This document shows positions 1 to 64,000 of a stretch of 64,000 bases of DNA, piece after piece. A program made the position numbers and the translations under genes. Origin of the DNA: Chroogloeocystis siderophila 5.2 s.c.1 (GTDB lineage: Bacteria; Cyanobacteriota; Cyanobacteriia; Cyanobacteriales; Chroococcidiopsidaceae); NCBI RefSeq assembly GCF_001904655.1, contig NZ_MRCC01000004.1, positions 186,001 to 250,000 on the forward strand, in the 5' to 3' direction. How positions within the stretch are numbered: the first letter of the stretch is position 1; each line of letters opens with the position of its first letter. The notes beneath the pieces are model-generated. The model did no database searches, had not been told where the DNA came from, and was given only the letters and a program-made list of their open reading frames with translations.

Positions 1-998
1 ATTCTGGCGCGGACACCTAAAATTGAATGGTGAATGCGACAATTTTTGAGAATGCAACCATCACCAACAATTGATTCGGTGACTTGACAATCTAACAGCT
101 TGCTAGGAGGCAAGTAACGCGCGCGCGAGTAAATTGGTGCGTTTTCATCATAAAAGCTAAATGCTGGCTGTGGTTGCCGCGTTAACGCCAAATTAGCTTC
201 ATAAAACGCTTCAATTGTTCCGATATCTTCCCAATAACCGTCAAACAAGTAAGCTTGAACGTTGTAGTCTTGTGCAGAAGCTGGAATAATTTCTTTACCG
301 AAATCTGTCCGCTCTTGAGATTCTTTTAATAGCTTGATGAGAACATCTTTTTTAAAGACGTAAATTCCCATTGACGCAATATATGGCTTTTGTCGCGCTT
401 GATCTCCTGTTAACCCTAAAATACTGGTATCAACTTGCATCTGACGCAACGCTTCACCTTTTGGTTTTTCGCTAAAGTCAACGACGCGCCCTGAATCATT
501 AATTTTCATCAGCCCAAAATCAGATGCGCGGCGCTCGTCCATTGGTACGACCGAAAGCGTAATATCAGCATTAGTGTCGCGGTGTCTTTGGACAAATAAG
601 CGATAATCCATGCGGTAAAGATGATCGCCGGATAAAATCAGGTATTCATCAACATCCCACTCTTCCAATAGCCAAATATATTGGCGAACCGCGTCGGCGG
701 TTCCTTGGAACCAGTTGGGGTTTTCTGGCGTTTGTTGGGCTGCTAGTACTTCGACAAAACCTTCGGTAAAACCCGAAAAGCTGTACGCGCGGGCGATATG
801 ACGATTGAGTGAAGCTGAATTGAATTGTGTCAGAACGTAAATTTTAAATATTTCTGAATTAATACAGTTACTTACAGGAATATCGATTAAGCGATACTTC
901 CCTGCTAATGGTACTGCTGGTTTGGCGCGTAGCTTCGTCAGTGGATAAAGCCGCGTACCTGCACCGCCCCCCAAAATAATCGCTAGTACTCTTTTCAC
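1..998 (-). CDS. glgC: glucose-1-phosphate adenylyltransferase (ADP-glucose pyrophosphorylase), 3' part beyond left edge
   Basis: Makes ADP-glucose from ATP and glucose-1-phosphate, the committed step of glycogen synthesis. The translation starts [20 protein letters not shown], the nucleotidyltransferase GGGxGxRL loop. It continues through the sugar-phosphate region ([12 protein letters not shown]) and the substrate motif near [13 protein letters not shown], and ends at the window edge inside the left-handed beta-helix region. About 332 codons are visible of the usual ~429, so the C-terminus is missing only because the window stops. The start is GTG at 998, with a strong GGAGGA ribosome site 6 bases upstream. 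It is divergent from the GH13 gene, so the 230-base spacer between them probably carries both promoters. Identification is secure. Confidence 0.96.
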
Positions 999-1227
999 AA
1001 AAAATCCTCCCAACTGCCATTCGATTCCCAAGTACAGTGTAGGACTGTCCGGGACAACTAGTAAGGGGGAAATTCAGAAAATGGGTAACTGGTAACAGGT
1101 AATGGAAAAGCTTTTAGCATTTAGCCAAGTATCAATTACCAAAAAATTGATGTTTATTTCCATCTCTAGCTAGAACCGCCAAACTATTAATATCTGTACC
1201 TTGTCAATGAAGGACTAGGGAGTGTTT

Positions 1228-2691
1228 ATGCTGATTCAAACCCCAGATTGGGTCAAGCACGCTGTTTTTTATCAAATTTTTCCTGACCGTTTTGCTCAAA
1301 GTCAGCTACCGCGCAAGCGATTATTAAAAAATGCCGCGTGGCAAGATTGGCATGAAATGCCGACACTCCAAGGCTACAAGGGCGGCGATTTATGGGGTGT
1401 CACCGAACAGCTAGACTACTTGCAGAATTTGGGTATTACCGCCATTTACTTCACCCCCATCTTTCAATCGGCAAGCAATCACCGCTATCACACGCACGAT
1501 TATTATCAGGTCGATCCGTTGTTGGGAGGAAACAGTGCGTTTAAAGAATTACTAGATGCTTGTCACGATCGCAATATAAAAGTCGTGTTAGATGGCGTGT
1601 TTAACCATTCGAGTCGCGGCTTTTTCTTTTTTCACGATGTCCTAGAAAATGGTCAACATTCGCCTTGGGTCGATTGGTTTAAAATCTACGATTGGCCTTT
1701 GTATCCTTACGATGACAATTTTCCGGCTAATTATGGTTGTTGGGCTGGGATTCGGGCGCTACCAGAATTTAATCATGATAACCCAGAAGTGCGCGAATAT
1801 ATCATGGAAATTGCGGAATATTGGATTAAGTTTGGTATCGACGGTTGGCGATTGGATGTACCATTTGAAGTGAAAACGCCTGGTTTTTGGCAAGAGTTTC
1901 GCGATCGCGTCAAAGCAATTAACCCCGAAGCTTACATTGTCGGTGAAGTTTGGGGCGATTCGCGGCAGTGGCTTGATGGCACCCAGTTTGACGGCGTGAT
2001 GAATTACTTGTTTGCAGGTCCTACGATTGCTTTTGCCGCAGGCGATCGCGTAGTTCCTAAACAAGTCCAGGGTCCTTCTTATGAGGCGTATCCGCCACTA
2101 TCTGCACCTGAATATGCCAGGAAAATGCAGGAACTTCTGCAACTTTACCCTTGGGAAATTCAACTGACGCAGTTAAACTTACTGGCAAGTCACGACACGG
2201 CGCGGCTGATGTCTATTGCTGATGGTGATCGTCAAAGTGTCGAATTAGCAACGCTACTGCTTTTAACGTTTCCTGGTGCGCCTAGTATTTATTATGGTGA
2301 TGAAGTTGGCTTAGCTGGTGGGTTAGACCCTGATTCGCGTCGTGGTTTTCCGCTAGAGGCGCACTGGGAACGCGATATTTTAGAATGCCATCGTCAACTG
2401 ATTGCGTTGCGACATCGTTATCCTGCATTACGCACTGGGACGTATCGAGTTCTCTATGCTGATGCTGATATTTATGTTTTTGCGCGAATCTTAGACAAGG
2501 AAGAAATTATTGTTGCTGTTAATAGGGGTACAACATCGGTAGATGTGACTGTCTTTACAGATGATTTAAAGTCGCAACCGAGTAAGGTTTTGTATGGAGA
2601 TGGTGTCGCGCAATGGCACAACGCAGGTGAGTCGATTCGGATCGAGTTGAGTTTAGCTGCGCGTTCTGGGTGTGTTGTTGGTGTAGGGTAG
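1228..2691 (+). CDS. GH13 alpha-amylase family enzyme (neopullulanase/cyclomaltodextrinase-like)
   Basis: A cytoplasmic alpha-glucan hydrolase of about 487 residues with no signal peptide. All four GH13 signature regions are readable: region I VVLDGVFNHS, region II IDGWRLDVP (nucleophile Asp), region III YIVGEVWGD (acid/base Glu) and region IV LLASHDTAR (His-Asp). The N-terminus VKHAVFYQIFPDRFA is typical of the neopullulanase/maltogenic amylase branch, although the extra N-terminal domain of many such enzymes is absent. An in-frame GTG lies at 1222; I prefer ATG 1228 because AGGGAG sits 5 bases before it. Standing divergent from glgC, it probably works in glycogen or maltodextrin turnover. 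Exact specificity cannot be read from sequence. Confidence 0.9.
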   Translation: MLIQTPDWVKHAVFYQIFPDRFAQSQLPRKRLLKNAAWQDWHEMPTLQGYKGGDLWGVTEQLDYLQNLGITAIYFTPIFQSASNHRYHTHDYYQVDPLLGGNSAFKELLDACHDRNIKVVLDGVFNHSSRGFFFFHDVLENGQHSPWVDWFKIYDWPLYPYDDNFPANYGCWAGIRALPEFNHDNPEVREYIMEIAEYWIKFGIDGWRLDVPFEVKTPGFWQEFRDRVKAINPEAYIVGEVWGDSRQWLDGTQFDGVMNYLFAGPTIAFAAGDRVVPKQVQGPSYEAYPPLSAPEYARKMQELLQLYPWEIQLTQLNLLASHDTARLMSIADGDRQSVELATLLLLTFPGAPSIYYGDEVGLAGGLDPDSRRGFPLEAHWERDILECHRQLIALRHRYPALRTGTYRVLYADADIYVFARILDKEEIIVAVNRGTTSVDVTVFTDDLKSQPSKVLYGDGVAQWHNAGESIRIELSLAARSGCVVGVG

Positions 2692-2706
2692 CGTCTAGTA
2701 GTAAAA

Positions 2707-2733
2707 AAAGGGCTTGGCACTGCCAAGCCCTTT
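2707..2733. terminator. intrinsic terminator hairpin, probably bidirectional
   Basis: A 12-base perfect stem (AAAGGGCTTGGC paired with GCCAAGCCCTTT) with a 3-base loop lies between the convergent GH13 gene and the small minus-strand gene. An A-run precedes it and a short T-run follows, so it could end transcripts from both sides. Confidence 0.8.
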
Positions 2734-2755
2734 CTATAGCAGGTGATGCTTGAGG

Positions 2756-3067
2756 TTAGGAGATGGAGTTTCCGGCTTGGGTGAGCATTTGACCGAGTTG
2801 CTGTACTTTTGTACCAGCTTCGCCACCAGCACTTGCAGCAGCTTCAGTCGTTTTGCTACCAACTTGCTTTAACGCTTGAGCAATACCAGAAGCATTACCA
2901 CTTGCTAATTGGCTTTTTAGTTCACCTAAGGCGCTAGCAATTTCAGGGGCTGCGTCTTTTAATTGCTCTTGCCAGCTTTCAATATTAGCTAAAGCTGCTT
3001 CCGCAGGAATAGATGTTAAACCACCTTGTAAAGCTGAAATGGTGGTATCTAAGTCTGCTTGTGCCAT
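2756..3067 (-). CDS. small helical hypothetical protein (103 aa)
   Basis: I do not recognise a named family. The protein is rich in Ala, Gly, Ser and Gln, has no cysteine, no signal peptide and no membrane segment, and looks like a set of amphipathic helices (ESWQEQLKDAAPEIASALGE, then ALKQVGSKTTEAAASAGGEA). The ATG at 3067 is chosen over GTG at 3076 because AGGTGA lies 5 bases upstream of the ATG. It stands alone between a terminator shared with the GH13 gene and a fasciclin-domain gene on the same strand. Function unknown; the composition suggests a soluble, abundant small protein. Confidence 0.7.
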   Translation of the reverse strand: MAQADLDTTISALQGGLTSIPAEAALANIESWQEQLKDAAPEIASALGELKSQLASGNASGIAQALKQVGSKTTEAAASAGGEAGTKVQQLGQMLTQAGNSIS

Positions 3068-3363
3068 GATGTTCACCTAAAAAATGTTTCCTTAACTCAT
3101 TGTAAAGATATGTTGTATTTTGTAAAGAGCAATTAAGTTAAATTAAGTTTAAGTAAATATAATAAGTTCTAATTGCAAATAAGCAATGCGTTCGCTAAAG
3201 CCTTAATAGGAAATGCTAACAGCTATAAACTGAGCTAGAGACTTGCCCTATGCTTTAGAAAATTTACATAGAGAAATGCAATCGCACTTACCAACCGTAA
3301 TTGTATCTAACTTTGCAATTTCTGGTTGTTTGCAAGAACACAATCAATACAGAGTATATTTTT

Positions 3364-3786
3364 TTACTCAGCAGCAACTAAACCAGGTATGAGTACCGCG
3401 TCAATGACATGAATCACGCCGTTATCTGTCAAAATATCTGATTGCAAAATATTAGCATTATTAACTTTAATACTACCTGATGCAGATTCAACTGCGACAA
3501 CTGAGCCTTCGACGGTTTCGGCTTCCTCAATTTGCATTAAATCTTCGGCTCTGACATCTCCAAAGGCAACATGATACGTTAATATCCGCTTTAGCTTGTG
3601 ATTGTCTTGCAGCAAAGCATCAAGGGTTACGCCTTCTGGTAACTTGTTAAATGCTTCGTCTGTCGGCGCAAAGACGGTGTAGGGACCAGGACTTTTAAGG
3701 ATATCAACTAAGTCAGTGGCTTTGATTGCTTCTACTAAAGTGTTGAAAGTTCCAGCATTAACCGCAGTCTCGATAATGTCAGCCAT
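3364..3786 (-). CDS. fasciclin (FAS1) domain protein
   Basis: A single FAS1 domain fills the 140 residues. The H1 motif is visible as YTVFAPTDEAFNKLP and the H2-like region as TDNGVIHVIDAVLIP at the C-terminus, with the conserved YHV between them. FAS1 domains mediate adhesion or protein-protein contact. No signal peptide is present (the start is MADIIETAVNAGTFNTL), which is common for the short cyanobacterial versions, so it may be cytoplasmic or exported by another route. Its length matches the free-standing single-domain family. Confidence 0.93.
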   Translation of the reverse strand: MADIIETAVNAGTFNTLVEAIKATDLVDILKSPGPYTVFAPTDEAFNKLPEGVTLDALLQDNHKLKRILTYHVAFGDVRAEDLMQIEEAETVEGSVVAVESASGSIKVNNANILQSDILTDNGVIHVIDAVLIPGLVAAE

Positions 3787-3925
3787 GAGATTTAAAACTG
3801 TTGTAGTATTAAAAATTATTAATAAAATGAAAATAGCATCTTAGCATCTATCAACAGAGAGGTTGTAGCCAATAGCAAATTTAAACGTCCTGATAAACTA
3901 GGAGAGATCCCCAGCACAAGATACT

Positions 3926-4159
3926 ATGCTCAAGCGCTCTAAGTTCGAGACGACCCAAACTCAAATTATGCATCGGGCAGAAGAATTAATCGGTGCAGCT
4001 TCTAACCGGTACCGGATCACAGTTCAAGTTGCTAACCGCGCGAAGCGTCGTCGTTATGAAGATTTTGACAATGTAGACGATCCGATGATGAAGCCAGTAA
4101 TTCGGGCAATTATTGAGATGTCTGATGAGTTAACGCAACCGGAAATTATTGGAGAGTAA
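3926..4159 (+). CDS. rpoZ: DNA-directed RNA polymerase subunit omega
   Basis: A 77-residue omega subunit that helps assemble RNA polymerase around beta-prime. The sequence fits the short cyanobacterial form: [20 protein letters not shown], then VANRAKRRR and a C-terminal [13 protein letters not shown] helix. The next gene begins 9 bases after the stop codon, so the two are probably cotranscribed and coupled in translation. An AGGAGAG stretch lies about 19 bases before the ATG, rather far for a ribosome site. Confidence 0.95.
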
Positions 4160-4168
4160 CAAACGGCT

Positions 4169-4699
4169 GTGAAACGTAAGCGATCGCTGAGTTTACTACT
4201 CACTGCGCTAGGAGTAATGTGCTTAGTTGTTTTGGGTTCAGGACGACATAACCTAACTCAATTTGCATTTCGACAACCGCCAGCGATCGCCCACAGTGTG
4301 AGAATCAGCGATGCTTGGCAACAAGTTTATCAACAGCTACCCGATTTACCCCTCGAAAACCAATACATCAACCGCCAAACTGGAAAACTCGATCCAGAAA
4401 ACACCTTGGTGCGACGCTTGATTAGCTACCATACCTTCGTCAAAGGACGTCCGCCAAATTATCGACTCGATTGGAAATTGACTTTAGCGGATTATCTTGG
4501 TGCAAACGAATGGATTCGCGAAGCAAGTTATCCAGGACACGACACACTGCGACAAAATCCCCTAGAAGGCGATCGCGCTGCGATTCAACGCCTCAACCGC
4601 GATCAGCGAAATGCATTAGTGCAAGCGTTGGTAAATGTTTTTAGTAGTGTTTCACAGACAACTCCTAATACGCCACCAGAGGCACAACAAAATCCATAA
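4169..4699 (+). CDS. hypothetical secreted or membrane-anchored protein (176 aa)
   Basis: Starts at GTG 4169 with a GGAGAG site inside the end of rpoZ. Residues 1-25 form a signal peptide or anchor (MKRKRSLSLLLTALGVMCLV). The mature part is soluble, with several Tyr/Trp/Arg-rich stretches (FVKGRPPNYRLDWKLTLADY) and a Pro/Thr/Gln-rich tail. I do not recognise a functional domain. It follows rpoZ closely and precedes a DUF1818 gene on the same strand, a conserved-looking cyanobacterial context, but no role follows from that. Probably exported to the periplasm or thylakoid lumen. Confidence 0.8.
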   Translation: MKRKRSLSLLLTALGVMCLVVLGSGRHNLTQFAFRQPPAIAHSVRISDAWQQVYQQLPDLPLENQYINRQTGKLDPENTLVRRLISYHTFVKGRPPNYRLDWKLTLADYLGANEWIREASYPGHDTLRQNPLEGDRAAIQRLNRDQRNALVQALVNVFSSVSQTTPNTPPEAQQNP

Positions 4700-4804
4700 T
4701 CAAGTTATACCTACCAATTCAAATATTCGTATTTGTCTATTCTCCCCTACACCTAAAGCCCCTCTGCTTGTCCATATACAGCTACTTTCAGGCAAAATAA
4801 TTAT

Positions 4805-5170
4805 ATGGAGCGTGTTGTCAAAAGCGGGACAGGTTGGCGTGTTGGATGGAATCCTCATGCGGCAAAGTATCAAGTTTTAATTGGTACAGATGACTGGGCA
4901 ATCGAACTAACATCTGCGGAATTTTATGACTTTTGTCGATTAGCTGTACAGTTAACAGAAGCGATCGCTCAAATTTCACAAGAATTAATGGATGAGGAGA
5001 AGATTAGTTGTGAAGCCGAAAGTGACTTAGTGTGGATGGAAGTCACAGGATATCCTCATGCGTACAGTTTACACTTTATTTTGCATACAGGACGAGGAGT
5101 AGAAGGCACTTGGACACCTCAAGCTGTTCCTCATTTAATTCAAGCAGTGCAAATGATTCAGGTTTTCTGA
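4805..5170 (+). CDS. DUF1818 family protein
   Basis: A 121-residue soluble protein matching the cyanobacterial DUF1818 family, with a GWRVGWNPHA start, DDWAIELTSAEFYDFCRL in the middle and an HFILHTGRGVEGTW strand near the C-terminus. The structure is probably a small alpha/beta fold. The function of the family is not known to me. It lies downstream of rpoZ and the anchored hypothetical protein, separated by about 105 bases with no convincing terminator, so it may belong to the same transcript. Confidence 0.85.
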   Translation: MERVVKSGTGWRVGWNPHAAKYQVLIGTDDWAIELTSAEFYDFCRLAVQLTEAIAQISQELMDEEKISCEAESDLVWMEVTGYPHAYSLHFILHTGRGVEGTWTPQAVPHLIQAVQMIQVF

Positions 5171-5277
5171 GTTAAGTTAAGGTTGGTAACTGGTAATTGG
5201 TCATCGGTAATTGAAACAACTCCCATTACCCAACTCTTTTAATTCTTGCGTGACTGTGTTAGCATAAATATTCTTAA

Positions 5278-5351
5278 CGGGGCGTAGCGCAGCTTGGTAG
5301 CGCGCCACTTTGGGGTAGTGGAGGTCGTGGGTTCGAATCCCGCCGCTCCGA
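5278..5351 (+). tRNA. tRNA-Pro (anticodon GGG)
   Basis: A complete 74-base cloverleaf. The acceptor stem CGGGGCG pairs with CGCTCCG (one G-T). The anticodon stem CCACT/AGTGG holds the loop TTGGGGT, giving anticodon GGG. The T arm reads GTGGGTTCGAATCCCGC. The discriminator base is A, and no CCA is encoded after it. Confidence 0.96.
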
Positions 5352-5371
5352 TATGTTGTAAAGTCAGTTGT

Positions 5372-5941
5372 TTACTGCGACTGTCGTTTGATTGCACGTA
5401 TCTGGAATTTCTTGTTTAAGCTGAAAAGGAGTAATCCTAATACTAAGCTGATGGCTAGTAACGGTACAAAAATTGCGAGTCCTGATAACACAAACGCGCC
5501 AACTGACTCGATTGTCGCGACAATGCTGTTACCAAATCCTACCGTAAGTGCGGTTGAAGACAATCGTGTAAAACTGGTTAAAGCTTGTATGATTCCTGCT
5601 GAACCACCGCCAGCAATCACTGCCATTGTCCATTTGAGGAGAGGATCGGTGTTTGGAAATAACGCCGCAGCAACCCAAGTCCCAAAAGCGATCGCAGTCG
5701 GGGTAGCAACTGTATCTAATAAGTTATCAACCCAGGGAATGTAATAAGCTGCAATTTCAATCGCTGTGGCAATACCAAACGCATAAAGTGCAGGATACGT
5801 TCCCATCCACTCAAATCCTGACGATAAGGCTAGATGTCCGTAAATTGCTACAAGACTCATCACAAGTGGTGGAACAAAAATCCGAAAGCCACAAGCTGCA
5901 CTCAAAGCAATACCAATGACTATACTTTCTAAGGTATCCAT
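5372..5941 (-). CDS. DUF4126 integral membrane protein
   Basis: A 189-residue membrane protein with five or so hydrophobic segments: near residues 5-35, 50-70, 80-95, 105-125 and 145-175. Glycine-rich turns (VIAGGGSAGIIQA) and the starting helix with AACGFRIFVPPLV are typical of DUF4126. It ends in a short basic cytoplasmic tail. The function of the family is unknown; transport or membrane organisation is possible. It converges on the tRNA-Pro gene, with only 20 bases between the two. Confidence 0.85.
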   Translation of the reverse strand: MDTLESIVIGIALSAACGFRIFVPPLVMSLVAIYGHLALSSGFEWMGTYPALYAFGIATAIEIAAYYIPWVDNLLDTVATPTAIAFGTWVAAALFPNTDPLLKWTMAVIAGGGSAGIIQALTSFTRLSSTALTVGFGNSIVATIESVGAFVLSGLAIFVPLLAISLVLGLLLFSLNKKFQIRAIKRQSQ

Positions 5942-6063
5942 AGTTGGATTAAGTATAATTATGCCCTTGTAGATTCATTCTAAATGAGTAAAAAAGCCTT
6001 GGATGAGCGATTAGCTGTTAGCTTTTAGCTAATTACCCAAATTTATGTATTTTATTAAACATT

Positions 6064-7260
6064 ATGACTCAAGTTGTCATTGTCGGGGCAGGTCCTGCGG
6101 GTGCAACGCTAGCACTTCTATTGGTAAAACGCGGTATTCGTGTCACATTAATTGAAGCATCGCGCAACTTTCGGCGGATTTTTCGGGGTGAAGGGTTAAT
6201 GCCTAGTGGTTTGGATGCGCTTGCACAAATGGAGTTGTTACCCATTTTAGAACGCATTCCGCATCAACCTTTAGATGCTTGGGAGATTATTATTAATAAG
6301 CGATCGCTTTTCCGCGTTGATGAACCGATAGAACCTGGTGGCAAGCCTTGCACATTGGTTTCGCAGCCAGCTTTGCTAGAAGCGCTTATTGATGCAGCTA
6401 GCCGTTATTCCCATTTTGAGTTTATACAGGCGACGGCGGTACAAGATTTATTGTGGAATCAACGAGTTAGCGGTGTAAAACTGAGTGATGGACGTCATCT
6501 TGATGCAGATTTAACGATCGGCACTGACGGGCGCAATTCAATCGTACGGCAACGTGCAAACTTAGCTTTAGAGCAACAATCGCACAGCTTTGATATTTTA
6601 TGGTTTAAATTAGCCGATAGTCCGCGTTTTGCGTCGGAGAATATCTTTTATTCAATTGTGTGCGATCGCTATGCATTTGGATTGTTTCGCGGGTCTGAAG
6701 GAGATCTCCACTTAGGTTGGACACTTCCTAAAGATTTTCCGCAAGATTGGAAATTAGTTGATAATTGGGCTGAAATCTTTGCTTGTGCATCACCAGCGTG
6801 GCTAGCCGAACATTTTCGCGAGTCAGCAGCGACAATTGAGCAACCTGTATTATTATCTGTTGTTGTGGGGCAGTGTCCGCGTTGGTATCAACCAGGTGTA
6901 TTGCTACTAGGCGACGCGGCGCATCCGATGTCACCAATTCGCGCCCAAGGTATCAATATGGCGTTGCGCGATGCGATCGCTGCGGCAAATTATTTAGTTC
7001 CTTGCTTGTCTCAAGGTGACACTGCGGAAATTGATGCCGTATTACCGCGTATTCAGTCTCAACGAGAGCCTGAGATAATTAAAGCACAACGATTGCAAAG
7101 CCAAGAAGCGGCGCAAGCTGAACTTTTAGAAAATAGCGCCATCCTCCGCTGGGGCGCAAGTGTGTTCGCACCTTTAATTCGCCTTCCGGTGAAACTGTCT
7201 TGGTTGCATCGACAGCGCGAGTTACGCCAAGGAGTAACACCGATTAAACTTACAGTCTAA
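6064..7260 (+). CDS. FAD-dependent monooxygenase (PHBH/UbiH-like fold)
   Basis: A 398-residue flavoprotein. The N-terminal Rossmann motif is VIVGAGPAGATLALLL followed by the acidic strand end TLIEAS. The middle DG motif reads LTIGTDGRNSIVR, and the second FAD motif is LLLGDAAHPMSPIRAQGIN with the following NMALRDA helix. This is the class A aromatic hydroxylase/halogenase-like architecture using FAD and NAD(P)H with O2. The C-terminal helices carry no membrane anchor. The substrate cannot be predicted; ubiquinone-type or secondary-metabolite hydroxylation are both possible. Monocistronic in appearance. Confidence 0.9.
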   Translation: MTQVVIVGAGPAGATLALLLVKRGIRVTLIEASRNFRRIFRGEGLMPSGLDALAQMELLPILERIPHQPLDAWEIIINKRSLFRVDEPIEPGGKPCTLVSQPALLEALIDAASRYSHFEFIQATAVQDLLWNQRVSGVKLSDGRHLDADLTIGTDGRNSIVRQRANLALEQQSHSFDILWFKLADSPRFASENIFYSIVCDRYAFGLFRGSEGDLHLGWTLPKDFPQDWKLVDNWAEIFACASPAWLAEHFRESAATIEQPVLLSVVVGQCPRWYQPGVLLLGDAAHPMSPIRAQGINMALRDAIAAANYLVPCLSQGDTAEIDAVLPRIQSQREPEIIKAQRLQSQEAAQAELLENSAILRWGASVFAPLIRLPVKLSWLHRQRELRQGVTPIKLTV

Positions 7261-7380
7261 AAGCAATCGCCTTTGCGTCCTTAATTCTGTCTCAGTACCT
7301 ATAGAAGAAAATCGTTGCTTTTGGTGAGATATAGAGTAGAAGCAGGCTATACCAATAGCTGATAATCAGGAGGAAATACT

Positions 7381-8301
7381 TTGCTGCACGATCCATCATC
7401 TACTCAAGTTGAAGTAGAAGCGTTGTCTACAACTTCCCCACTACTTGCATTACTAGAAGAAAACAACACTCACCAGCTAACAGAGTTACTCGCCAACCAG
7501 CAATCAGCAGAAATTGCCCGTCAAATTGCTGCATTACCATCGCATCTACAAAGTCAAATCTTTTACTTACTGCATAGAAAACAAGCGGTCGCAGTTTATC
7601 AACTCCTTGATAGTAAAGTGCAGCAACAATTGCAAGAAGACTTTCAAAAACATAGCGAATATAACATCATGAAAAATCTCTCGCTAGAAGACAAAAAACA
7701 GTTGTTTCACTTTTTATACTTACCTAGTCCTCATCTTGAAGTTTCAGAAAATCAAGAAAGTAATTATTTTCCAAGTAATCCTTTCGCTGTGACTCGCCGC
7801 CGAATCGGTTGGTTATTCGTCTTACTCATCACGAATACAATCACCGCAGCCGTGATTGAAAGTCAAGAAGATGTATTGCAAAAAGTCGTTGTTTTAGCTA
7901 TTTTCATTCCCTTACTTCTCGCTAGCGGTGGCAATGTGAGTATCCAAGCTGCAACGGTAGTTGTACGCGGACTTAACTCAGATAGGGCTACTCAAAATCA
8001 ATTACTACCTGTCTTGGGTAGAGAAGCGATCGCCGGAATCTTACTTGGGGCAATGATGGGGTTAATTGTTGTTGGAGAAGCTTTGCTGTTACAAAATAAT
8101 CCTACCGTAGCGATCGTGGTAGGAGTAAGCTTATTTACTATTTCTATTATTGGCACCATCTCCGGTGCTACTTTACCGTTTTTGTTTCAATTTCTCGGCT
8201 TCGATCCTGCTTTGATGTCTGCACCTCTCAGTGCTACGATTGTCGATGTTTTAGGTGTATTAATTTACCTTTACACTGCACGAGCGTTTTTACATATATA
8301 G
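7381..8301 (+). CDS. MgtE-like magnesium transporter lacking CBS domains
   Basis: 306 residues starting at TTG, supported by AGGAGG 7 bases upstream. Residues 20-115 resemble the MgtE N domain (helical, LLANQQSAEIARQIAALP). Residues ~145-306 form the five-helix transmembrane domain with ASGGNVSIQA and the C-terminal helix PLSATIVDVLGVLIYL, which keeps the Asp equivalent to the pore residue of MgtE. The CBS pair present in the full-length paralogue at 23306 is absent. In known MgtE the N and CBS domains gate the channel by sensing Mg, so this version may be regulated differently or pair with another subunit. It converges on mntP. Confidence 0.85.
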   Translation: MLHDPSSTQVEVEALSTTSPLLALLEENNTHQLTELLANQQSAEIARQIAALPSHLQSQIFYLLHRKQAVAVYQLLDSKVQQQLQEDFQKHSEYNIMKNLSLEDKKQLFHFLYLPSPHLEVSENQESNYFPSNPFAVTRRRIGWLFVLLITNTITAAVIESQEDVLQKVVVLAIFIPLLLASGGNVSIQAATVVVRGLNSDRATQNQLLPVLGREAIAGILLGAMMGLIVVGEALLLQNNPTVAIVVGVSLFTISIIGTISGATLPFLFQFLGFDPALMSAPLSATIVDVLGVLIYLYTARAFLHI

Positions 8302-8323
8302 CATAAATTTATGCATTTTGAAT
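8302..8323. terminator. short palindrome between convergent genes, weak terminator candidate
   Basis: GCATAAATTTATGC, a perfect 14-base palindrome, fills most of the 22-base gap between the convergent mgtE-like and mntP genes. It lacks a GC-rich stem, so calling it a terminator is tentative. Confidence 0.3.
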
Positions 8324-8893
8324 TTATGTTGTTACGTTCATTAAGTTTTCAATTAAGATTTTGCTGCCAATAGCAATTAAAATACCACCACCAATAATTT
8401 CAATTTTATTGTGAAAAAGATTGCCAAATCTGTTCCCAATAAATACCCCAAAGAATGTTAACCAAAAAGTAATAAATCCAATCGCAGTAATAATCGTAAA
8501 AATTGAATCTTTTAACAATGCAAAACCTAATCCTACCGCTAAAGCATCAAGACTTGTACCAATTGCTAAGGCTAGCAAGGTAGTATTACACAAAGGATTA
8601 AAGTCTTTTTCTTCATCTTCTTCTTGGCACGATTCATAAATCATTTTTGCACCAAGTAAACAGAGAATACTAAAAGCGACCCAGTGACTAATTGCTGCTA
8701 GAAGCGTTCTTAAGCTGATTCCTGCTACCCAGCCAATCAATGGCATAATAGCTTGAAAGCCTCCGAAAAAGATCGCGATTTTCAAAGCTTTGCGAACCTT
8801 GACATTTTTGATTTTTAAACCACTAGCAACTGAAACTGCAAAGGCATCTGCTGCTAATCCCAAAGCTAAAACCAGAGTAGCCGTTGGCTGCAT
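8324..8893 (-). CDS. mntP: manganese efflux pump MntP
   Basis: A 189-residue inner-membrane protein of six helices with the two internally repeated MntP motifs: ALGLAADAFAVSVASGL in helix 1 and ALAIGTSLDALAVGLGFAL in helix 4. The Asp residues of both repeats, needed for Mn export in characterised homologues, are present. The acidic loop EEDEEKDFN between helices 3 and 4 may be cytoplasmic. I looked upstream for a yybP-ykoY manganese riboswitch and did not find the conserved core, so any Mn control here must act in another way. Confidence 0.93.
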   Translation of the reverse strand: MQPTATLVLALGLAADAFAVSVASGLKIKNVKVRKALKIAIFFGGFQAIMPLIGWVAGISLRTLLAAISHWVAFSILCLLGAKMIYESCQEEDEEKDFNPLCNTTLLALAIGTSLDALAVGLGFALLKDSIFTIITAIGFITFWLTFFGVFIGNRFGNLFHNKIEIIGGGILIAIGSKILIENLMNVTT

Positions 8894-9198
8894 TGATCTT
8901 GTAAAATTAATTCATTACTCTATAGTTTTACCTGAATTTTCATTAAAATTCTATGGATTTTTTTCATATTCGATTCATTGTTAATTCATATTTTTCTCAT
9001 AGTTTAAAGTTCATACAAATAAGTCTAAATCTTTAAGTTTTCTTATAAAAGCTATAAGTATTAAATATAGTTTGCATAGTTTGCCGAAGTTTCTGAAACT
9101 TTGCTGTGTTTATATCTATTCAATTTTTACCTAAAATTAGACTAAATCGTATCAACCTTTGCACAGAAAAATTCGTTGTGAAATTGCATGAATGCTTG

Positions 9199-9329
9199 GC
9201 GAATGAATTCGCAGCTAAATAAACAAAGTCCACCTGCGTGGACTTACAAATATAACTTTTACTCTTGAGTGTGCGCAGGCACACTTTGTTCGGGTAGCCC
9301 CGACTTCAGTCGGAGGCTGTCTGCGATTT
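9199..9329. repeat. four-hairpin dispersed extragenic repeat, copy 1
   Basis: Within the 463-base gap between mntP and the SDR gene lie four consecutive hairpins. They are GCGAAT/ATTCGC; AAGTCCAC/GTGGACTT with loop CTGC; AGTGTGC/GCACACT with loop GCAG; and an AGCC..CGACT/AGTCG..GGCT stem ending at GTCTGCGATT. The same order, spacing and flanks recur at 36517-36651. The rest of the gap is AT-rich and shows no gene. Confidence 0.8.
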
Positions 9330-9356
9330 ATATGCATAGTTCTCAAAAATCTTTCC

Positions 9357-10214
9357 TTATTCAAGGTTCATTGCTTTAGCGGTAAGTTCGTCAACAATGC
9401 GATCAGGTAAAAAGCTTAGCATTGCTCTAATTCTGGCATCTTGCCCAACAAGATAGCGGGTTTTTGGTCTTTTTGCAGTGAGTGCGCGAACAACAGCTTG
9501 GGCAACTTTGTCGGGTGAAATTCCTTTTTGTGCAAGAGTTGCTGCGCCTTTGCTGGCTGTTTTCATTGCCTGACCATAAAGTTCGTGGGCTGGCTGTGGT
9601 AAACTTTGCTGTAAGGTGTCAGCTTGGCTCAAAGATTTTTGCCAAATGGGGGTTGAGATCGCACCAGGTTCAATAATCGCTACCCAAATTCCCCAAGGGC
9701 GCAACTCAAGACGTAAAGCATCCGTCAAAGCTTCTAGCGCGAATTTAGATGCACTATAAGCACCGAGAAACGGTGTTGCGCTTCTTCCAGTAATCGAACC
9801 CATATTCACAATTCGTCCCTTAGCTAATCGTAATAGTGGCAGAAAAGCTTGAGTAACGGCAAGTTGTCCAGTTACATTAACTTCTAGCTGTTTGCGAAAT
9901 TCTGTTATTGGGATAAACTCTAACGGTGCGCCAACAGCGATACCTGCGTTGTTGACTAATCCAATTAATCCAGAATTTCCGACAGCGATCGCTACCTTGT
10001 GCATAGCAGCGGTAATCGAGTCGAGATCAGTCACGTCCAAAAAAATCGGCATTAACTGTGGAGAGGCTTTCGCTTGCAAAGCTTGCGCATCTTCTTTCCT
10101 GCGTACACCAGCAAAGACTTGAAACCCTAAGTGATCTAAACGTAGCGCACACGCTGCACCAATCCCCGTCGATGCACCGGTGACAACAACTGCACCTTGC
10201 CTTATTTGAGTCAT
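9357..10214 (-). CDS. SDR family short-chain dehydrogenase/reductase
   Basis: A 285-residue classical SDR. The cofactor motif TGASTGIGAACALRL lies near residue 12, LVNNAGIAVG near residue 90, the catalytic Ser in MGSITGRSA near 143, and the Tyr/Lys pair in YSASKFALEAL near 156. The Arg-containing start of the dinucleotide site (VFAGVRRKEDA) suggests NADP(H). The length and the C-terminal extension fit the 17-beta-HSD/retinol-dehydrogenase-like branch. Its ATG lies one base downstream of the degraded devA stop codon, so it was probably the last gene of the former exporter operon and is now the only intact member. Confidence 0.9.
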   Translation of the reverse strand: MTQIRQGAVVVTGASTGIGAACALRLDHLGFQVFAGVRRKEDAQALQAKASPQLMPIFLDVTDLDSITAAMHKVAIAVGNSGLIGLVNNAGIAVGAPLEFIPITEFRKQLEVNVTGQLAVTQAFLPLLRLAKGRIVNMGSITGRSATPFLGAYSASKFALEALTDALRLELRPWGIWVAIIEPGAISTPIWQKSLSQADTLQQSLPQPAHELYGQAMKTASKGAATLAQKGISPDKVAQAVVRALTAKRPKTRYLVGQDARIRAMLSFLPDRIVDELTAKAMNLE

Positions 10215-10215
10215 C

Positions 10216-10922
10216 TTAAACTACTGCGGTTGCAAGTTTGGTATTTTGAGCTAATTGTCCGTCTTCCATATGTACAATGCGGTCGGCAACATCCAAAATG
10301 CGGTTATCGTGAGTTACCAGCAAAATAGTTGTTCCTTGTTCTTTCGCTAATTTTGCATTAACTCCACAACATCGCGTCCTGATTTACTATCTAAAGCCGC
10401 AGTTGGTTCATCCGCCAAAACTAACTGAGGGCGACTGACTAAAGCCCGTGCGATCGCAACTCGTTGTTTTTGTCCTCCGGATAAATCTTCAGGATAGTAA
10501 TTGAGTCGGTTTCCTAATCCCACGGCTTCAAGGATTGCTGCGGATTTTTCTTGTACTTCTTGATAAGAAACGTTTTCGTGTAACTCAATCGACATTTGCA
10601 CATTTTGCTGTGCTGTCAAAAACTTTAATAAATTATGCGCCTGAAAAATATAGTCGATATGGCATTGCACTTGTACTAACTGATTTTTACTCGCACTACA
10701 CAATTCTCGATCCAAAACTTGTAAACTAACTTTTTGAGCAGATCTTAACCCACCAATTAAACTCAGTAACGTCGTTTTTCCTGAACCTGATGATTCTGTC
10801 ATAATCACAATTTCGCCAGGAAATATTGCTAAATTGACATCAAACAGCACTTGTTTGCGTAACTGTCCTTGCCCAAAATAGTGATTTAAGTTTTGAATTA
10901 CAGGTTGCTGCATAGGGAGCAT
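10216..10922 (-). pseudogene. devA: DevA-type ABC transporter ATPase, frameshifted
   Basis: Reads as the ATP-binding subunit of a DevBCA-type exporter: [19 protein letters not shown] at the start, Walker [11 protein letters not shown], signature [15 protein letters not shown] and Walker [14 protein letters not shown]. The frame then hits a stop after ELMQN near 10347. In the next frame it continues [20 protein letters not shown] and runs to a TAA at 10216-10218. One missing base in the A-run near 10352 explains the break. The P of the usual GPSGSGKTT Walker A is also lost (ESSGSGKTT). The product would lack the H-loop, so the gene is probably dead. Confidence 0.88.
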
Positions 10923-10956
10923 GTCACCGTTGCACTAAGTAGAAGTGCTTGAAAAG

Positions 10957-11787
10957 TTAGGCTATAACATCGCTATAAAGAATTTGATAAACAATCACAA
11001 CACCAACGAAAAAGCCAATCGCAGTTCCCAAACAAAAAATAAAACCAATTGGTGTATTATTAGCCTAGTATGTTTTTTCAGTTTCAACAAACTCTTCATG
11101 CGTCAATACTTCAACATCATTAGGCAATCTAGCCTTTAAAACAGCCGCAACTTGCTGCGGAGCGCTACCAGGTTTTAATGTCACTAAACCCACACTCGCT
11201 TCACTTGTAATTAAATTTCCATCTGCCGCAAACGAAGCACCGACATTAAATAAACCATCAATTTCAATCTTGCGATCGCTAAACTCTGTAGATATCGATT
11301 GCTCTTGTTGCAGTTGTGCGATCATTTGATCGTATTCTCCTCTAGAACCAGTATCAAACAAAAAAGTATCAGGTAATTTAATGTGATCGAGATTTTGCTC
11401 AACTCCTGGCAAACTAAAAACCGATGTTTCTGGATTAAAAGCCAAAACCAATACAGCACTATTAAGACACGTTTGCGGAACCTTCTAATTAGCCGTTTCA
11501 GCATAAAAAGGTACAGCCGATTCAACACTAGCAAAGCTCGTTGCTTGATACAATCGACTGCGCGGAAAAGTAGAAAGATTGACAATATTTTGTGCTTGCG
11601 GACTCAACAAAACTAAATCTGCCTGCATACTGCGATGCATTCGCGTATTACTATCATAAAGCGCATCCTGAAAACCCATTTGCAAAAACATCAACATATC
11701 AGCAAAAGCAATTCCCGCGATTGCAATCAACAGCCGCGTTCTTTCGCAACTCACTTGCAACCAAGCCAACGGAGTTTTACATTTCAT
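10957..11787 (-). pseudogene. devC: DevC-type ABC permease, two nonsense codons and 3' deletion
   Basis: One continuous frame encodes the N-terminal half of a DevC permease. It has a first membrane segment (TRLLIAIAGIAFADMLMFLQ), the MGFQDALYDSN motif, the periplasmic domain (FSLPGVEQNLDHIKLPDTFL) and TPIGFIFCLGTAIGFFVGVV. Two TAG codons interrupt it, at 11485-11487 after FYAETAN and just before ANNTPIG. Both stand where the family, as I recall it, has Trp. After YQILYSDV homology ends abruptly and the remaining two C-terminal membrane helices are missing, a deletion that brings devA next to the break. No functional permease can be made. Confidence 0.85.
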
Positions 11788-11890
11788 TTGCTACATCCCT
11801 GTGATTAATTCTGAAAAATCCTCACAGAACAACCCGCCCCAACTCTTTCCTCTGCAACGCACTAGTCTTCTGTAGTTCGTATTCCAACTC

Positions 11891-12326
11891 TTAACTCAAA
11901 TCTCGAGCGCAAGTAACAACATACATCCGATCAGTTCTTCCAATGTCAACAATTCCATCATTGCCAACAATTTCACCTGCCCAAGTATGAATATTCATGA
12001 TCTGTCCATCGCGCGGCGATCGCACATAAGCTAAATCTAAATTGGCTTGCGCTTGCGTCACTGCAACACCCGCACTATCAACCTCTGCTTGCGCTGCTGC
12101 AACATCTACAGGACAGACTTCTGTAATCCGATCTAATGTTGCTTTGGCTTCATCAACTTGTTCTTGTCTACTTCTTATAATGCGGTTTAAATTCGCTTGA
12201 GCTTCATTCAGTTGCTGCTGTACAGTTTGTAGCGTTAAACTCTTACTATCACGTTCGGATGTAGAAATTGCCCTTTCCTGATATAATTTCTGATACCGCT
12301 GATATTCAATGGGACTATTTTTAGCG
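11891..12326 (-). pseudogene. devB: DevB-type membrane fusion protein, C-terminal fragment
   Basis: Read from about 12326 down to a TAA at 11891-11893, the frame gives a HlyD/DevB adaptor piece: EYQRYQKLYQERAISTSERD, then the coiled-coil LTLQTVQQQLNEAQANLNRI, then ANLDLAYVRSPRDGQIMNIH and AGEIVGNDGIVDIG, ending MYVVTCARDLS. The N-terminal anchor and first hairpin half are absent, and the C-terminus after the lipoyl-like domain is cut short. At its 5' end it joins directly to an unrelated ABC ATPase remnant. No start codon or ribosome site is credible. It is the third remnant of the same devBCA operon. Confidence 0.85.
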
Positions 12327-12784
12327 ATGTCCCATCTGTATCGGAGGTGACGTATAAAACTATCTCATGCTCTCCTGAAAAAGCTTTAACAAGAATTTTG
12401 ACGCTGAGATCTTCAAGGGTTTTATAGGATTTACATTCTATCGATAAATAAGCAGGTTCTCCAGTCATCAACTCAGTCAGAAGTTGACCGTTGGCATCTT
12501 TGAAAGCAAGCGAAAGGATATCGAGTCCTAAACTCTCTGAGTTTTGGCTTTTCTGGCAAAATCATTTGTCCTGTGGCAATTTCTGTATCGCTTAAACACA
12601 AGTCTTCTTCATACTTGTGAATAACGACTTCGCTACCTCCGCTCATAATCAGTTGACTCTTGCCAACTAAATCGAGCAATCGCAGATATTCATCACATTG
12701 AAGGTCACCATGAGAATTGTGCGATACTAAAACAAATGCTGTTCCTTGTTCTCGTAATTTGGCAAGTCTGCGGTGACATTTCAT
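12312..12784 (-). pseudogene. O-antigen/polysaccharide-type ABC ATPase (Wzt-like), C-terminal fragment
   Basis: The frame from 12784 reads RLAKLREQGTAFVLVSHNSH, the last part of an ABC ATPase with its H-loop, then GSEVVIHKYEEDL, as in polysaccharide-export ATPases. Near 12535 the frame shifts: LDILSLAFKDANGQLLTELM is in the next frame and continues as MTGEPAYLSIECKSYKTLED and KAFSGEHEIVLYVTSDTDG, the C-terminal carbohydrate-binding-type domain of Wzt proteins. It then stops at the junction with the devB fragment. The Walker A/B half is missing. Assignment rests on recognition of the domain order, not on a search. Confidence 0.7.
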
Positions 12785-13087
12785 CTATGTGAGGCATGGC
12801 TAGACGAAACGCTATCCAAGTTAACAGCAAACCCATTCATGTGAGTATACTACGAGTAGCAATATAACTAAAAAAATAGGGTGTCGAGGTAGCCACAAGT
12901 GCAAAATATTAAATACATCTACCCGTTGGCGCGGTTGATAAATATACTCGTCGTTACCGTCCAAGTAACTATTAGCGTTCAAACTCACCCTTATTTAAGT
13001 ACTGCAAGCAATTCTATGTAATTTAAAATCTAAAGTTACTGTCGAGGCGATCTGAATTGCTACTGCTCAGATTTTGACCAAAGTAAG
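12785..13087. other. degraded intergenic DNA, no gene supported
   Basis: About 300 bases between the Wzt-like remnant and the TetR remnant. Short open stretches exist on both strands, including a hydrophobic minus-strand run around 12860-12960 (LWLPRHPIFLVILLLVVY) that could be a remnant of a membrane protein. Each is quickly interrupted and I cannot assign any. No promoter or terminator is convincing. Confidence 0.5.
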
Positions 13088-13395
13088 GTTACGACTGTGC
13101 GAGTATAATTCGCATTGCTGAACTAGCCAAAGTCAGTATTGGTTCGTTGTATCAATACTTCCCGATACTTCCCGAAGAAAGAAGCTAACAATGGCGCGAT
13201 CGCATTGTCCCCCAAAATCTCGACCTGACTAAGTTTATCTTAGTAAGATTAGTAAGAACGGTAGAAGCTTTAACTCATGCAGCCGTCATTGAATGTCAAG
13301 AAATTTTCAATAATGGGCAATTAGAGCAAAAAAATCAGCAATTTTTTACTATCTTACCTACGCAAAGCCTAGCAAATCAATTCACAGCCTCGTAC
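13088..13395 (+). pseudogene. TetR-family regulator remnant, disrupted by a 10-base tandem duplication
   Basis: The frame through 13110-13165 reads IRIAELAKVSIGSLYQYFP, the recognition-helix region of a TetR DNA-binding domain. The 10-mer ATACTTCCCG is then present twice in tandem (13155-13164, 13165-13174), which shifts the frame. Removing one copy restores YFPKKEA, matching the family pattern YFPNKEA. Further on, a frame reading TKFILVRLVRTVEALTHAAV resembles the TetR C-terminal helices, and the remnant ends near the GGGTAAGGC hairpin. TetR genes often accompany DevBCA-type exporters, so it probably was the local regulator. Confidence 0.7.
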
Positions 13396-13415
13396 GGGTA
13401 AGGCACGCCTTACCC
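13396..13415. repeat. short palindromic repeat (GGGTAAGGC hairpin)
   Basis: GGGTAAGGC-AC-GCCTTACCC is a perfect inverted repeat, followed by a looser echo (AAGGCACACCTTACCCC). A related hairpin, GTAAGG-CTTA-CCTTAC, lies at 47760-47775, so this appears to be a small dispersed family. Confidence 0.6.
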
Positions 13416-13498
13416 ATTCCCGAAGGCACACCTTACCCCTGAACCACTCCAAAATATCTGATACGATACCAACTACAAACCCCGATCGCTTACCGCTC

Positions 13499-14488
13499 AT
13501 GGCTACTACAACTTGGACTCGTCATCACGTTCTTTCGCTTGCAGATTTCACGCCGGAAGAATACAATACAGTCTTACAAACCGCCGCAAGCTTTCGTGAG
13601 GTTCTCTCGCGACGAACAAAGAAAGTTCCAACATTGCAAGGACAAGTTGTTGCCAACTTATTTTTTGAACCATCGACACGGACTCGCAGTAGCTTTGAAC
13701 TTGCAGCCAAACGATTATCCGCAGATACGCTTAATTTTGCCGCCTCCACCTCATCGTTAACCAAAGGCGAAACAATTTTAGATACTGCAAAAACGTATTT
13801 GGCGATGGGAACCGATATGATGGTGATTCGCCATCGCGAAGCCGGAGTTCCCCAAGCGATCGCTTCGGAAATGGATCGACTAGGTGTCAGAGTCGGAGTC
13901 TTAAATGCAGGGGACGGTCAACACGAACATCCTTCGCAAGCATTACTTGATTTATTTACGATATGTACGCTGATCGATCCCGATCGTCCCCGATTGGAAC
14001 TTTTAAAAGACAAGAAAATTGCAATTGTTGGTGATATTTTACACTCACGCGTCGCAAGATCGAATATTTGGAGCTTAACAGCAAGCGGTGCCGAAGTTCA
14101 CTTAGCTGCACCACCGACATTATTACCGCAGTTATTTGCAGAATTCGTTACTGACACTCCTGGTAAGCTGTTTTTACATTGGCAAGTTGAACCTGCCCTA
14201 CAAGATGCTGATTTTGTCATGACACTGCGGTTGCAAAAAGAACGCATGACGCAGTATTTGTTACCAAGTTTGCGCGAGTATCATCAACACTTTGGGATTA
14301 CCCGCAATCGCCTGCGGATTTGTCAATCTGATGTTAAAGTACTGCATCCAGGTCCTGTGAATCGCGGTGTCGAAATCAGTTCTGATCTCATGGACGATCC
14401 ACAATTTAGCTTGATTCAGACACAGGTAACAAGTGGCGTTGCGGTGCGAATGGCGCTGTTGTACCTTATGGGCAGTAGCAAAGCTTAA
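13499..14488 (+). CDS. pyrB: aspartate carbamoyltransferase catalytic subunit
   Basis: Condenses carbamoyl phosphate with aspartate in pyrimidine synthesis. The 329-residue protein has the carbamoyl-phosphate loop [19 protein letters not shown] near residue 57, [20 protein letters not shown], the [12 protein letters not shown] motif near 140, and the aspartate-binding end [13 protein letters not shown] near 285. Its length is right for the catalytic chain; no pyrI regulatory gene is nearby, as usual in cyanobacteria. The TAA stop overlaps the stop of the convergent kinase gene by two to three bases, so no terminator separates them. Confidence 0.96.
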
Positions 14489-16413
14489 AGCAATGTGGGT
14501 AATTGTGTTGTACTATTCACCCGCTTATTCGGGTGCAAAATTCCATCGATTGTTTGCAGTAATTCTTGTGTCGTAAATGGCTTAGACAAGAAACTTTTGA
14601 CTCCCGCCGCCGCCACCGTATTCATTTTATCTTTAGACGCTAATCCACTCACCGCAATCACTTTTACCATCGGATTCATCTTTTGTAACGTGCGGATTGT
14701 TGTTGGGCCATCCATCGCAGGCATTAGCATATCAGTAATCACGACACTGACTTCGTCGCGATATTCTGCATATAAGGCGACTGCCTCAATGCCATTACTC
14801 GCAGTGACTGCCCGATAATTATAAGTCTCGAGGGAAGTTTTTGTTGTTTCGCGAATTGGTGCTTCATCGTCAACGACTAAAATTAATTCTCCATGCCCTT
14901 GCGGAAGTTCCACATCCTCTACTTCAAGCGTTTCGACTGCTGCTACTGCTGGTAAATAAATCTGAAATCGCGTTCCTTTGCCAATTTCACTTTCTACATT
15001 AATAAACCCACCATGACTTTTCACAATGCCAATGACTGTCGAAAGTCCTAGCCCTGTACCTTTACCGATTCCTTTTGTGGTGAAAAATGGCTCAAAAATG
15101 CGATCCATGATTTCAGGTGGAATGCCACATCCTGTATCTGCAACGGTAATGACAACATAAGACCCCACCTTAGCATCAAGATGTTTACGCACGTAACTTT
15201 GATCGACTTCTAAATTTTCTGCTGAAATTGTCAACGTACCACCTTCAAGCATCGCATCCCGCGCATTAACGCACAGGTTCATTAATACCTGATGTAACTG
15301 CGTTGCATCGCCCGAAACCGTCCACAGCGATTGGGGCACATCGATGCAAATTTCAATCGATTTGGGAAAAGTTTCTTTTGTAATTTGCTTAATTTCTGAT
15401 AAAATATGCCGCAGTTGTAAAACGCTGCGTTTCCCTTCCAGCCCTTTGGCAAAAGATAGCACTTGTTTGACCAAGGCTGCGCCGCGTTTGGCATTAGTTA
15501 CGAGTATGGGTAAAAGTCGTTGACTGCGTTCGTCGCAAAGTTGTGTTTCCAAAAGTTGCGCCGTCATTAAGATGGGTGCGAGGATATTATTAAGATCGTG
15601 CGCGATGCCACTTGCCAGCGTACCGAGGCTTTCCATGCGTTGCGCGCGTAAAAATTGGGCTTCTAGTTGTTTTTTCTCAGTGATATCGGTATTAACGACC
15701 AAAATTGATTTAGGTTGCCCTTGTTCGTCACGCACAAGTGTCCAACGACTTTCGACGATGATTTCTGCACCAGTTTTAGTAACTTGCGATAACTGTCCGC
15801 GCCATTCGCCTTGCGCGAGGACAATTTTCTGCGCGATCGCAAGTTGCGTCGGAACATCTAAATACAATAGTTCGCTTGCTTTTTTCCCTATCGCGGTGGA
15901 GGCTGTCCAACCGTACAATCTTTCTGCGCCTTTGTTCCAAAATAAAATTGTGCTATCTAATGCTTGGACGCTAATTGCATCAGTAGCGACATCGAGTAAA
16001 GCGGCTTGTTCGCGGATTTTTTGTTCAGTGCGTTTGCGTTCGAGTGCGTAGCGAATCGAACGTTCTAAAGCATAGGCGGTAATTTGACTTTTTTCGAGAT
16101 AATCGGCTGCACCGGCTTTCATTGCTTCAACATCAATTTCGTGATCGCCTTGCCCAGTTAAAAGAATCATCGGTGCAGTACAGCCTGCTTTCATTGCTGC
16201 GCGTAAAAGTTCTAAGCCATTGCGATCGCCTAAACGATAATCCAGAAGATAAACATCATGCCGATGTTGGGCGATCACTGCTAGCGCCGCATTGTAACTT
16301 GTGACCCACTCTAGGTCAAAGCTATTGCCTTGATCTAAAAACCAATCACGCGTGAGGATATAATCATCTTCGTCATCATCCACAAGGAGTACTCGGATTG
16401 GTTGATTATCCAT
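14485..16413 (-). CDS. hybrid histidine kinase REC-PAS-HisKA-HATPase-REC
   Basis: A soluble 642-residue hybrid kinase. The N-terminal receiver has the acidic cluster VDDDEDD and phospho-acceptor Asp near residue 58 in [14 protein letters not shown] domain spans about 135-250. The HisKA phospho-acceptor is His in [13 protein letters not shown] near 272. The ATPase boxes are [17 protein letters not shown] and GKGTGLGLS, and a C-terminal receiver has Asp in [16 protein letters not shown] 16413 is preferred over 16419 because GGGAG lies 6 bases upstream of it. It overlaps the end of the response regulator upstream by 8 bases, so the two are translationally coupled and belong to one signalling operon with the kinase at 18964. 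Confidence 0.93.
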
Positions 16414-16876
16414 GCCCATCTCCCACGCCTTCTATCGGCAATTCCACAATTTCAAACCAATATTTACCTATGGTTCGCATGACATCCACTAACGAGGCAA
16501 ACGTTACTGGTTTCGTAATGAATGAGTTTGCACCTAAATCGTAGCTACGATAAATATCTTCTTCGGCTTTTGATGTTGTGAGGACAACCACAGGAATCTG
16601 TCTTAAACTTGGGTCAGCCTTGATTTCTTTGAGTGCTTCACGACCGTCTTTTCTGGGCATATTCAAATCAAGTAAAATTAACCCTGGACGAGGCGCGCTG
16701 TTTGCAACAGCGTATTTGCCGCGTTGATACAAATAATCCATTAGCTCTTCGCCATCTCGAACAAAGTGCAGATCGTTTGCCAATCGACTTTCTGAAAACG
16801 CCTCGCGTGCTAGCATACAGTCGTCCTCATCATCATCAGCCATTAAGATTGTGACGGGTGTGCGTCGCCTCCTCAC
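16406..16876 (-). CDS. Rcp1-like single-domain response regulator
   Basis: A 156-residue CheY-type receiver with no output domain. The acidic pocket is DDDEDD, the phospho-acceptor Asp lies in LILLDLNMPRKDGREAL near residue 73, the Thr in VVVLTTSKAEED and the Lys in SFITKPVTF. The insertions and C-terminal tail resemble Rcp1 and other regulators paired with cyanobacterial phytochromes. The start is GTG 16876, with GAGGAG about 11 bases upstream. It lies 6 bases after the upstream kinase and overlaps the downstream one, so it probably relays phosphate between the two or serves as output of the upstream light-sensor-like kinase. Confidence 0.93.
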   Translation of the reverse strand: MRRRRTPVTILMADDDEDDCMLAREAFSESRLANDLHFVRDGEELMDYLYQRGKYAVANSAPRPGLILLDLNMPRKDGREALKEIKADPSLRQIPVVVLTTSKAEEDIYRSYDLGANSFITKPVTFASLVDVMRTIGKYWFEIVELPIEGVGDGHG

Positions 16877-16882
16877 TGATAT

Positions 16883-18964
16883 TCAATCTCCTCTATTATG
16901 TTTGATTGGCAGCGTGACAATAAATTTTGCTCCTTGCATCGGCTTACTCATTGCAGTAATGCTACCGCCATGACGTTCGGCGATTTTCCGGCAGATTGCT
17001 AAACCCATGCCCGTTCCTTCGTACTCGCTACGACTATGTAATCGTTGAAAAACGTTAAAGATCCGGTCGAGATATTTTTCGTCAAAACCTATACCGTTAT
17101 CTTCTATAATAATTTCACACTTAGCATCTAGCGATTCTTCACCTTCGGTGCTTTGCCAATCTGCAAGAGCTTGGCTGTAAATCTTCACAATTGGTGGTTG
17201 TTCTGGTTGATGAAACTTTAACGCATTGCCAATTAAATTTTGTAACAACTGCCGCATTTGCAGTGCATCAGCATCAATTGTGGGTAATTCGCACAGCATA
17301 ACGCGTCCATTGGTTTGCTGGATGAGGATTTCTAAATCGGATAACACTTCTTGTGCAATTTGCGTGAGATTCACAGGGACAAACGGCTGTGCGCGTGTTG
17401 CGATTCGCGAAAGTGTCAGTAAGTCATCGATTAAAGCTTGCATCCGCTGCGCGGCGTTTTGCATTCGATCGAGATAATCGCGCCCTTGATCGTTGAGTAA
17501 GTCGCCGTACATCGTCTTTAATCGATTGCCAAAAGCTTGAATCTTGCGTAATGGTTCTTGTAAGTCATGCGAGGCAACTGAGGCAAACTGTTGTAATTCT
17601 GCATTCGCGCGCGTTAGTTCTTGACGTTGGCGCGTTTCATCTGCCAGGAGTTGCGCTTGGGCTAACGCAATGCCAATTTGATCGCTGAGTTGTCGCAATA
17701 GTTCAACTTCAAAGGAACTCCACTGTCGCGGGTGATCGCACTGATGCGCAATGAGTAAACCCCACAGTTTTTCTTTGATAAAAATCGGCACAACTAAGTT
17801 GGCGACAACTTGAAATTGTTGCAAAAAGTCGATGTAGCACTGTTGAACTTCTGAGTTATAAATGTCCGCAACACAACTAATATGCCCGTGAATATATTTA
17901 TCTAGGTATTGTTTTTCAAAACAAGGATCGTGGAGATTGCGCCCAATAATTGCTGTACATCCTGGAACAACTTCTTCTTTGACAACTTTACCCGAACCAT
18001 CCGACGATAGTTGAAATAAAACAACGCGATCGCACTGCAACAGTCTTTGCACTTCCGTTACCGTCGTTTGCAGAATTTCCTCGATATGCAAGGATCGCCG
18101 AATTTTGAGTGTAATATCCGCAAATAGCTGCGATCGCAACGTTTGCCGTTGTAATTCGGCTTCAGCATGTTTGCGATCGGTAATATCCATATTAATTCCA
18201 GTCATGCGGATTGCCGTGTCTGTTTCGTCGTAGTAAACTTGACCTCGCGCTGCAATCCAATGAATACTACCATCTGCCCAAACTACGCGAAATTCAACAT
18301 TGTAGTCGGTTTGCTGCGCGATCGCCGTATTGATGATTTGTTCTAAGACTTGACGATCTTCCGGATGAACGCTTTCTAAGAAACTTTCGTAGGTGTCAAC
18401 CGCCGCTTCCGCAACTCCCATATTAGTTGCTGCGGTAGCCGAATACGAAATTTTATTATTGAGCAAATCCCAATCCCAAGTTCCCATATGCGCCGCATCT
18501 AAAGCTAATCGTAGCCTTTCTTCGCTAACACGCGCGCGTTCTGTCTGCTGGCGTAATTTTTCGGTTGCTCGACTTACTTGCAATAAACGATATACTCGCT
18601 GCCGCAGTACTGCCCAGTGAATTGGTTTTGTGATATAGTCTGTAGCTCCTGCTGCAAAAGCGCGATCAACCGACTCTTGATCTTCTAAGGCAGTAATCAT
18701 CAAAATTGGCGTGCGATCGCCCCCAGGAAGCGTTTGTAATACTCTACTACACGTAAACCCGTCCATCGCGGGCATTAAGGCATCGAGCAGTACAATATCT
18801 GGTTGCACCTGCGTGTAAGCGGCTAGCGCCTCTTCGCCGTTACTTGTTTCCACAACTTGATAGCCGACTTGTTCCATTGCTAAACGAAGTTGCAGCCGTG
18901 TAAATTTCTCGTCATCAACAATGAGGACGAGGGGAGGAGCTTGTTCAGGATCAGTAATATTCAT
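16883..18964 (-). CDS. hybrid histidine kinase REC-PAS-GAF-HisKA-HATPase, possible cyanobacteriochrome
   Basis: 693 residues. The receiver has Asp61 in DIVLLDALMPAMDG. A PAS_3 type domain spans about 150-265 (EFRVVWADGSIHWIAARG). The GAF domain spans about 280-440. HisKA has His466 in FASVASHDLQEPLRKIQAFG, a phytochrome-type kinase, with ATPase boxes IEDNGIGFDE and EGTGMGLAI. The GAF contains DPCF at 346-349 and a second cysteine, Cys376, in EVQQCYIDFLQQF. These sit where DXCF cyanobacteriochromes carry their two chromophore cysteines, though the usual Cys-His is Cys-Tyr here. It may therefore bind bilin, or it may be a GAF that has lost this ability. First gene of a three-gene operon with an Rcp1-like regulator. 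Confidence 0.92.
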   Translation of the reverse strand: MNITDPEQAPPLVLIVDDEKFTRLQLRLAMEQVGYQVVETSNGEEALAAYTQVQPDIVLLDALMPAMDGFTCSRVLQTLPGGDRTPILMITALEDQESVDRAFAAGATDYITKPIHWAVLRQRVYRLLQVSRATEKLRQQTERARVSEERLRLALDAAHMGTWDWDLLNNKISYSATAATNMGVAEAAVDTYESFLESVHPEDRQVLEQIINTAIAQQTDYNVEFRVVWADGSIHWIAARGQVYYDETDTAIRMTGINMDITDRKHAEAELQRQTLRSQLFADITLKIRRSLHIEEILQTTVTEVQRLLQCDRVVLFQLSSDGSGKVVKEEVVPGCTAIIGRNLHDPCFEKQYLDKYIHGHISCVADIYNSEVQQCYIDFLQQFQVVANLVVPIFIKEKLWGLLIAHQCDHPRQWSSFEVELLRQLSDQIGIALAQAQLLADETRQRQELTRANAELQQFASVASHDLQEPLRKIQAFGNRLKTMYGDLLNDQGRDYLDRMQNAAQRMQALIDDLLTLSRIATRAQPFVPVNLTQIAQEVLSDLEILIQQTNGRVMLCELPTIDADALQMRQLLQNLIGNALKFHQPEQPPIVKIYSQALADWQSTEGEESLDAKCEIIIEDNGIGFDEKYLDRIFNVFQRLHSRSEYEGTGMGLAICRKIAERHGGSITAMSKPMQGAKFIVTLPIKHNRGD

Positions 18965-19097
18965 ACTTGGAAAGAAGGGGACAGAAGTTGGAGGTTAGGG
19001 CTCAGAGACTTACCAAGGTTCGCAAAATTTGTGTTGAGACGCTTGAGATTCTGATCGCATCACGCTTTTAAGTGTACGTTTCCCTGATCCCAGACTT

Positions 19098-22000
19098 CTA
19101 TCCCTGACCTCTTTGAAGTTCGGTTTGCAGAACGGCTTTGACTCTACTAAACTCAAGCTTTATTTGCTCCACTTTGCATAACATCTCGCTCGCATTTCCC
19201 TCAGTACTCATTGTTTCTAATTCTTTGCTGTATTGCGCAAGAGTCATTGCACCTAAAGTAGCACTACTTGATTTGAGTGTGTGCGCGGCTTTACGCAGTG
19301 CGATCGCATCATCACTTTCTATTGCACTCGCCATTTTCTCAACAAGCTTTACTGAATCATCAATGTAACATTTGATTAATTCAGCTACAATGTTTTCCGC
19401 GTTTTCCCCAATCATCTTTTTCAAAGATTTTAGTTTTTGAAAATTGATCGCTGTTGAATGTTGCGTAGGAAACGTCAGTGTATAAGAAATTTGCGGTTTT
19501 GGAGCTTTCTGTAACGCTTGCGTGAGTTCTTCGACTTGTATCGGCTTACTAATGTAATCATTCATACCAGCCGCGAGGCATTCGGCTTTGTCTTCTTGCA
19601 TCGCATTCGCCGTCATTGCAATAATTCTAGGACGTATTTCTGTCCCAAATTCTTTAACAATCTGACGCGTTGCAGTCAAACCGTCCATTTTCGGCATTTG
19701 CACATCCATCAAAACGACATCATAATTTTGACGACGTAGAGTATCTAAAACTTCTAATCCATTAGTGGCAACGTCTGCGTGATAACCTAAAGATTGCAAA
19801 ATATGTAAGGCAATTTTTTGGTTAACAAGATTGTCTTCTGCAAGTAAAATTCGCAGTGGTAAGTTTGCTGCAAATGTGGTGTCGATCTTGTTAGTATCAG
19901 ATGCTAATGATTGATTCCAAATTTGACTTAAGATGCTGTAAAGGTGCGATGTTTTGATTGGTTTAGTTAGGTAACTGATAAATCGTTGCGATATTTGCAA
20001 CAGTGCATTTTGGTGGCTAATCGTTGTTAGTAGTATTGTTGGTAACTGTGAGTTTTGGCACGCGGCGATTAACGCATCAGTTTGATGTATATGTGAATCG
20101 ATAATCGCAACATCAAATAATGTACCTTGTTGAATTTGAGCAAGTGCTGCTACAGAGTCTAAACTGTAGGGAATTATACCCCATGATTGGGCTTGCCAAA
20201 CTAAAGATTGTTGAATCGTTGGATGATCTACCACAACTAACATCCGCTTGCGAGTAAAGTGCAAAGCGCAACTTTCTGGAGGAAAAACGCTAGTATCAAT
20301 TGTTGTTGCGATCGTGAAATAAAAAGTAGAGCCTTGATTGACTTGCGTTTCTACCCAGATTCGACCTTGCATCATCTCACACAACTGCTTGGCGATCGCT
20401 AAACCTAAACCAGTACCGCCATATTCACGTGTAATCGAAGCATCGCCTTGGCTAAAAGCTTGAAATAAATGTTCTATCGTCTCTCTGGGAATGCCAATTC
20501 CTGTATCTTTGACTGCAAATTGAATTTCATACCTCCCCGCTAGTTTATCAGCGCACTCCAACTCGCGGGCTGTCACTGAAACGATAACCTCACCTTGATG
20601 TGTAAATTTAACAGAATTACTCAGGAGATTGACGAGAATTTGCCGTAAGCGAGTCACATCACCAACGATGTTATTCGGAGTATCTGGATGAATAATATAG
20701 GCTAATTCAATATTTTTTTCTGCTGCTTTGAAAGCTAAAATATCTACAGCTTCTTCAACACAAGTTCTTAAATTAAAAGCGTATTGTTCTAATTCAAGCT
20801 TACCCGACTCGATTTTCGATAATTCCAAAACGTCGTTGAGTAGTATCAACAAAACATTACTACTTGTACGAATCGTTTCTAAAAACTCTTTTTGTTGCTG
20901 TGATAACGGAGTATTCAAAAGTAAATTCGTCATCCCAACAATTGCATTCATTGGAGTCCGAATTTCATGGCTCATGTTTGCTAAAAATTGACTTTTAACA
21001 CGAGTTGCGGCTTCAGCATCGGTTTTTGCTTTTTCTAATTCTTGATTAGCTTGTGATAACTCTTGAGTACGTCGCACAAGCATTTTTTGATTGAGATATT
21101 GCTCAGTAATATCATCTAATATCCACAATCTACCAGCGACATTCTGCACGCGCGTTGCAGTACTCGAAATGCTCAAAACTTTTGGGGTTTCACCTTGAAA
21201 AATCCAATGCCAATTGCGAATTTCAGCTTGCGGAAACTCCCGTGCGGGGGTTCCCCCCGTTGAGGGAAGTTTCCAAGACAGTGGTTGCGCAAAAAAATGT
21301 GCGGCTTGTGCGGTAATTTCGCTTTGATTGTCAGCACTTGTCCGCAATTTTGCCATTGCTTGCGCTAAAATCGGTGGTTCTACCGCGCCTGGTTGTAGCC
21401 CTAGTTGTACCGCAGCGGCTTGATTAATCCAGCCTTGTTCGCCGCTTTCATCAACAAAGACAACTCCCTGATGAATTGTTTCGAGCATGGCGCTAAAGCG
21501 CGATCGCAGTTTATCAAGGCGGATCGTTGTGTCAGTAAATTGTAGTAATGTACGTAACTCGCCCAACAATAACTCGACAAAATGCCGCGTTTGTGGATTA
21601 ATGAAAGTATAGCGCTGCCATATTAGTAAAATTGCACCTCTTGTACTATCTGATGCTACAAGTGGTAACACTGCAACAGATTTAGCACCCTGCGCGAGTA
21701 GAATATGCGACGCGTCGGGAGTTGCAGGATAGTCGTTGTAATAAAGACAACGATTTTGTGCGAGTGCATCGGTGAATAATGCAGGCGTGGTGAGCGAAGC
21801 AGGAAGCGCTTTTGCTGGAAGACACGACGCGATGATTTGCGCGGTGACGTCATCAATCTGACGTAAGGCGATCGCTGCATGCGCACGAGTTATCTTTTGC
21901 AAAAGTGTTAATGCTTGGTCAATGAGCGCATTCGGAGTTGTCGTTTTATCAGCATTCGCGAGTGTCACAAGGATAGATTGTGCCGCTAAACGCCACTCGA

Positions 22001-22301
22001 TATCGCGGAGAAACTTATTTACGGGAAGACTGCTGATAATGACACTGCACAAACCAAGAGTCTGTAAAAGCTGTGCGGGATTAGATATACCGACAAAAAA
22101 GGTAACTGCAATAATGAGGAGTGTTGGCTTAAGTTGCAGAGGTAAACTGATGCATACAGTTAACAGAATGAGCGCTAATAACAAAAACGTCCATCCTTGC
22201 AATACACCTAAGCTGACAAAAATGAGGATGGCAGCAAATAATATTGGTCTAAATGTTGGTAGCCAATCAGGATGATTTAGGTTTAGATATTGGCGAGACA
22301 T
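19098..22301 (-). CDS. membrane hybrid histidine kinase with REC domains and Hpt
   Basis: A 1067-residue, BarA-like multistep phosphorelay protein. Two to four hydrophobic segments occupy residues ~18-95, a GAF-like domain ~120-255 and a PAS-like domain ~265-405. HisKA has His445 in [20 protein letters not shown], followed by the ATPase ([20 protein letters not shown]). A degenerate receiver (~690-810) lacks the normal acidic pair ([10 protein letters not shown]). A good receiver follows ([29 protein letters not shown]), and an Hpt domain has His in [17 protein letters not shown]. Residues ~341-358 are encoded by a dispersed palindromic repeat. Its start lies 19 bases inside the end of the RsbQ-like gene. 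Confidence 0.93.
21232..21281. repeat. palindromic dispersed repeat inserted in a coding sequence, copy A
   Basis: Nested inverted repeat: outer arms GGAAACTCCC and GGGAAGTTTCC, inner arms CGGGGG-TT-CCCCCCG, followed by AAGACAGTGGT. On the coding (minus) strand it reads in frame as [16 protein letters not shown] diverged intergenic copy in the same orientation lies at 35211-35260 and shares CGTGCGGG, TTGAG and TTTCCAAGACA. Confidence 0.8.
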
Positions 22302-23086
22302 GAGGCGATCGCACGGGTAACGATTTCTGGGGCGCTGAGGTGCGGTAAATGCCCTGTTGTTGGTATATTTGTCAGCGTACTGTTAGCGATCTTTTGTGCC
22401 ATGTACTGACCAACTTCGAGCGGTACAGCAATATCGTTATTCGATTGTAAGATATCTACAGGGATCTTGAGTCGCGGTAGCTTGTCGCGGTGATCCGATT
22501 GAAAAATCACCCGTGCTACAGCTTGCGCGATGTCAGGGCGAATTGCGGATAAAGTATTTGCATACTCGATCGCAAGTTCAGGTTTATCAGGATTTCCCAT
22601 CACCAGCGGTGCAAACCCACTCGCCCAAGCATAATAATTCGCAGCCATTGCGGCGTATAGTTGATCTAAATCAGCTTGCTCAAAACCGCCAATATAATTG
22701 ATATCGTTGAGATAGCGTGGTGATGCACCGATAAAAATTAATTTACAGAAGTATTGCGGCTCAACTAAGGCAGCTAATAAGCTTACCATCCCACTCACTG
22801 AGTGACCAATTAAAATGCTATCTTTCAACTTCAACTCGGCACACAAATCGAGCAAGTCTTCAGCGTAACTATACAAGCTGCTGTAACGGTGTGGACTATA
22901 TGCAGCAAAGTCTGATTTTCCCGCACCGACTTGATCGAAAAGAACGATGCGATAGCGATCGGCAAAAGCTGGGATTTGATGTCGCCAGGCGGTTTGATCC
23001 GTGCCAAAACCATGTGCGAAAATTAATGTCTGACCACTGTTGCCTAGAACGTTAACGTTGTTGCGCGGCAAGATGCTCGTTACCAT
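22283..23086 (-). CDS. RsbQ/KAI2-like alpha/beta hydrolase
   Basis: 267 residues from ATG 23086 (an upstream in-frame GTG at 23131 is possible, but the resulting extension is unlike the family). The catalytic triad fits RsbQ: Ser96 in LIGHSVSGM, Asp218 in SNNDIAVP and His246 in TTGHLPHLS. RsbQ numbering is 96/219/247, which supports this start. The oxyanion region is [14 protein letters not shown]. In Bacillus, RsbQ makes or delivers a small hydrophobic signal to the PAS domain of RsbP. Related plant proteins KAI2/D14 perceive karrikin and strigolactone. Here the stop lies 19 bases past the start of the GAF/PAS hybrid kinase, so that kinase is the probable partner. Confidence 0.88.
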
Positions 23087-23305
23087 AAGCCAGCGATCGC
23101 TTTTTATTATGCACTTAAATTTAAAGTACACATAGATTGATTTAATTGTACCATTTCAAGTTCACGCTTACTGCATCAAGCAGCAACAGTCAGACTAATG
23201 GAAAGGAATGGGGCAAATCAGCAAAATAGCAATGCTATTTTGAGAACTAGATACTACTATTGTGGATGATCGCATTAAAAACTCTTTTGCAATAGAAGTT
23301 CAGCG

Positions 23306-24676
23306 ATGCCGAGTAATAGTCTAGACCAACTATTAGAGCAACCTTTAGTCGAGTCAACCAAGCAAACTGTCAATCAAATGAGCAGTTCTGAATTAGCGCG
23401 ATTGCTCAATGAGATTGGCTATCAAAAGCGGGTACTTGCCTTTCGGTTGCTAGATAAAAACAAGGCAATAGAAGTCTTTGAGTACCTTAATCATGACGAA
23501 CAGGCAGACCTGATTCAGGCAATGGAGGCACCCGAAAGTATTGATATGATAGAGTCTCTCGATCCAGATGATCGAGTGCAATTGCTTGAAGAACTGCCTG
23601 CCAAGGTAACCAAAAGGTTGATTGCAGATCTCAGCCCAGATTCCCGTGAGAGTGTAAATACGCTTTTAGGATATCCAGAGCGCAGTGCTGGACGGTTAAT
23701 GAGTCCTCGCTACCTAGCTGTTCGCAGCGGCACTTCAGTAGGGGACGCAATAAATGCTGTACGCAATTCAAAACTGCGAGCCGATGAGCTGCAAGTAATT
23801 TTTGTCATTGACCCAGAGCGGTTTTATCAAGGCTATACCTGGTTAGCAACTCTGGTCAAAGCCCATGCAGATACTTCAGTTGAAGCACTTATTGAAGGGA
23901 ACACTGCTGTTCGAGTTGTTGATCGTGAAGTTCGTGCAGCTCAAGTCATGAAAGATGCGGATTTACCTGCAATTCCAGTTGTCGATCAAGAAGGACGGTT
24001 AGTAGGAGCCATTACCTTTGACGACGTAATTGATCTCATTGATGAAGAAGCAACAGAAGCAGCTTACTCTAAGGCTGGAGTTGGAGGCAATTTGCAAGGG
24101 CGCGATCGCGTTTGGAGTCAGCGATTGGTAGATGGACCAATTTGGTATGCGATTCGACTGCGACTTTTGTTTTTGATTATCACTCTCATTGGAGGTTTTC
24201 TAGTAGGTGGGGTGATCGATCAGTTTGAAGAAACTTTAGAAGCGGTGGTAGCAGCCGCTATTTTTATTCCGCTTGTGATGGATATGGGCGGTAATGTGGG
24301 AACTCAATCTACAACCATCTTTGCGCGGGGTTTAGCCTGGAATCAGATTGATGCTAAGCGCTTTCTTCCTTATTTGGCACGAGAAGCAATGATTGGGGCT
24401 TTAATTGGTCTAGTATTAGGCATTGCCGCAGGAGTGATAGCATACTTTTGGCAAGGTTTACCCAATGATGTACCACAGCTAGGTATCGCGGTAGGATTAG
24501 CACTGTTTGCAGTTGTGTTGCTGGGTGCTGTGTTAGGAGCAACTCTACCCTGGATGTTATTGCGATTTGGATTTGACCATGCTACTGGTGCCGATCCTTT
24601 CCTAACTACGATCAAAGATTTTTTGGGGCTATTAATCTATTTCGCCTTGGTTAACTGGCTAGTAGGAGTTGTATAA
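23306..24676 (+). CDS. mgtE: magnesium transporter MgtE, full length
   Basis: 456 residues in the standard MgtE order. The helical N domain spans ~10-130 (LNHDEQADLIQAMEAPE, LLEELPAKVTKRLIADL). The CBS pair spans ~140-260 (MSPRYLAVRSGTSVGDAI, IPVVDQEGRLVGAITFDDVI). The five-helix pore domain spans ~285-456, with MDMGGNVGTQSTTIFARGL and the Mg-site helix DPFLTTIKDFLGLLIYF containing the conserved Asp. It imports Mg and is gated by Mg bound between the N/CBS domains and the pore. It is a single gene, and a second, CBS-less homologue lies at 7381. Confidence 0.95.
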   Translation: MPSNSLDQLLEQPLVESTKQTVNQMSSSELARLLNEIGYQKRVLAFRLLDKNKAIEVFEYLNHDEQADLIQAMEAPESIDMIESLDPDDRVQLLEELPAKVTKRLIADLSPDSRESVNTLLGYPERSAGRLMSPRYLAVRSGTSVGDAINAVRNSKLRADELQVIFVIDPERFYQGYTWLATLVKAHADTSVEALIEGNTAVRVVDREVRAAQVMKDADLPAIPVVDQEGRLVGAITFDDVIDLIDEEATEAAYSKAGVGGNLQGRDRVWSQRLVDGPIWYAIRLRLLFLIITLIGGFLVGGVIDQFEETLEAVVAAAIFIPLVMDMGGNVGTQSTTIFARGLAWNQIDAKRFLPYLAREAMIGALIGLVLGIAAGVIAYFWQGLPNDVPQLGIAVGLALFAVVLLGAVLGATLPWMLLRFGFDHATGADPFLTTIKDFLGLLIYFALVNWLVGVV

Positions 24677-24778
24677 GTTGGCAACTGCGTAGCTTTGTGT
24701 GGATGCTAAGAACACGAAGAAATACGAGTTATATAAGTCTTGACTGCATTGAAGTTGTACTAGTTCAAAGTTTGGTAC

Positions 24779-24818
24779 AAAAAAACGGCAGAGTGTTACT
24801 TTCCTCTACCGTTTTTTT
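24779..24818. terminator. intrinsic terminator between mgtE and clpC
   Basis: AACGGCAGAG pairs with CTCTACCGTT around an 11-13 base loop and is flanked by a 7-base A-run on the left and a 7-base T-run on the right. The single mismatch on the plus strand becomes a G-U pair on the minus strand, so it should work best for clpC transcripts but may serve both. Confidence 0.8.
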
Positions 24819-24830
24819 AAAATCAATGAT

Positions 24831-27308
24831 TTACTGTTCTACAGCTTGCGGTAACAATTCCCGTCGCTGTTCAGCAAGTACTTTGACATTACCAGTATCG
24901 TCAACATCAACGACAGCTGTATCACCATCTTTGATGCGTCCAGACAAGATTTCTTCTGCCAAACTGTCTTCAAGTAAGCGCATAATCGCCCGACGTAGTG
25001 GTCTTGCACCGTAGCTCGGATTGTATCCTTCTTCTACTAAGCGATCCTTGAAGCGATCAGTAACTTCTAGCGTAATTCCCTTCTCAGTTAAGCGTGTAAA
25101 CACTTCCTTGAGCAGGATATCCGAGATTTGCTTGACTTCGTCCTTCGACAATTGACGGAAGACGATGATTTCATCCAAGCGGTTCAAGAACTCTGGGCGG
25201 AAGTATTGCTTGAGTTCTTCGTTAACTAATGAACGAATGCGATTGTATTGCGCTTCGGCTTGGTTCTCAGCAAATTCAAAGCCTAAACCACCACCACCTT
25301 TTTCAATCACTTTAGAACCAATGTTCGAGGTCAAGATCAGCAACGTATTCTTGAAGTCTACGGTGCGACCTTTCGCATCGGTTAAGCGACCGTCTTCAAG
25401 AATTTGCAGCAGCATATTGAAGACATCGGGGTGTGCTTTCTCGATTTCATCGAATAGCACTACAGTATATGGTCTGCGGCGTACGGCTTCGGTTAATTGA
25501 CCGCCTTCGTTGTAACCAACGTAGCCTGGAGGCGAACCGATGAGTTTACTAACGGTGTGGCGTTCCATGTATTCCGACATATCCAAGCGAATCATCGCTT
25601 CTTCGGAACCAAAGAAGTAAGCTGCTAACGCTTTTGTTAACTCGGTTTTACCAACACCAGTAGGTCCAGAGAAGACAAAGCTTGCAATCGGACGGTTGGG
25701 GTTTTTTAAGCCAACTCTTGCACGCCTAATTGCTTTAGAAACTGCCTTGACCGCATCTTCTTGACCGATGAGTCGCTGATGCAATGTGTCTTCCATGTGC
25801 AACAGTTTCTCGGATTCGGTTTCGGTGAGTTTATTGACAGGTACGCCCGTCCAAGAAGCAACGATTTGCGCGATATCTTCCTCAGTCACCACTGGAGAAT
25901 CGTTTTCTCCTTCGCGGGTGCTGGTGGTTTTGCTTTGCGCGATCGCCCGAATTTCGGCTTTGATTTCCATCTCGCGATCGCGGAGTTCGCCAGCGCGGTC
26001 GAAGTCTTGCGATCGGACTGCATCGTCTTTTTCTTTAAGAACTTGACGCAGTTCTTTATCTAACTCTTTCGCTGCGGGAGGAAGTTGCGAGTTAATTAAA
26101 CGCACTCTTGAACCGGCTTCGTCGATCAAGTCGATGGCTTTATCTGGTAAGTAGCGATCGCTGATATAACGGTCGGAAAGCTTCGCAGCAGCGACTAGGG
26201 CTTCATCCGAGATTTTCAGCTTGTGGTGTTGCTCGTAACGTTCGCGTAGACCATACAAAATCTCGATTGTTTCGTCTACCGAAGGTTCGCCCACCATCAC
26301 CGGTTGGAATCTGCGTTCGAGGGCGGCGTCGCGCTCGATGTGTTTGCGGTATTCATCGAGTGTTGTTGCACCGATACACTGCAATTCACCTCTTGCCAAA
26401 GCAGGTTTGAGGATGTTTGCTGCGTCGATCGCACCTTCAGCCGCGCCCGCACCAATCAGCGTATGCACCTCGTCAATCACTAAAATCACGTTCCCTGCTG
26501 AACGGATTTCATCCATGATTTTCTTTAGGCGTTCTTCAAATTCACCGCGATACTTTGTACCTGCAACGAGCAAGCCGATATCGAGGGTGACGACGCGCTT
26601 TTCTTCGAGGATATCGGGAATATCTTTGTTGGCAATTCGCGATGCCAAACCTTCGGCGATCGCGGTTTTACCTACACCCGGTTCTCCGATTAATACTGGA
26701 TTATTCTTGGTACGACGACCTAAAATTTGAATAACTCGCTCGATTTCTTTTGCACGACCAACAACAGGATCGAGTTTACCCTCAGCAGCCATTTGAGTTA
26801 GGTTCGAGCCAAACTCATCGAGTGTTGGAGTTTTAGTGCGACCCGATTGCGAAGATCCGGCTGATACCTCAGCGGTTTCTCCCAACATCCGAATCACTTG
26901 CGTGCGTACTTTAGATAAATCAACTCCTAAGTTTTCTAGTACTCTTGCTGCAACGCCTTCTCCTTCGCGGATTAAGCCGAGTAGCAAGTGCTCGGTACCA
27001 ATATAGTTATGTCCTAGCTGGCGTGCTTCTTCTAGAGAAAGTTCCAAAACTCGCTTTGCCCGTGGGGTAAACGGAATTTCCACTGCCACAAAGCCAGAGC
27101 CTCGACCAATAATTTTTTCGACTTCAATCCGAGCGTCTTTAAGGTTGACGCCCATGGATTTCAGCACTTTAGCCGCTACACCTGTCCCTTCCCCTATCAG
27201 ACCCAGGAGGATCTGCTCTGTACCTACGAAGTTGTGACCCAGGCGGCGAGCTTCTTCCTGGGCCAGCATGATCACTTTAATAGCTTTTTCTGTGAAGCGT
27301 TCAAACAT
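24831..27308 (-). CDS. clpC: ATP-dependent Clp protease ATP-binding subunit ClpC
   Basis: An 825-residue AAA+ unfoldase that feeds ClpP. The Clp_N double repeat spans 1-140 ([28 protein letters not shown]). The first AAA+ domain has Walker [12 protein letters not shown] and [19 protein letters not shown]/coiled-coil M domain lies near 420-460 ([18 protein letters not shown]). The second AAA+ domain has [14 protein letters not shown] and [15 protein letters not shown], and the C-terminal D2 small domain carries [16 protein letters not shown]. The length equals other cyanobacterial ClpC. It is monocistronic, transcribed away from rimI. Its N-domain is a close paralogue of the Clp_N part of the ArsR fusion at 56549. 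Confidence 0.97.
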
Positions 27309-27598
27309 GGCGTTCTTCCATACCTGAGTCGTGCCGGTACGCTGATTTTAGCATAGGCTTCATGTCCGGCTGTCAAATTATGATACAAACTACAGCACGG
27401 TTTTCCCTCTTTTTTTGGGAAGATTTATACTTTTTACAACTTTTGCTCTATCAGGTTTTCAGACACCCAGCAAAAGATTTGATCTAGAAGCAAACAAACT
27501 TTGGCAACAAGACAAACCCTTTGACATGAAAAGTTTGTTTCTGAATGGTTGCTATTCTTAAAATCGTTAAGCCCCAAGAGTAGATTTGTAGCAGAAAT

Positions 27599-28183
27599 TC
27601 ACTTTTTTGTCAAGGGCGAATTGGCGGAATATCCACACAAAGCAATTTCTAGCTTCCAACCGCAGCGAGCGAGGCGAGTTTGAATTTGATCTTCCCAACT
27701 TGCTAAAATTTGGGAAAAGTCGGGTTGCGCTAAACCCCCATGCCAAAGAACTAAGGCATCTTCTCCAATATCTTTGTAGTAGCGTTTGCGGCGTCCAGCA
27801 GTTTTGAACCCGAACTTTTGATACAGCGCGATCGCCGCATCGTTAGAAACCCTGACTTCTAAAGTAGCGCGTTCTAAGCCGCGTTCTTCGGCTACTGACA
27901 AGAGTCCATAAAGTAGCGCTTGACCAAAACCTTGGCGCTGGTATTGCGGATGCACCGCCAAAATGGTAATATGAGCTTCCTCAAGAATTGCCCAAACACA
28001 ACCCATCCCTAATAATGAATGGGGTTCAAACGGATTGATTAAACCGATTAAATCGCTGTTAGGACTATCTAACTCGCGTTGGTAAGCTTCTAACGTCCAA
28101 AGACCCCCAAAGCACGCTTGGTCTAACTCTAGCGCTGCGTTGAGATGCTCAGGTGCGAGAAATTTAAGTTCTAATAAAGTCAC
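27599..28183 (-). CDS. rimI: ribosomal protein S18-alanine N-acetyltransferase (GNAT)
   Basis: A GNAT acetyltransferase of 194 residues. The acetyl-CoA motif A reads ILAVHPQYQRQGFGQALLYGLL near residues 78-98, followed by ATLEVRVSNDAAIALYQKFGF with the catalytic-region Tyr, and GRRKRYYKDIGEDALVLW, characteristic of RimI. It probably acetylates the N-terminus of ribosomal protein S18. The C-terminal ~35 residues extend beyond a minimal RimI, as in other cyanobacteria. It is divergent from lysA, with a very short intergenic region. Confidence 0.92.
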   Translation of the reverse strand: MTLLELKFLAPEHLNAALELDQACFGGLWTLEAYQRELDSPNSDLIGLINPFEPHSLLGMGCVWAILEEAHITILAVHPQYQRQGFGQALLYGLLSVAEERGLERATLEVRVSNDAAIALYQKFGFKTAGRRKRYYKDIGEDALVLWHGGLAQPDFSQILASWEDQIQTRLARCGWKLEIALCGYSANSPLTKK

Positions 28184-28246
28184 AGCAATTTGTACACTGG
28201 GAAACGAAACCTACTTACGCCTGTCAAAAGGGAAACATCCACAACT

Positions 28247-29641
28247 ATGGTATCGACTCATCCTGCGGGGGTGCAATCTGGTCGTCAGTATCTTGCGAAT
28301 TCAACTGGCGCAGTCTCCTCTAACCAACAACTTTTACCGCTGAGTGCGCGAATCAACAACAGTGATTGCCTCGAAATTGGCGGGTGTGATGTCACAACGC
28401 TGGTACAGCAATTTGGTTCACCGCTTTATATTTTGGATGAAGACACGTTACGTACCGCTTGTCGCCAGTATCGCGAGGCTTTTCAAAAGTATTATCCAGG
28501 AGAGTCGCAGGTACTTTATGCATCAAAAGCTTGGAGTTGTCTTGCGGTATGCGCGATCGCACATCAAGAAGGTTTGGGCATCGATGTTGTCTCAGGTGGC
28601 GAACTTTATACTGCGTTGCAAGCAGGCGTCAGTCCCGATAAACTTTATCTCCACGGCAATAACAAATCCTTAGAAGAACTCAAATTAGCAATTGATTCAG
28701 GTTGCACAGTTGTTGTTGATAATTGGTACGAGTTGCGAACTCTAGGTAATTGGTCATCGAGTATCGATAATCCGATTCGAATCATGTTGCGGCTGACACC
28801 AGGAATTGAATGTCACACGCATGAATATATTCGCACAGGGCATTTAGATAGTAAGTTTGGCTTTGATCCCAATCAGTTAGATGAAGTTTTTGCGTTTGTT
28901 AGTCAGCATTCGGCGTTGAATTGTGTAGGTTTACACGCGCATATTGGTTCGCAGATTTTCGAGCAGCAGCCACATCAAGATCTAGCAGGAGTCATGGTGC
29001 AGTGGTTGGATAAAGCAAGCGGTTATGGTTTGCAGATTCAAGAATTAAACGTCGGTGGCGGATTAGGAATTCGCTATACCGAAGCGGACGATCCTCCGAG
29101 TATTGAAGCGTGGGTTAAAGGTGTGTGCGAAGCGATCAAAGACGCTTGTGCGGCGCAACAGTTAGCATTACCAAAGTTACTTTGCGAACCAGGGCGATCG
29201 CTCATTGGTGCAGCGTGTGTTACTGCCTACACCGTAGGAGCATCAAAAACGATTCCTGGAATTCGTACCTACGTTGCTGTAGATGGTGGAATGTCAGATA
29301 ATCCGCGTCCGATTACTTACCAGTCAGTTTATCGCGCCGTCGTCGCTAATAAGATGTCTGCACCCGCGACGCAAACAGTCACAATCGCAGGCAAACACTG
29401 CGAGTCCGGCGATATTCTAATTAAAGAGGCAACTTTACCGCCATCTCAACCAGGAGATATTCTCGTGGTTTTGGCAACAGGGGCGTATAACTACAGTATG
29501 GCATCGAACTATAACCGCTTGGCGCGACCAGCAGCAGTCATCGTTAAAGATGGAGAAGCTAACTTAATTCTGCGGCGCGAAACTTATCAAGACCTAATAC
29601 GGCAAGACTGTCTTCCTGCAAGATTATCAAATGAGGTATAA
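28247..29641 (+). CDS. lysA: diaminopimelate decarboxylase
   Basis: A PLP-dependent fold-III decarboxylase that makes L-lysine from meso-diaminopimelate. From ATG 28247 (MVSTHPAGVQSG) it is 464 residues long; an in-frame ATG at 28190 would add 19 unlike residues. Motifs: the PLP lysine in VLYASKAWSCLAV, the HGNNKS strand, ECHTHEYIRTGHLDSKFGF, the Gly-rich phosphate loop LNVGGGLGI, the active-site ECEPGR equivalent LLCEPGRSLIG, and VDGGMSDNPRP. The C-terminal substrate loop contains CESGDIL and ATGAYNYSMASNYN. It heads a lysA-cdaA-uppS block on the same strand. Confidence 0.95.
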   Translation: MVSTHPAGVQSGRQYLANSTGAVSSNQQLLPLSARINNSDCLEIGGCDVTTLVQQFGSPLYILDEDTLRTACRQYREAFQKYYPGESQVLYASKAWSCLAVCAIAHQEGLGIDVVSGGELYTALQAGVSPDKLYLHGNNKSLEELKLAIDSGCTVVVDNWYELRTLGNWSSSIDNPIRIMLRLTPGIECHTHEYIRTGHLDSKFGFDPNQLDEVFAFVSQHSALNCVGLHAHIGSQIFEQQPHQDLAGVMVQWLDKASGYGLQIQELNVGGGLGIRYTEADDPPSIEAWVKGVCEAIKDACAAQQLALPKLLCEPGRSLIGAACVTAYTVGASKTIPGIRTYVAVDGGMSDNPRPITYQSVYRAVVANKMSAPATQTVTIAGKHCESGDILIKEATLPPSQPGDILVVLATGAYNYSMASNYNRLARPAAVIVKDGEANLILRRETYQDLIRQDCLPARLSNEV

Positions 29642-29868
29642 CGCAGGAAATTTAGTGCAGAAATCGAGGAAGATAGAATAGCTTCTTCTACATCCCTCCT
29701 GTTTTTTCTTGCCAAATCCCCAATATTCTCAGTAGTTCTCATTCCCGAATATATGTAGACAATTCAAAAACCTTTCTCCTCTGCTCCTTTGCATCGAAGC
29801 TTTCTTGCTGCCTTAGCAATAAGTCTTTAATCAGACGTGACATAACCCCTAACCCCTGAACCCCGATC

Positions 29869-30795
29869 ATGAGAGATTTGTGGAAGCAATGGCTGATCGA
29901 CCTTGGCTGGACGCAGTCGGTGTTGCTTCACATTATTGATCTGGGGTTGGTGCTGGGGTTGACTTATGTGGTGCTTGTGATTATTGGTGAACGCCGGACG
30001 CTGTGGATGGTGCGGGGGTTTATTCTCTTGATGCTGGCATCAGTAGTCAGTGGCAGATTAGAGTTACGGTTATTGAATTTTGTACTGGAAAAGTTAGTTG
30101 TTGGTTGTGCGGTGGCAATCGCGGTTGCCTACCAATCAGACTTTCGGCGATTTTTGGAACAACTAGGGCGGGGTGAATTAGGACATTTATGGCAACCGTC
30201 GCGCCGCGCGATCGCTAAACCAGATAGCGTAATTGATGAGATTGTGGAGGCAGTTAAAGAACTCTCACAAAACCGTATTGGCGCGTTGATTGTTTTAGAA
30301 ACGAATGGTCCGATTGATGACGCAGATTTTAATTCAGTAGGCGTACAGCTAAATGCGGAAGTGTCGAAGGAACTGATTCAAACAATCTTTCACCCAAAAA
30401 CGCCACTTCATGATGGTGCCGCGTTGATTCGTGGTTCGCGTCTGGTTGCTGCTGCGGTTATTTTGCCGCTGACGGCACGCACGGCTTCGCGACAGCTAGG
30501 AACTCGCCATCGTGCAGCAATGGGAATTACAGAACGCGTTCCAGACAATTGTATTTGTGTTGTCGTTTCAGAAGAAACAGGTTCAATTTCTTTTGCTGAA
30601 AAAGGAATGCTGAATAGACCACTCACCAGCAGTAAACTGAAGGAATTATTAGAAGCTAAGTTTTCTCCCCCTGTGGAGCGTGAAGCTGTTGCCCCTAGTG
30701 TGCTAAGTTGGGTTCGCCAATTTAGTAGTCAAGGTGTGGCATTTGTATCGCGTTTACTCGGTCTATCATCAGCTTCTCATCGAAACAAAAAATGA
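29869..30795 (+). CDS. cdaA: diadenylate cyclase CdaA (c-di-AMP synthase)
   Basis: 308 residues with three N-terminal membrane helices (about 20-40, 45-65 and 65-95), followed by the DAC domain. The catalytic motif DGAALIRG and the second motif [10 protein letters not shown] are intact, so it should convert two ATP to c-di-AMP. In cyanobacteria and Gram-positives c-di-AMP controls K+ and osmotic balance. The next gene, uppS, begins at ATGA overlapping this stop by 4 bases, indicating tight coupling. The usual CdaR and GlmM neighbours are not here. A 227-base spacer upstream carries short CCCCTAAC/CCCCTGAA-type repeats. Confidence 0.95.
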
Positions 30796-31541
30796 CTGTA
30801 AAGCCAATTGTGTTACAAGATTTGCCCCCAGATTTAAAACGAGAACGCCTGCCCAAGCACGTGGCAGTCATTATGGATGGAAATGGTCGTTGGGCTAAAC
30901 ATCGGGGATTACCTCGTATCATGGGTCACAAACGGGGCGTTGATGTCTTAAAAGATTTACTACGCTGTTGTCGCGACTGGGGAGTGGCCGCCCTGACAGC
31001 CTATGCTTTTTCTACAGAAAATTGGGGAAGACCGCTAGAGGAAGTGGACTTTTTGATGACGTTGTTTGAGCGGGTGTTGCGCAAAGAATTGCGGGAGATG
31101 ATCGAAGAAGATGTCCGCATTCAGTTTGTGGGAAACTTGAGTGCGCTACCGCGATCGCTACAAACCGAAATTGCGCGCGCTGTCGCCGAAACTCAACATA
31201 ATCGCGGAATTCAATTGACAGTAGCAACCAACTACGGTGGACGACAAGAGATTTTAGATGCGTGTCGCGCGATCGCGCATCAAGTACAGCAAGGATTGTT
31301 ACAACCTGATGACATTGATGAAGCTTTATTTGAACGGCATTTGTATACTGCTGGCATTGGCGATCCTGATTTATTAATTCGCACGAGTGGAGAAATGCGC
31401 ATTAGCAACTTTCTTCTATGGCAAATGGCTTATGCGGAAATTTATATCACTGAAACCCTATGGCCTGATTTTGACCGTGCGGAGTTTCACCGAGCATTAT
31501 GCTCTTATCAGCAGCGCGAACGTCGATTTGGCAAAGTGTAA
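30792..31541 (+). CDS. uppS: isoprenyl transferase (undecaprenyl diphosphate synthase)
   Basis: A cis-prenyltransferase of 249 residues that builds the C55 lipid carrier for peptidoglycan and polysaccharides. The catalytic Asp/FPP site is [20 protein letters not shown], followed by [25 protein letters not shown] and the C-terminal [19 protein letters not shown] and RERRFGKV. Its length is normal. It overlaps cdaA by 4 bases, so the c-di-AMP synthase and the cell-wall carrier enzyme are made from one message. Confidence 0.96.
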
Positions 31542-31661
31542 GGAGTGAGTAGTGGCTGGTGATTAGTTATGATTGTTGAATTAAAGACAGTATTGAGTTA
31601 ATAAAAATCTTTATAACTCATCACTCCCCGGACCCCCGAACCCTGACCGCTGACCTCTTCA

Positions 31662-31934
31662 TCAAGGTCCTGAAAAAACTGCTTGCTCGACATCTTCACG
31701 GCTCAAAGAGTATTTGAACGAGCGGAGGATGTCTTGTGATGACGTACCAACTTTCGTATAACGTACGGTTAATTGATCGACATCGAGCAGTAACTCAGCT
31801 TCCCAATCAGGGCGTTGTACGTACCAACAGTGCAGTAGCTCGCTATCTTGTTGACAACCTTGGCTTCTTAGCCATTCTTCAATGTTCGGTAAGGCGTGGT
31901 TATATAAAGGAGTATCAGCAGAAGGGAGAGACAT
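31662..31934 (-). CDS. DUF3143 domain protein
   Basis: A 90-residue soluble protein, start ATG 31934 (MSLPSADTPLYNHALPNIEE); an in-frame upstream start at 32033 would lie deep in the neighbouring gene. Features are EEWLRSQGCQQDSELLHCWY and WEAELLLDVDQLTVRYTKVG, typical of the cyanobacterial DUF3143 family. Its start lies 20 bases inside the end of the J-domain gene upstream, so the two are translationally coupled. Function unknown; the pairing with a J-domain protein suggests shared work in protein quality control, which is inference. Confidence 0.8.
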   Translation of the reverse strand: MSLPSADTPLYNHALPNIEEWLRSQGCQQDSELLHCWYVQRPDWEAELLLDVDQLTVRYTKVGTSSQDILRSFKYSLSREDVEQAVFSGP

Positions 31935-32484
31935 AAGGATTTTGAGTTGATAGGTTAGATTTAACGTATTGCACCGCAACGGGAGGTTGTGGATTAGTTG
32001 TTGGTTTAAAACTATCTCCACGGGTGAGCGCAATTGTAATTGCTAATATGACACAGCCGACAAAAGTCAACAGCAACAAAAACAAAGCAAAAATCTCTCC
32101 TGATGATAAAGGGCGATCCGTAGGATCGAGATAAGCTGAACGTGATCGCCAAGTCGGAGTTGGCGAAACAGGACGGTTAAGATCAGCCGGTGCTTGCATG
32201 ACCGCAATTCGCGAATAGCCAATTTTTAAATCATATTGCATGCGTCGCTCTGGATTGCTGAGCGTTGCATAAGCTTCATTAAGTTGCTGAAACTTTGCCG
32301 TAGCATTTGCTTTGGGTAAATCTGTGGTATCGGGATGGTAGCGTTTACTCAATTCCCGATAGGCGCGGCGAATTTCGATCGCGGATGCGGAAGGGTGAAG
32401 TCCCAGCAGTGCGTAATGGCTATTTTGATAGCGGACAAACGTGCGATCACGCTCCTGTTGTGGCATTGCCTGATCTTGACTCAC
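31915..32484 (-). CDS. J-domain (DnaJ-like) membrane protein
   Basis: 189 residues. The J domain occupies about 20-90 (HYALLGLHPSASAIEIRRAY), with the Hsp70-stimulating HPD in KRYHPDT and a C-terminal helix with FQQLNEAYATLSNPERRMQYD. A single membrane helix lies near residues 130-150 (IFALFLLLLTFVGCVILAI), and the short C-terminal tail is probably on the far side. There is no Gly/Phe or zinc-finger region, so this is a type III J-protein that would recruit DnaK to the membrane. It overlaps the DUF3143 gene. Confidence 0.9.
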   Translation of the reverse strand: MSQDQAMPQQERDRTFVRYQNSHYALLGLHPSASAIEIRRAYRELSKRYHPDTTDLPKANATAKFQQLNEAYATLSNPERRMQYDLKIGYSRIAVMQAPADLNRPVSPTPTWRSRSAYLDPTDRPLSSGEIFALFLLLLTFVGCVILAITIALTRGDSFKPTTNPQPPVAVQYVKSNLSTQNPYVSPFC

Positions 32485-32572
32485 AGCAGTTTAACTCAGC
32501 ATAGCTCACAATACTTCTTGTCTATTTTAAAACGAGATCTACTTCCACGCTGCTGTAGGTAAGTATGGATGA

Positions 32573-33898
32573 TTATCTATTTTGCAGAAATGGCTGAGAT
32601 CTGCGTGAATTGGCAACACCATAAATTGCAGCGAGTAGTATCCAAACTAAGGTATTAAGGCGTAAATCAAAAATTGTGACGTCTACGGTATTGAACAACA
32701 CACAAGCAAAAAAAGCGACAAGATAACTAAAGAAAATTATTTGATTTTGAGTGGTTTGTGCTTCATCTAAATTGGGAAATTGCCAGTTGTGTAATAGTTG
32801 AATACATCGAATCAAAATCCAACCAACCCAAATACTTAAAAAGGCAATACCTACAATTCCTGTTTCGGCTGCGAACATCAAGAAAAAGTTATGCGGATGA
32901 CCTAGCCAAACGTGCATTTGATTTTCATACAGCGGTGTAAAATTACGCAATCCCCAGCCAATAAGGGGACGTTGTTGCGTTAAAGATAAGGCAAACTGCC
33001 ATTGAGTCGTACGTAAAAAAGGAATTGGTCGATTAGGATAGAGTTGATCGGTTAATCTTGCCCAGAAAAATTGCGGTACAACTGTTCGGAGTAGATGACT
33101 CAATGGTGCGGGAGCAAAAGCAGCGAGTAAAATTGCGCCCGCGATCGCACTCACACTCGCGACTAACCATCGCCAACCTTGATAAACGGCAAAAGCAAAA
33201 ATTGCCAAGCAGGCGATCACCCAAGCATTGCGTGAATTTGTCAAGATTAAAGCAACAAAATTTCCCATCACTGCCATGAATAAGAGCATATTCGTTGCGC
33301 TCGCTGATGGCAAGTCAGATCTTTGAACACGCGCGAGAAATAACCCTAAAGCCAGAATAAAAGTAATCACCAAATATCCAGCAAGAATATTGGCGTACAT
33401 GAAAACAGCAGCCATACGCCCAGGAGGATTGCCTTGCGCAATGAGTGTCCAACCGAGAAAACCTGAAAACGCTGCTGTTGTTGCCCAATTAAGTAATAAT
33501 TGCCCGAAGCCAAGAATGATGACAGGAATAGAGGGGATTACCAAGATTTGGGATAATTGCCGCAACTGAGTTGGTGTTTGAATCAGCGTACTGAAGGCAG
33601 CAAATAAGAGAAAAAATGGTAAGAAGTTGAATAAACCTAACGTTGCAGCTAGGCGATCGTCAGCAAAAATCGCTGTCATCACGAGCCAAATCGCTAAAAC
33701 AGCCAGCCCCCGATTCAGTGGATCGCGGACAATTTGGCGGTACTTGTATCGCCAGGTAGTAGCTAATGCTAAAAATATCCCTAAAGCTCCTAAAATTGGA
33801 ACTAAAGGAAAAGTCAGTAATCCTAGTTGAGCAAAGTTCCAGGCAGGGTGCAGACGGGCAATAAGGTGCGATTGTAGTATTTGATTGTGCTTGCCCAT
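32573..33898 (-). CDS. O-antigen ligase/polymerase family membrane protein
   Basis: A 441-residue polytopic membrane protein with about 11 hydrophobic segments and the Wzy_C signature in a large periplasmic loop (PLIGWGLRNFTPLYEN, HVWLGHPHNFFLMFAAETG). Such proteins ligate or polymerise undecaprenyl-linked glycans. Some cyanobacterial members were named IctB and once proposed to act in bicarbonate uptake; I cannot decide which name fits. It stands close upstream of the J-domain gene and just downstream of a YaaW-like gene on the same strand. Confidence 0.85.
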   Translation of the reverse strand: MGKHNQILQSHLIARLHPAWNFAQLGLLTFPLVPILGALGIFLALATTWRYKYRQIVRDPLNRGLAVLAIWLVMTAIFADDRLAATLGLFNFLPFFLLFAAFSTLIQTPTQLRQLSQILVIPSIPVIILGFGQLLLNWATTAAFSGFLGWTLIAQGNPPGRMAAVFMYANILAGYLVITFILALGLFLARVQRSDLPSASATNMLLFMAVMGNFVALILTNSRNAWVIACLAIFAFAVYQGWRWLVASVSAIAGAILLAAFAPAPLSHLLRTVVPQFFWARLTDQLYPNRPIPFLRTTQWQFALSLTQQRPLIGWGLRNFTPLYENQMHVWLGHPHNFFLMFAAETGIVGIAFLSIWVGWILIRCIQLLHNWQFPNLDEAQTTQNQIIFFSYLVAFFACVLFNTVDVTIFDLRLNTLVWILLAAIYGVANSRRSQPFLQNR

Positions 33899-33914
33899 CT
33901 GGCGATCTCCAATT

Positions 33915-34766
33915 TTATGCCGGCTGCCAGTATTCGGTGCGAGTTAGGCGAATTTGAGCAAGCGCAAAGATCGTGGGAATAATGCGACCATAATTTGTGG
34001 CGATCGCCCGCCATCCTAAATCAGCAAAGAACCACGTCCATAGTGCGGGTGCGACACAGGCAAACACACCGCGAACTGCACCGTATCGCGCTGCACTCAT
34101 CGCCATACCGCGTTGTGCGGTTTGTAGTGCTAAATGACTCTGAAATTGCGCGGCTGCGGCTGTACCACCTTTCACAAGGGCTTGTTTGGCAACTTGATAA
34201 CTCGCAAAATGAACGGCAAACTGTCGGGCAATTTGCTGAAGTAGGATCGGTTTTAAAACTGAACTGACAGCTAAAGCACTACCGCCTTTCACAAGTAGTG
34301 CTACTGGGTTTTGGTGAACGATTGCGGGGAATGTGGCACTTGCTTGCGCGATCGATCGCTGTATTCGCCTTGTTAAGCTTTGTTGTTCTTGCGCTGGTAG
34401 TTGCCGCCAAGCGCGCCCTAGTAGATTTAAAAAGATTTCTGCCTCTAAATCTGTTGTCGTTAGGCTACTCGAAAAGGGAATTTTTAAATAACGACACACT
34501 CGAATTAATGTTTGCCGATAGGTAACTTGTTCTGTACGCCCTTGCAACACAGTCATGCCATCAGCAGCTAAATAGCGAAATCGTTGCTCGATGGCGTCTA
34601 TCCATGACGAGCGATCGCGACTTTGCACTTCTATTGGTTCAGGAGTGTGTAGATAATCAAGCGGATTAAATTTACGATGAAATAAGATATTTGTCAGTTG
34701 CTCTAACTCTTCTTCAGTGGCTAATTCTAGCGCCGCTCTCAGCTCGTCCAACGTCGCTTCCTCCAA
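33915..34766 (-). CDS. YaaW/UPF0174-like family protein
   Basis: 283 residues. It starts with the acidic helical DELRAALELATEEELEQLTN pattern followed by LFHRKFNPLDYL, which I recognise from YaaW-type proteins. The second half is Ala-rich with predicted amphipathic or membrane-associated helices (residues ~160-210) and a hydrophobic segment CVAPALWTWFFADLGWRAIA, ending TIFALAQIRLTRTEYW. Function unknown. The stop lies 17 bases upstream of the O-antigen ligase-like start, so the two are probably cotranscribed. Confidence 0.7.
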   Translation of the reverse strand: MEEATLDELRAALELATEEELEQLTNILFHRKFNPLDYLHTPEPIEVQSRDRSSWIDAIEQRFRYLAADGMTVLQGRTEQVTYRQTLIRVCRYLKIPFSSSLTTTDLEAEIFLNLLGRAWRQLPAQEQQSLTRRIQRSIAQASATFPAIVHQNPVALLVKGGSALAVSSVLKPILLQQIARQFAVHFASYQVAKQALVKGGTAAAAQFQSHLALQTAQRGMAMSAARYGAVRGVFACVAPALWTWFFADLGWRAIATNYGRIIPTIFALAQIRLTRTEYWQPA

Positions 34767-35444
34767 GACCCTTGCTACCTTATTCTACTCTCTGCTTTTC
34801 CTAGTGAGTACTCATTCACAGTCGTTTTTTAGGCACTTATCGAGATAAATGAAAGCTAAGCATGTATTTTGTTCATGTTATTTTAGCTACACTCTAAGGT
34901 AATATATCTATATCTTAAATACTTACTGAGTCAATATTTTTCGTTTTACTAAAGGTATTCTTAATTACCAATCAAGTTTTCAGACTAACTTTGATTTAAT
35001 TTTGATGTCTTTGCAAAAATTAGCTCATTTGGCAAAGAATAGCTGTTTACTATATTGTTTATCTGGCATTCTCTACTTTTATTATTCAGCAGTTATCTTG
35101 ATCCTTTTGAGTAAAGTATTTTGTTTTGTATAGATTTGTGCTGCAATGACATCACTCAAAACTAATATAGTTTATATATTAAGATAGTGGTGCATTAGGT
35201 TTTATCCAAGCGAAAACTTACGTGCGGGAGTTCACCCGTTGAGCAAAATTTCCAAGACAATAGTATTGTTTTTTACAAAAATGTTTGTTGACAAGTCATA
35301 GCGGCGATCGTCGATTTCTTTAGACGAAAATGCTATCTAATACGCTAAGCCTCAGCGCTAGCCTCCAGAGGAGTGTCAGTTACGCAAAGTTACGAATCTG
35401 TAATCTGCACATAGCATCAATTCAATTGGAGGTGAAACTTAAAG
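34767..35444. other. 678-base AT-rich intergenic region
   Basis: No credible gene on either strand. It holds the diverged copy of the palindromic repeat at 35211-35260 and probably the promoters of the divergent YaaW-like and comFB genes. A strong ribosome site (TTGGAGGTGAAA) at the right end belongs to comFB. Confidence 0.6.
35211..35260. repeat. palindromic dispersed repeat, copy B (intergenic)
   Basis: CGAAAACTTACGTGCGGGAG, then TTCACCCGTTGAGCAAAATT, then TCCAAGACAA align with the element inside the hybrid kinase at 21232-21281, with two bases deleted in the inner loop and decayed arms. It is followed in both places by a T/A-run and AAAAATGT. Confidence 0.75.
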
Positions 35445-35798
35445 ATGTTTAAGACAGTAGTCAATTTAACACAACAAGCAGTTATCTCGGAAATCGAAAA
35501 CGTTTTAGATACGTATCCGTGTCATCCTTACCAAAAAGCCTTTGCAATTCCAGATTTAAGACAAGAATTAATTGCCTATGTTCTTAATCGAATTCCTTGC
35601 GTTTATAGTGTTGTAGACAACGAACGAAAAGCAATACTACTCAATTATCAGTTACCAAGTGCCCAGCAACAAATCCAATTAGAAAACTTGATTCACCAAG
35701 GGATTTACGCGATTTTGCAAGAAAAATCTGACTGGGTAAATCGCCACCTTCCTGAAGCCACGCAATGTAGTGTTGAACCGTCGCATTGGTTTGGTTAG
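35445..35798 (+). CDS. ComFB-family small protein
   Basis: 117 residues. The core FAIPDLRQELIAYVLNRIPC followed by VYSVVDNERK is the ComFB (late competence) signature in cyanobacteria. Recent work has identified members of this family as cyclic di-GMP receptors affecting cell size and competence. Whether this copy binds a nucleotide cannot be seen. An excellent ribosome site, GGAGGTGAAA, lies upstream. It stands alone, convergent with the DUF3140 gene. Confidence 0.85.
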   Translation: MFKTVVNLTQQAVISEIENVLDTYPCHPYQKAFAIPDLRQELIAYVLNRIPCVYSVVDNERKAILLNYQLPSAQQQIQLENLIHQGIYAILQEKSDWVNRHLPEATQCSVEPSHWFG

Positions 35799-35837
35799 TG
35801 TAGACTGGCTGGGCGGCTATTTACCAAAATATTAATG

Positions 35838-36167
35838 TCATTTCAAGGGATCGTGTCCCCAGTTTTTTAAAGAGTATCGCCATCGCGAGTTTTCTATATC
35901 GCTTGATGGCTTTTGTGCTGTATGACGATGGACATAACTGATGACCTTTTTCATGTGCGCTAAGTCGTCATCGGTATAATCACTTTTCTCCTTTTGTAAA
36001 AGTTCAACAATGCGTTTCCCAGATTTATGACCAATTGATTCATCATTGCCGTCTTTTTGCCCTACCGATTGCGACTCTTCGGTATCCAACCAAGAATCAA
36101 TTTCTTTTGGTGTCATGTTAATAACATCAAAAAACTCCTCGATAACTGATTTATCATTCTTGCTCAT
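35838..36167 (-). CDS. DUF3140 family protein
   Basis: 109 residues, soluble and strongly charged. The family pattern is readable: VIEEFFDVINMTPKEIDSWL, then KSGKRIVELLQKEKSDYTDD and MKKVISYVHRHTAQKP, ending with RYSLKNWGHDPLK. Function unknown. It begins 5 bases after the DUF2945 stop, so the two small genes form an operon; members of these two families are often seen side by side. A role in stress or desiccation would be inference only. Confidence 0.85.
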   Translation of the reverse strand: MSKNDKSVIEEFFDVINMTPKEIDSWLDTEESQSVGQKDGNDESIGHKSGKRIVELLQKEKSDYTDDDLAHMKKVISYVHRHTAQKPSSDIENSRWRYSLKNWGHDPLK

Positions 36168-36172
36168 AGAAA

Positions 36173-36388
36173 CTATTCCTCGATCTTTTCTAATGCGTCA
36201 GGTTTATGGGCAGCTTCTTTACCTGATTTGTCACTTTCTACAAGGTATTGAGCGTTATCTTCTGACGCAGCAACATGATGTCCTTTAATATCAGTTGGTG
36301 AAGTAACTTTTTGTTTGACTTTACCAGTCGTTTTACCCTGTGAAGTTTTCCACTCTACTTTGTCACCTTTTTTGAATTCTTTAGCCAA
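36173..36388 (-). CDS. DUF2945 (Tudor-like HVA1 family) small protein
   Basis: 71 residues, MAKEFKKGDKVEWKTSQGKT then GKVKQKVTSPTDIKGHHVAA, ending with an SDKSGKEAAHKP stretch. This matches the DUF2945/hypervirulence-associated Tudor-like family, a small beta-barrel of unknown ligand. It is very basic at the start and acidic at the end. First gene of a two-gene unit with DUF3140. The ribosome site AGGAGC lies about 7 bases upstream of its ATG. Confidence 0.88.
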   Translation of the reverse strand: MAKEFKKGDKVEWKTSQGKTTGKVKQKVTSPTDIKGHHVAASEDNAQYLVESDKSGKEAAHKPDALEKIEE

Positions 36389-36516
36389 GATAATGCTCCT
36401 GTTGGTAATTTCTGCCTAATTTTAAATTATGTTAAGAGTGCCAAGGCTAGCCATCAACCTAATGACAGAGAAGGCAGTAACTACATTAAGAAATAAACCT
36501 CCTGCGTGAAGAGAAT

Positions 36517-36651
36517 CGCGAATTTATTTGCGAGATAAATAATTAAAAGAAAGTTCACTACCGTAAACTTACCCATAAAAATCTTGTTTTAGTGTACGAA
36601 AGTATACTTTGCTTGGATAGCGCTGAAGGTAGTCGGAGGGTGTCTGTGATT
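36517..36651. repeat. four-hairpin dispersed extragenic repeat, copy 2
   Basis: Lies in the 384-base gap between DUF2945 and the HyuAB gene. It has the same order of hairpins as 9199-9329: CGCGAAT/ATTTGCG, AAGTTCAC/GTAAACTT, AGTGTAC/GTATACT and a weaker GCGCTGAAGG/AGTCGGAG region ending GTCTGTGATT. Many differences from copy 1 preserve pairing, or turn a Watson-Crick pair into G-U. The remaining gap shows no gene. Confidence 0.75.
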
Positions 36652-36772
36652 CCTGCTTGCCATTGCAGTTAAGGAAATTAATTTGGAGAAAGCTGGTGGT
36701 ATGAGGGCTACAAATAATTCCTCGTCTGCTTCTGAAGCTGCTGATTTGAATCAAAATTAAGGTGAAACGATA

Positions 36773-39700
36773 TTATTCACCAAATCCACCTCCGCCAGGA
36801 GTTTCAATCACAAATACATCTCCTGGTCGCATTTCTACCATTGCAGTACTTCCCAATTGTTCAATTGTTCCATCACTGCGTTCGACAGAATTTTTGCCTA
36901 CTGTGCCATTTTCTCCGCCGTGTAAACCAAATGGAGGAACAACACGACGCCCTGAAAGGATTGCTGCTGTCATTGGTTCGCAAAATTGGATGCGACGGAT
37001 AACGCCGTTACCACCTTGATGAAGTCCTTGACCGCCACTATGAGGACGAATGCTAAAGCTTTCTAACAGAACAGGAAACCGCCATTCTAAAACTTCAGGA
37101 TCGGTGAGGCGAGAATTTGTCATGTGCGTGTGGACAGCATCAGTACCATCAAAGTCTTTACCTGCGCCCGAACCACCGCAGATTGTTTCGTAATATTGAT
37201 AGCGATCGCTTCCAAAGGTAAAATTATTCATCGTTCCTTGCGATGCTGCCATCACGCCTAGAGCACCATACAACGCATCTGTAATCGCTTGAGAAGTTTC
37301 GACATTTCCTGCAACAACAGCAGCTGGATAACGCGGATTAAGTAAACAACCTTCAGGAATAATAATTTTTAGAGGTTTCAAACACCCTGCGTTTAGTGGA
37401 ATATCATCATTTACTAAAGTACGAAAAACGTATAAAACTGCTGCTTTACATATAGCAGATGGAGCATTAAAATTACTTTCGAGTTGCGGTGAAGTTCCTG
37501 TAAAATCAATGCAAGCACTGCGAGTAGATTTATCAATAGAAATAGTAACTTTAATCGCACTACCGTTATCTAAATAACAAGTAAACTCGCCATCTTGCAA
37601 AACATTGATAACACGCCGCACCGACTCTTCAGCGTTATCCTGGACAAACTTCATATAAGCTTGTACAGTATCCAAGTGATAGTATTCTACCATTTTTTGT
37701 AGTTCCTGAACACCGCGTTCGTTAGCAGCAATTTGCGCTTTTAAATCAGCAATATTTTGTGTAGAATTCCGTACTGGATAACGTCCGCCTTCTAAAAGTG
37801 ACAATAGCTCTTTTTCTCTAAATTGACCATCAACAATTAGCTGAAAATTATCGAGCAAAACACCCTCTTCTGCCACTGTGGTACTATTTGGCGGCATAGA
37901 ACCAGGAGTCATTCCACCAATATCAGCATGATGTCCGCGCGAGGCGACGTAGAAAAGTGGGGAGTGGCTGGTGGTGGGTTGTGAGTGTACTGGAAATACC
38001 GGAGTAATGACAGTGATATCGGGAAGGTGAGTTCCACCGTTGTAGGGATTATTCGATGCAAAAACATCTCCAGGCTTGAGCGTATTTCCGCGATTGCCAA
38101 TCAGTGCTTGCACGCTTTCACTCATCGAACCCAAGTGAACCGGAATGTGAGGTGCATTAGCAACCAACTGCCCATCACCATCAAAAATCGCACAAGAAAA
38201 ATCCAGCCTTTCCTTGATATTGACCGAAGAACTCGTATTTTGGAGCGTGATTCCCATTTGTTCAGCGATCGCCCGAAACAAATTATTAAAAATTTCCAAC
38301 ATGACAGGATCGGGAGAAGCACTAGCGGCTAGTGACTGGTGGCTAGTGGTTAGTGATGTTCTCGGCTGTGTGCGCTGCAAAATTAAATGGTTGCGATCGC
38401 TCAGCTGCGCATTCCATCCTGGTTCAATAATATTCGTCCCCGTTGCTTCCACAATCATTGCTGGACCTGAAATCAACTCTTCCGGCTGCAAATCCTCGCG
38501 TTGATACACAGGCGTAGCATACCAAGCGTCCCTTGTATACATCTGTACCGTAGCAACAGACACAGCTTTTTTATTTTCTCTACGTAAAACTACCTCCTCC
38601 ACAGGCACATCATGCTTACCCACCACCTCAACCGAAACTGCTTCAACAATCAAGCGCTTCTCCGGCACAATAAACCCATAACGCTGACGATGTAAATCCT
38701 CAAACTCCCGTCGCATCACCTCCACATCATCAAAACCCACCATCAAAGCTGCATCCGTCCCCTCGTACCGCAAATGCACCTTAGATAAAACCTCAACACC
38801 TCTTTCCTTTGCGTCTTTCGTGTCTAACGCCTGCGGCTGACGCCTCCGGCTTCGCTTCGCTAGTGCTTCGTTGGTATGGTTTAATTCCCCCCTCCCCTCA
38901 CTCTCCAAAACCAACAACAATCCCCTTAAATCCAACTCCTCAGATAAAACCTCCTCCACCGCCCGTTCGCGAATCACCCGCACATCTGCCAACCCCATAC
39001 CATAAGCAGACAATACCCCAGCATACGGATGAATAAACACCTGCTTCATCCCCAACGCATCCGCAATTAAACAAGCGTGTTGTCCACCCGCACCACCAAA
39101 ACAGCATAAAGTATATTCAGACACATCATACCCGCGCTGCAACGAAATCTTTTTAATCGCATTTGCCATCTTTTCGACAGCGATCGCCAAAAAACCCGAC
39201 GCAACTTGTTCCGGTGTGCGACTATCTCCAATTTCTCTTGTCAATTCAGCAAACTTTTGCCGCACAGTTTCCACATCCAACGGCAAATCTCCATTGACAC
39301 CAAATACTTTCGGAAAAAACTTTGGTTGTAACTTCCCCACCATCACATTGCAGTCAGTAACAGTCAACGGACCACCTTTAGCATACGCCGCAGGACCTGG
39401 ATTCGCCCCCGCCGATTCTGGACCAACACGATACCGCGCGCCATCAAACTGCAAAATTGAACCACCGCCAGCCGCTACTGTATGAATTGCCATCATCGGG
39501 GTACGCAAACGCACTCCAGCCACTTCGGTTTCAAAAGTCCGTTCGTACTCGCCGTTGTAATGCGCGACATCCGTAGACGTTCCACCCATGTCAAAGCTGA
39601 TAATTTTATGAAAACCAGCCATCAAACTTGTTTGTACCGCCCCCACAATTCCGCCCGCAGGTCCTGATAAAATGCTGTCTTTTCCTTGAAAAGTCTGAGC

Positions 39701-40444
39701 CTCCGCCAGCCCACCGTTAGATTGCATAAACATTAAAGAGGGATTTGAGCTTGATAGCTGACTCGACACCTGATCGACATACCTGCGGAGGATCGGAGAT
39801 AAGTAAGCATCAACAACTGTCGTATCGCCTCGACTAATTAATTTCATTAACGGGCTAACTTCGTGCGATACTGATACTTGAGTGTAGCCAATAGTCCTTG
39901 CTAAAGTGGCAATCTCCTGCTCATGCGCCGGAAAGCGATAACCGTGCATTAACACGATCGCACACGCACGGATACCATCCTTATAAGCTGCGTGTAATTC
40001 ACTGCGTAGAGTATCAAGATCGAGCTTAATCAGTTCTTCGCCTTGAGCGGTGTAGCGTTCTGCGACTTCAATGACGCGCTCGTAGAGCATTTCTGGTAAG
40101 ACAATTTGTCGCGCAAAAATATCTGGGCGGTTTTGATAGCCAATCCGCAAAGCATCGCCGAATCCTTTTGTAATGACTAAAACTGTGCGATCGCCTTTAC
40201 GTTCGAGCAGTGCATTCGTCGCAACAGTTGTCCCCATCTTCACCACAGCGATTTGCTCGGCTGGTATTGGTGCATCAGGTGCAATTCCTAAAATATCTCG
40301 AATACCCTGTACAGGAGCATCAGTGTAGCGATCGGGATTTTCTGACAACAGCTTGTGTACTACCAACTCGCCTGCGGGACTTTTTGCCACAATATCAGTA
40401 AATGTACCGCCCCGATCAATCCAAAACTCCCAACGAGCATTCAT
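36773..40444 (-). CDS. HyuA-HyuB fusion, 5-oxoprolinase/N-methylhydantoinase family
   Basis: A 1223-residue ATP-dependent amidohydrolase. The HyuA half (about 1-690) has the actin-like phosphate loop [48 protein letters not shown] and [19 protein letters not shown]. The HyuB half (about 710-1223) begins [19 protein letters not shown] and holds [30 protein letters not shown] and [19 protein letters not shown]. Probably cleaves 5-oxoproline to glutamate in glutathione salvage, or a hydantoin. Three stretches (residues ~514-547, ~696-708 and ~820-829) look like translated dispersed repeats. It stands alone with no visible operon. Confidence 0.92.
37958..37985. repeat. short tandem repeat (GTGG/GAGTGGCTGG type) inside the HyuAB gene
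   Basis: GGGGAGTGGCTGGTGGTGGG then TTGTGAGTG on the plus strand. It resembles the intergenic STRR tracts of this genome and encodes [10 protein letters not shown] in the HyuB half. Confidence 0.6.
38322..38358. repeat. short tandem repeat (CTAGTGG type) inside the HyuAB gene
   Basis: Repeats of the kind CTAGCGG-CTAGTGA-CTGGTGG-CTAGTGG-TTAGTG, heptamer-like on the plus strand. They encode [13 protein letters not shown] at the linker between the HyuA and HyuB halves. Confidence 0.7.
38806..38905. repeat. GC-rich dispersed repeat inside the HyuAB gene
   Basis: Contains TTTGCGTCTTTCGTGTCTAA, then CGCCTGCGGCTGACGCCTCC and GGCTTCGCTTCGCTAG, word types that in my memory recur between genes in many cyanobacteria. 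On the coding strand it gives [20 protein letters not shown], a basic stretch unlike the rest of the protein. Confidence 0.6.
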
Positions 40445-40551
40445 GCTAACCTCAACACAAATTTGACTAAATTCTGTGGTTATTATTCTTTAGGTTATCA
40501 ATAAGCACAGAAAGCTATTTGCGACAAGAATCTTGCAAAGTGAACGGTACA

Positions 40552-40595
40552 CCGGAGTTAAACTCCGGGGAAAAGCGTTCACCGCCTTCCGCGGT
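40552..40595. repeat. paired hairpins in the hyuAB-gmd intergenic region
   Basis: In the 319-base gap upstream of both divergent genes, CCGGAGTT-A-AACTCCGG is a perfect 17-base palindrome. It is followed by ACCGC-CTTCC-GCGGT and by GTTC/GAAC pairing around them. No T-run follows, so it is not a plain terminator. It could be a repeat element or a regulatory structure. The rest of the gap holds no gene. Confidence 0.55.
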
Positions 40596-40763
40596 CAGAA
40601 GTTCTCCTTAATACTTTGCAATAGATGCGAGTTCGCGTACAGTTTAATTTAACAATCGTTCCGTACCCACAGCACCAATTTTTTCTGGTGAATCTGTGAT
40701 TCTTATGCTAAGTTGTAGCAGTTTTACAGTATCCAATTCAGAAGAGGTTATTAGAAATCGAGT

Positions 40764-41843
40764 ATGACGCAACGCAAGCGAGCGCTAATTACAGGAATTA
40801 CAGGTCAAGATGGCTCCTATCTGAGTGAGTTTTTACTTGAACAAGGATATGAAGTTCACGGCATTATCCGGCGGACATCAACATTCAACACTGACCGGAT
40901 CGATCATATCTACGAAGACCCACACAAAGAGGGAGTCAAGTTACTTTTACACTATGGCGATCTTACCGATGGCACAACGCTGCGACGGATTCTAGAAGAA
41001 ACTCAGCCGACCGAAATCTATAACCTCGGCGCACAATCACACGTACGCGTGAGCTTTGATTCACCTGAATATACTGTAGACTCAGTGGCGATGGGTACGC
41101 TGCGGCTGCTCGAAGCAATTCGCGATTATCAACAGCGTACAGGAATCGAAGTCCGCTTCTACCAAGCCGGTTCGTCAGAAATGTTTGGTTTGGTGCAAGA
41201 AGTTCCCCAGAAAGAAACCACACCATTTTACCCGCGCAGTCCCTATGCTTGTGCGAAAGTCTATGCACATTGGCAAACACTCAACTACCGTGAATCCTAT
41301 GGTTTGTTCGCGTGTAATGGCATTTTGTTTAACCACGAATCGCCACGCCGTGGAGAAACCTTTGTCACGCGCAAAATTACGCGGGCAGTAGCGCGAATCG
41401 TTGCAGGAAAGCAAAAGAAAATCTACATGGGCAATCTCGATGCTAAACGCGATTGGGGCTATGCGAAAGACTACGTACGCGCAATGTGGTTGATGCTACA
41501 GCAGCCCGAACCCGACGATTATGTGGTTGCGACTGGAGAAACGCACTCGGTACGCGAATTTCTTGATTTAGCATTTGGCTATGTCAATCTCAATTGGCAA
41601 GATTATGTCGAGTTTGACGATCGTTATCTGCGACCCGCAGAAGTTGAGTTATTGATTGGCGATCCGACAAAAGCTAAACAAAAACTAGGTTGGCAACCAT
41701 CCGTTACATTTGAGCAGTTAGTCGCACTGATGGTAGAAGCTGATTTAAAAGCATTAGGTCAAGAGTCGCCTAATGGTAATGGTGCGCAAGTTGTTCAGGA
41801 TTTAGCTACGATTCGTCAAGAGTTGGGTAGTCTACACTTTTAG
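40764..41843 (+). CDS. gmd: GDP-mannose 4,6-dehydratase
   Basis: 359 residues converting GDP-mannose to GDP-4-keto-6-deoxymannose. The NADP motif is [20 protein letters not shown], followed by [20 protein letters not shown], the catalytic YxxxK in [15 protein letters not shown], and [18 protein letters not shown], all typical of Gmd. The C-terminal region [19 protein letters not shown] is normal. The fcl gene starts 25 bases downstream on the same strand, completing GDP-L-fucose synthesis for extracellular polysaccharide. Confidence 0.97.
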
Positions 41844-41868
41844 GCAAAACGGACAAGGAATTAAAAAA

Positions 41869-42813
41869 ATGACAGCCTTAGATTTAAAAGACAAACGCAT
41901 TCTTGTCACGGGTGGGGCTGGGTTCTTGGGTCGTCAAGTCATTGAGCAATTGCATTGTGCAGGAGCCGAACCGCAAAAAATTACAGTAACGCGATCGCAA
42001 GAATGTGACTTACGCACTTTAGAAAATTGCCAACGCGCAGTCGATCAGCAAGATATCGTCATTCACCTCGCAGCACATGTTGGTGGCATTGGTTTAAATC
42101 AAGTCAAACCAGCAGAACTTTTTTATGATAATTTAATGATGGGCGCGCAGTTAATTCACGCTGCGTATCAAGCTGGCGTAGAAAAATTCGTTTGTGTCGG
42201 CACAATCTGTGCTTATCCTAAATTTACACCAGTACCCTTCAAAGAAGACGACCTTTGGAATGGCTATCCAGAAGAAACAAATGCGCCCTATGGTGTAGCA
42301 AAAAAAGCGCTTTTAGTTCAACTTCAAGCCTACAGGCAACAATACGACTTTAATGGTATTTACTTACTGCCAGTAAACTTGTACGGTCCAGAAGATAACT
42401 TTAATCCTAAAAGTTCTCATGTGATTCCTGCACTAATTCGTAAGGTTTACGAAGCTCAACAAAAAGGTGACAAAGAAATTCGCGTGTGGGGTGACGGTAG
42501 TCCTACGCGCGAGTTTCTCTATTCCCAAGATGCAGCACGGGGCATCGTTATGGGAACTGTCGCTTACAATGAGCCTGAACCTGTTAACTTAGGTACCGGC
42601 TATGAGATCTCCATCCGTGACTTGATTACTTTGATTTGCGAACTGATGGAGTTTGACGGCAAAATTGTTTACGAAACCGATAAACCCAACGGTCAACCGC
42701 GTCGTTGTTTAGATACAGAACGAGCCAAGCAAAAATTCGGCTTCACGGCTCAAGTTGATTTTAAAAAAGGACTCAAAAACACGATTGATTGGTATCGGCA
42801 ACACGCTAGCTAA
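41869..42813 (+). CDS. fcl: GDP-L-fucose synthase
   Basis: A 314-residue bifunctional epimerase/reductase acting after Gmd. The cofactor motif is [18 protein letters not shown], followed by [33 protein letters not shown] with the catalytic Ser position read as Thr-Ile-Cys, and [19 protein letters not shown] with the Tyr/Lys pair. The C-terminal motifs [19 protein letters not shown] and [14 protein letters not shown] are as expected. Downstream STRR-like sequence (GGGGTCAGAGGTGAGAGGTC) separates it from the convergent MEKHLA gene. Confidence 0.95.
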
Positions 42814-42911
42814 AGTAAGGGGTCAGAGGTGAGAGGTCAGGGAGAGTACCTTTAAAATCATATAATGACCTCACCTTCGCCTCTATTGATGTAGATTAGC
42901 GACAGGGCAAA

Positions 42912-43370
42912 TTAGATAAATTTATATTCAGAAAAAACCGCAGCTTGACCCCATTTTCGATTTTCATCATCGACGACATTCCAGATAATCCCATCTTCGA
43001 TATAAAACCGCTGACCAGTTTTTGAGATGCGGGTAGCAGAATAGTGACAATAGCCTTTATGAGTTGTTTCTACAAGTAGGCGATCGCGTTCTTGTTGTAC
43101 TATCTCCTCAGCCGATTTGCGCGAAGGCAATGTCGTAAATTCTTCCCAAGAAAACTCCCACAGTGTTAATGCTTGCTGATTACCATAGTTGAAAATTGGA
43201 TCGGCTTGTGTACCATGCGAAACGACAACAAACGGTGCAGTAAACAAAGCTTGGGCAATTTCCGCTGGTGTTCCCGTGATATCGAGTAAGGCATTCCCCG
43301 TCCAGTACTCAAAACTGTACATTAAGCGCTGACTTTGACAGATAACTTCCTGCTGCTGCCAAACAAACAT
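42912..43370 (-). CDS. MEKHLA domain protein
   Basis: A PAS-related MEKHLA domain fills the ~152 residues: LFTAPFVVVSHGTQADPIFN, then YGNQQALTLWEFSWEEFTTL, SAEEIVQQERDRLL and RISKTGQRFYIEDGIIWNVV. In plants the domain ends HD-ZIP III proteins; stand-alone bacterial forms have unknown ligands. I chose ATG 43370; a TTG at 43391 is also in frame, and neither has a clear ribosome site. It converges with fcl and is upstream of nothing obvious. Cytoplasmic, no membrane segment. Confidence 0.85.
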   Translation of the reverse strand: MFVWQQQEVICQSQRLMYSFEYWTGNALLDITGTPAEIAQALFTAPFVVVSHGTQADPIFNYGNQQALTLWEFSWEEFTTLPSRKSAEEIVQQERDRLLVETTHKGYCHYSATRISKTGQRFYIEDGIIWNVVDDENRKWGQAAVFSEYKFI

Positions 43371-43499
43371 AGACAATCCACAATGTGTCAACCATCAACC
43401 ATACTGTACGTGATCGGGAATGCCATCCCACCGTCAGCGATCGGTAACGCAATCCCACCATAAGTAAGGGTTTAGCAATGCCAAACCCCTGCATATCCC

Positions 43500-45497
43500 T
43501 CAATGTCCCAATAACTTATCGCGCAGGTGCTTAATGCGATCGCGATACTTCGCCGCTTCCTCAAACTCCAAATTCTTCGCGGCTTCCTTCATCTGGGCTT
43601 CTAACTGCGTAATCAACTCAGGAATATCAGTTAACGGTAAATCATCCGCTTGTTCGTAAGCTTCTTCGAGTTGTTGCGAATTCAACCGCCGCGACACTTC
43701 TAAAAACGACAAAATTGCATTATTTGTACGCTTAACGATTGGTTGCGGTGTAATACCGTGTTTTTCGTTGTATTCTAGCTGAATTGCGCGGCGTCGCTCG
43801 GTTTCTGAGATCGCTTTGATCATGCTATCCGTCAGATTATCTGCATATAGAATTGCTTGTCCGCGAACGTGACGCGCCGCCCTACCAATTGTTTGAATCA
43901 GCGATCGCTCTGCACGTAAGAACCCTTCTTTGTCCGCATCCAAAATTGCCACTAACGAAACTTCTGGTAAATCCAAGCCCTCCCGCAGCAAGTTCACCCC
44001 GACTAAAACATCAAAATTGCCTTGGCGCAACTCTTGCAAAATCTCAATTCGCTCAATCGAGTTAATTTCGGAATGCAGATACCGCACGCGGATTCCCTGA
44101 TCTTGCAAATATTCTGTTAAATCTTCCGCCATGCGCTTTGTCAAAGTTGTCACTAAAACTCGTTCGCGGCGCTCAACGCGTTCTTTCACTTCTCCTAAAA
44201 GATCGTCAATTTGCCCTTCGGTAGGACGTACAAAGATTTCCGGATCGACAACACCAGTAGGACGAATCACTTGTTCAACAACTCGACCTTCTGAAAGTTC
44301 TATCTCCCAATCGCCTGGCGTTGCTGATACAAAAATACACTGATTAACCTTCGACCAAAACTCGTCAGCCTTTAACGGGCGGTTATCGGCGGCGCTGGGT
44401 AAGCGAAATCCATGCTCAATTAAGACTCGCTTCCGCGCTTGGTCGCCATTGTACATCCCGCGAATTTGTGGAACGGTGACGTGCGATTCATCGACGACAA
44501 GTAACCAGTCGTCAGGGAAGTAGTCGATCAAACACTCTGGCGGTTCGCCTGGTTGACGCCCCGCTAAGTGGCGCGAATAGTTTTCGACGCCGTTGCAGTA
44601 ACCGACTTCGCGTAACATTTCCAAGTCATACCGCGTTCGCTGATCCAAGCGCTGGGCTTCTAAGAGTTTACTTGCTTGCTCTAATTCGGCTTTGCGTTGC
44701 TTAAGTTCAGCTTCAATCGCATCGCACGCCGCTTCTAAGCGTTCTTCTGGTGTGACAAAGTGACGCGCTGGGTAGATATTAACCGCAGACAAGCTTTGAA
44801 TAATTTCACCCGTTACCGGATCGACGTAGCGAATCGCATCAATTTCATCGCCAAAGAATTCAACGCGAATAATCCGATCTTCGTAAGCAGGACCAATTTC
44901 TAACACATCACCGCGTACCCGAAAACGCCCTCGCCCTATTTCGACATCGTTGCGGCTATATTGAACGGTAGCCAAATCACGCAGAATCTGTCTTTGATCG
45001 ACTTCCATTCCCATTTTCAAGGGAATTGCGGCTTTGAGATACTCTGAGGGAATCCCTAAACCATAAATACAGCTAATCGAAGCAACAACGATCGCATCGC
45101 GGCGTTCAAATAGCGATCGCGTTGCGGAGTGTCGCAACATATCGATTTCATCGTTAATTGAAGCGCTCTTTTCAATATAGGTATCGGTGACTGGAATATA
45201 CGCTTCGGGCTGATAGTAATCGTAGTAGCTGACAAAATACTCCACCGCATTGTTCGGGAAGAACTCGCGTAACTCGTTGCATAGTTGCGCGGCGAGCGTT
45301 TTATTGTGCGCTAGCACCAGTGTTGGTTTCCCAATTTTTTCAATCACCGCCGCAACGGTAAATGTCTTTCCGGTTCCCGTCGCGCCGAGTAAGGTTTGGT
45401 ACTGATTTCCCTGTTTGACGTGTCGAGTCAGTTGAGCGATCGCGTGGGGTTGATCGCCAGTCGGTTGAAACGGTGCTTGGAGACAAAATTCTGTCAT
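43500..45497 (-). CDS. uvrB: excinuclease ABC subunit UvrB
   Basis: The 665-residue DNA-damage helicase-like subunit of nucleotide excision repair. Walker [16 protein letters not shown] lies near residue 38, the beta-hairpin [16 protein letters not shown] near 95, and helicase motifs [52 protein letters not shown] and [13 protein letters not shown] follow. The C-terminal UVR domain [20 protein letters not shown] contacts UvrC. Full length, no odd features. It is divergent from the tandem-repeat protein gene. Confidence 0.97.
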
Positions 45498-45666
45498 ACA
45501 GTTTTATGAATCCCTTTACTTATCTTTACATATTTAGTTTTATTTATGCATACCATGTGAACTTATTTAGACCTAAATAATGCTTTTTCCAGTACACTCA
45601 AAATCAATCGCAAAAACAATTTTTCTAATTATTAAAAAAAAACTTGATATCAAGAAGGATAAAACT

Positions 45667-46128
45667 ATGGTTGCAAGTAGCACTGCTAAGGTAAACGAAA
45701 CACTGCGCAACGCAAATTCTAGTTCAGAATTATCTACACAAATCAAAAATAATAACGTTCCATCAAGCTCGCTACCAGGTGATCGCCCGATCGGACATAG
45801 CACATTTGAAATTCGCGACACAGTCAATCTACTGGGGATGCGTCCAATTGTCTCAAGCGATTTGCAAATTTCTGATACAATTAATCTAGCAGGAGTGCGC
45901 CCGATTGTCTCAAGCGATCTACAAGTTTCGGATACAATTGATTTAGCCGGAGTACGCCCGATTGGGTCGAGCAATTTGCAAGTTTCTAACACTATAGACT
46001 TACTGGGCATTCGTCCTATTACCTCGAGTGATATAAAGGTTTCCAAAACCATTGCTACATCGGGAATTCGCCCAATCGCTGCAAATATCCTAGAAAAATA
46101 CGACGATCTTATGGGTTACATAGATTAG
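45667..46128 (+). CDS. tandem 19-residue repeat protein (RPI repeats)
   Basis: 153 residues from ATG 45667 (AAGGA 6 bases upstream). After a Ser/Asn-rich N-terminus, six exact-length 19-residue repeats run from residue 40 to the last residue. Consensus: RPIvSSDLQvSDTIdLaGv, the last ending KYDDLMGYID. I remember related cyanobacterial proteins with NRPI/GNRPV repeats and an LMGYLD end, but know no function. The regular 19-residue period with alternating hydrophobics suggests a stacked beta or beta/alpha solenoid. No signal peptide or membrane segment. A strong terminator follows at once. Confidence 0.85.
   Translation: MVASSTAKVNETLRNANSSSELSTQIKNNNVPSSSLPGDRPIGHSTFEIRDTVNLLGMRPIVSSDLQISDTINLAGVRPIVSSDLQVSDTIDLAGVRPIGSSNLQVSNTIDLLGIRPITSSDIKVSKTIATSGIRPIAANILEKYDDLMGYID
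45784..46125. repeat. six tandem 57-base coding repeats
   Basis: Each unit encodes 19 residues starting Arg-Pro-Ile. The middle units are most alike (CGCCCGATTGTCTCAAGCGA-type starts), which suggests recent unit duplication or conversion. The first and last units are most diverged. Confidence 0.85.
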
Positions 46129-46156
46129 GTTAAAAATTAATAGCCACTTCTTGGTG

Positions 46157-46185
46157 ACTGGTATTGTAGAAATGCCAGTTTTTTT
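46157..46185 (+). terminator. intrinsic terminator of the tandem-repeat gene
   Basis: ACTGGTATT pairs with AATGCCAGT (9 pairs, one G-U) around loop GTAGA and is followed by TTTTTT. It is located 29 bases after the stop codon. Confidence 0.88.
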
Positions 46186-46385
46186 GTGTAAGTATGATTC
46201 TCTTCATTTAGGCATAGTAGTCAACAAACTTCTACTTTTCTCACTCTTTATATTGATAATCTTAATATGTCTTCTGACAGAAGCCTGCATTGTCGTATTT
46301 CGGATAAGTTGTAAACGTAAGCACAAACAAACTTCAAGGTTGCTAGATAGCGCGATAAAGTTTGTTTAGGAACAAGGAGAAAAAA

Positions 46386-46568
46386 ATGAGTTTAGAAGAT
46401 AGAGCTAAAGCTACAGGTAAAAATATCGAAGGTAAAGCTCAAGAAGCTTGGGGAAACCTTACAGGAGATCCCGAAGATAAGGCAGAAGGCAAAGCAAAGC
46501 AAGCAGAAAGTGAAGTACGTCACGGTGTAGAAGACGTAAAAGATAATGTAAAAGAGAAGCTTGACTAA
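46386..46568 (+). CDS. CsbD family stress protein
   Basis: 60 residues, hydrophilic and helical: MSLEDRAKATGKNIEGKAQE, then AWGNLTGDPEDKAEGKAKQA, the CsbD pattern. CsbD is a sigma-B general-stress protein in Bacillus, and homologues accumulate under osmotic, salt or desiccation stress. The start ATG 46386 has AAGGAG 6 bases upstream. The next two genes on the same strand are a small lipoprotein and a small helical protein, perhaps a stress-induced set. Confidence 0.9.
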   Translation: MSLEDRAKATGKNIEGKAQEAWGNLTGDPEDKAEGKAKQAESEVRHGVEDVKDNVKEKLD

Positions 46569-46693
46569 TTGCTAATTAATTAACTTAAAAGGTCTAGGAG
46601 AACTAGACCTTAGTAATTTATAAAGTCTCATAAAGTTTAACTCAAATCAGCAATTAGCTTTGTAATTCTGTAAGTAATGGGAGGAAAATTAAA

Positions 46694-47131
46694 GTGAATT
46701 TTATGCAGAGATTTCGTAAAGTTCTGACGGCGCTGACCCTAGTGTTAGTTCTTACGATGTCTGTTGCTTGTAGCAGTGCGGTTAATGCCAAAGCGCCAAC
46801 AACTTTACCACCAGCCGCAGACACAACTGGAAACTACGCATTACTAGAGCGTGGCAATACCTCCGCCGGACAAGACTTTGGTAACTGGGTAGTTCAGACA
46901 GGTAGAGGCTTAGTTCAAGACGCATATGTCCGCGACCAAAACAAGTTGGGTGTTGTGATTACGCCACAAGTTCGCCCTAACGAGGTAAGACCTTTAGCAA
47001 AATCATTACTCCAAGGCTTCCATAAAACTTTCCCCAATCAAGATTTAACAGTTTTGATGTACGCTCCTGATAAAAAACTGATTCTGACTGCTCAGTACGA
47101 CACTCAATCGAATCAGATCAAGTATCAATAA
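46694..47131 (+). CDS. small predicted lipoprotein
   Basis: 145 residues from GTG 46694, favoured over ATG 46703 by GGGAGG 9 bases upstream of the GTG. Residues 1-26 form a signal peptide with a lipobox (TMSVAC), predicting lipid attachment at the cysteine. The mature domain (NYALLERGNTSAGQDFGNWV, LAKSLLQGFHKTFPNQDLTV, LMYAPDKKLILTAQYD) is short and mixed alpha/beta; I do not recognise a named family. Lies between CsbD and another small gene, each with its own ribosome site and spacing above 95 bases. Confidence 0.8.
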   Translation: MNFMQRFRKVLTALTLVLVLTMSVACSSAVNAKAPTTLPPAADTTGNYALLERGNTSAGQDFGNWVVQTGRGLVQDAYVRDQNKLGVVITPQVRPNEVRPLAKSLLQGFHKTFPNQDLTVLMYAPDKKLILTAQYDTQSNQIKYQ

Positions 47132-47227
47132 AATGTGGTAAATAATTCAACCTTAGCTTGAGCAATTAGCTGAGGGAAAATTAAAAGCGCAGTGCGCGAC
47201 AAGGCAATTCAAGCAAGGAGAGGAAAA

Positions 47228-47749
47228 ATGTATAACAGTGAGCAATACAAACGCCAGATTATGAACGACTTGGCGCAAGGTGATTCCGAAACAATGGATG
47301 AAGTATCCACCAACGAGCGCCAATACGAAAATTTTGATGATTTTGCGCAACGCTCATCCCACGCAGAACGCCGTCAGTTATTTGGACGCTCTTTGCACCC
47401 CGATCGCATTCCTCCCAGCCAAATGGAGCCAGAATTGCAAAAAGCGATCGCGCAAATCAAGCCCAATGAGAGAGATGACGTCGCCCGCGCGTTCTTCAAG
47501 CACCTCAAAGAAAGAGGACTGAGCGATCGCCAGCTTGAACAACAGCTAGCTTTATCAACTCATCATCCAAACAAGATGAGTGCAGATGATGTTAGCAAAC
47601 TTGCTACTTTTGTCTATCACAATCATCCTGATATCTTCCAAGAAGTCATGGCGGAGCAGCCAGGAATCATCAAGTTCCTCAGCAATCCTTTAGTTGCTGC
47701 GGTTCTCGGAATTGCTGCGGCTAAATGGTTAGGTAGTCAGCGCAAATAA
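47228..47749 (+). CDS. hypothetical protein with C-terminal hydrophobic segment
   Basis: 173 residues from ATG 47228 (AGGAGAGG just upstream). The soluble part is rich in charged residues and His (RSSHAERRQLFGRSLHPDRI, STHHPNKMSADDVSKL, FVYHNHPDIFQEVMAEQPG). The end is a hydrophobic helix, NPLVAAVLGIAAAKWLG, with a basic cap, as in tail-anchored or membrane-associated proteins. I recognise no domain. Together with the CsbD and lipoprotein genes upstream it may form a stress-related group; this is inferred from position only. Confidence 0.75.
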   Translation: MYNSEQYKRQIMNDLAQGDSETMDEVSTNERQYENFDDFAQRSSHAERRQLFGRSLHPDRIPPSQMEPELQKAIAQIKPNERDDVARAFFKHLKERGLSDRQLEQQLALSTHHPNKMSADDVSKLATFVYHNHPDIFQEVMAEQPGIIKFLSNPLVAAVLGIAAAKWLGSQRK

Positions 47750-47759
47750 TCTCATAGGG

Positions 47760-47775
47760 GTAAGGCTTACCTTAC
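47760..47775. repeat. short palindromic repeat (GTAAGG hairpin)
   Basis: GTAAGG-CTTA-CCTTAC lies right after the stop codon of the hypothetical gene. It belongs to the same hairpin family as 13396-13415. Confidence 0.5.
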
Positions 47776-47790
47776 TCATTGCTTAAACTA

Positions 47791-47827
47791 AAAAAGAGAG
47801 TAGATCGCGATGGTCTGCTCTCTTTTT
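47791..47827. terminator. bidirectional intrinsic terminator
   Basis: AAAAAGAGAGTAGA pairs with TCTGCTCTCTTTTT around a 9-base loop between the convergent hypothetical gene and rpe. Both ends have A/T runs of five or more. Confidence 0.85.
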
Positions 47828-47845
47828 CATGAAACTACCAAACTT

Positions 47846-48550
47846 TTAAACTGTTGCTAATTCTGGAGTCGGACGCTTACTGTTGCGAATACCCTTGATC
47901 GCTTCAGCATAATCTTTGGCATTAAATACCGCAGACCCAGCAACGATCGCATTTGCACCCGCTTCAATCACTTGCCAAGTATTATTTGCTTTTAAACCGC
48001 CATCAACTTCAATCCAAGGATCGAGACCGCGATCGTCAAGCATTTGACGCAGTTTGCGAATTTTGGGTAATACAGCAGGAATAAAACTTTGACCGCCAAA
48101 GCCAGGGTTGACACTCATGATCAAAATCATGTCACAAAGCTCTAGCACGTATTCGATTAACTCTAGCGGAGAACTAGGATTTAAAACAACACCAGCTTTT
48201 TTGCCCAACTCTCTAATTTGACCAAGCGTGCGGTGCAAGTGCGGTGAAGCATTGTGTTCAGCATGAACGTAAATGTGGTCGGCTCCAGCCTTTGCAAAAT
48301 CTTCGACATATTTTTCTGGTTCCACAATCATCAAGTGGACATCCAGCGGCTTTTGAGTAACAGGACGAATAGCTTCAACGATTAATGGACCAATCGTGAT
48401 GTTGGGAACAAACCGCCCATCCATCACATCAACATGAATCCAGTCGGCTCCTGCTGCATCCACTGCTCGAATTTCGTCACCTAGACGCGAAAAATCTGCT
48501 GATAGTATAGATGGAGCAACTACAATAGGCTTTTTGCTGGCTTGGGTCAT
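47846..48550 (-). CDS. rpe: ribulose-phosphate 3-epimerase
   Basis: A 234-residue TIM-barrel epimerase of the Calvin and pentose-phosphate cycles. Visible motifs are [20 protein letters not shown] with the N-terminal Ser/Asp, [20 protein letters not shown] with the metal-binding His and catalytic Asp, [31 protein letters not shown] and [12 protein letters not shown] followed by [11 protein letters not shown]. Full length. It is read towards the bidirectional terminator. No operon partner is visible. Confidence 0.97.
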
Positions 48551-48793
48551 GCTACTCGTTCTCCTGCTTCCTCGATTGTATGCATTTTAACAAAATCTTT
48601 AGTATTAAACGTGCGATCGCCAAAACTTCTTATAGCAATATTGCGCCTCTAATCAAACAAAATTTCTTATCAATTTATGCAACGGCTTAGAAGACTCGCT
48701 ACAAAATAAAGAAGTGAGGAGCAAGATCTTATCAACGAATTAGCACTAGTTAATTATAATTTTTTGCCCAAAACTGAGTGAATTTAGAAATCA

Positions 48794-50389
48794 ATGGTAA
48801 GAAAACTTGTCTGGCTAGTAGGAGGACTAAGCGCTTCCTGTATCAGTCTTCCTGTTCTCGCGTTAGAAACAACTTCAGTAGGAGAAGCAGGAATTAATGC
48901 ATTGCGGTTACACGGTGCGCCTTACAACCTAATTGGTCGCAAAATAGGTATTGGTCAAGTAGAAATTGGACGTCCTGGACAATTTGGCTTAGATAAAGCT
49001 GTAGTGCGCAATCAACGCATGAGTTTAGCAGGTGTCTTTTTGCGCAACCAGCCAGCAAAACCTAATACAAATATTGACCCGCACGCGCAAAACGTTGCGA
49101 GTGTAATGATTAGTACTGATAAAGCCGTACGAGGTGTCGCACCAGGCGCGCGACTTTATTCGACTGCGGTTGGTTCGCTGAGAACAGGTGGTCAGCCAGA
49201 AGAGTGTTTATCTGCACAACACATTGCGCAACAAAACGGCGGTGATGTCCGCGCGATCAACTTTAGCTTCGGCGAAACGCTTGATCGCGATCCGCGACCG
49301 AATGCGCTTTTAGATGGTCAAGCCTTACTGACGCAATGCATCGATTGGTCTGCCCGCGTTCACAATGTGGTGTATGCGATCGCAGGTAATCAAGGTAAAG
49401 GCGGAATACCCATCCCTACGGACAACTTTAATGGTATTAACGTTGCGTTTACCACTCGCAGGCAAGGAATCTTCACGCGGCTGGATGTTTCTAATTTAAG
49501 CGATGCGATTTCTGGTGGCGTTGGCGGTAGACTCAACGGTCGAGAAGTCAACTTAGGTCCACGGCGGGCGATCAGTTTAGTCGCTCCTGGAAATAAAATT
49601 ACGTTGCTCAATCCAGATGGTAAAACGACGCAAGTCACTGGGACAAGTTTTGCCGCACCTCATGTTACCGCAACGGTTGCGTTACTACAAGAATACGGCG
49701 ACAAGCAACTGAGTTCGCGTCAGCGTAACTGGAGTTTAGATGCGCGCCGTCAGGAAGTCATGAAAGCCGTAATGCTCAATTCGGCGGATAAATACCGAGA
49801 TCCAGGCAATGGATTACTGCTAGGAATGAGCAAAACCATTTTGGATAAACAAAACCAGCACTGGTTAAATTCAGACGCTTACCGCAATCCGAAAATTCCC
49901 CTACAAGCACAGATGGGAACAGGTCAACTTAATGCCTATCGCGCTTATCAGCAATTTAGTGCAGGTCAATGGCACCCCGCAAGACCTGTCCCCGCGATTG
50001 GTTGGGATTATCGGACGGTCAACGATAGTGCGCATCACGATTACGTATTAGCGCAACCATTGCAGCAAGGCAGTTTTGTATCGGTTACGTTAAATTGGAA
50101 TCGCCTGGTAGAGTTGAACGATACGAACAGAAACGGTAGATTTGACGTAGGAGAAACTTTTCGCGATCGCGGTTTAAATAACCTTGACCTTTACTTGCTT
50201 AATGCTGATTCCGGCGCAATTGTTGATACAACTTGCACTTCCACAAGCGAAGTCGATAGCGTCGAACACATTTTTTGTCGAGTTCCCAACACTGGTAAAT
50301 ACAAAGTCCGCGTTCAGTTTCAGCAAAAAGTAAATCACGCCGTTCAACCTTATGCGCTAGCGTGGTGGACTGTACCTGCGAGAAATTGA
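48794..50389 (+). CDS. S8 family (subtilisin-like) secreted peptidase
   Basis: 531 residues with a signal peptide (about 1-24: VRKLVWLVGGLSASCISLPV). The catalytic His is H97 in DPHAQNVASVMIS, the oxyanion Asn is N199 in AIAGNQGKGG, and the Ser is S285 in GTSFAAPHVTATVALLQE. In the strand where subtilases carry Asp (DTG), this protein has Glu57 in IGIGQVEIGRPG. The C-terminal ~130 residues form a beta-rich accessory domain (FVSVTLNWNRLVELND, FRDRGLNNLDLYLLN, PNTGKYKVRVQF), like P-type or PPC domains. It is immediately followed by a serpin lipoprotein gene. Confidence 0.9.
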   Translation: MVRKLVWLVGGLSASCISLPVLALETTSVGEAGINALRLHGAPYNLIGRKIGIGQVEIGRPGQFGLDKAVVRNQRMSLAGVFLRNQPAKPNTNIDPHAQNVASVMISTDKAVRGVAPGARLYSTAVGSLRTGGQPEECLSAQHIAQQNGGDVRAINFSFGETLDRDPRPNALLDGQALLTQCIDWSARVHNVVYAIAGNQGKGGIPIPTDNFNGINVAFTTRRQGIFTRLDVSNLSDAISGGVGGRLNGREVNLGPRRAISLVAPGNKITLLNPDGKTTQVTGTSFAAPHVTATVALLQEYGDKQLSSRQRNWSLDARRQEVMKAVMLNSADKYRDPGNGLLLGMSKTILDKQNQHWLNSDAYRNPKIPLQAQMGTGQLNAYRAYQQFSAGQWHPARPVPAIGWDYRTVNDSAHHDYVLAQPLQQGSFVSVTLNWNRLVELNDTNRNGRFDVGETFRDRGLNNLDLYLLNADSGAIVDTTCTSTSEVDSVEHIFCRVPNTGKYKVRVQFQQKVNHAVQPYALAWWTVPARN

Positions 50390-50483
50390 CCTTCTACAAC
50401 TGTTGTTGCAAAAAACGTAACCACAGCGCGATCGCTACCACAACGATGGCATAGTTCGCATAAAGAACTAGGGTGACAGTAGA

Positions 50484-51785
50484 ATGCAGCCTTTCCTGCT
50501 AAGACGCTATGCAATTCGCCTCGGAAGACGATATGTCCTTGCGGCGACAGGCATCATTTTTCTCGGAATCATAGGATGTTCCAGAATCGATGCGATCGAT
50601 TCGGTTGTCGCCCAGCCTCGTTTGAATCGTCAAGATCCCGACAATATACAAGTAACACCATCGGCAGTGGATAACAAATTAGTTGCAGCAAATACACGAT
50701 TTGGGTTTAAACTCTTTTCGGAGATCTTGAGACAACAAAGCGATCGCAATATTTTTCTCTCACCGACTAGTATCGCGATTCTGCTAGAAATGCTCTACAA
50801 CGGTGCTGGTGGCGAAACGCAACAAGCAATGGCGAAAACCTTAGAAGTACAAGGCATTAGCCTCCAAGATATCAACGCTGCCAACACCGCGCTGCTCAAT
50901 ACTCTGACAAATCCCGATGCGAATGTACAACTGGCGATCGCAAACTCACTTTGGGCAAAGCAAGAATACCCCATCCGACCCGATTTTTTACAACGAACTC
51001 AAAGCTTTTACAAAGCACAAGTCAGCAATTTAGACTTTGATTCCCCCGATGCGACAAATACAATTAATCAATGGGTAAACCAAAACACGAATGGCAGAAT
51101 TGAGCAGATTGTAGACGAGATTAATCCTGAAGATGTGCTGTTTTTGATCAACGCGATTTACTTTAAAGGTCAATGGACCGATGAATTCGACAAAAGCCAA
51201 ACAACAGATGCACCATTTTATCTAACAAGCGGTACGCCGAAACAACACCCGCTGATGTCGCAAACGGGTAGATACCGATACTACGAAAATCCACAGTTTC
51301 AAGCTGTTAGCTTACCCTACGGCGAAAACGGCAGACTCAGTTTATACGTCTTCTTACCTCGTCAAAACTCGAATCTATCAAACTTTTACCAACAACTCAA
51401 TTCGGCTAACTGGGAACAGTGGTTAACTCAATTTAACTTGCGTGAAGGTACAGTACGGCTACCGCGTTTTCAAATGGAATATGACGTAACACTCAACGAT
51501 ACCCTTAAAGCATTGGGTATGAAAGTCGCGTTTGCAGACAATGCCAACTTTTCGGGTGTCGGCGACGATTTAGCGCTAAGTGAAGTCAAGCATAAAACTT
51601 TTGTCGAAGTGAATGAAGAAGGAACCGAAGCGGCGGCTGTGACATCGGGAAGAGTGATGGCGGTATCTGCACCCATTGCAGAACCTTTCGAGATGACAGT
51701 GAATCGTCCTTTCTTCTGTGCGATTCGCGATAACCAAACAGGAACCGTTTTATTTATGGGTTCTATCGTCGAACCGCAAGCTTAG
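50484..51785 (+). CDS. serpin family protease inhibitor, lipoprotein
   Basis: 433 residues. A lipobox (FLGIIGC, Cys32) predicts membrane anchoring, and the serpin fold fills the rest. Readable family motifs are FGFKLFSEILRQQSDRNIFL, SPTSIAILLEMLYNGAGGET, DVLFLINAIYFKGQWTDEFD and the hinge VNEEGTEAAAVTSGR. The small-residue hinge (GTEAAAVT) is the inhibitory type. Counting from it places P1-P1' at Val-Ser, suggesting an elastase- or subtilisin-like target; the distance to NRPF is four residues longer than in alpha-1-antitrypsin, so P1 is uncertain. It lies 94 bases behind the secreted subtilase on the same strand. Confidence 0.93.
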   Translation: MQPFLLRRYAIRLGRRYVLAATGIIFLGIIGCSRIDAIDSVVAQPRLNRQDPDNIQVTPSAVDNKLVAANTRFGFKLFSEILRQQSDRNIFLSPTSIAILLEMLYNGAGGETQQAMAKTLEVQGISLQDINAANTALLNTLTNPDANVQLAIANSLWAKQEYPIRPDFLQRTQSFYKAQVSNLDFDSPDATNTINQWVNQNTNGRIEQIVDEINPEDVLFLINAIYFKGQWTDEFDKSQTTDAPFYLTSGTPKQHPLMSQTGRYRYYENPQFQAVSLPYGENGRLSLYVFLPRQNSNLSNFYQQLNSANWEQWLTQFNLREGTVRLPRFQMEYDVTLNDTLKALGMKVAFADNANFSGVGDDLALSEVKHKTFVEVNEEGTEAAAVTSGRVMAVSAPIAEPFEMTVNRPFFCAIRDNQTGTVLFMGSIVEPQA

Positions 51786-51972
51786 CAAGGATGTACGCAC
51801 ATGTTTTAATTATGGGGGTGGTATGTCGGCTATCTCGAACGCGGCGATCGCGTTTACTTTTTCGCTATGAATATTGATATGTTGCGTCCTGAAGATCGAT
51901 AGGCAAGAATTGGCACTACTCATCAGAGCCTACAAAATCTGAAGTTGCTGGAATAACCTGTTGATTACCTTT

Positions 51973-53154
51973 CTACACCTGATACGAACTTTTAGGGGGA
52001 AGATCTTCAGCGGCTTTTTGTTGCGTGACTTCTACGGTTGTTTGCGAGGCATCACGGCTTGGTTCGGCGGGGACATCATGTACTGCTACTGCTTCGGGTT
52101 CAGAAGAACGTACCGCACTTAGAGCCGTTTTAATCACAACAGCAGTCGGTACGGCGACAATCACACCTAATAAACCACCGATTCTCGCTCCAGTTAAGAC
52201 CGAAACTAGTACCCACACAGGATTTAAACCTGTCACACTCCCCAAAATGCGCGGCGCAACTAAGTTATCTAAAATCTGCTGCACAATCACCGCCGCAATC
52301 AAAACGCGCGAACCTAGCCAAAAGTCTTGCAATGCGACCAGTAATGTGGTAATGGCAATACCCACAGTTCCCCCAAAGGGAACCAACGCCATAATACCAA
52401 TCGTGATACCAAACAGTAACCCGAAGGGTACTTTTAGCCATAGAAAGATCGCCGTGAGCGAAGACCCCATGCACAAACCAAAAATCAGCTGTCCAATAAA
52501 GAAATTTTGGAAGCTAAGGCGTAATGTTTGCGAAAAAGGAGTACGAAGCTTTGTCGGTAGCCATTGAACTAAACTTTGCCAGAGGTCATCGCCATGCTGC
52601 AATAAGTAAAATGCCAACACCATTGTTAGCAAAAAGTCTAGCAGGCTTGTAAGCGTGACAACCGCGAGATTTAAAACTTGCACCGCGATCGCTTGCAGTT
52701 GCCCTTTGACGCGATCGTTAATTTGTACCACCAAAGCATCAAGATTCAATGGTAAACCTTGATTTTCTGCCCACTCATTCAACAACATCAACTGATGTCG
52801 CCCTGAATCAATTAACTCTGGCAACCGCGCTACGAGTTGTTGGGCTTGCATCAATACCAAGGGTACGAGCGTCACCCCCACCGCCAGCAATATCGATAAC
52901 GTTAGCAAAAACACCAAAACCGCAACCTGTTCGCGCCTTGCGCCTTGGCGTTCCATCCAACTGACGGGATAATTCAGCAAAAATGCTAACAGTGATGCCC
53001 CGACTAAAATCACAATCAACGAGTGGAAGTAATCAAAAATCGTCGATACTGCCAAAGCATTTAAAACAAGCAGGGGAGCGAATAGCGCGATCGCTAACAG
53101 CCGCCCAGTCGGCGTCATCACCTGCCACCAATTTAGGAGTTTGCGTGTTTGCAT
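51973..53154 (-). CDS. AI-2E family (PerM/TqsA-like) membrane transporter
   Basis: 393 residues with the family's typical 7-8 membrane helices. The N-terminal pair spans ~15-70, a long amphipathic/coiled periplasmic stretch follows (PELIDSGRHQLMLLNEWAEN), and the C-terminal bundle has the conserved FGLLFGITIGIMALVPFGGT and ILDNLVAPRILG. Members transport autoinducer-2, sodium/protons or fatty acids; the substrate here is unknown. The C-terminal 45 residues are hydrophilic and rich in Glu, Ala and Thr. It is divergent from the next gene. Confidence 0.9.
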   Translation of the reverse strand: MQTRKLLNWWQVMTPTGRLLAIALFAPLLVLNALAVSTIFDYFHSLIVILVGASLLAFLLNYPVSWMERQGARREQVAVLVFLLTLSILLAVGVTLVPLVLMQAQQLVARLPELIDSGRHQLMLLNEWAENQGLPLNLDALVVQINDRVKGQLQAIAVQVLNLAVVTLTSLLDFLLTMVLAFYLLQHGDDLWQSLVQWLPTKLRTPFSQTLRLSFQNFFIGQLIFGLCMGSSLTAIFLWLKVPFGLLFGITIGIMALVPFGGTVGIAITTLLVALQDFWLGSRVLIAAVIVQQILDNLVAPRILGSVTGLNPVWVLVSVLTGARIGGLLGVIVAVPTAVVIKTALSAVRSSEPEAVAVHDVPAEPSRDASQTTVEVTQQKAAEDLPPKSSYQV

Positions 53155-53262
53155 TTACCAACTGCCAAATAGAACAAACTCAATTTCTTTTTCCTTGCAG
53201 CCTATTATCTCTAACTCTATCGCTTTGACTCATCCCTCTACCTCAGGATTCTAAAAACTGTT

Positions 53263-53799
53263 ATGAACAATCGTCGAATCAAGGTGAATAGCCCCAGTCA
53301 GTTTGCTCAACACGAGCAAATTGCTAGCGCAAGGTTACTAGAGAACGCATCGGTAACTTCCTCTCAACGTCAGCAGCCGACTCAAAACCAAGTTGCACAT
53401 TCTGTGACTGATCCTTATAACAATTTCCTCATCGCTGATTCCCAATTCCCAACTCTTCCTAACCGTCTATTGCTATTGTTCTATCTCATTCCTGTGATTG
53501 GCTTTTTTCCATCGCTTTGGACTTTGTATCGCCGTCAAGGTAGCAAAGAACAATTTGCACTTAGCCGTCTATCGATTACCTTAGCAGGTACTTGGTTGTT
53601 AGGTTATTTGTTAATGGGTGTTGGCGCGGAAACTTCTGAGTTTCCAGCACTGCGCTTATTAATCTTAAACAGCTTTTTGACTTCGGGTTATTTTCTAGTC
53701 AGTCTTTGGCTAATGTTTTTGCTGATTCAAGGTAAAGCTGTGCGTCTACCAGGATTTAGTCAATGGGCAGAGCGCATCTTAAGTAAGCATTTACCCTAA
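53263..53799 (+). CDS. hypothetical membrane protein (178 aa)
   Basis: The N-terminal 60 residues are polar and Gln/Ser-rich; three membrane helices follow (about 66-84 LLLLFYLIPVIGFFPSLW, 103-120 and 130-155), then an amphipathic C-terminal helix. The central YRRQGSKEQFALSRLSI loop is basic, so probably cytoplasmic. I do not recognise a named family. The DNA for DSQFPTLPN (ATTCCCAATTCCCAACTC) looks like an STRR tract. It precedes an LCP gene on the same strand by about 260 bases, so an envelope role is possible. Confidence 0.75.
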   Translation: MNNRRIKVNSPSQFAQHEQIASARLLENASVTSSQRQQPTQNQVAHSVTDPYNNFLIADSQFPTLPNRLLLLFYLIPVIGFFPSLWTLYRRQGSKEQFALSRLSITLAGTWLLGYLLMGVGAETSEFPALRLLILNSFLTSGYFLVSLWLMFLLIQGKAVRLPGFSQWAERILSKHLP

Positions 53800-54058
53800 T
53801 TCAAGAGTTTTCAGTAATGAGCGGTGAGTTATATAAAACACTATTCTTCCTCTGCTGAGGGTGGTTAATCTACACAAATCCAGTTAAACTCCAAACAGCA
53901 AAAACTCAAATTTCTAGCGAAAGTTCCGATATCCTGCGAGATGTGTCATAGTTATTGCTATTTATGGCTCACTACAGTTGATAATTGAGGGCTAGCTTGA
54001 TCTAACGTCTTTTGCTTTCTTGTTCTTAGATGAACTGCTGTATTTGTTACGTGTGAGG

Positions 54059-55486
54059 ATGTCTGTGCCATTTCATAAAATTTCTGCTCAAAATCCCTCT
54101 GTAACTGCGACTCCCCGAATCGTCAACACCAAGTATTCCTCAGCTAAGTCAGGGCGTTGGCTGTGGTTTTGGGTGGCAATGTCGGGCATCGCGATGTTGT
54201 CGGCAACCGCTGGAGCGCTGTTAGCTGTATCTTTATCGAGTACCCCGTTAATGCAATCGCGGCTTAGCCCCGAAGAGAAAGCCGTTTTTGGCAGGGGCGA
54301 TCGCATTTCTAAAACAGGCTTACGCCTTGCTGAATTGACTCGTCCTGTGAATATTCTGGTTTTGGGCGTCAAGGTTCTCTCTTCTGATGTTGACGATCCT
54401 GATATTAGGTCAGAAGACTTAGGCTATCACGCATTGGTTAATTCTTTTGAAGGTCTTTCGGATACGATGCTGTTGCTGCGGTTTAACCCAGAAACAGAAA
54501 AATTAGCAGTACTTTCGATTCCTAGAGATACGCGTACCCATGTCGATGGATTAGGCGTCACAAAAATTAATGCCGCGAATGCTCGAGGTGGTCCTGCACT
54601 CAGCGCGCAAGCCGTGAGCGATCTTCTCAATGGCGTACCTATTGATCGCTACATCCGCATTAACGTTCAAGGCGTTGAAAAACTAGTTGATGCTTTGGGT
54701 GGTGTCACGGTTTATGTCCCCAAAGACATGAAATATCAAGATGACAGCCAACACCTGTATATCAATTTGAAAGCAGGGGAACATCATCTCGACGGTAATC
54801 AAGCGTTGCAATTACTGCGCTATCGTTACGACGAATACGGCGATATTGGTCGCATCCAACGCCAGCAAATGGTGATGCGGGCTTTGATGGAACAAGCCCT
54901 AAACCCGACGACCTTGGCGCGAATGCCGCAGATTATGTCGGTGATTCAAACGCATATCGATACGAACTTGACGGTAGAGGAGTTAATGGCGCTCGTCGGT
55001 TTTGGCGTCCAAACAGAACGTGCGGATGTCGAAATGCTACTTGTTCCAGGCACTTTTAGCACGCCAGATCAGTACGTTGCAAGTTATTGGTTACCCGATA
55101 AAGAACGAATTGCCACAATGATGGCAAAGCACTTTAATGTGCCTACCGATTCGGAAATGAGTGATGTCGATCCGGCAAGGCTACGAATCGCCATTCAAGA
55201 TAGCACAGGAAGCGATCGCGCGATCCAATCGCTGGCGAACTTTCTCCAATCCTCTGGATATCAACGCGTCTACGTCGCTAACCGTTGGAATGAACCGCTG
55301 GAAGTAACGCGGATTGTTGCCCAGCAAGGTGATGTTGATAGCGCGCAAGCGATTCGCAATGCTTTGGGATTTGGTGAAATCCGCGTAGAAAGCACGGGTA
55401 ATCTGCGTTCGGATGTGACGATTCAACTCGGTCAAGATTGGCTGAGATCGCGTGTTCGCGCATCGTCGCGCAGAGAAGCGCAGTAA
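54059..55486 (+). CDS. LCP (LytR-CpsA-Psr) family protein
   Basis: A 475-residue membrane-anchored phosphotransferase-like enzyme that attaches undecaprenyl-linked glycans to the cell wall. One membrane helix lies near residues 30-55 (FWVAMSGIAMLSATAGALL). The LCP domain has NILVLGVKV, SDTMLLLRFNPETEKLAVLS, IPRDTRTHVDGLGVTKINAA and LLRYRYDEYGDIGRIQRQQM, with the Arg/Asp residues of the catalytic pocket. A LytR_C domain follows near 375-465 (RLRIAIQDSTGSDRAIQSLA). A TTG at 54020 is also in frame; I prefer ATG 54059. It converges with a hydrolase gene only 1 base away. Confidence 0.93.
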   Translation: MSVPFHKISAQNPSVTATPRIVNTKYSSAKSGRWLWFWVAMSGIAMLSATAGALLAVSLSSTPLMQSRLSPEEKAVFGRGDRISKTGLRLAELTRPVNILVLGVKVLSSDVDDPDIRSEDLGYHALVNSFEGLSDTMLLLRFNPETEKLAVLSIPRDTRTHVDGLGVTKINAANARGGPALSAQAVSDLLNGVPIDRYIRINVQGVEKLVDALGGVTVYVPKDMKYQDDSQHLYINLKAGEHHLDGNQALQLLRYRYDEYGDIGRIQRQQMVMRALMEQALNPTTLARMPQIMSVIQTHIDTNLTVEELMALVGFGVQTERADVEMLLVPGTFSTPDQYVASYWLPDKERIATMMAKHFNVPTDSEMSDVDPARLRIAIQDSTGSDRAIQSLANFLQSSGYQRVYVANRWNEPLEVTRIVAQQGDVDSAQAIRNALGFGEIRVESTGNLRSDVTIQLGQDWLRSRVRASSRREAQ

Positions 55487-55487
55487 A

Positions 55488-56375
55488 TTAGATTTGCTGT
55501 GCAATCCATTCTTGTAATATCGGATTGACTTTTTCGGGTGCTTCATCTTGGGGACAATGCCCAACACCTTCAATGGGAATAAACGCTTTTACTTGTGGGT
55601 AGTTCGCTAATTGTTTACCCAATTCAAATGGTTCCCACGGATCGGCAGTTCCCCACAACATAATTGCTGGACATGGTAGCTGTGGTAACAAATCTTCGGG
55701 TAATGGTCCGGAAGAATACGCCGTGAAAGCTAAAAAGACGGCGACAGCACCTGGATCTTTGGCTGGTGCCATCAAAATATCAACGAGTTCATCTGTCACC
55801 ACTTCCGCATTCGCGTACGCCTGCAGCAAAATCTTGCGGACGGTTTTTGGCTTGGCAATCTGATTGAAGAAAAAGTTGCCAATCGGTTTGACGGCGAGGA
55901 TTCGTTGCACCAGGGGCGCACCAAAACGGCGATACCAAGGTAAGGTTGCCCGTTTGCGATCGTGAAGCAGTCGCAACGAACAGTTTAACAGTGCAATACT
56001 TCTCGCAATATCAGGATGATCGACAACGGCTTGCATCACCGCGATACAACCAATCGAATTTCCCACTAAAAACGCGGGTTCGCCCACAACCTCGCGGCAA
56101 AAATCGGCAATTTGCTGTCCCCACGTTTCAAACGTGTAGTGCATTTTTTCTGTGGGTTCCGGTTTGGCAGAACCACCAAAGCCAATCAAATCAATCGCAT
56201 AGACACGGCAAGTTTCAGCAAGTACGGGAATGTTTTTGCGCCAATGCCACCAAGAAGCACCAAAACCATGAATTAACACAACCGCAGGTCCTGTTGTGCC
56301 TTGCGTTTGATAGCAAATCGGAAATCCTCGCCAAGTCCAAGTTTTCGTCGCGGTGAAGGATAAAGTAGCAGTCAT
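55488..56375 (-). CDS. alpha/beta fold hydrolase
   Basis: 295 residues. Oxyanion motif VVLIHGFGASWWHWR, nucleophile Ser in LVGNSIGCIAVMQA, acid Asp in LWGTADPWEPF and His in IEGVGHCPQDEAPE, so the triad is complete. The sequence resembles the chloroplast/cyanobacterial pheophytinase-like and haloalkane-dehalogenase-like branch; the substrate is unknown. The stop lies one base beyond the end of the convergent LCP gene. Upstream is an STRR tract (GGGGTCAG units) at about 56380-56417 that separates it from the divergent ArsR-Clp_N gene. Confidence 0.88.
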   Translation of the reverse strand: MTATLSFTATKTWTWRGFPICYQTQGTTGPAVVLIHGFGASWWHWRKNIPVLAETCRVYAIDLIGFGGSAKPEPTEKMHYTFETWGQQIADFCREVVGEPAFLVGNSIGCIAVMQAVVDHPDIARSIALLNCSLRLLHDRKRATLPWYRRFGAPLVQRILAVKPIGNFFFNQIAKPKTVRKILLQAYANAEVVTDELVDILMAPAKDPGAVAVFLAFTAYSSGPLPEDLLPQLPCPAIMLWGTADPWEPFELGKQLANYPQVKAFIPIEGVGHCPQDEAPEKVNPILQEWIAQQI

Positions 56376-56379
56376 AGTA

Positions 56380-56417
56380 GGGGTCGGGGTTCAGGGGTCA
56401 GGGGTCAGACGGTCAGA
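56380..56417. repeat. STRR tract, GGGGTCA-type units
   Basis: GGGGTCGGGGTTCAGGGGTC then AGGGGTCAGACGGTCAG, degenerate heptamer-like repeats. Similar tracts lie after fcl (~42818), after the agmatinase (~58372), and in C-rich orientation before cdaA (~29838), before DUF3143 (~31625) and at ~63600. Confidence 0.65.
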
Positions 56418-56450
56418 GCAATGCCTTGCCCGTATCAGGGTTAAATAAAT

Positions 56451-56470
56451 ATTTCTATTAGTATCAATAG
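56451..56470. promoter_or_regulatory. candidate distal operator of the ArsR-Clp_N gene
   Basis: ATTTCTATTAGTATCAATAG contains CTATT-6-AATAG and shares its first 11 bases (ATTTCTATTAG) with the proximal site 78 bases downstream. Two sites of the same kind ahead of an ArsR-type gene suggest cooperative or looped self-regulation. Confidence 0.5.
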
Positions 56471-56528
56471 GTGATCGCCCTAATTGTATTGTGACAATTC
56501 TTCACAAAATTTTAAATTTAATTTTATT

Positions 56529-56548
56529 ATTTCTATTAGACTAGAAAT
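56529..56548. promoter_or_regulatory. candidate proximal operator overlapping the start of the ArsR-Clp_N gene
   Basis: ATTTCTA-TTAGAC-TAGAAAT is a perfect 7-base inverted repeat with a 6-base spacer and ends one base before the ATG. It occupies the place where a ribosome site would be, and no such site is visible. Binding here would block transcription or initiation. Confidence 0.6.
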
Positions 56549-57406
56549 ATGGAATCAAGCACGGCAAAATATGCAGATTTATTTGCGGCACTTGCGTCAG
56601 AACCTCGGCTAGAAATTATGCGATTACTCTTTGCAACTTATCCGCAAGGAATGATCGTGAGTGATATTCAAGCCAAATTACAAATTCCCAATTCAACACT
56701 GTCGCATCATCTAGAGAAATTGCGACAAGAGCATCTCATCAGTTCTAGAAAAGAAAAGCAATATATCTGGTACGCAGTCAACACCAAGACAATCGAAGAT
56801 TTATTAGCTTTTCTCTTTAACGGCTGTGCGATCGCGAACCCTCGCAGTAGACAAGACAAGCTAGACCCTGTTCGCAATCCATTCACGGAGGCAGGATTTA
56901 TGTTTGAAGGATTCTTAAACTCCATCGAAAGCCTATTTGATAGCGTGTTTGACCGGATTGTGCTTCCCAGAGGTTTTGAAAGATTCACGCAAAAAGCAAC
57001 GCAAGTCATTGCGCTAGCCCAAGATGAATCGCGCCGTTTGGGACATCAATACGTTGGTACTGAACAACTTTTATTAGGACTACTCGGAGAAGGAACCGGA
57101 ACCGCCGCACAAATTCTTTTAGCCGAAGGACTCAACGTAGAAAATCTGCGAATAGAAGTCGAGAAACGCATTGGACGTGGGAAAGGAACGCCGCTGGATA
57201 TCCCTTTTACACCGAGAGCCAAAAGAGTTTTAGAGCTTTCTGTTGAACAATCACAGCGATTAGGTGATCAATACATTGGTACTGAACACCTACTGTTAGG
57301 AATTTTGCGCGAACGCGGAGGAATGGCGGTTCGCGTCCTCGAAAGCTTAGGAGTTAATCTATACAGCTTAGAACAGCGAATTCTTCAATGGAATGCATCT
57401 AATTAG
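56549..57406 (+). CDS. ArsR-type HTH fused to a ClpC-like Clp_N domain
   Basis: 285 residues. Residues 7-92 form a winged helix of the ArsR family (LFAALASEPRLEIMRLLFAT, recognition helix PNSTLSHHLEKLRQEHLI, wing SSRKEKQYIWYAV) without the ELCVCDL metal site. A linker of ~45 residues with an amphipathic stretch (MFEGFLNSIESLFDSVFDRI) leads to a full Clp_N double repeat, 143-280, very like ClpC ([30 protein letters not shown]). Glu172 and Glu246 match the two glutamates that bind phospho-arginine in Bacillus ClpC. No AAA+ domain follows. It is probably a transcription factor whose sensor is a degron- or adaptor-binding domain. agmatinase follows within about 70 bases. Confidence 0.88.
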   Translation: MESSTAKYADLFAALASEPRLEIMRLLFATYPQGMIVSDIQAKLQIPNSTLSHHLEKLRQEHLISSRKEKQYIWYAVNTKTIEDLLAFLFNGCAIANPRSRQDKLDPVRNPFTEAGFMFEGFLNSIESLFDSVFDRIVLPRGFERFTQKATQVIALAQDESRRLGHQYVGTEQLLLGLLGEGTGTAAQILLAEGLNVENLRIEVEKRIGRGKGTPLDIPFTPRAKRVLELSVEQSQRLGDQYIGTEHLLLGILRERGGMAVRVLESLGVNLYSLEQRILQWNASN

Positions 57407-57472
57407 TCGTGCAGCGCTCACCTGGAGTATGCCAGGATGGTTCGTGTTGTGTTCCTGTTAAACTCATTTGTC

Positions 57473-58405
57473 ATGCTGGCTCAAACTTCTACAGCGGTTA
57501 CACCTTTCTTGGGCGCAGACGTTGCGGCAGATTATGCTGCGGCGCAGGTTGTTATTTTACCAATTCCCTACGAAGCAACAACAACGTATCGGCGTGGCTG
57601 TGAAACCGGGCCTGATGCAATTCTCGCAGCCTCGCAGCAAGTGGAATACTATGATGAGGAACTCGACTGGGAAACGGGACTTGATGTAGGTATCTACACG
57701 CATCCGGCGATCGCGGATACTAGAAGCGGAGCTATTACCTCCGAGGAAATGTTGCAAGTTACCAAAGAAACTGTTTTCAAGCTCGTGCGAGATGGCAAAT
57801 TTGTCATTTCTTTAGGCGGCGAACACAGTATTACCACAGGCATTGTGGAGGCGTACCGCCAAGCGTATCCAGATGAATCATTTACCGTTGTGCAAATTGA
57901 CGCGCATGGAGATTTGCGCCACGAGTATGAAGGCTCGATTCATAACCATGCTTGCGTGATGCGGCGGATTGTTGATATGAAATTACCAACGGTTCAAATT
58001 GGCATTCGCGCGATTTGTAAAGAAGAAGCTGACTTAATTAAAGAAAAAAATCTTACCGTGTTGCGCGCGCGAGAAATTGCTGCACAACCGAATTGGATCG
58101 AAAATGCGATCGCCGCAATTCCCACAGAAAAGGTATTTCTGACGATTGACTTAGATGGCATCGACCCCACACTGATTCCCGGTGTTGGAACTCCTGAACC
58201 TGGTGGTTTGAATTGGTACGCACTGACAACATTTCTGCGTGGCGTCTTTGACAAACATCAAGTCATTGGCTGTGATGTGATGGAATTAGCCCCAGTGACT
58301 GATTCGGTCGTTTCAGAATTTACCGCCGCTAAGCTTGTTTACAAACTGATTGGTTATCACGCAAAGGGATCAGAGGTGAGGAGCGAGGAGCGAGTAACAA
58401 GATAG
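57473..58405 (+). CDS. speB: agmatinase (arginase/agmatinase family ureohydrolase)
   Basis: Hydrolyses agmatine to putrescine and urea using two Mn ions. The metal ligands are readable: GGEHSITTG (His), VQIDAHGDLRHEYEG (Asp-His-Asp) and LTIDLDGIDPTLIPGVGTPE (two Asp). ATG 57473 (MLAQTSTAVTPFLGADV) gives ~310 residues; an upstream ATG at 57437 would add 12 hydrophobic residues, and neither start has a clear ribosome site. The last 14 residues (AKGSEVRSEERVTR) are encoded by a GAGGTGAGGAGCGAG-type tandem repeat. It directly follows the ArsR-Clp_N gene. Confidence 0.92.
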   Translation: MLAQTSTAVTPFLGADVAADYAAAQVVILPIPYEATTTYRRGCETGPDAILAASQQVEYYDEELDWETGLDVGIYTHPAIADTRSGAITSEEMLQVTKETVFKLVRDGKFVISLGGEHSITTGIVEAYRQAYPDESFTVVQIDAHGDLRHEYEGSIHNHACVMRRIVDMKLPTVQIGIRAICKEEADLIKEKNLTVLRAREIAAQPNWIENAIAAIPTEKVFLTIDLDGIDPTLIPGVGTPEPGGLNWYALTTFLRGVFDKHQVIGCDVMELAPVTDSVVSEFTAAKLVYKLIGYHAKGSEVRSEERVTR

Positions 58406-58579
58406 GGAATAGTGCGGTACGAAGAGCCAAAATTACGCTGGGCAAGACAATTAAGGTGAATTCCTCTATTGACTAACCCCTCGCTTTTCGCTCCTCATCC
58501 CTAAAGTAGGTAGAGACACAGCACCCCTCTACTGCTATCTTAAATTGGAGGCAATTGCAATCAAATTTATCCTAAATGC

Positions 58580-59308
58580 ATGGGAAAACCTTACCGGCGG
58601 ATTTTACTAAAACTGAGCGGTGAAGCCTTGATGGGCGACCTGGGCTATGGGATCGACCCGACCATCGTTCAAGAAATTGCGGCAGAAGTCGCAGAAGTAG
58701 TAAATAGTGGCGTACAAGTAGCTATTGTAGTAGGTGGTGGCAACATCTTTCGTGGCATCAAAGCGTCAGCTGCTGGAATGGATAGGGCAACTGCCGACTA
58801 CATTGGTATGATTGCAACTGTGATGAATGCGCTCACGCTCCAAGATGCTTTGGAACAGATGGAAGTGCAAACACGCGTGCAAACTGCGATCGCCATGCAA
58901 GAAGTAGCGGAACCGTATATCCGACGTCGAGCAATTCGCCATCTCGAAAAAGGGCGAGTGGTGATTTTTGGTGCGGGTTCGGGAAATCCGTTCTTCACAA
59001 CCGATACAACAGCAGCACTAAGAGCCGCTGAAATTGACGCTGAGGTGATTTTTAAAGCCACCAAAGTTGATGGAGTATACGATTCCGATCCCCATAAAAA
59101 TCCTGATGCTAAACGCTATCAAACGCTTAACTATGTCCACGTTTTGACTCAGGATCTGCGGGTGATGGATAGTACCGCGATCGCTTTATGTAAAGAAAAC
59201 AATATTCCGATTCTTGTCTTTGACCTGTCGGTACGGGGTAACATCCGCCGCGCGGTGACAGGAGAATCGATCGGAACCCTTGTGGGAGGTTTCTGTGAAG
59301 TTAGCTGA
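58580..59308 (+). CDS. pyrH: UMP kinase
   Basis: A 242-residue amino-acid-kinase-fold UMP kinase making UDP. Motifs: [73 protein letters not shown] and the Asp-rich [19 protein letters not shown]. Length normal. The ribosome recycling factor gene begins 14 bases before its stop; pyrH-frr is a widely conserved pair. Confidence 0.97.
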
Positions 59309-59843
59309 AGCTGAGAGTACGATGCAAAAAGCCGTTGAAGCAACGCAACGCGCTTTTAATACAATCCGCACTGGTCGCGCTAATGCGAGTTTACTTGACC
59401 GCGTGATGGTGGAATACTACGGTACTCCCACCGCGCTCAAATCACTGGCGAATATTAGTACGCCTGATGCTACAACAATTACGATTCAACCGTATGACCG
59501 TAGCAGTCTCAATCTGATTGAAAAGGCGATTTCGATGTCGGATGTCGGGTTAACTCCGAACAATGACGGCTCAATGATTCGTCTAAACATTCCGCCACTC
59601 ACGAGCGATCGCCGTAAAGAACTGGTGAAACTCGCCGCGAAGTATGCGGAAGAAGGACGCGTTTCGATTCGGAATATTCGCCGCGATGCTCTTGATACCA
59701 TCCGCAAACAAGAGAAAAACAGCGAAATTTCAGAAGATGAAGCGCAAGACCTTCAAGATAAACTGCAAAAATTGACGAACAAATACACCAGCAAAATAGA
59801 TGAATTACTAACAGAAAAAGAGAAAGATATCACAACTGTTTAA
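59295..59843 (+). CDS. frr: ribosome recycling factor
   Basis: 182 residues from GTG 59295, which has GGGAGG 5 bases upstream; the usual cyanobacterial start is KLAEAE, matching this site. It splits post-termination ribosomes with EF-G. Signature regions: [74 protein letters not shown] and [14 protein letters not shown]. It overlaps pyrH by 14 bases and is followed by a terminator. Confidence 0.97.
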
Positions 59844-59872
59844 GCTTGTGATATTAGCTATAGCTAATAAAT

Positions 59873-59912
59873 AAGGGGTAAAAAGTGATTTTTTTACTGA
59901 ACTTTTCCCCTT
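59873..59912 (+). terminator. intrinsic terminator of pyrH-frr
   Basis: AAGGGGTAAAAAGT and ACTGAACTTTTCCCCTT form a long imperfect stem around a T-rich loop about 30 bases after frr; the downstream T-tract is weak (AATTTCC). Confidence 0.6.
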
Positions 59913-60391
59913 AATTTCCTATGTAGTTTTTAGATGCAGTAGGATAAAGTTAATCAAAGTTTTGCAACTGGTAGTAGTTCATGCAAGTAGTATTAGTATT
60001 AAAGAACGCATAAATATCTATCGATATTGAGCATTGAATAAGTTGAAAAGCCTATAAAGTGGCGTTTTTTATGACATACAGATTTACAAAAACTTTATCA
60101 AATTTAGCTGTAATTCATTAAATCTTTATAGATTAAACAAATCAAATAGAGATTATAAATATGGTAATTTAAATGTTAAGTTCAACTTAATGAAGGAGAT
60201 TTTTACAGCTTAATTGCCTGATAATCAAAAAAAAATGCATCTAAAAATACTGCTAAAAATCACAAAATGAACTAGTTTTGAGCGGATAACTTGTGAGTTG
60301 AGGCGATCGCATTGCCACGATTGACGGGCAAAATGAGTTAAAACCTGCTTAAGAATAAAGTTAGCGAACTTAGGAGCAAAACTGTAGCATC
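59913..60391. other. AT-rich intergenic region, no gene
   Basis: Nearly 480 bases of AT-rich sequence with one HIP1 site near 60304. GAAGGAGATTTTTAC near 60193 looks like a ribosome site, but only a 17-codon frame follows it. Probably holds the promoter and leader of the next gene; I see no riboswitch. Confidence 0.55.
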
Positions 60392-61525
60392 ATGTACGAT
60401 TGCATAATTGTCGGTGCCGGACCTGCTGGCGGTACAGCAGCCTATCATTTAGCTAAACGAGGACATTCAGTATTAGTTTTAGAGAAAGAATCGCTGCCAC
60501 GCTACAAGCCTTGTGGAGGTGGAGTTTCACCCGCGATCGCCAAATGGTTTGACTTTGATTTTTCGCCAGCAATTTCCACAAAGGTCAACACCATTCGCTA
60601 CACCTGGAAAATGGGCGATCCAGTGCAAGCCAAATTGCAAACACCCGAACCGATGTGGATGGTACGGCGCGACGTATTTGACCACTTCCTAGTGCAGCAA
60701 GCACAAAAACAAGGAGCCGAACTGCGCGACAACACCGAAGTGAAAGGAATTCAGTTTAAAAGCGATCATTGGCAAGTTGATACGGTTAATGGTTCTGTCA
60801 CAGGTCGTTATATTATCGCCGCAGATGGTGCGAAAGGACCAATGGCGAAGTGGTTAGGGTTTAAAGACCGCAAACGCCGTTTAGCAGGCGCATTAGAAGC
60901 CGAAGCCCCCGCTAAGGTAGAAGATGGCCATATTGCCCATTTCGAGTTTGGGATGGTCAAAAATGGCTACATTTGGAACTTCCCGAAAGCCGACGGTTAC
61001 TCAATTGGCGTCGGGACATTTATTGGCGGCGAACCTCAAGATTTTAAAGGCATTTTGAGCGAGTACGGTAACTTATTCGGCTTGGATATCAAAACCTGCA
61101 AGCAATACGGTCACGCGCTGTGTTTGTGGAATGGCAATCAAAAGCTACATACTCAAAACGCCGTATTAGCAGGCGAAGCCGCGTGTGTCGTCGATCCGTT
61201 AACCGCCGAAGGCATTCGCCCATCGATCTTTAGTGGCGTCAAAGCCGCAGAAGCAATCGATCAGGCGATCGCGGGTGACATTAATGCCCTAGAGTGCTAC
61301 TCGCAAGCCATCAGCGACGAGTGGGGTGCTGATATGGCGTGGGCGCAAAAACTAGCCGGAGTCTTCTACCGCGTTCCTGGTATTGGTTACAAAGTCGGCG
61401 TGAAACGCCCCACAGCAACACAACGCATGGGTCAAATCCTGTGTGGGGAAATGAGCTATGGTGATGTCGCGGGTCGCGCCCTCAAGCGCCTCAGTGGTAG
61501 CTTAATCCCAGGAATGGGAGGATAA
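60392..61525 (+). CDS. geranylgeranyl reductase family flavoprotein (ChlP paralogue)
   Basis: 377 residues. FAD motif CIIVGAGPAGGTAAYHLAKRG followed by VLVLEKESLPRYKPCGGGVS, the signature of the geranylgeranyl/digeranylgeranylglycerophospholipid reductase family. The DG box reads IIAADGAKGPMAKWLG, and the substrate-side motif LAGEAACVVDPLTAEGIRPS matches. It reduces double bonds of a polyprenyl chain. The sequence and N-terminus differ from cyanobacterial ChlP proper (which I expect to start with GSGPAG and be ~405 residues), so a second role, such as in quinone, tocopherol or lipid prenyl chains, is likely. Confidence 0.88.
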   Translation: MYDCIIVGAGPAGGTAAYHLAKRGHSVLVLEKESLPRYKPCGGGVSPAIAKWFDFDFSPAISTKVNTIRYTWKMGDPVQAKLQTPEPMWMVRRDVFDHFLVQQAQKQGAELRDNTEVKGIQFKSDHWQVDTVNGSVTGRYIIAADGAKGPMAKWLGFKDRKRRLAGALEAEAPAKVEDGHIAHFEFGMVKNGYIWNFPKADGYSIGVGTFIGGEPQDFKGILSEYGNLFGLDIKTCKQYGHALCLWNGNQKLHTQNAVLAGEAACVVDPLTAEGIRPSIFSGVKAAEAIDQAIAGDINALECYSQAISDEWGADMAWAQKLAGVFYRVPGIGYKVGVKRPTATQRMGQILCGEMSYGDVAGRALKRLSGSLIPGMGG

Positions 61526-61632
61526 AAAAGGAACTAGGGGTGAGAGAGTAGGAATGTGGGAGTATGGGTAATAGAGTTTTGAGTAGTGAGTTATGTAAGA
61601 CACTATTCTTCCTCTGCACCCTCTGTGCTCCT

Positions 61633-62343
61633 CTATCCCTTTCCATTTCCTTTAGCCGATGCTCCTGAGCCTTGGTAAATACGCTGCTGTTGCTCAGGAG
61701 TTAACCATGCGGCTCTAGGTAATCGAGTTTCAGGCGCGACAAATTGACGTCGTACAGGATCGTATTCGAGAACCTCTCCAGTTTCGATATGATATACCCA
61801 GCCGTGTAGGTGAATTTGACCAGAGTGCAATCGGGAATGAATTACAGGGTAAGTACGTAAATTTTCGAGTTGAGTCAGAATATTTTCTTCGACGGTTGCT
61901 TGCAGCAGTTTTTCGCCTTCGTAGTCTTGATAATTTTCTTTCATCATCCGGCGAGTTGCTTCGGCGTGTTTGAGCCATTGATAAACGGATGGCATTTCTT
62001 CTTCTAACTTATCTAGCTTGAGCAATCCTTTCATCGCGCCACAGTGCGAGTGACCGCACACGATGACTTCTTTGATACCCAAAGCATGAATCGCATACTC
62101 AACCGCCGCACATTCTCCACCATTTGTTGCACCGTAGGGCGGAATGATGTTACCCGCGTTGCGAATGATAAACATTTCCCCAGGCTCGGCTTGCGTGATT
62201 AAGTTCGGGTCAATCCGCGAGTCAGAGCAAGTAATAAATAAAATTCGTGGATGCTGACCTTGCGACAGCAACTCGAACATCTCGCGGTGGGTACTCACAT
62301 AATTGGTTTGAAACGAATGAATACCCTGAATCAGCTTTTTCAT
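61633..62343 (-). CDS. beta-class carbonic anhydrase
   Basis: 236 residues. Zinc and catalytic residues are complete: Cys39, Asp41 and Arg43 in FITCSDSRIDPNLI, and His98 and Cys101 in IVCGHSHCGAMKG. Substrate side residues are IIRNAGNIIPPYG. It interconverts CO2 and bicarbonate. The length and C-terminal extension (FVAPETRLPRAAWLTPEQQQ) resemble the carboxysomal CcaA/IcfA type, though those usually are longer, so I give no symbol. The gene is alone, with an STRR-like tract behind it. Confidence 0.94.
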   Translation of the reverse strand: MKKLIQGIHSFQTNYVSTHREMFELLSQGQHPRILFITCSDSRIDPNLITQAEPGEMFIIRNAGNIIPPYGATNGGECAAVEYAIHALGIKEVIVCGHSHCGAMKGLLKLDKLEEEMPSVYQWLKHAEATRRMMKENYQDYEGEKLLQATVEENILTQLENLRTYPVIHSRLHSGQIHLHGWVYHIETGEVLEYDPVRRQFVAPETRLPRAAWLTPEQQQRIYQGSGASAKGNGKG

Positions 62344-62617
62344 ACATATTCCCCTAACGGCGCTTTGCGCAGCACCTTCTTACTTAACTTAAGTTTATGA
62401 AATAATCGCCCCTGAAATGCTAAAGAAAGATTTTTTCTTAAAATTACTTTGATTAAAATGTAAAATCACACCAAGAAATATTGAGATTTCCTGACGCTGA
62501 AGTTGATCGCGAATCGAGAAAACTTTGAAGATCTTGATTAATTCCCAAAATAAATCACTCAAATAAGTATATGTTCCCCTAAAATAAGGAGCGAGTAAGC
62601 GTAAAGTATTATTATTT

Positions 62618-63562
62618 ATGCGAGTAGTAGCCCTAGTCCCTGGCGGCATCGGCGAGCAAATTCTATTTTTTCCCACCCTTGATGACTTAAAGCAAAATTA
62701 TCCTAATGCTCAAATTGATGTCGTGGTAGAACCACGCGCCAAAGAAGCATACCGCATCTGCAAAGCAGTCAATAATGTTCTAGCATTTGATTACAAAGAC
62801 CGGAACAGCGCGGCGGATTGGGTCAATTTAGTAGGTATTCTACGCGATCGCGAGTATGATGTCGCGATTTCGGTAGAGCAACGTTGGTTTGTCGGTTTAT
62901 TGCTGTGGTTAACCGGAATTCCCATTCGTATCGGCTACAAAGGTGCAGGTGATATGTTCCTCACGAATGCTGTACCTCTGAAATCACAGCAATACGATGC
63001 AGCAATGTACCACGATTTGCTGCAAGGGTTGGGAATTAATTCTCCTTGTCCAGAGTTGACGGTTAATGTGCCAGCCGCAGATATTGACTGGGCGGAAGCT
63101 GAAAAGAAACGATTGGGAATTCAAAGCAGTGGCTATGTTTTACTGTCGGATAGTTTTGAGCAATCTACGCCGAATAAAAGCTACCCAATGGAAAGTTGGC
63201 GGCAAATTATCCAAGACTTTCGCCAGAAACAGCCTGAATTGCCTTTAGTCGCACTTCAATCATCAGATGATATGCGATGGACACAGCTAGCACAAGCAAA
63301 TCCTGATCTTAAACTCACATCGCCTCCTGATGTAGGTAAGTTAGCCGCAATGATTGCGGGCGCAGATTTGTTATTGTGTATCGAGGGCGTGCCACTACAG
63401 CTAGCCGTCGCGGTACAAACGTATGCGATCGCCCTATTCGGACTGACAGATCCCGCAAAATTATTACCAAAAAGCGATCGCTATATCCCGATTAAATCTC
63501 CTAGCGGACAAGTTGCGGATATCGCACCCCAAACTGTTTTAGAACGAATTTGGCGGGGCTAA
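62618..63562 (+). CDS. glycosyltransferase family 9 (heptosyltransferase-like)
   Basis: A 314-residue GT-B fold protein: VVALVPGGIGEQILFFPTL at the start, DVAISVEQRWFVGLLLWLTG and IPIRIGYKGAG, then the nucleotide-sugar half with VLLSDSFEQSTPNKSYPMES, the MIAGADLLLCIEGVPLQLAV helix and a final ALFGLTDPAKLLPKS. GT9 enzymes add ADP-heptose or other sugars to lipopolysaccharide. Cyanobacterial LPS often lacks heptose, so the donor is open. It stands alone, divergent from the carbonic anhydrase gene. Confidence 0.9.
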   Translation: MRVVALVPGGIGEQILFFPTLDDLKQNYPNAQIDVVVEPRAKEAYRICKAVNNVLAFDYKDRNSAADWVNLVGILRDREYDVAISVEQRWFVGLLLWLTGIPIRIGYKGAGDMFLTNAVPLKSQQYDAAMYHDLLQGLGINSPCPELTVNVPAADIDWAEAEKKRLGIQSSGYVLLSDSFEQSTPNKSYPMESWRQIIQDFRQKQPELPLVALQSSDDMRWTQLAQANPDLKLTSPPDVGKLAAMIAGADLLLCIEGVPLQLAVAVQTYAIALFGLTDPAKLLPKSDRYIPIKSPSGQVADIAPQTVLERIWRG

Positions 63563-63634
63563 AAGCGTTTTGAGTTGTAATTTATATAAAATTTTCTTAA
63601 ACTCCCTCACCCCTTACTCCTCATTCCTCACCTC

Positions 63635-64000
63635 TCAAAACATTTCAAAGAACGTATCCTCTAAGTCATAGCCAAACATTTGTCCTATAGACTTGAGGCG
63701 TGATCGACTGGGGATACCTTGCTGCTGCATCCAATCATGCAAAATAAAAATTTTGTGCATCAAGAAAATTTCCAAGGCTTCAGGATTATACTGAATGCCT
63801 TCTTTAGTGCTAAATTGATGCGGTATAAGCATTGCCGTATAGCGGGCAAGTTCCCCTGTCCAATCGAGTAAAAATGGCAACCAAGGATACTGTGCGTCTA
63901 GACGAATAAACCACAGCCGAATTTCTGGAATCTCAGAAAGTTCGCGCGGATCGTCAGGTTCGCGCGGATAGTCAATCTCAAAGCGCAACTGTTGCTCGTG
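63635..64000 (-). CDS. CRR6 family NdhI maturation factor, 5' end beyond right edge
   Basis: The visible 122 codons read HEQQLRFEIDYPREPDDPRE, ELSEIPEIRLWFIRLDAQYP, WLPFLLDWTGELARYTAML and SRLKSIGQMFGYDLEDTFFE, which is the C-terminal part of CRR6. In plants and cyanobacteria CRR6 is needed to assemble the NdhI subunit of the photosynthetic NDH-1 complex. The start lies outside the window. It converges with the GT9 gene over a C-rich STRR-like spacer. Confidence 0.92.
   Translation of the reverse strand, partial: HEQQLRFEIDYPREPDDPRELSEIPEIRLWFIRLDAQYPWLPFLLDWTGELARYTAMLIPHQFSTKEGIQYNPEALEIFLMHKIFILHDWMQQQGIPSRSRLKSIGQMFGYDLEDTFFEMF

Follow-up and report, generated by a model that had tools for sequence, protein, structure and literature searches.

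A cyanobacterial ArsR-type regulator fused to a ClpC-type N-domain, with a conserved palindrome at its own start codon

Introduction

What would the substrate-docking domain of a protease do if it were parted from its motor and placed behind a DNA-binding domain? The question is raised by one gene in a 64,000-nucleotide stretch of the Chroogloeocystis siderophila 5.2 s.c.1 genome (contig NZ_MRCC01000004.1, positions 186,001 to 250,000), here called the window. The original prediction, made from the sequence alone, was that the product, an ArsR-type helix-turn-helix (HTH) joined to a ClpC N-domain, senses the signals that guide substrates to ClpCP, such as MecA and phospho-arginine, and turns them into gene control.

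Results

An ArsR-type winged helix joined to a ClpC-type N-domain

The gene is one uninterrupted open frame, as predicted (Table 1). Pfam placed HTH_20 at residues 15-60, HTH_5 at 20-66 (score 33.4, cut-off 22) and two Clp_N stretches in the protein, all above cut-off, and the ArsR/SmtB family NF033788 of NCBIfam spanned residues 9-86 (67.9 bits, cut-off 55). Pfam gave no AAA+ match, in agreement with the predicted lack of a motor, and PADLOC gave weak matches to the HTH part only. The recognition-helix region was almost invariant across 12 aligned homologues. An AlphaFold2 model (mean pLDDT 65.6) was good in the Clp_N part only; since it was poor around the ArsR part (residues 67-144 below 50), the assignment of that part rests on sequence. 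The helix predicted in the linker, considered as a conceivable built-in ligand, falls within this poorly modelled stretch.

Residues 142-279 shared 63% identity with the N-domain of ClpC from elsewhere in the window, bearing out the predicted closeness of the two. The solved structures closest to the Clp_N part by sequence were ClpC N-domains, and fold matches to its predicted structure included ClpC N-domains with cyclomarin, rufomycin, lassomycin, ecumicin, phospho-arginine, and MecA. The domain thus resembles that of ClpC in the same genome in fold and sequence, while the fusion lacks the AAA+ modules. By sequence, it is thus a DNA-binding protein whose sensor position is occupied by a ClpC-type ligand domain.

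Table 1. Features of the fusion gene and of the comparison gene clpC, in window coordinates
Feature	Position	Strand	Basis
ArsR-Clp_N fusion gene, 285 aa	56549..57406	+	Open frame, ATG start, Pfam/NCBIfam, relatives
ArsR-type winged helix, residues 7-92, recognition helix IPNSTLSHHLEKLR	56567..56824	+	NF033788, homologue alignment
Linker, residues 93-142, helix predicted at 115-133	56825..56974	+	AlphaFold2 model, low confidence here
ClpC-type N-domain, two Clp_N repeats, residues 143-280	56975..57388	+	Pfam, structure/fold matches, identity to ClpC
Glu172 codon (ClpC E31; B. subtilis E32 in the numbering of the original prediction)	57062..57064	+	Kept in 28/28 distinct fusion rows
Glu246 codon (ClpC E106)	57284..57286	+	Kept in 28/28 distinct fusion rows
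Operator palindrome TATTTCTA-TTAGAC-TAGAAATA, ending on the first base of the start codon	56528..56549		Pattern match, family conservation
Degenerate operator copy, ATTTCTATTAG repeated, 3 mismatches to the palindrome; doubtful second site	56451..56470		Sequence reading
Promoter-like pair TTCACA-18-TATTAT, second hexamer overlapping the operator	56501..56530	+	2 found against a shuffle mean of 2.0, not above chance
clpC, comparison source-type N-domain, unlinked to the fusion	24831..27308	-	825 aa

The fusion recurs in several cyanobacterial families

Relatives of the fusion were found at E≤1e-56 in 17 of 291 genomes of the order, under six family codes, and a divergent further carrier (G045) matched at 7.6e-50. 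One pattern-based scan of named genomes, a weak test outside cyanobacteria, recovered near-full-length fusions in seven named contigs (Gloeocapsopsis, Spirirestis, Plectonema, Hassallia, Cyanocohniella, Scytonematopsis, and Microcoleus FACHB-1515). Because relatives occur in these 17 genomes and seven contigs, the fusion is a real family and not a sequencing join, and the domain-pair search extends it beyond one narrow clade to several families. A profile of the ArsR part matched 41 of 388 genomes of the class, which by score and frame length comprised nine fusions and 32 unfused relatives; in one of the nine (G566, locus L088), the frame is broken after the ArsR part. No record among 72,556 plasmid and 50,697 phage sequences covered 80% of the fusion query. 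ClpC N-domains were matched in nearly all of 60 relatives searched.

In all counts, identical rows were counted once. Dropped beforehand were L088, which is described only, L028 (a Clp_N remnant without ArsR), L029, L117, L118, L123, L124, L126, and L128, together with the L116 ClpB row of the Clp_N table.

A conserved palindrome at the start codon

The palindrome that ends on the start codon is new evidence, absent from the original prediction. In the last 60 nt before the start, we sought its pattern, ATTTCnA-N6-TnGAAAT, which fixes 12 bases. A site with no more than one mismatch preceded 26 of the 28 distinct fusion genes, compared to none of 241 control ORF starts from the same loci, one of which had a two-mismatch match. 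The operator ended at the ATG in 23 of the 28, and three genes carried two tandem operators, the nearer lying 3 nt before the ATG. Two divergent fusions (L035 and L083) had no operator, and their recognition helices were altered too. A palindromic operator in the gene's own promoter, which is an ArsR/SmtB trait, is therefore present in the fusion family.

TTGAC occurred at -34 to -36 in 15/28 fusion genes, compared to 19/259 control starts with TTGAC anywhere from about -60 to -24. As a -35 element, it would place the -10 within the operator. The window's own fusion gene has no TTGAC-type -35 at -34 to -36.

The fusion gene is the one target supported across the family

In whole-genome scans of the 17 fusion genomes, a site with at most two mismatches lay at the fusion gene in 16. 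Sites away from it numbered 56, compared to 53 for a reversed control pattern, and we rejected a wider regulon since these matches were at control level. A one-mismatch site common to G004 and G010 fell inside a coding frame and was rejected as chance. One candidate second target emerged in two genomes of one genus (G003 and G013), in which a palindrome with intact half-sites (L057:1501-1520 and L058:1501-1520) lies upstream of an RPE65-family gene of the carotenoid oxygenase type; the regulon may be larger in these genomes.

The neighborhood was compared at 25 loci, and the fusion was the only gene common to all. An arginase-family gene lies 3′ of it at eight, the window included (L021 and L069 are one contig), and all eight belong to the window's family or its named relative; we rejected it as a conserved operon partner since it is limited to close relatives. 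At six loci from several families (L072, L073, L074, L079, L022, and L024), the fusion is immediately preceded by a carbamoyltransferase-like (pyrB-type) gene of the same orientation. Lying upstream, this gene has no evident claim to be a target, but its recurrence calls for caution in describing the context as random. As no downstream gene is constant, the fusion protein is the one constant product of the promoter.

Thus, the gene control of the original prediction was too broad: across the family, the data support no target other than the gene's own promoter. The most fitting reading is of an autorepressor that controls almost nothing but its own gene, and the operator data make autorepression very likely.

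The ligand face of the Clp_N domain is largely kept

Glu172 and Glu246, the pocket residues singled out at first, were invariant in 8/8 aligned homologues and in all distinct fusion rows, with none of the loss that would have counted against the idea. Since both sit in the general Clp_N motif GTE(H/Q)LLLG, their presence is not diagnostic of phospho-arginine binding. MecA was found in 0/17 fusion genomes, while the control search matched in B. subtilis and L. lactis, making MecA an unlikely signal here. McsB gave no match in the 17 either, but in both searches the controls were silent too. We disfavor sensing of phospho-arginine or MecA.

Cyclomarin contacts F2, F80, K85, and E89 of mycobacterial ClpC1, according to the structural account in PMC5347014. 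In ClpC numbering, F2 was F in 17 of the 28 fusion rows and F or Y in 23, while F80 was kept in 25, K85 in 26, E89 in 24, and both E31 and E106 in 28. Over these six sites, mean identity to ClpC was 0.88, compared to 0.58 for the whole domain. Random six-site sets, which were uncorrected for buried or generally conserved positions, scored as high in 0.6% of draws. Thus, the ligand face looks constrained. What stands of the predicted link from sensing to gene control is the architecture, an HTH with a ClpC-type ligand domain whose ligand face is largely kept; the named signals are not supported.

Unfused sisters carry a cysteine pair

We read 22 of the 32 genomes with unfused ArsR relatives, the other 10 being judged by frame length. 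ECC was present in 22/22, as FLFEECCTRN in 18, while the CC pair was kept in one of 28 fusions; the sister-type metal(loid)-binding Cys motif is otherwise gone. Not every ArsR member needs a Cys motif. The same kind of palindrome, with zero to two mismatches, lay in the 110-nt stretch before all 22 sister genes. Downstream, an ArsI/CadI-type enzyme was identified in 2/2 cases tested and an ArsP_1 permease in 1/1 tested by Pfam; judged by eye, neighbors of the 22 included six ArsI-like and thirteen ArsP-like genes. In a tree of the ArsR domain, which has few columns and some long branches, the fusions formed one clade (99/94) and joined the sisters at 100/99, with 19 other ArsRs from four genomes falling outside.

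The sisters, of the arsR-arsI or arsR-arsP type, are thus like the fusions in their ArsR domain and in having a palindrome near the start, but they end in ECC, lack Clp_N, and are followed by ArsI/CadI-type or ArsP_1 genes where tested. Since these closest unfused relatives combine a Cys pair with an operator of the same kind and, in many cases, downstream arsI/arsP-type genes, a metalloid-type autorepressor seems to have given up its sensor for a ClpC N-domain and retained its DNA site.

XRE-Clp_N and other Clp_N proteins

A second HTH-Clp_N architecture occurs in the same order. Proteins of the XRE (HTH_3)-Clp_N type matched at E≤1e-24 in 26 of 291 genomes, although in G120 the match covered the HTH part only. 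The domains were confirmed in four examples, of which two also have a Uma2 domain. In the Clp_N tree, 18 short XRE rows formed a separate branch (100/100). The pattern TGTAAAGTnnTACTTGACA lay just before the XRE-Clp_N gene in 16 of 18 genomes (all but G016 and G182), and every listed match with at most one mismatch lay just before such a gene. These proteins therefore resemble the ArsR fusions in joining an HTH to a motor-less Clp_N behind a conserved operator, but differ in the HTH, in the operator, and in a divergent Clp_N on its own branch. XRE-Clp_N proteins with their own operators thus appear to have arisen separately in the same order.

The cyanobacterial XRE-Clp_N proteins of about 220 aa are at L121:1839-2504, L125:1956-2615, and L132-L149, and most of their genes are preceded by two conserved operator-like palindromes. 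In the longer forms at L119:677-1846 (-) and L120:1703-2983 (+), a C-terminal Uma2 (putative endonuclease) domain follows. A stand-alone Clp_N protein of 145 aa is encoded in the window's genome and in a sister genome (L115:2030-2467 (-) and L116:2035-2472 (+)), and G002 has a ClpB-like frame near and after the stand-alone gene. In the protein at L124:1667-2557, the N-terminal part is without assignment and the two Clp_N repeats are set further apart. Mycobacterium phage Myrna gp251 (L182:1546-2253) is a 235-aa Clp_N domain protein and a possible phage-borne ClpC decoy. Fusions of Clp_N repeats to vWA proteins are noted in PMC7159879.

Discussion

The best overall reading, and one we consider reasonably probable, is that the fusion is a self-inducing ClpC decoy or sensor. 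The metalloid-sensing end of an ancestral ArsR-type autorepressor would have been replaced by a ClpC N-domain. We infer that a dimer of the fusion would bind the palindrome at the start codon and block transcription of its own gene. Molecules that dock on ClpC N-domains could be ClpC-directed peptides or phage proteins, or a surplus of substrate that is unfolded or bound to an adaptor. When such a molecule builds up, it would also dock on the Clp_N part of the fusion, repression would be lost, and more motor-less Clp_N protein would be made. The extra protein could then draw the ligand off ClpC, much as ClpC2 of mycobacteria sequesters cyclomarin A.

We favor this reading because the operator is found at nearly every fusion gene, at no control start, and at close to control frequency elsewhere in the genome; because the six ligand-face sites are kept better than the domain as a whole; because ClpC2 provides a precedent with the same promoter layout; and because XRE-Clp_N genes of the same order have an operator of their own. 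Against it stand the two fusions without an operator, the possible RPE65-family target, and the fact that F2, a key cyclomarin contact, is F in only 17 of the 28 rows. No ClpC-directed natural product for these cyanobacteria was identified in this analysis.

The main rival is that the fusion gauges proteostasis: its Clp_N part would respond to unfolded proteins or to free ClpC adaptors (ClpS, NblA). Once induced, the fusion would compete with ClpC and buffer proteolysis, with no toxin involved. The same operator and ligand-face evidence fits this rival. ClpC2 is described as binding casein and as mildly heat-induced (PMC10030653), and the cyanobacterial ClpC adaptors given in PMC7966870 are ClpS1, ClpS2, and NblA. 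However, the fusion is patchy, while the ClpC N-domain is near-universal among the relatives searched. An accessory function fits this distribution better than a core gauge, and we regard a gauge as rather unlikely. It is much less likely that Clp_N is a delivery handle that brings the repressor to the ClpC protease via multimeric adaptors, so that it is degraded when adaptors are abundant; the shared domain fits, but a second docking domain would act as a competitor for adaptors and not as a substrate, unless the adaptor were multivalent. Least probable of all is an ordinary metalloregulator whose ArsR part still senses a metal or metalloid, with Clp_N as a passenger or stabilizing tail: the above-threshold ArsR/SmtB score and the arsenical type of the sister family agree with it, but the near-complete loss of the Cys pair, the constrained look of the ligand face, and the lack of any ars gene recognized by eye among the ORFs listed around the window's fusion gene argue against it.

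If the decoy or sensor reading is correct, an odd domain fusion becomes a circuit that can be tested, with its operator defined and a single product predicted, and a reporter driven by the fusion gene's promoter could serve directly to detect molecules that bind ClpC in cyanobacteria, in which few ClpC adaptors are known. We also raise, tentatively, a broader idea: HTH-Clp_N proteins (ArsR-Clp_N and XRE-Clp_N in cyanobacteria), together with ClpC2 in actinobacteria, may be self-inducing ClpC decoys of a kind that has evolved repeatedly and convergently, guarding an essential protease against N-domain hijackers such as antibiotic peptides and phage proteins. The ligand of each would then be a natural ClpC-targeting agent.

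The original prediction knew of no characterised example. By title, none of the open-licence literature matches listed concerns an ArsR-Clp_N or other HTH-Clp_N regulator. ClpC2 of mycobacteria is nevertheless a characterised Clp_N autorepressor and an analogue of the proposed circuit, so the statement holds for a fused HTH, which ClpC2 as described lacks. In the account given in PMC10030653, ClpC2 consists of a dimer domain and a ClpC1-like N-domain and autorepresses through a palindrome that lies 1-2 nt upstream of its ORF and, in many genomes, recurs further upstream. Binding of cyclomarin A to ClpC2 relieves the repression and sequesters the compound, protecting ClpC1.

Set against that account, the fusion shares a motor-less ClpC-type N-domain, largely kept cyclomarin-contact residues, and a palindrome directly before its own ORF, sometimes repeated upstream. 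The operator sequences differ, as do the means of binding them. ClpC2 dimerises through its own N-terminal four-helix domain and contacts DNA through Clp_N arginines, whereas the fusion has an ArsR winged helix where the four-helix domain would stand. The DNA-binding arginine R185 of ClpC2 corresponds to Glu233 in the window's protein (mapped by offset from F172/E181), and R occupies that column in one of 28 fusion rows. The circuit layout is alike and the parts are different, which suggests that the mycobacterial arrangement is not a one-off and that Clp_N has been put behind unrelated HTHs more than once.
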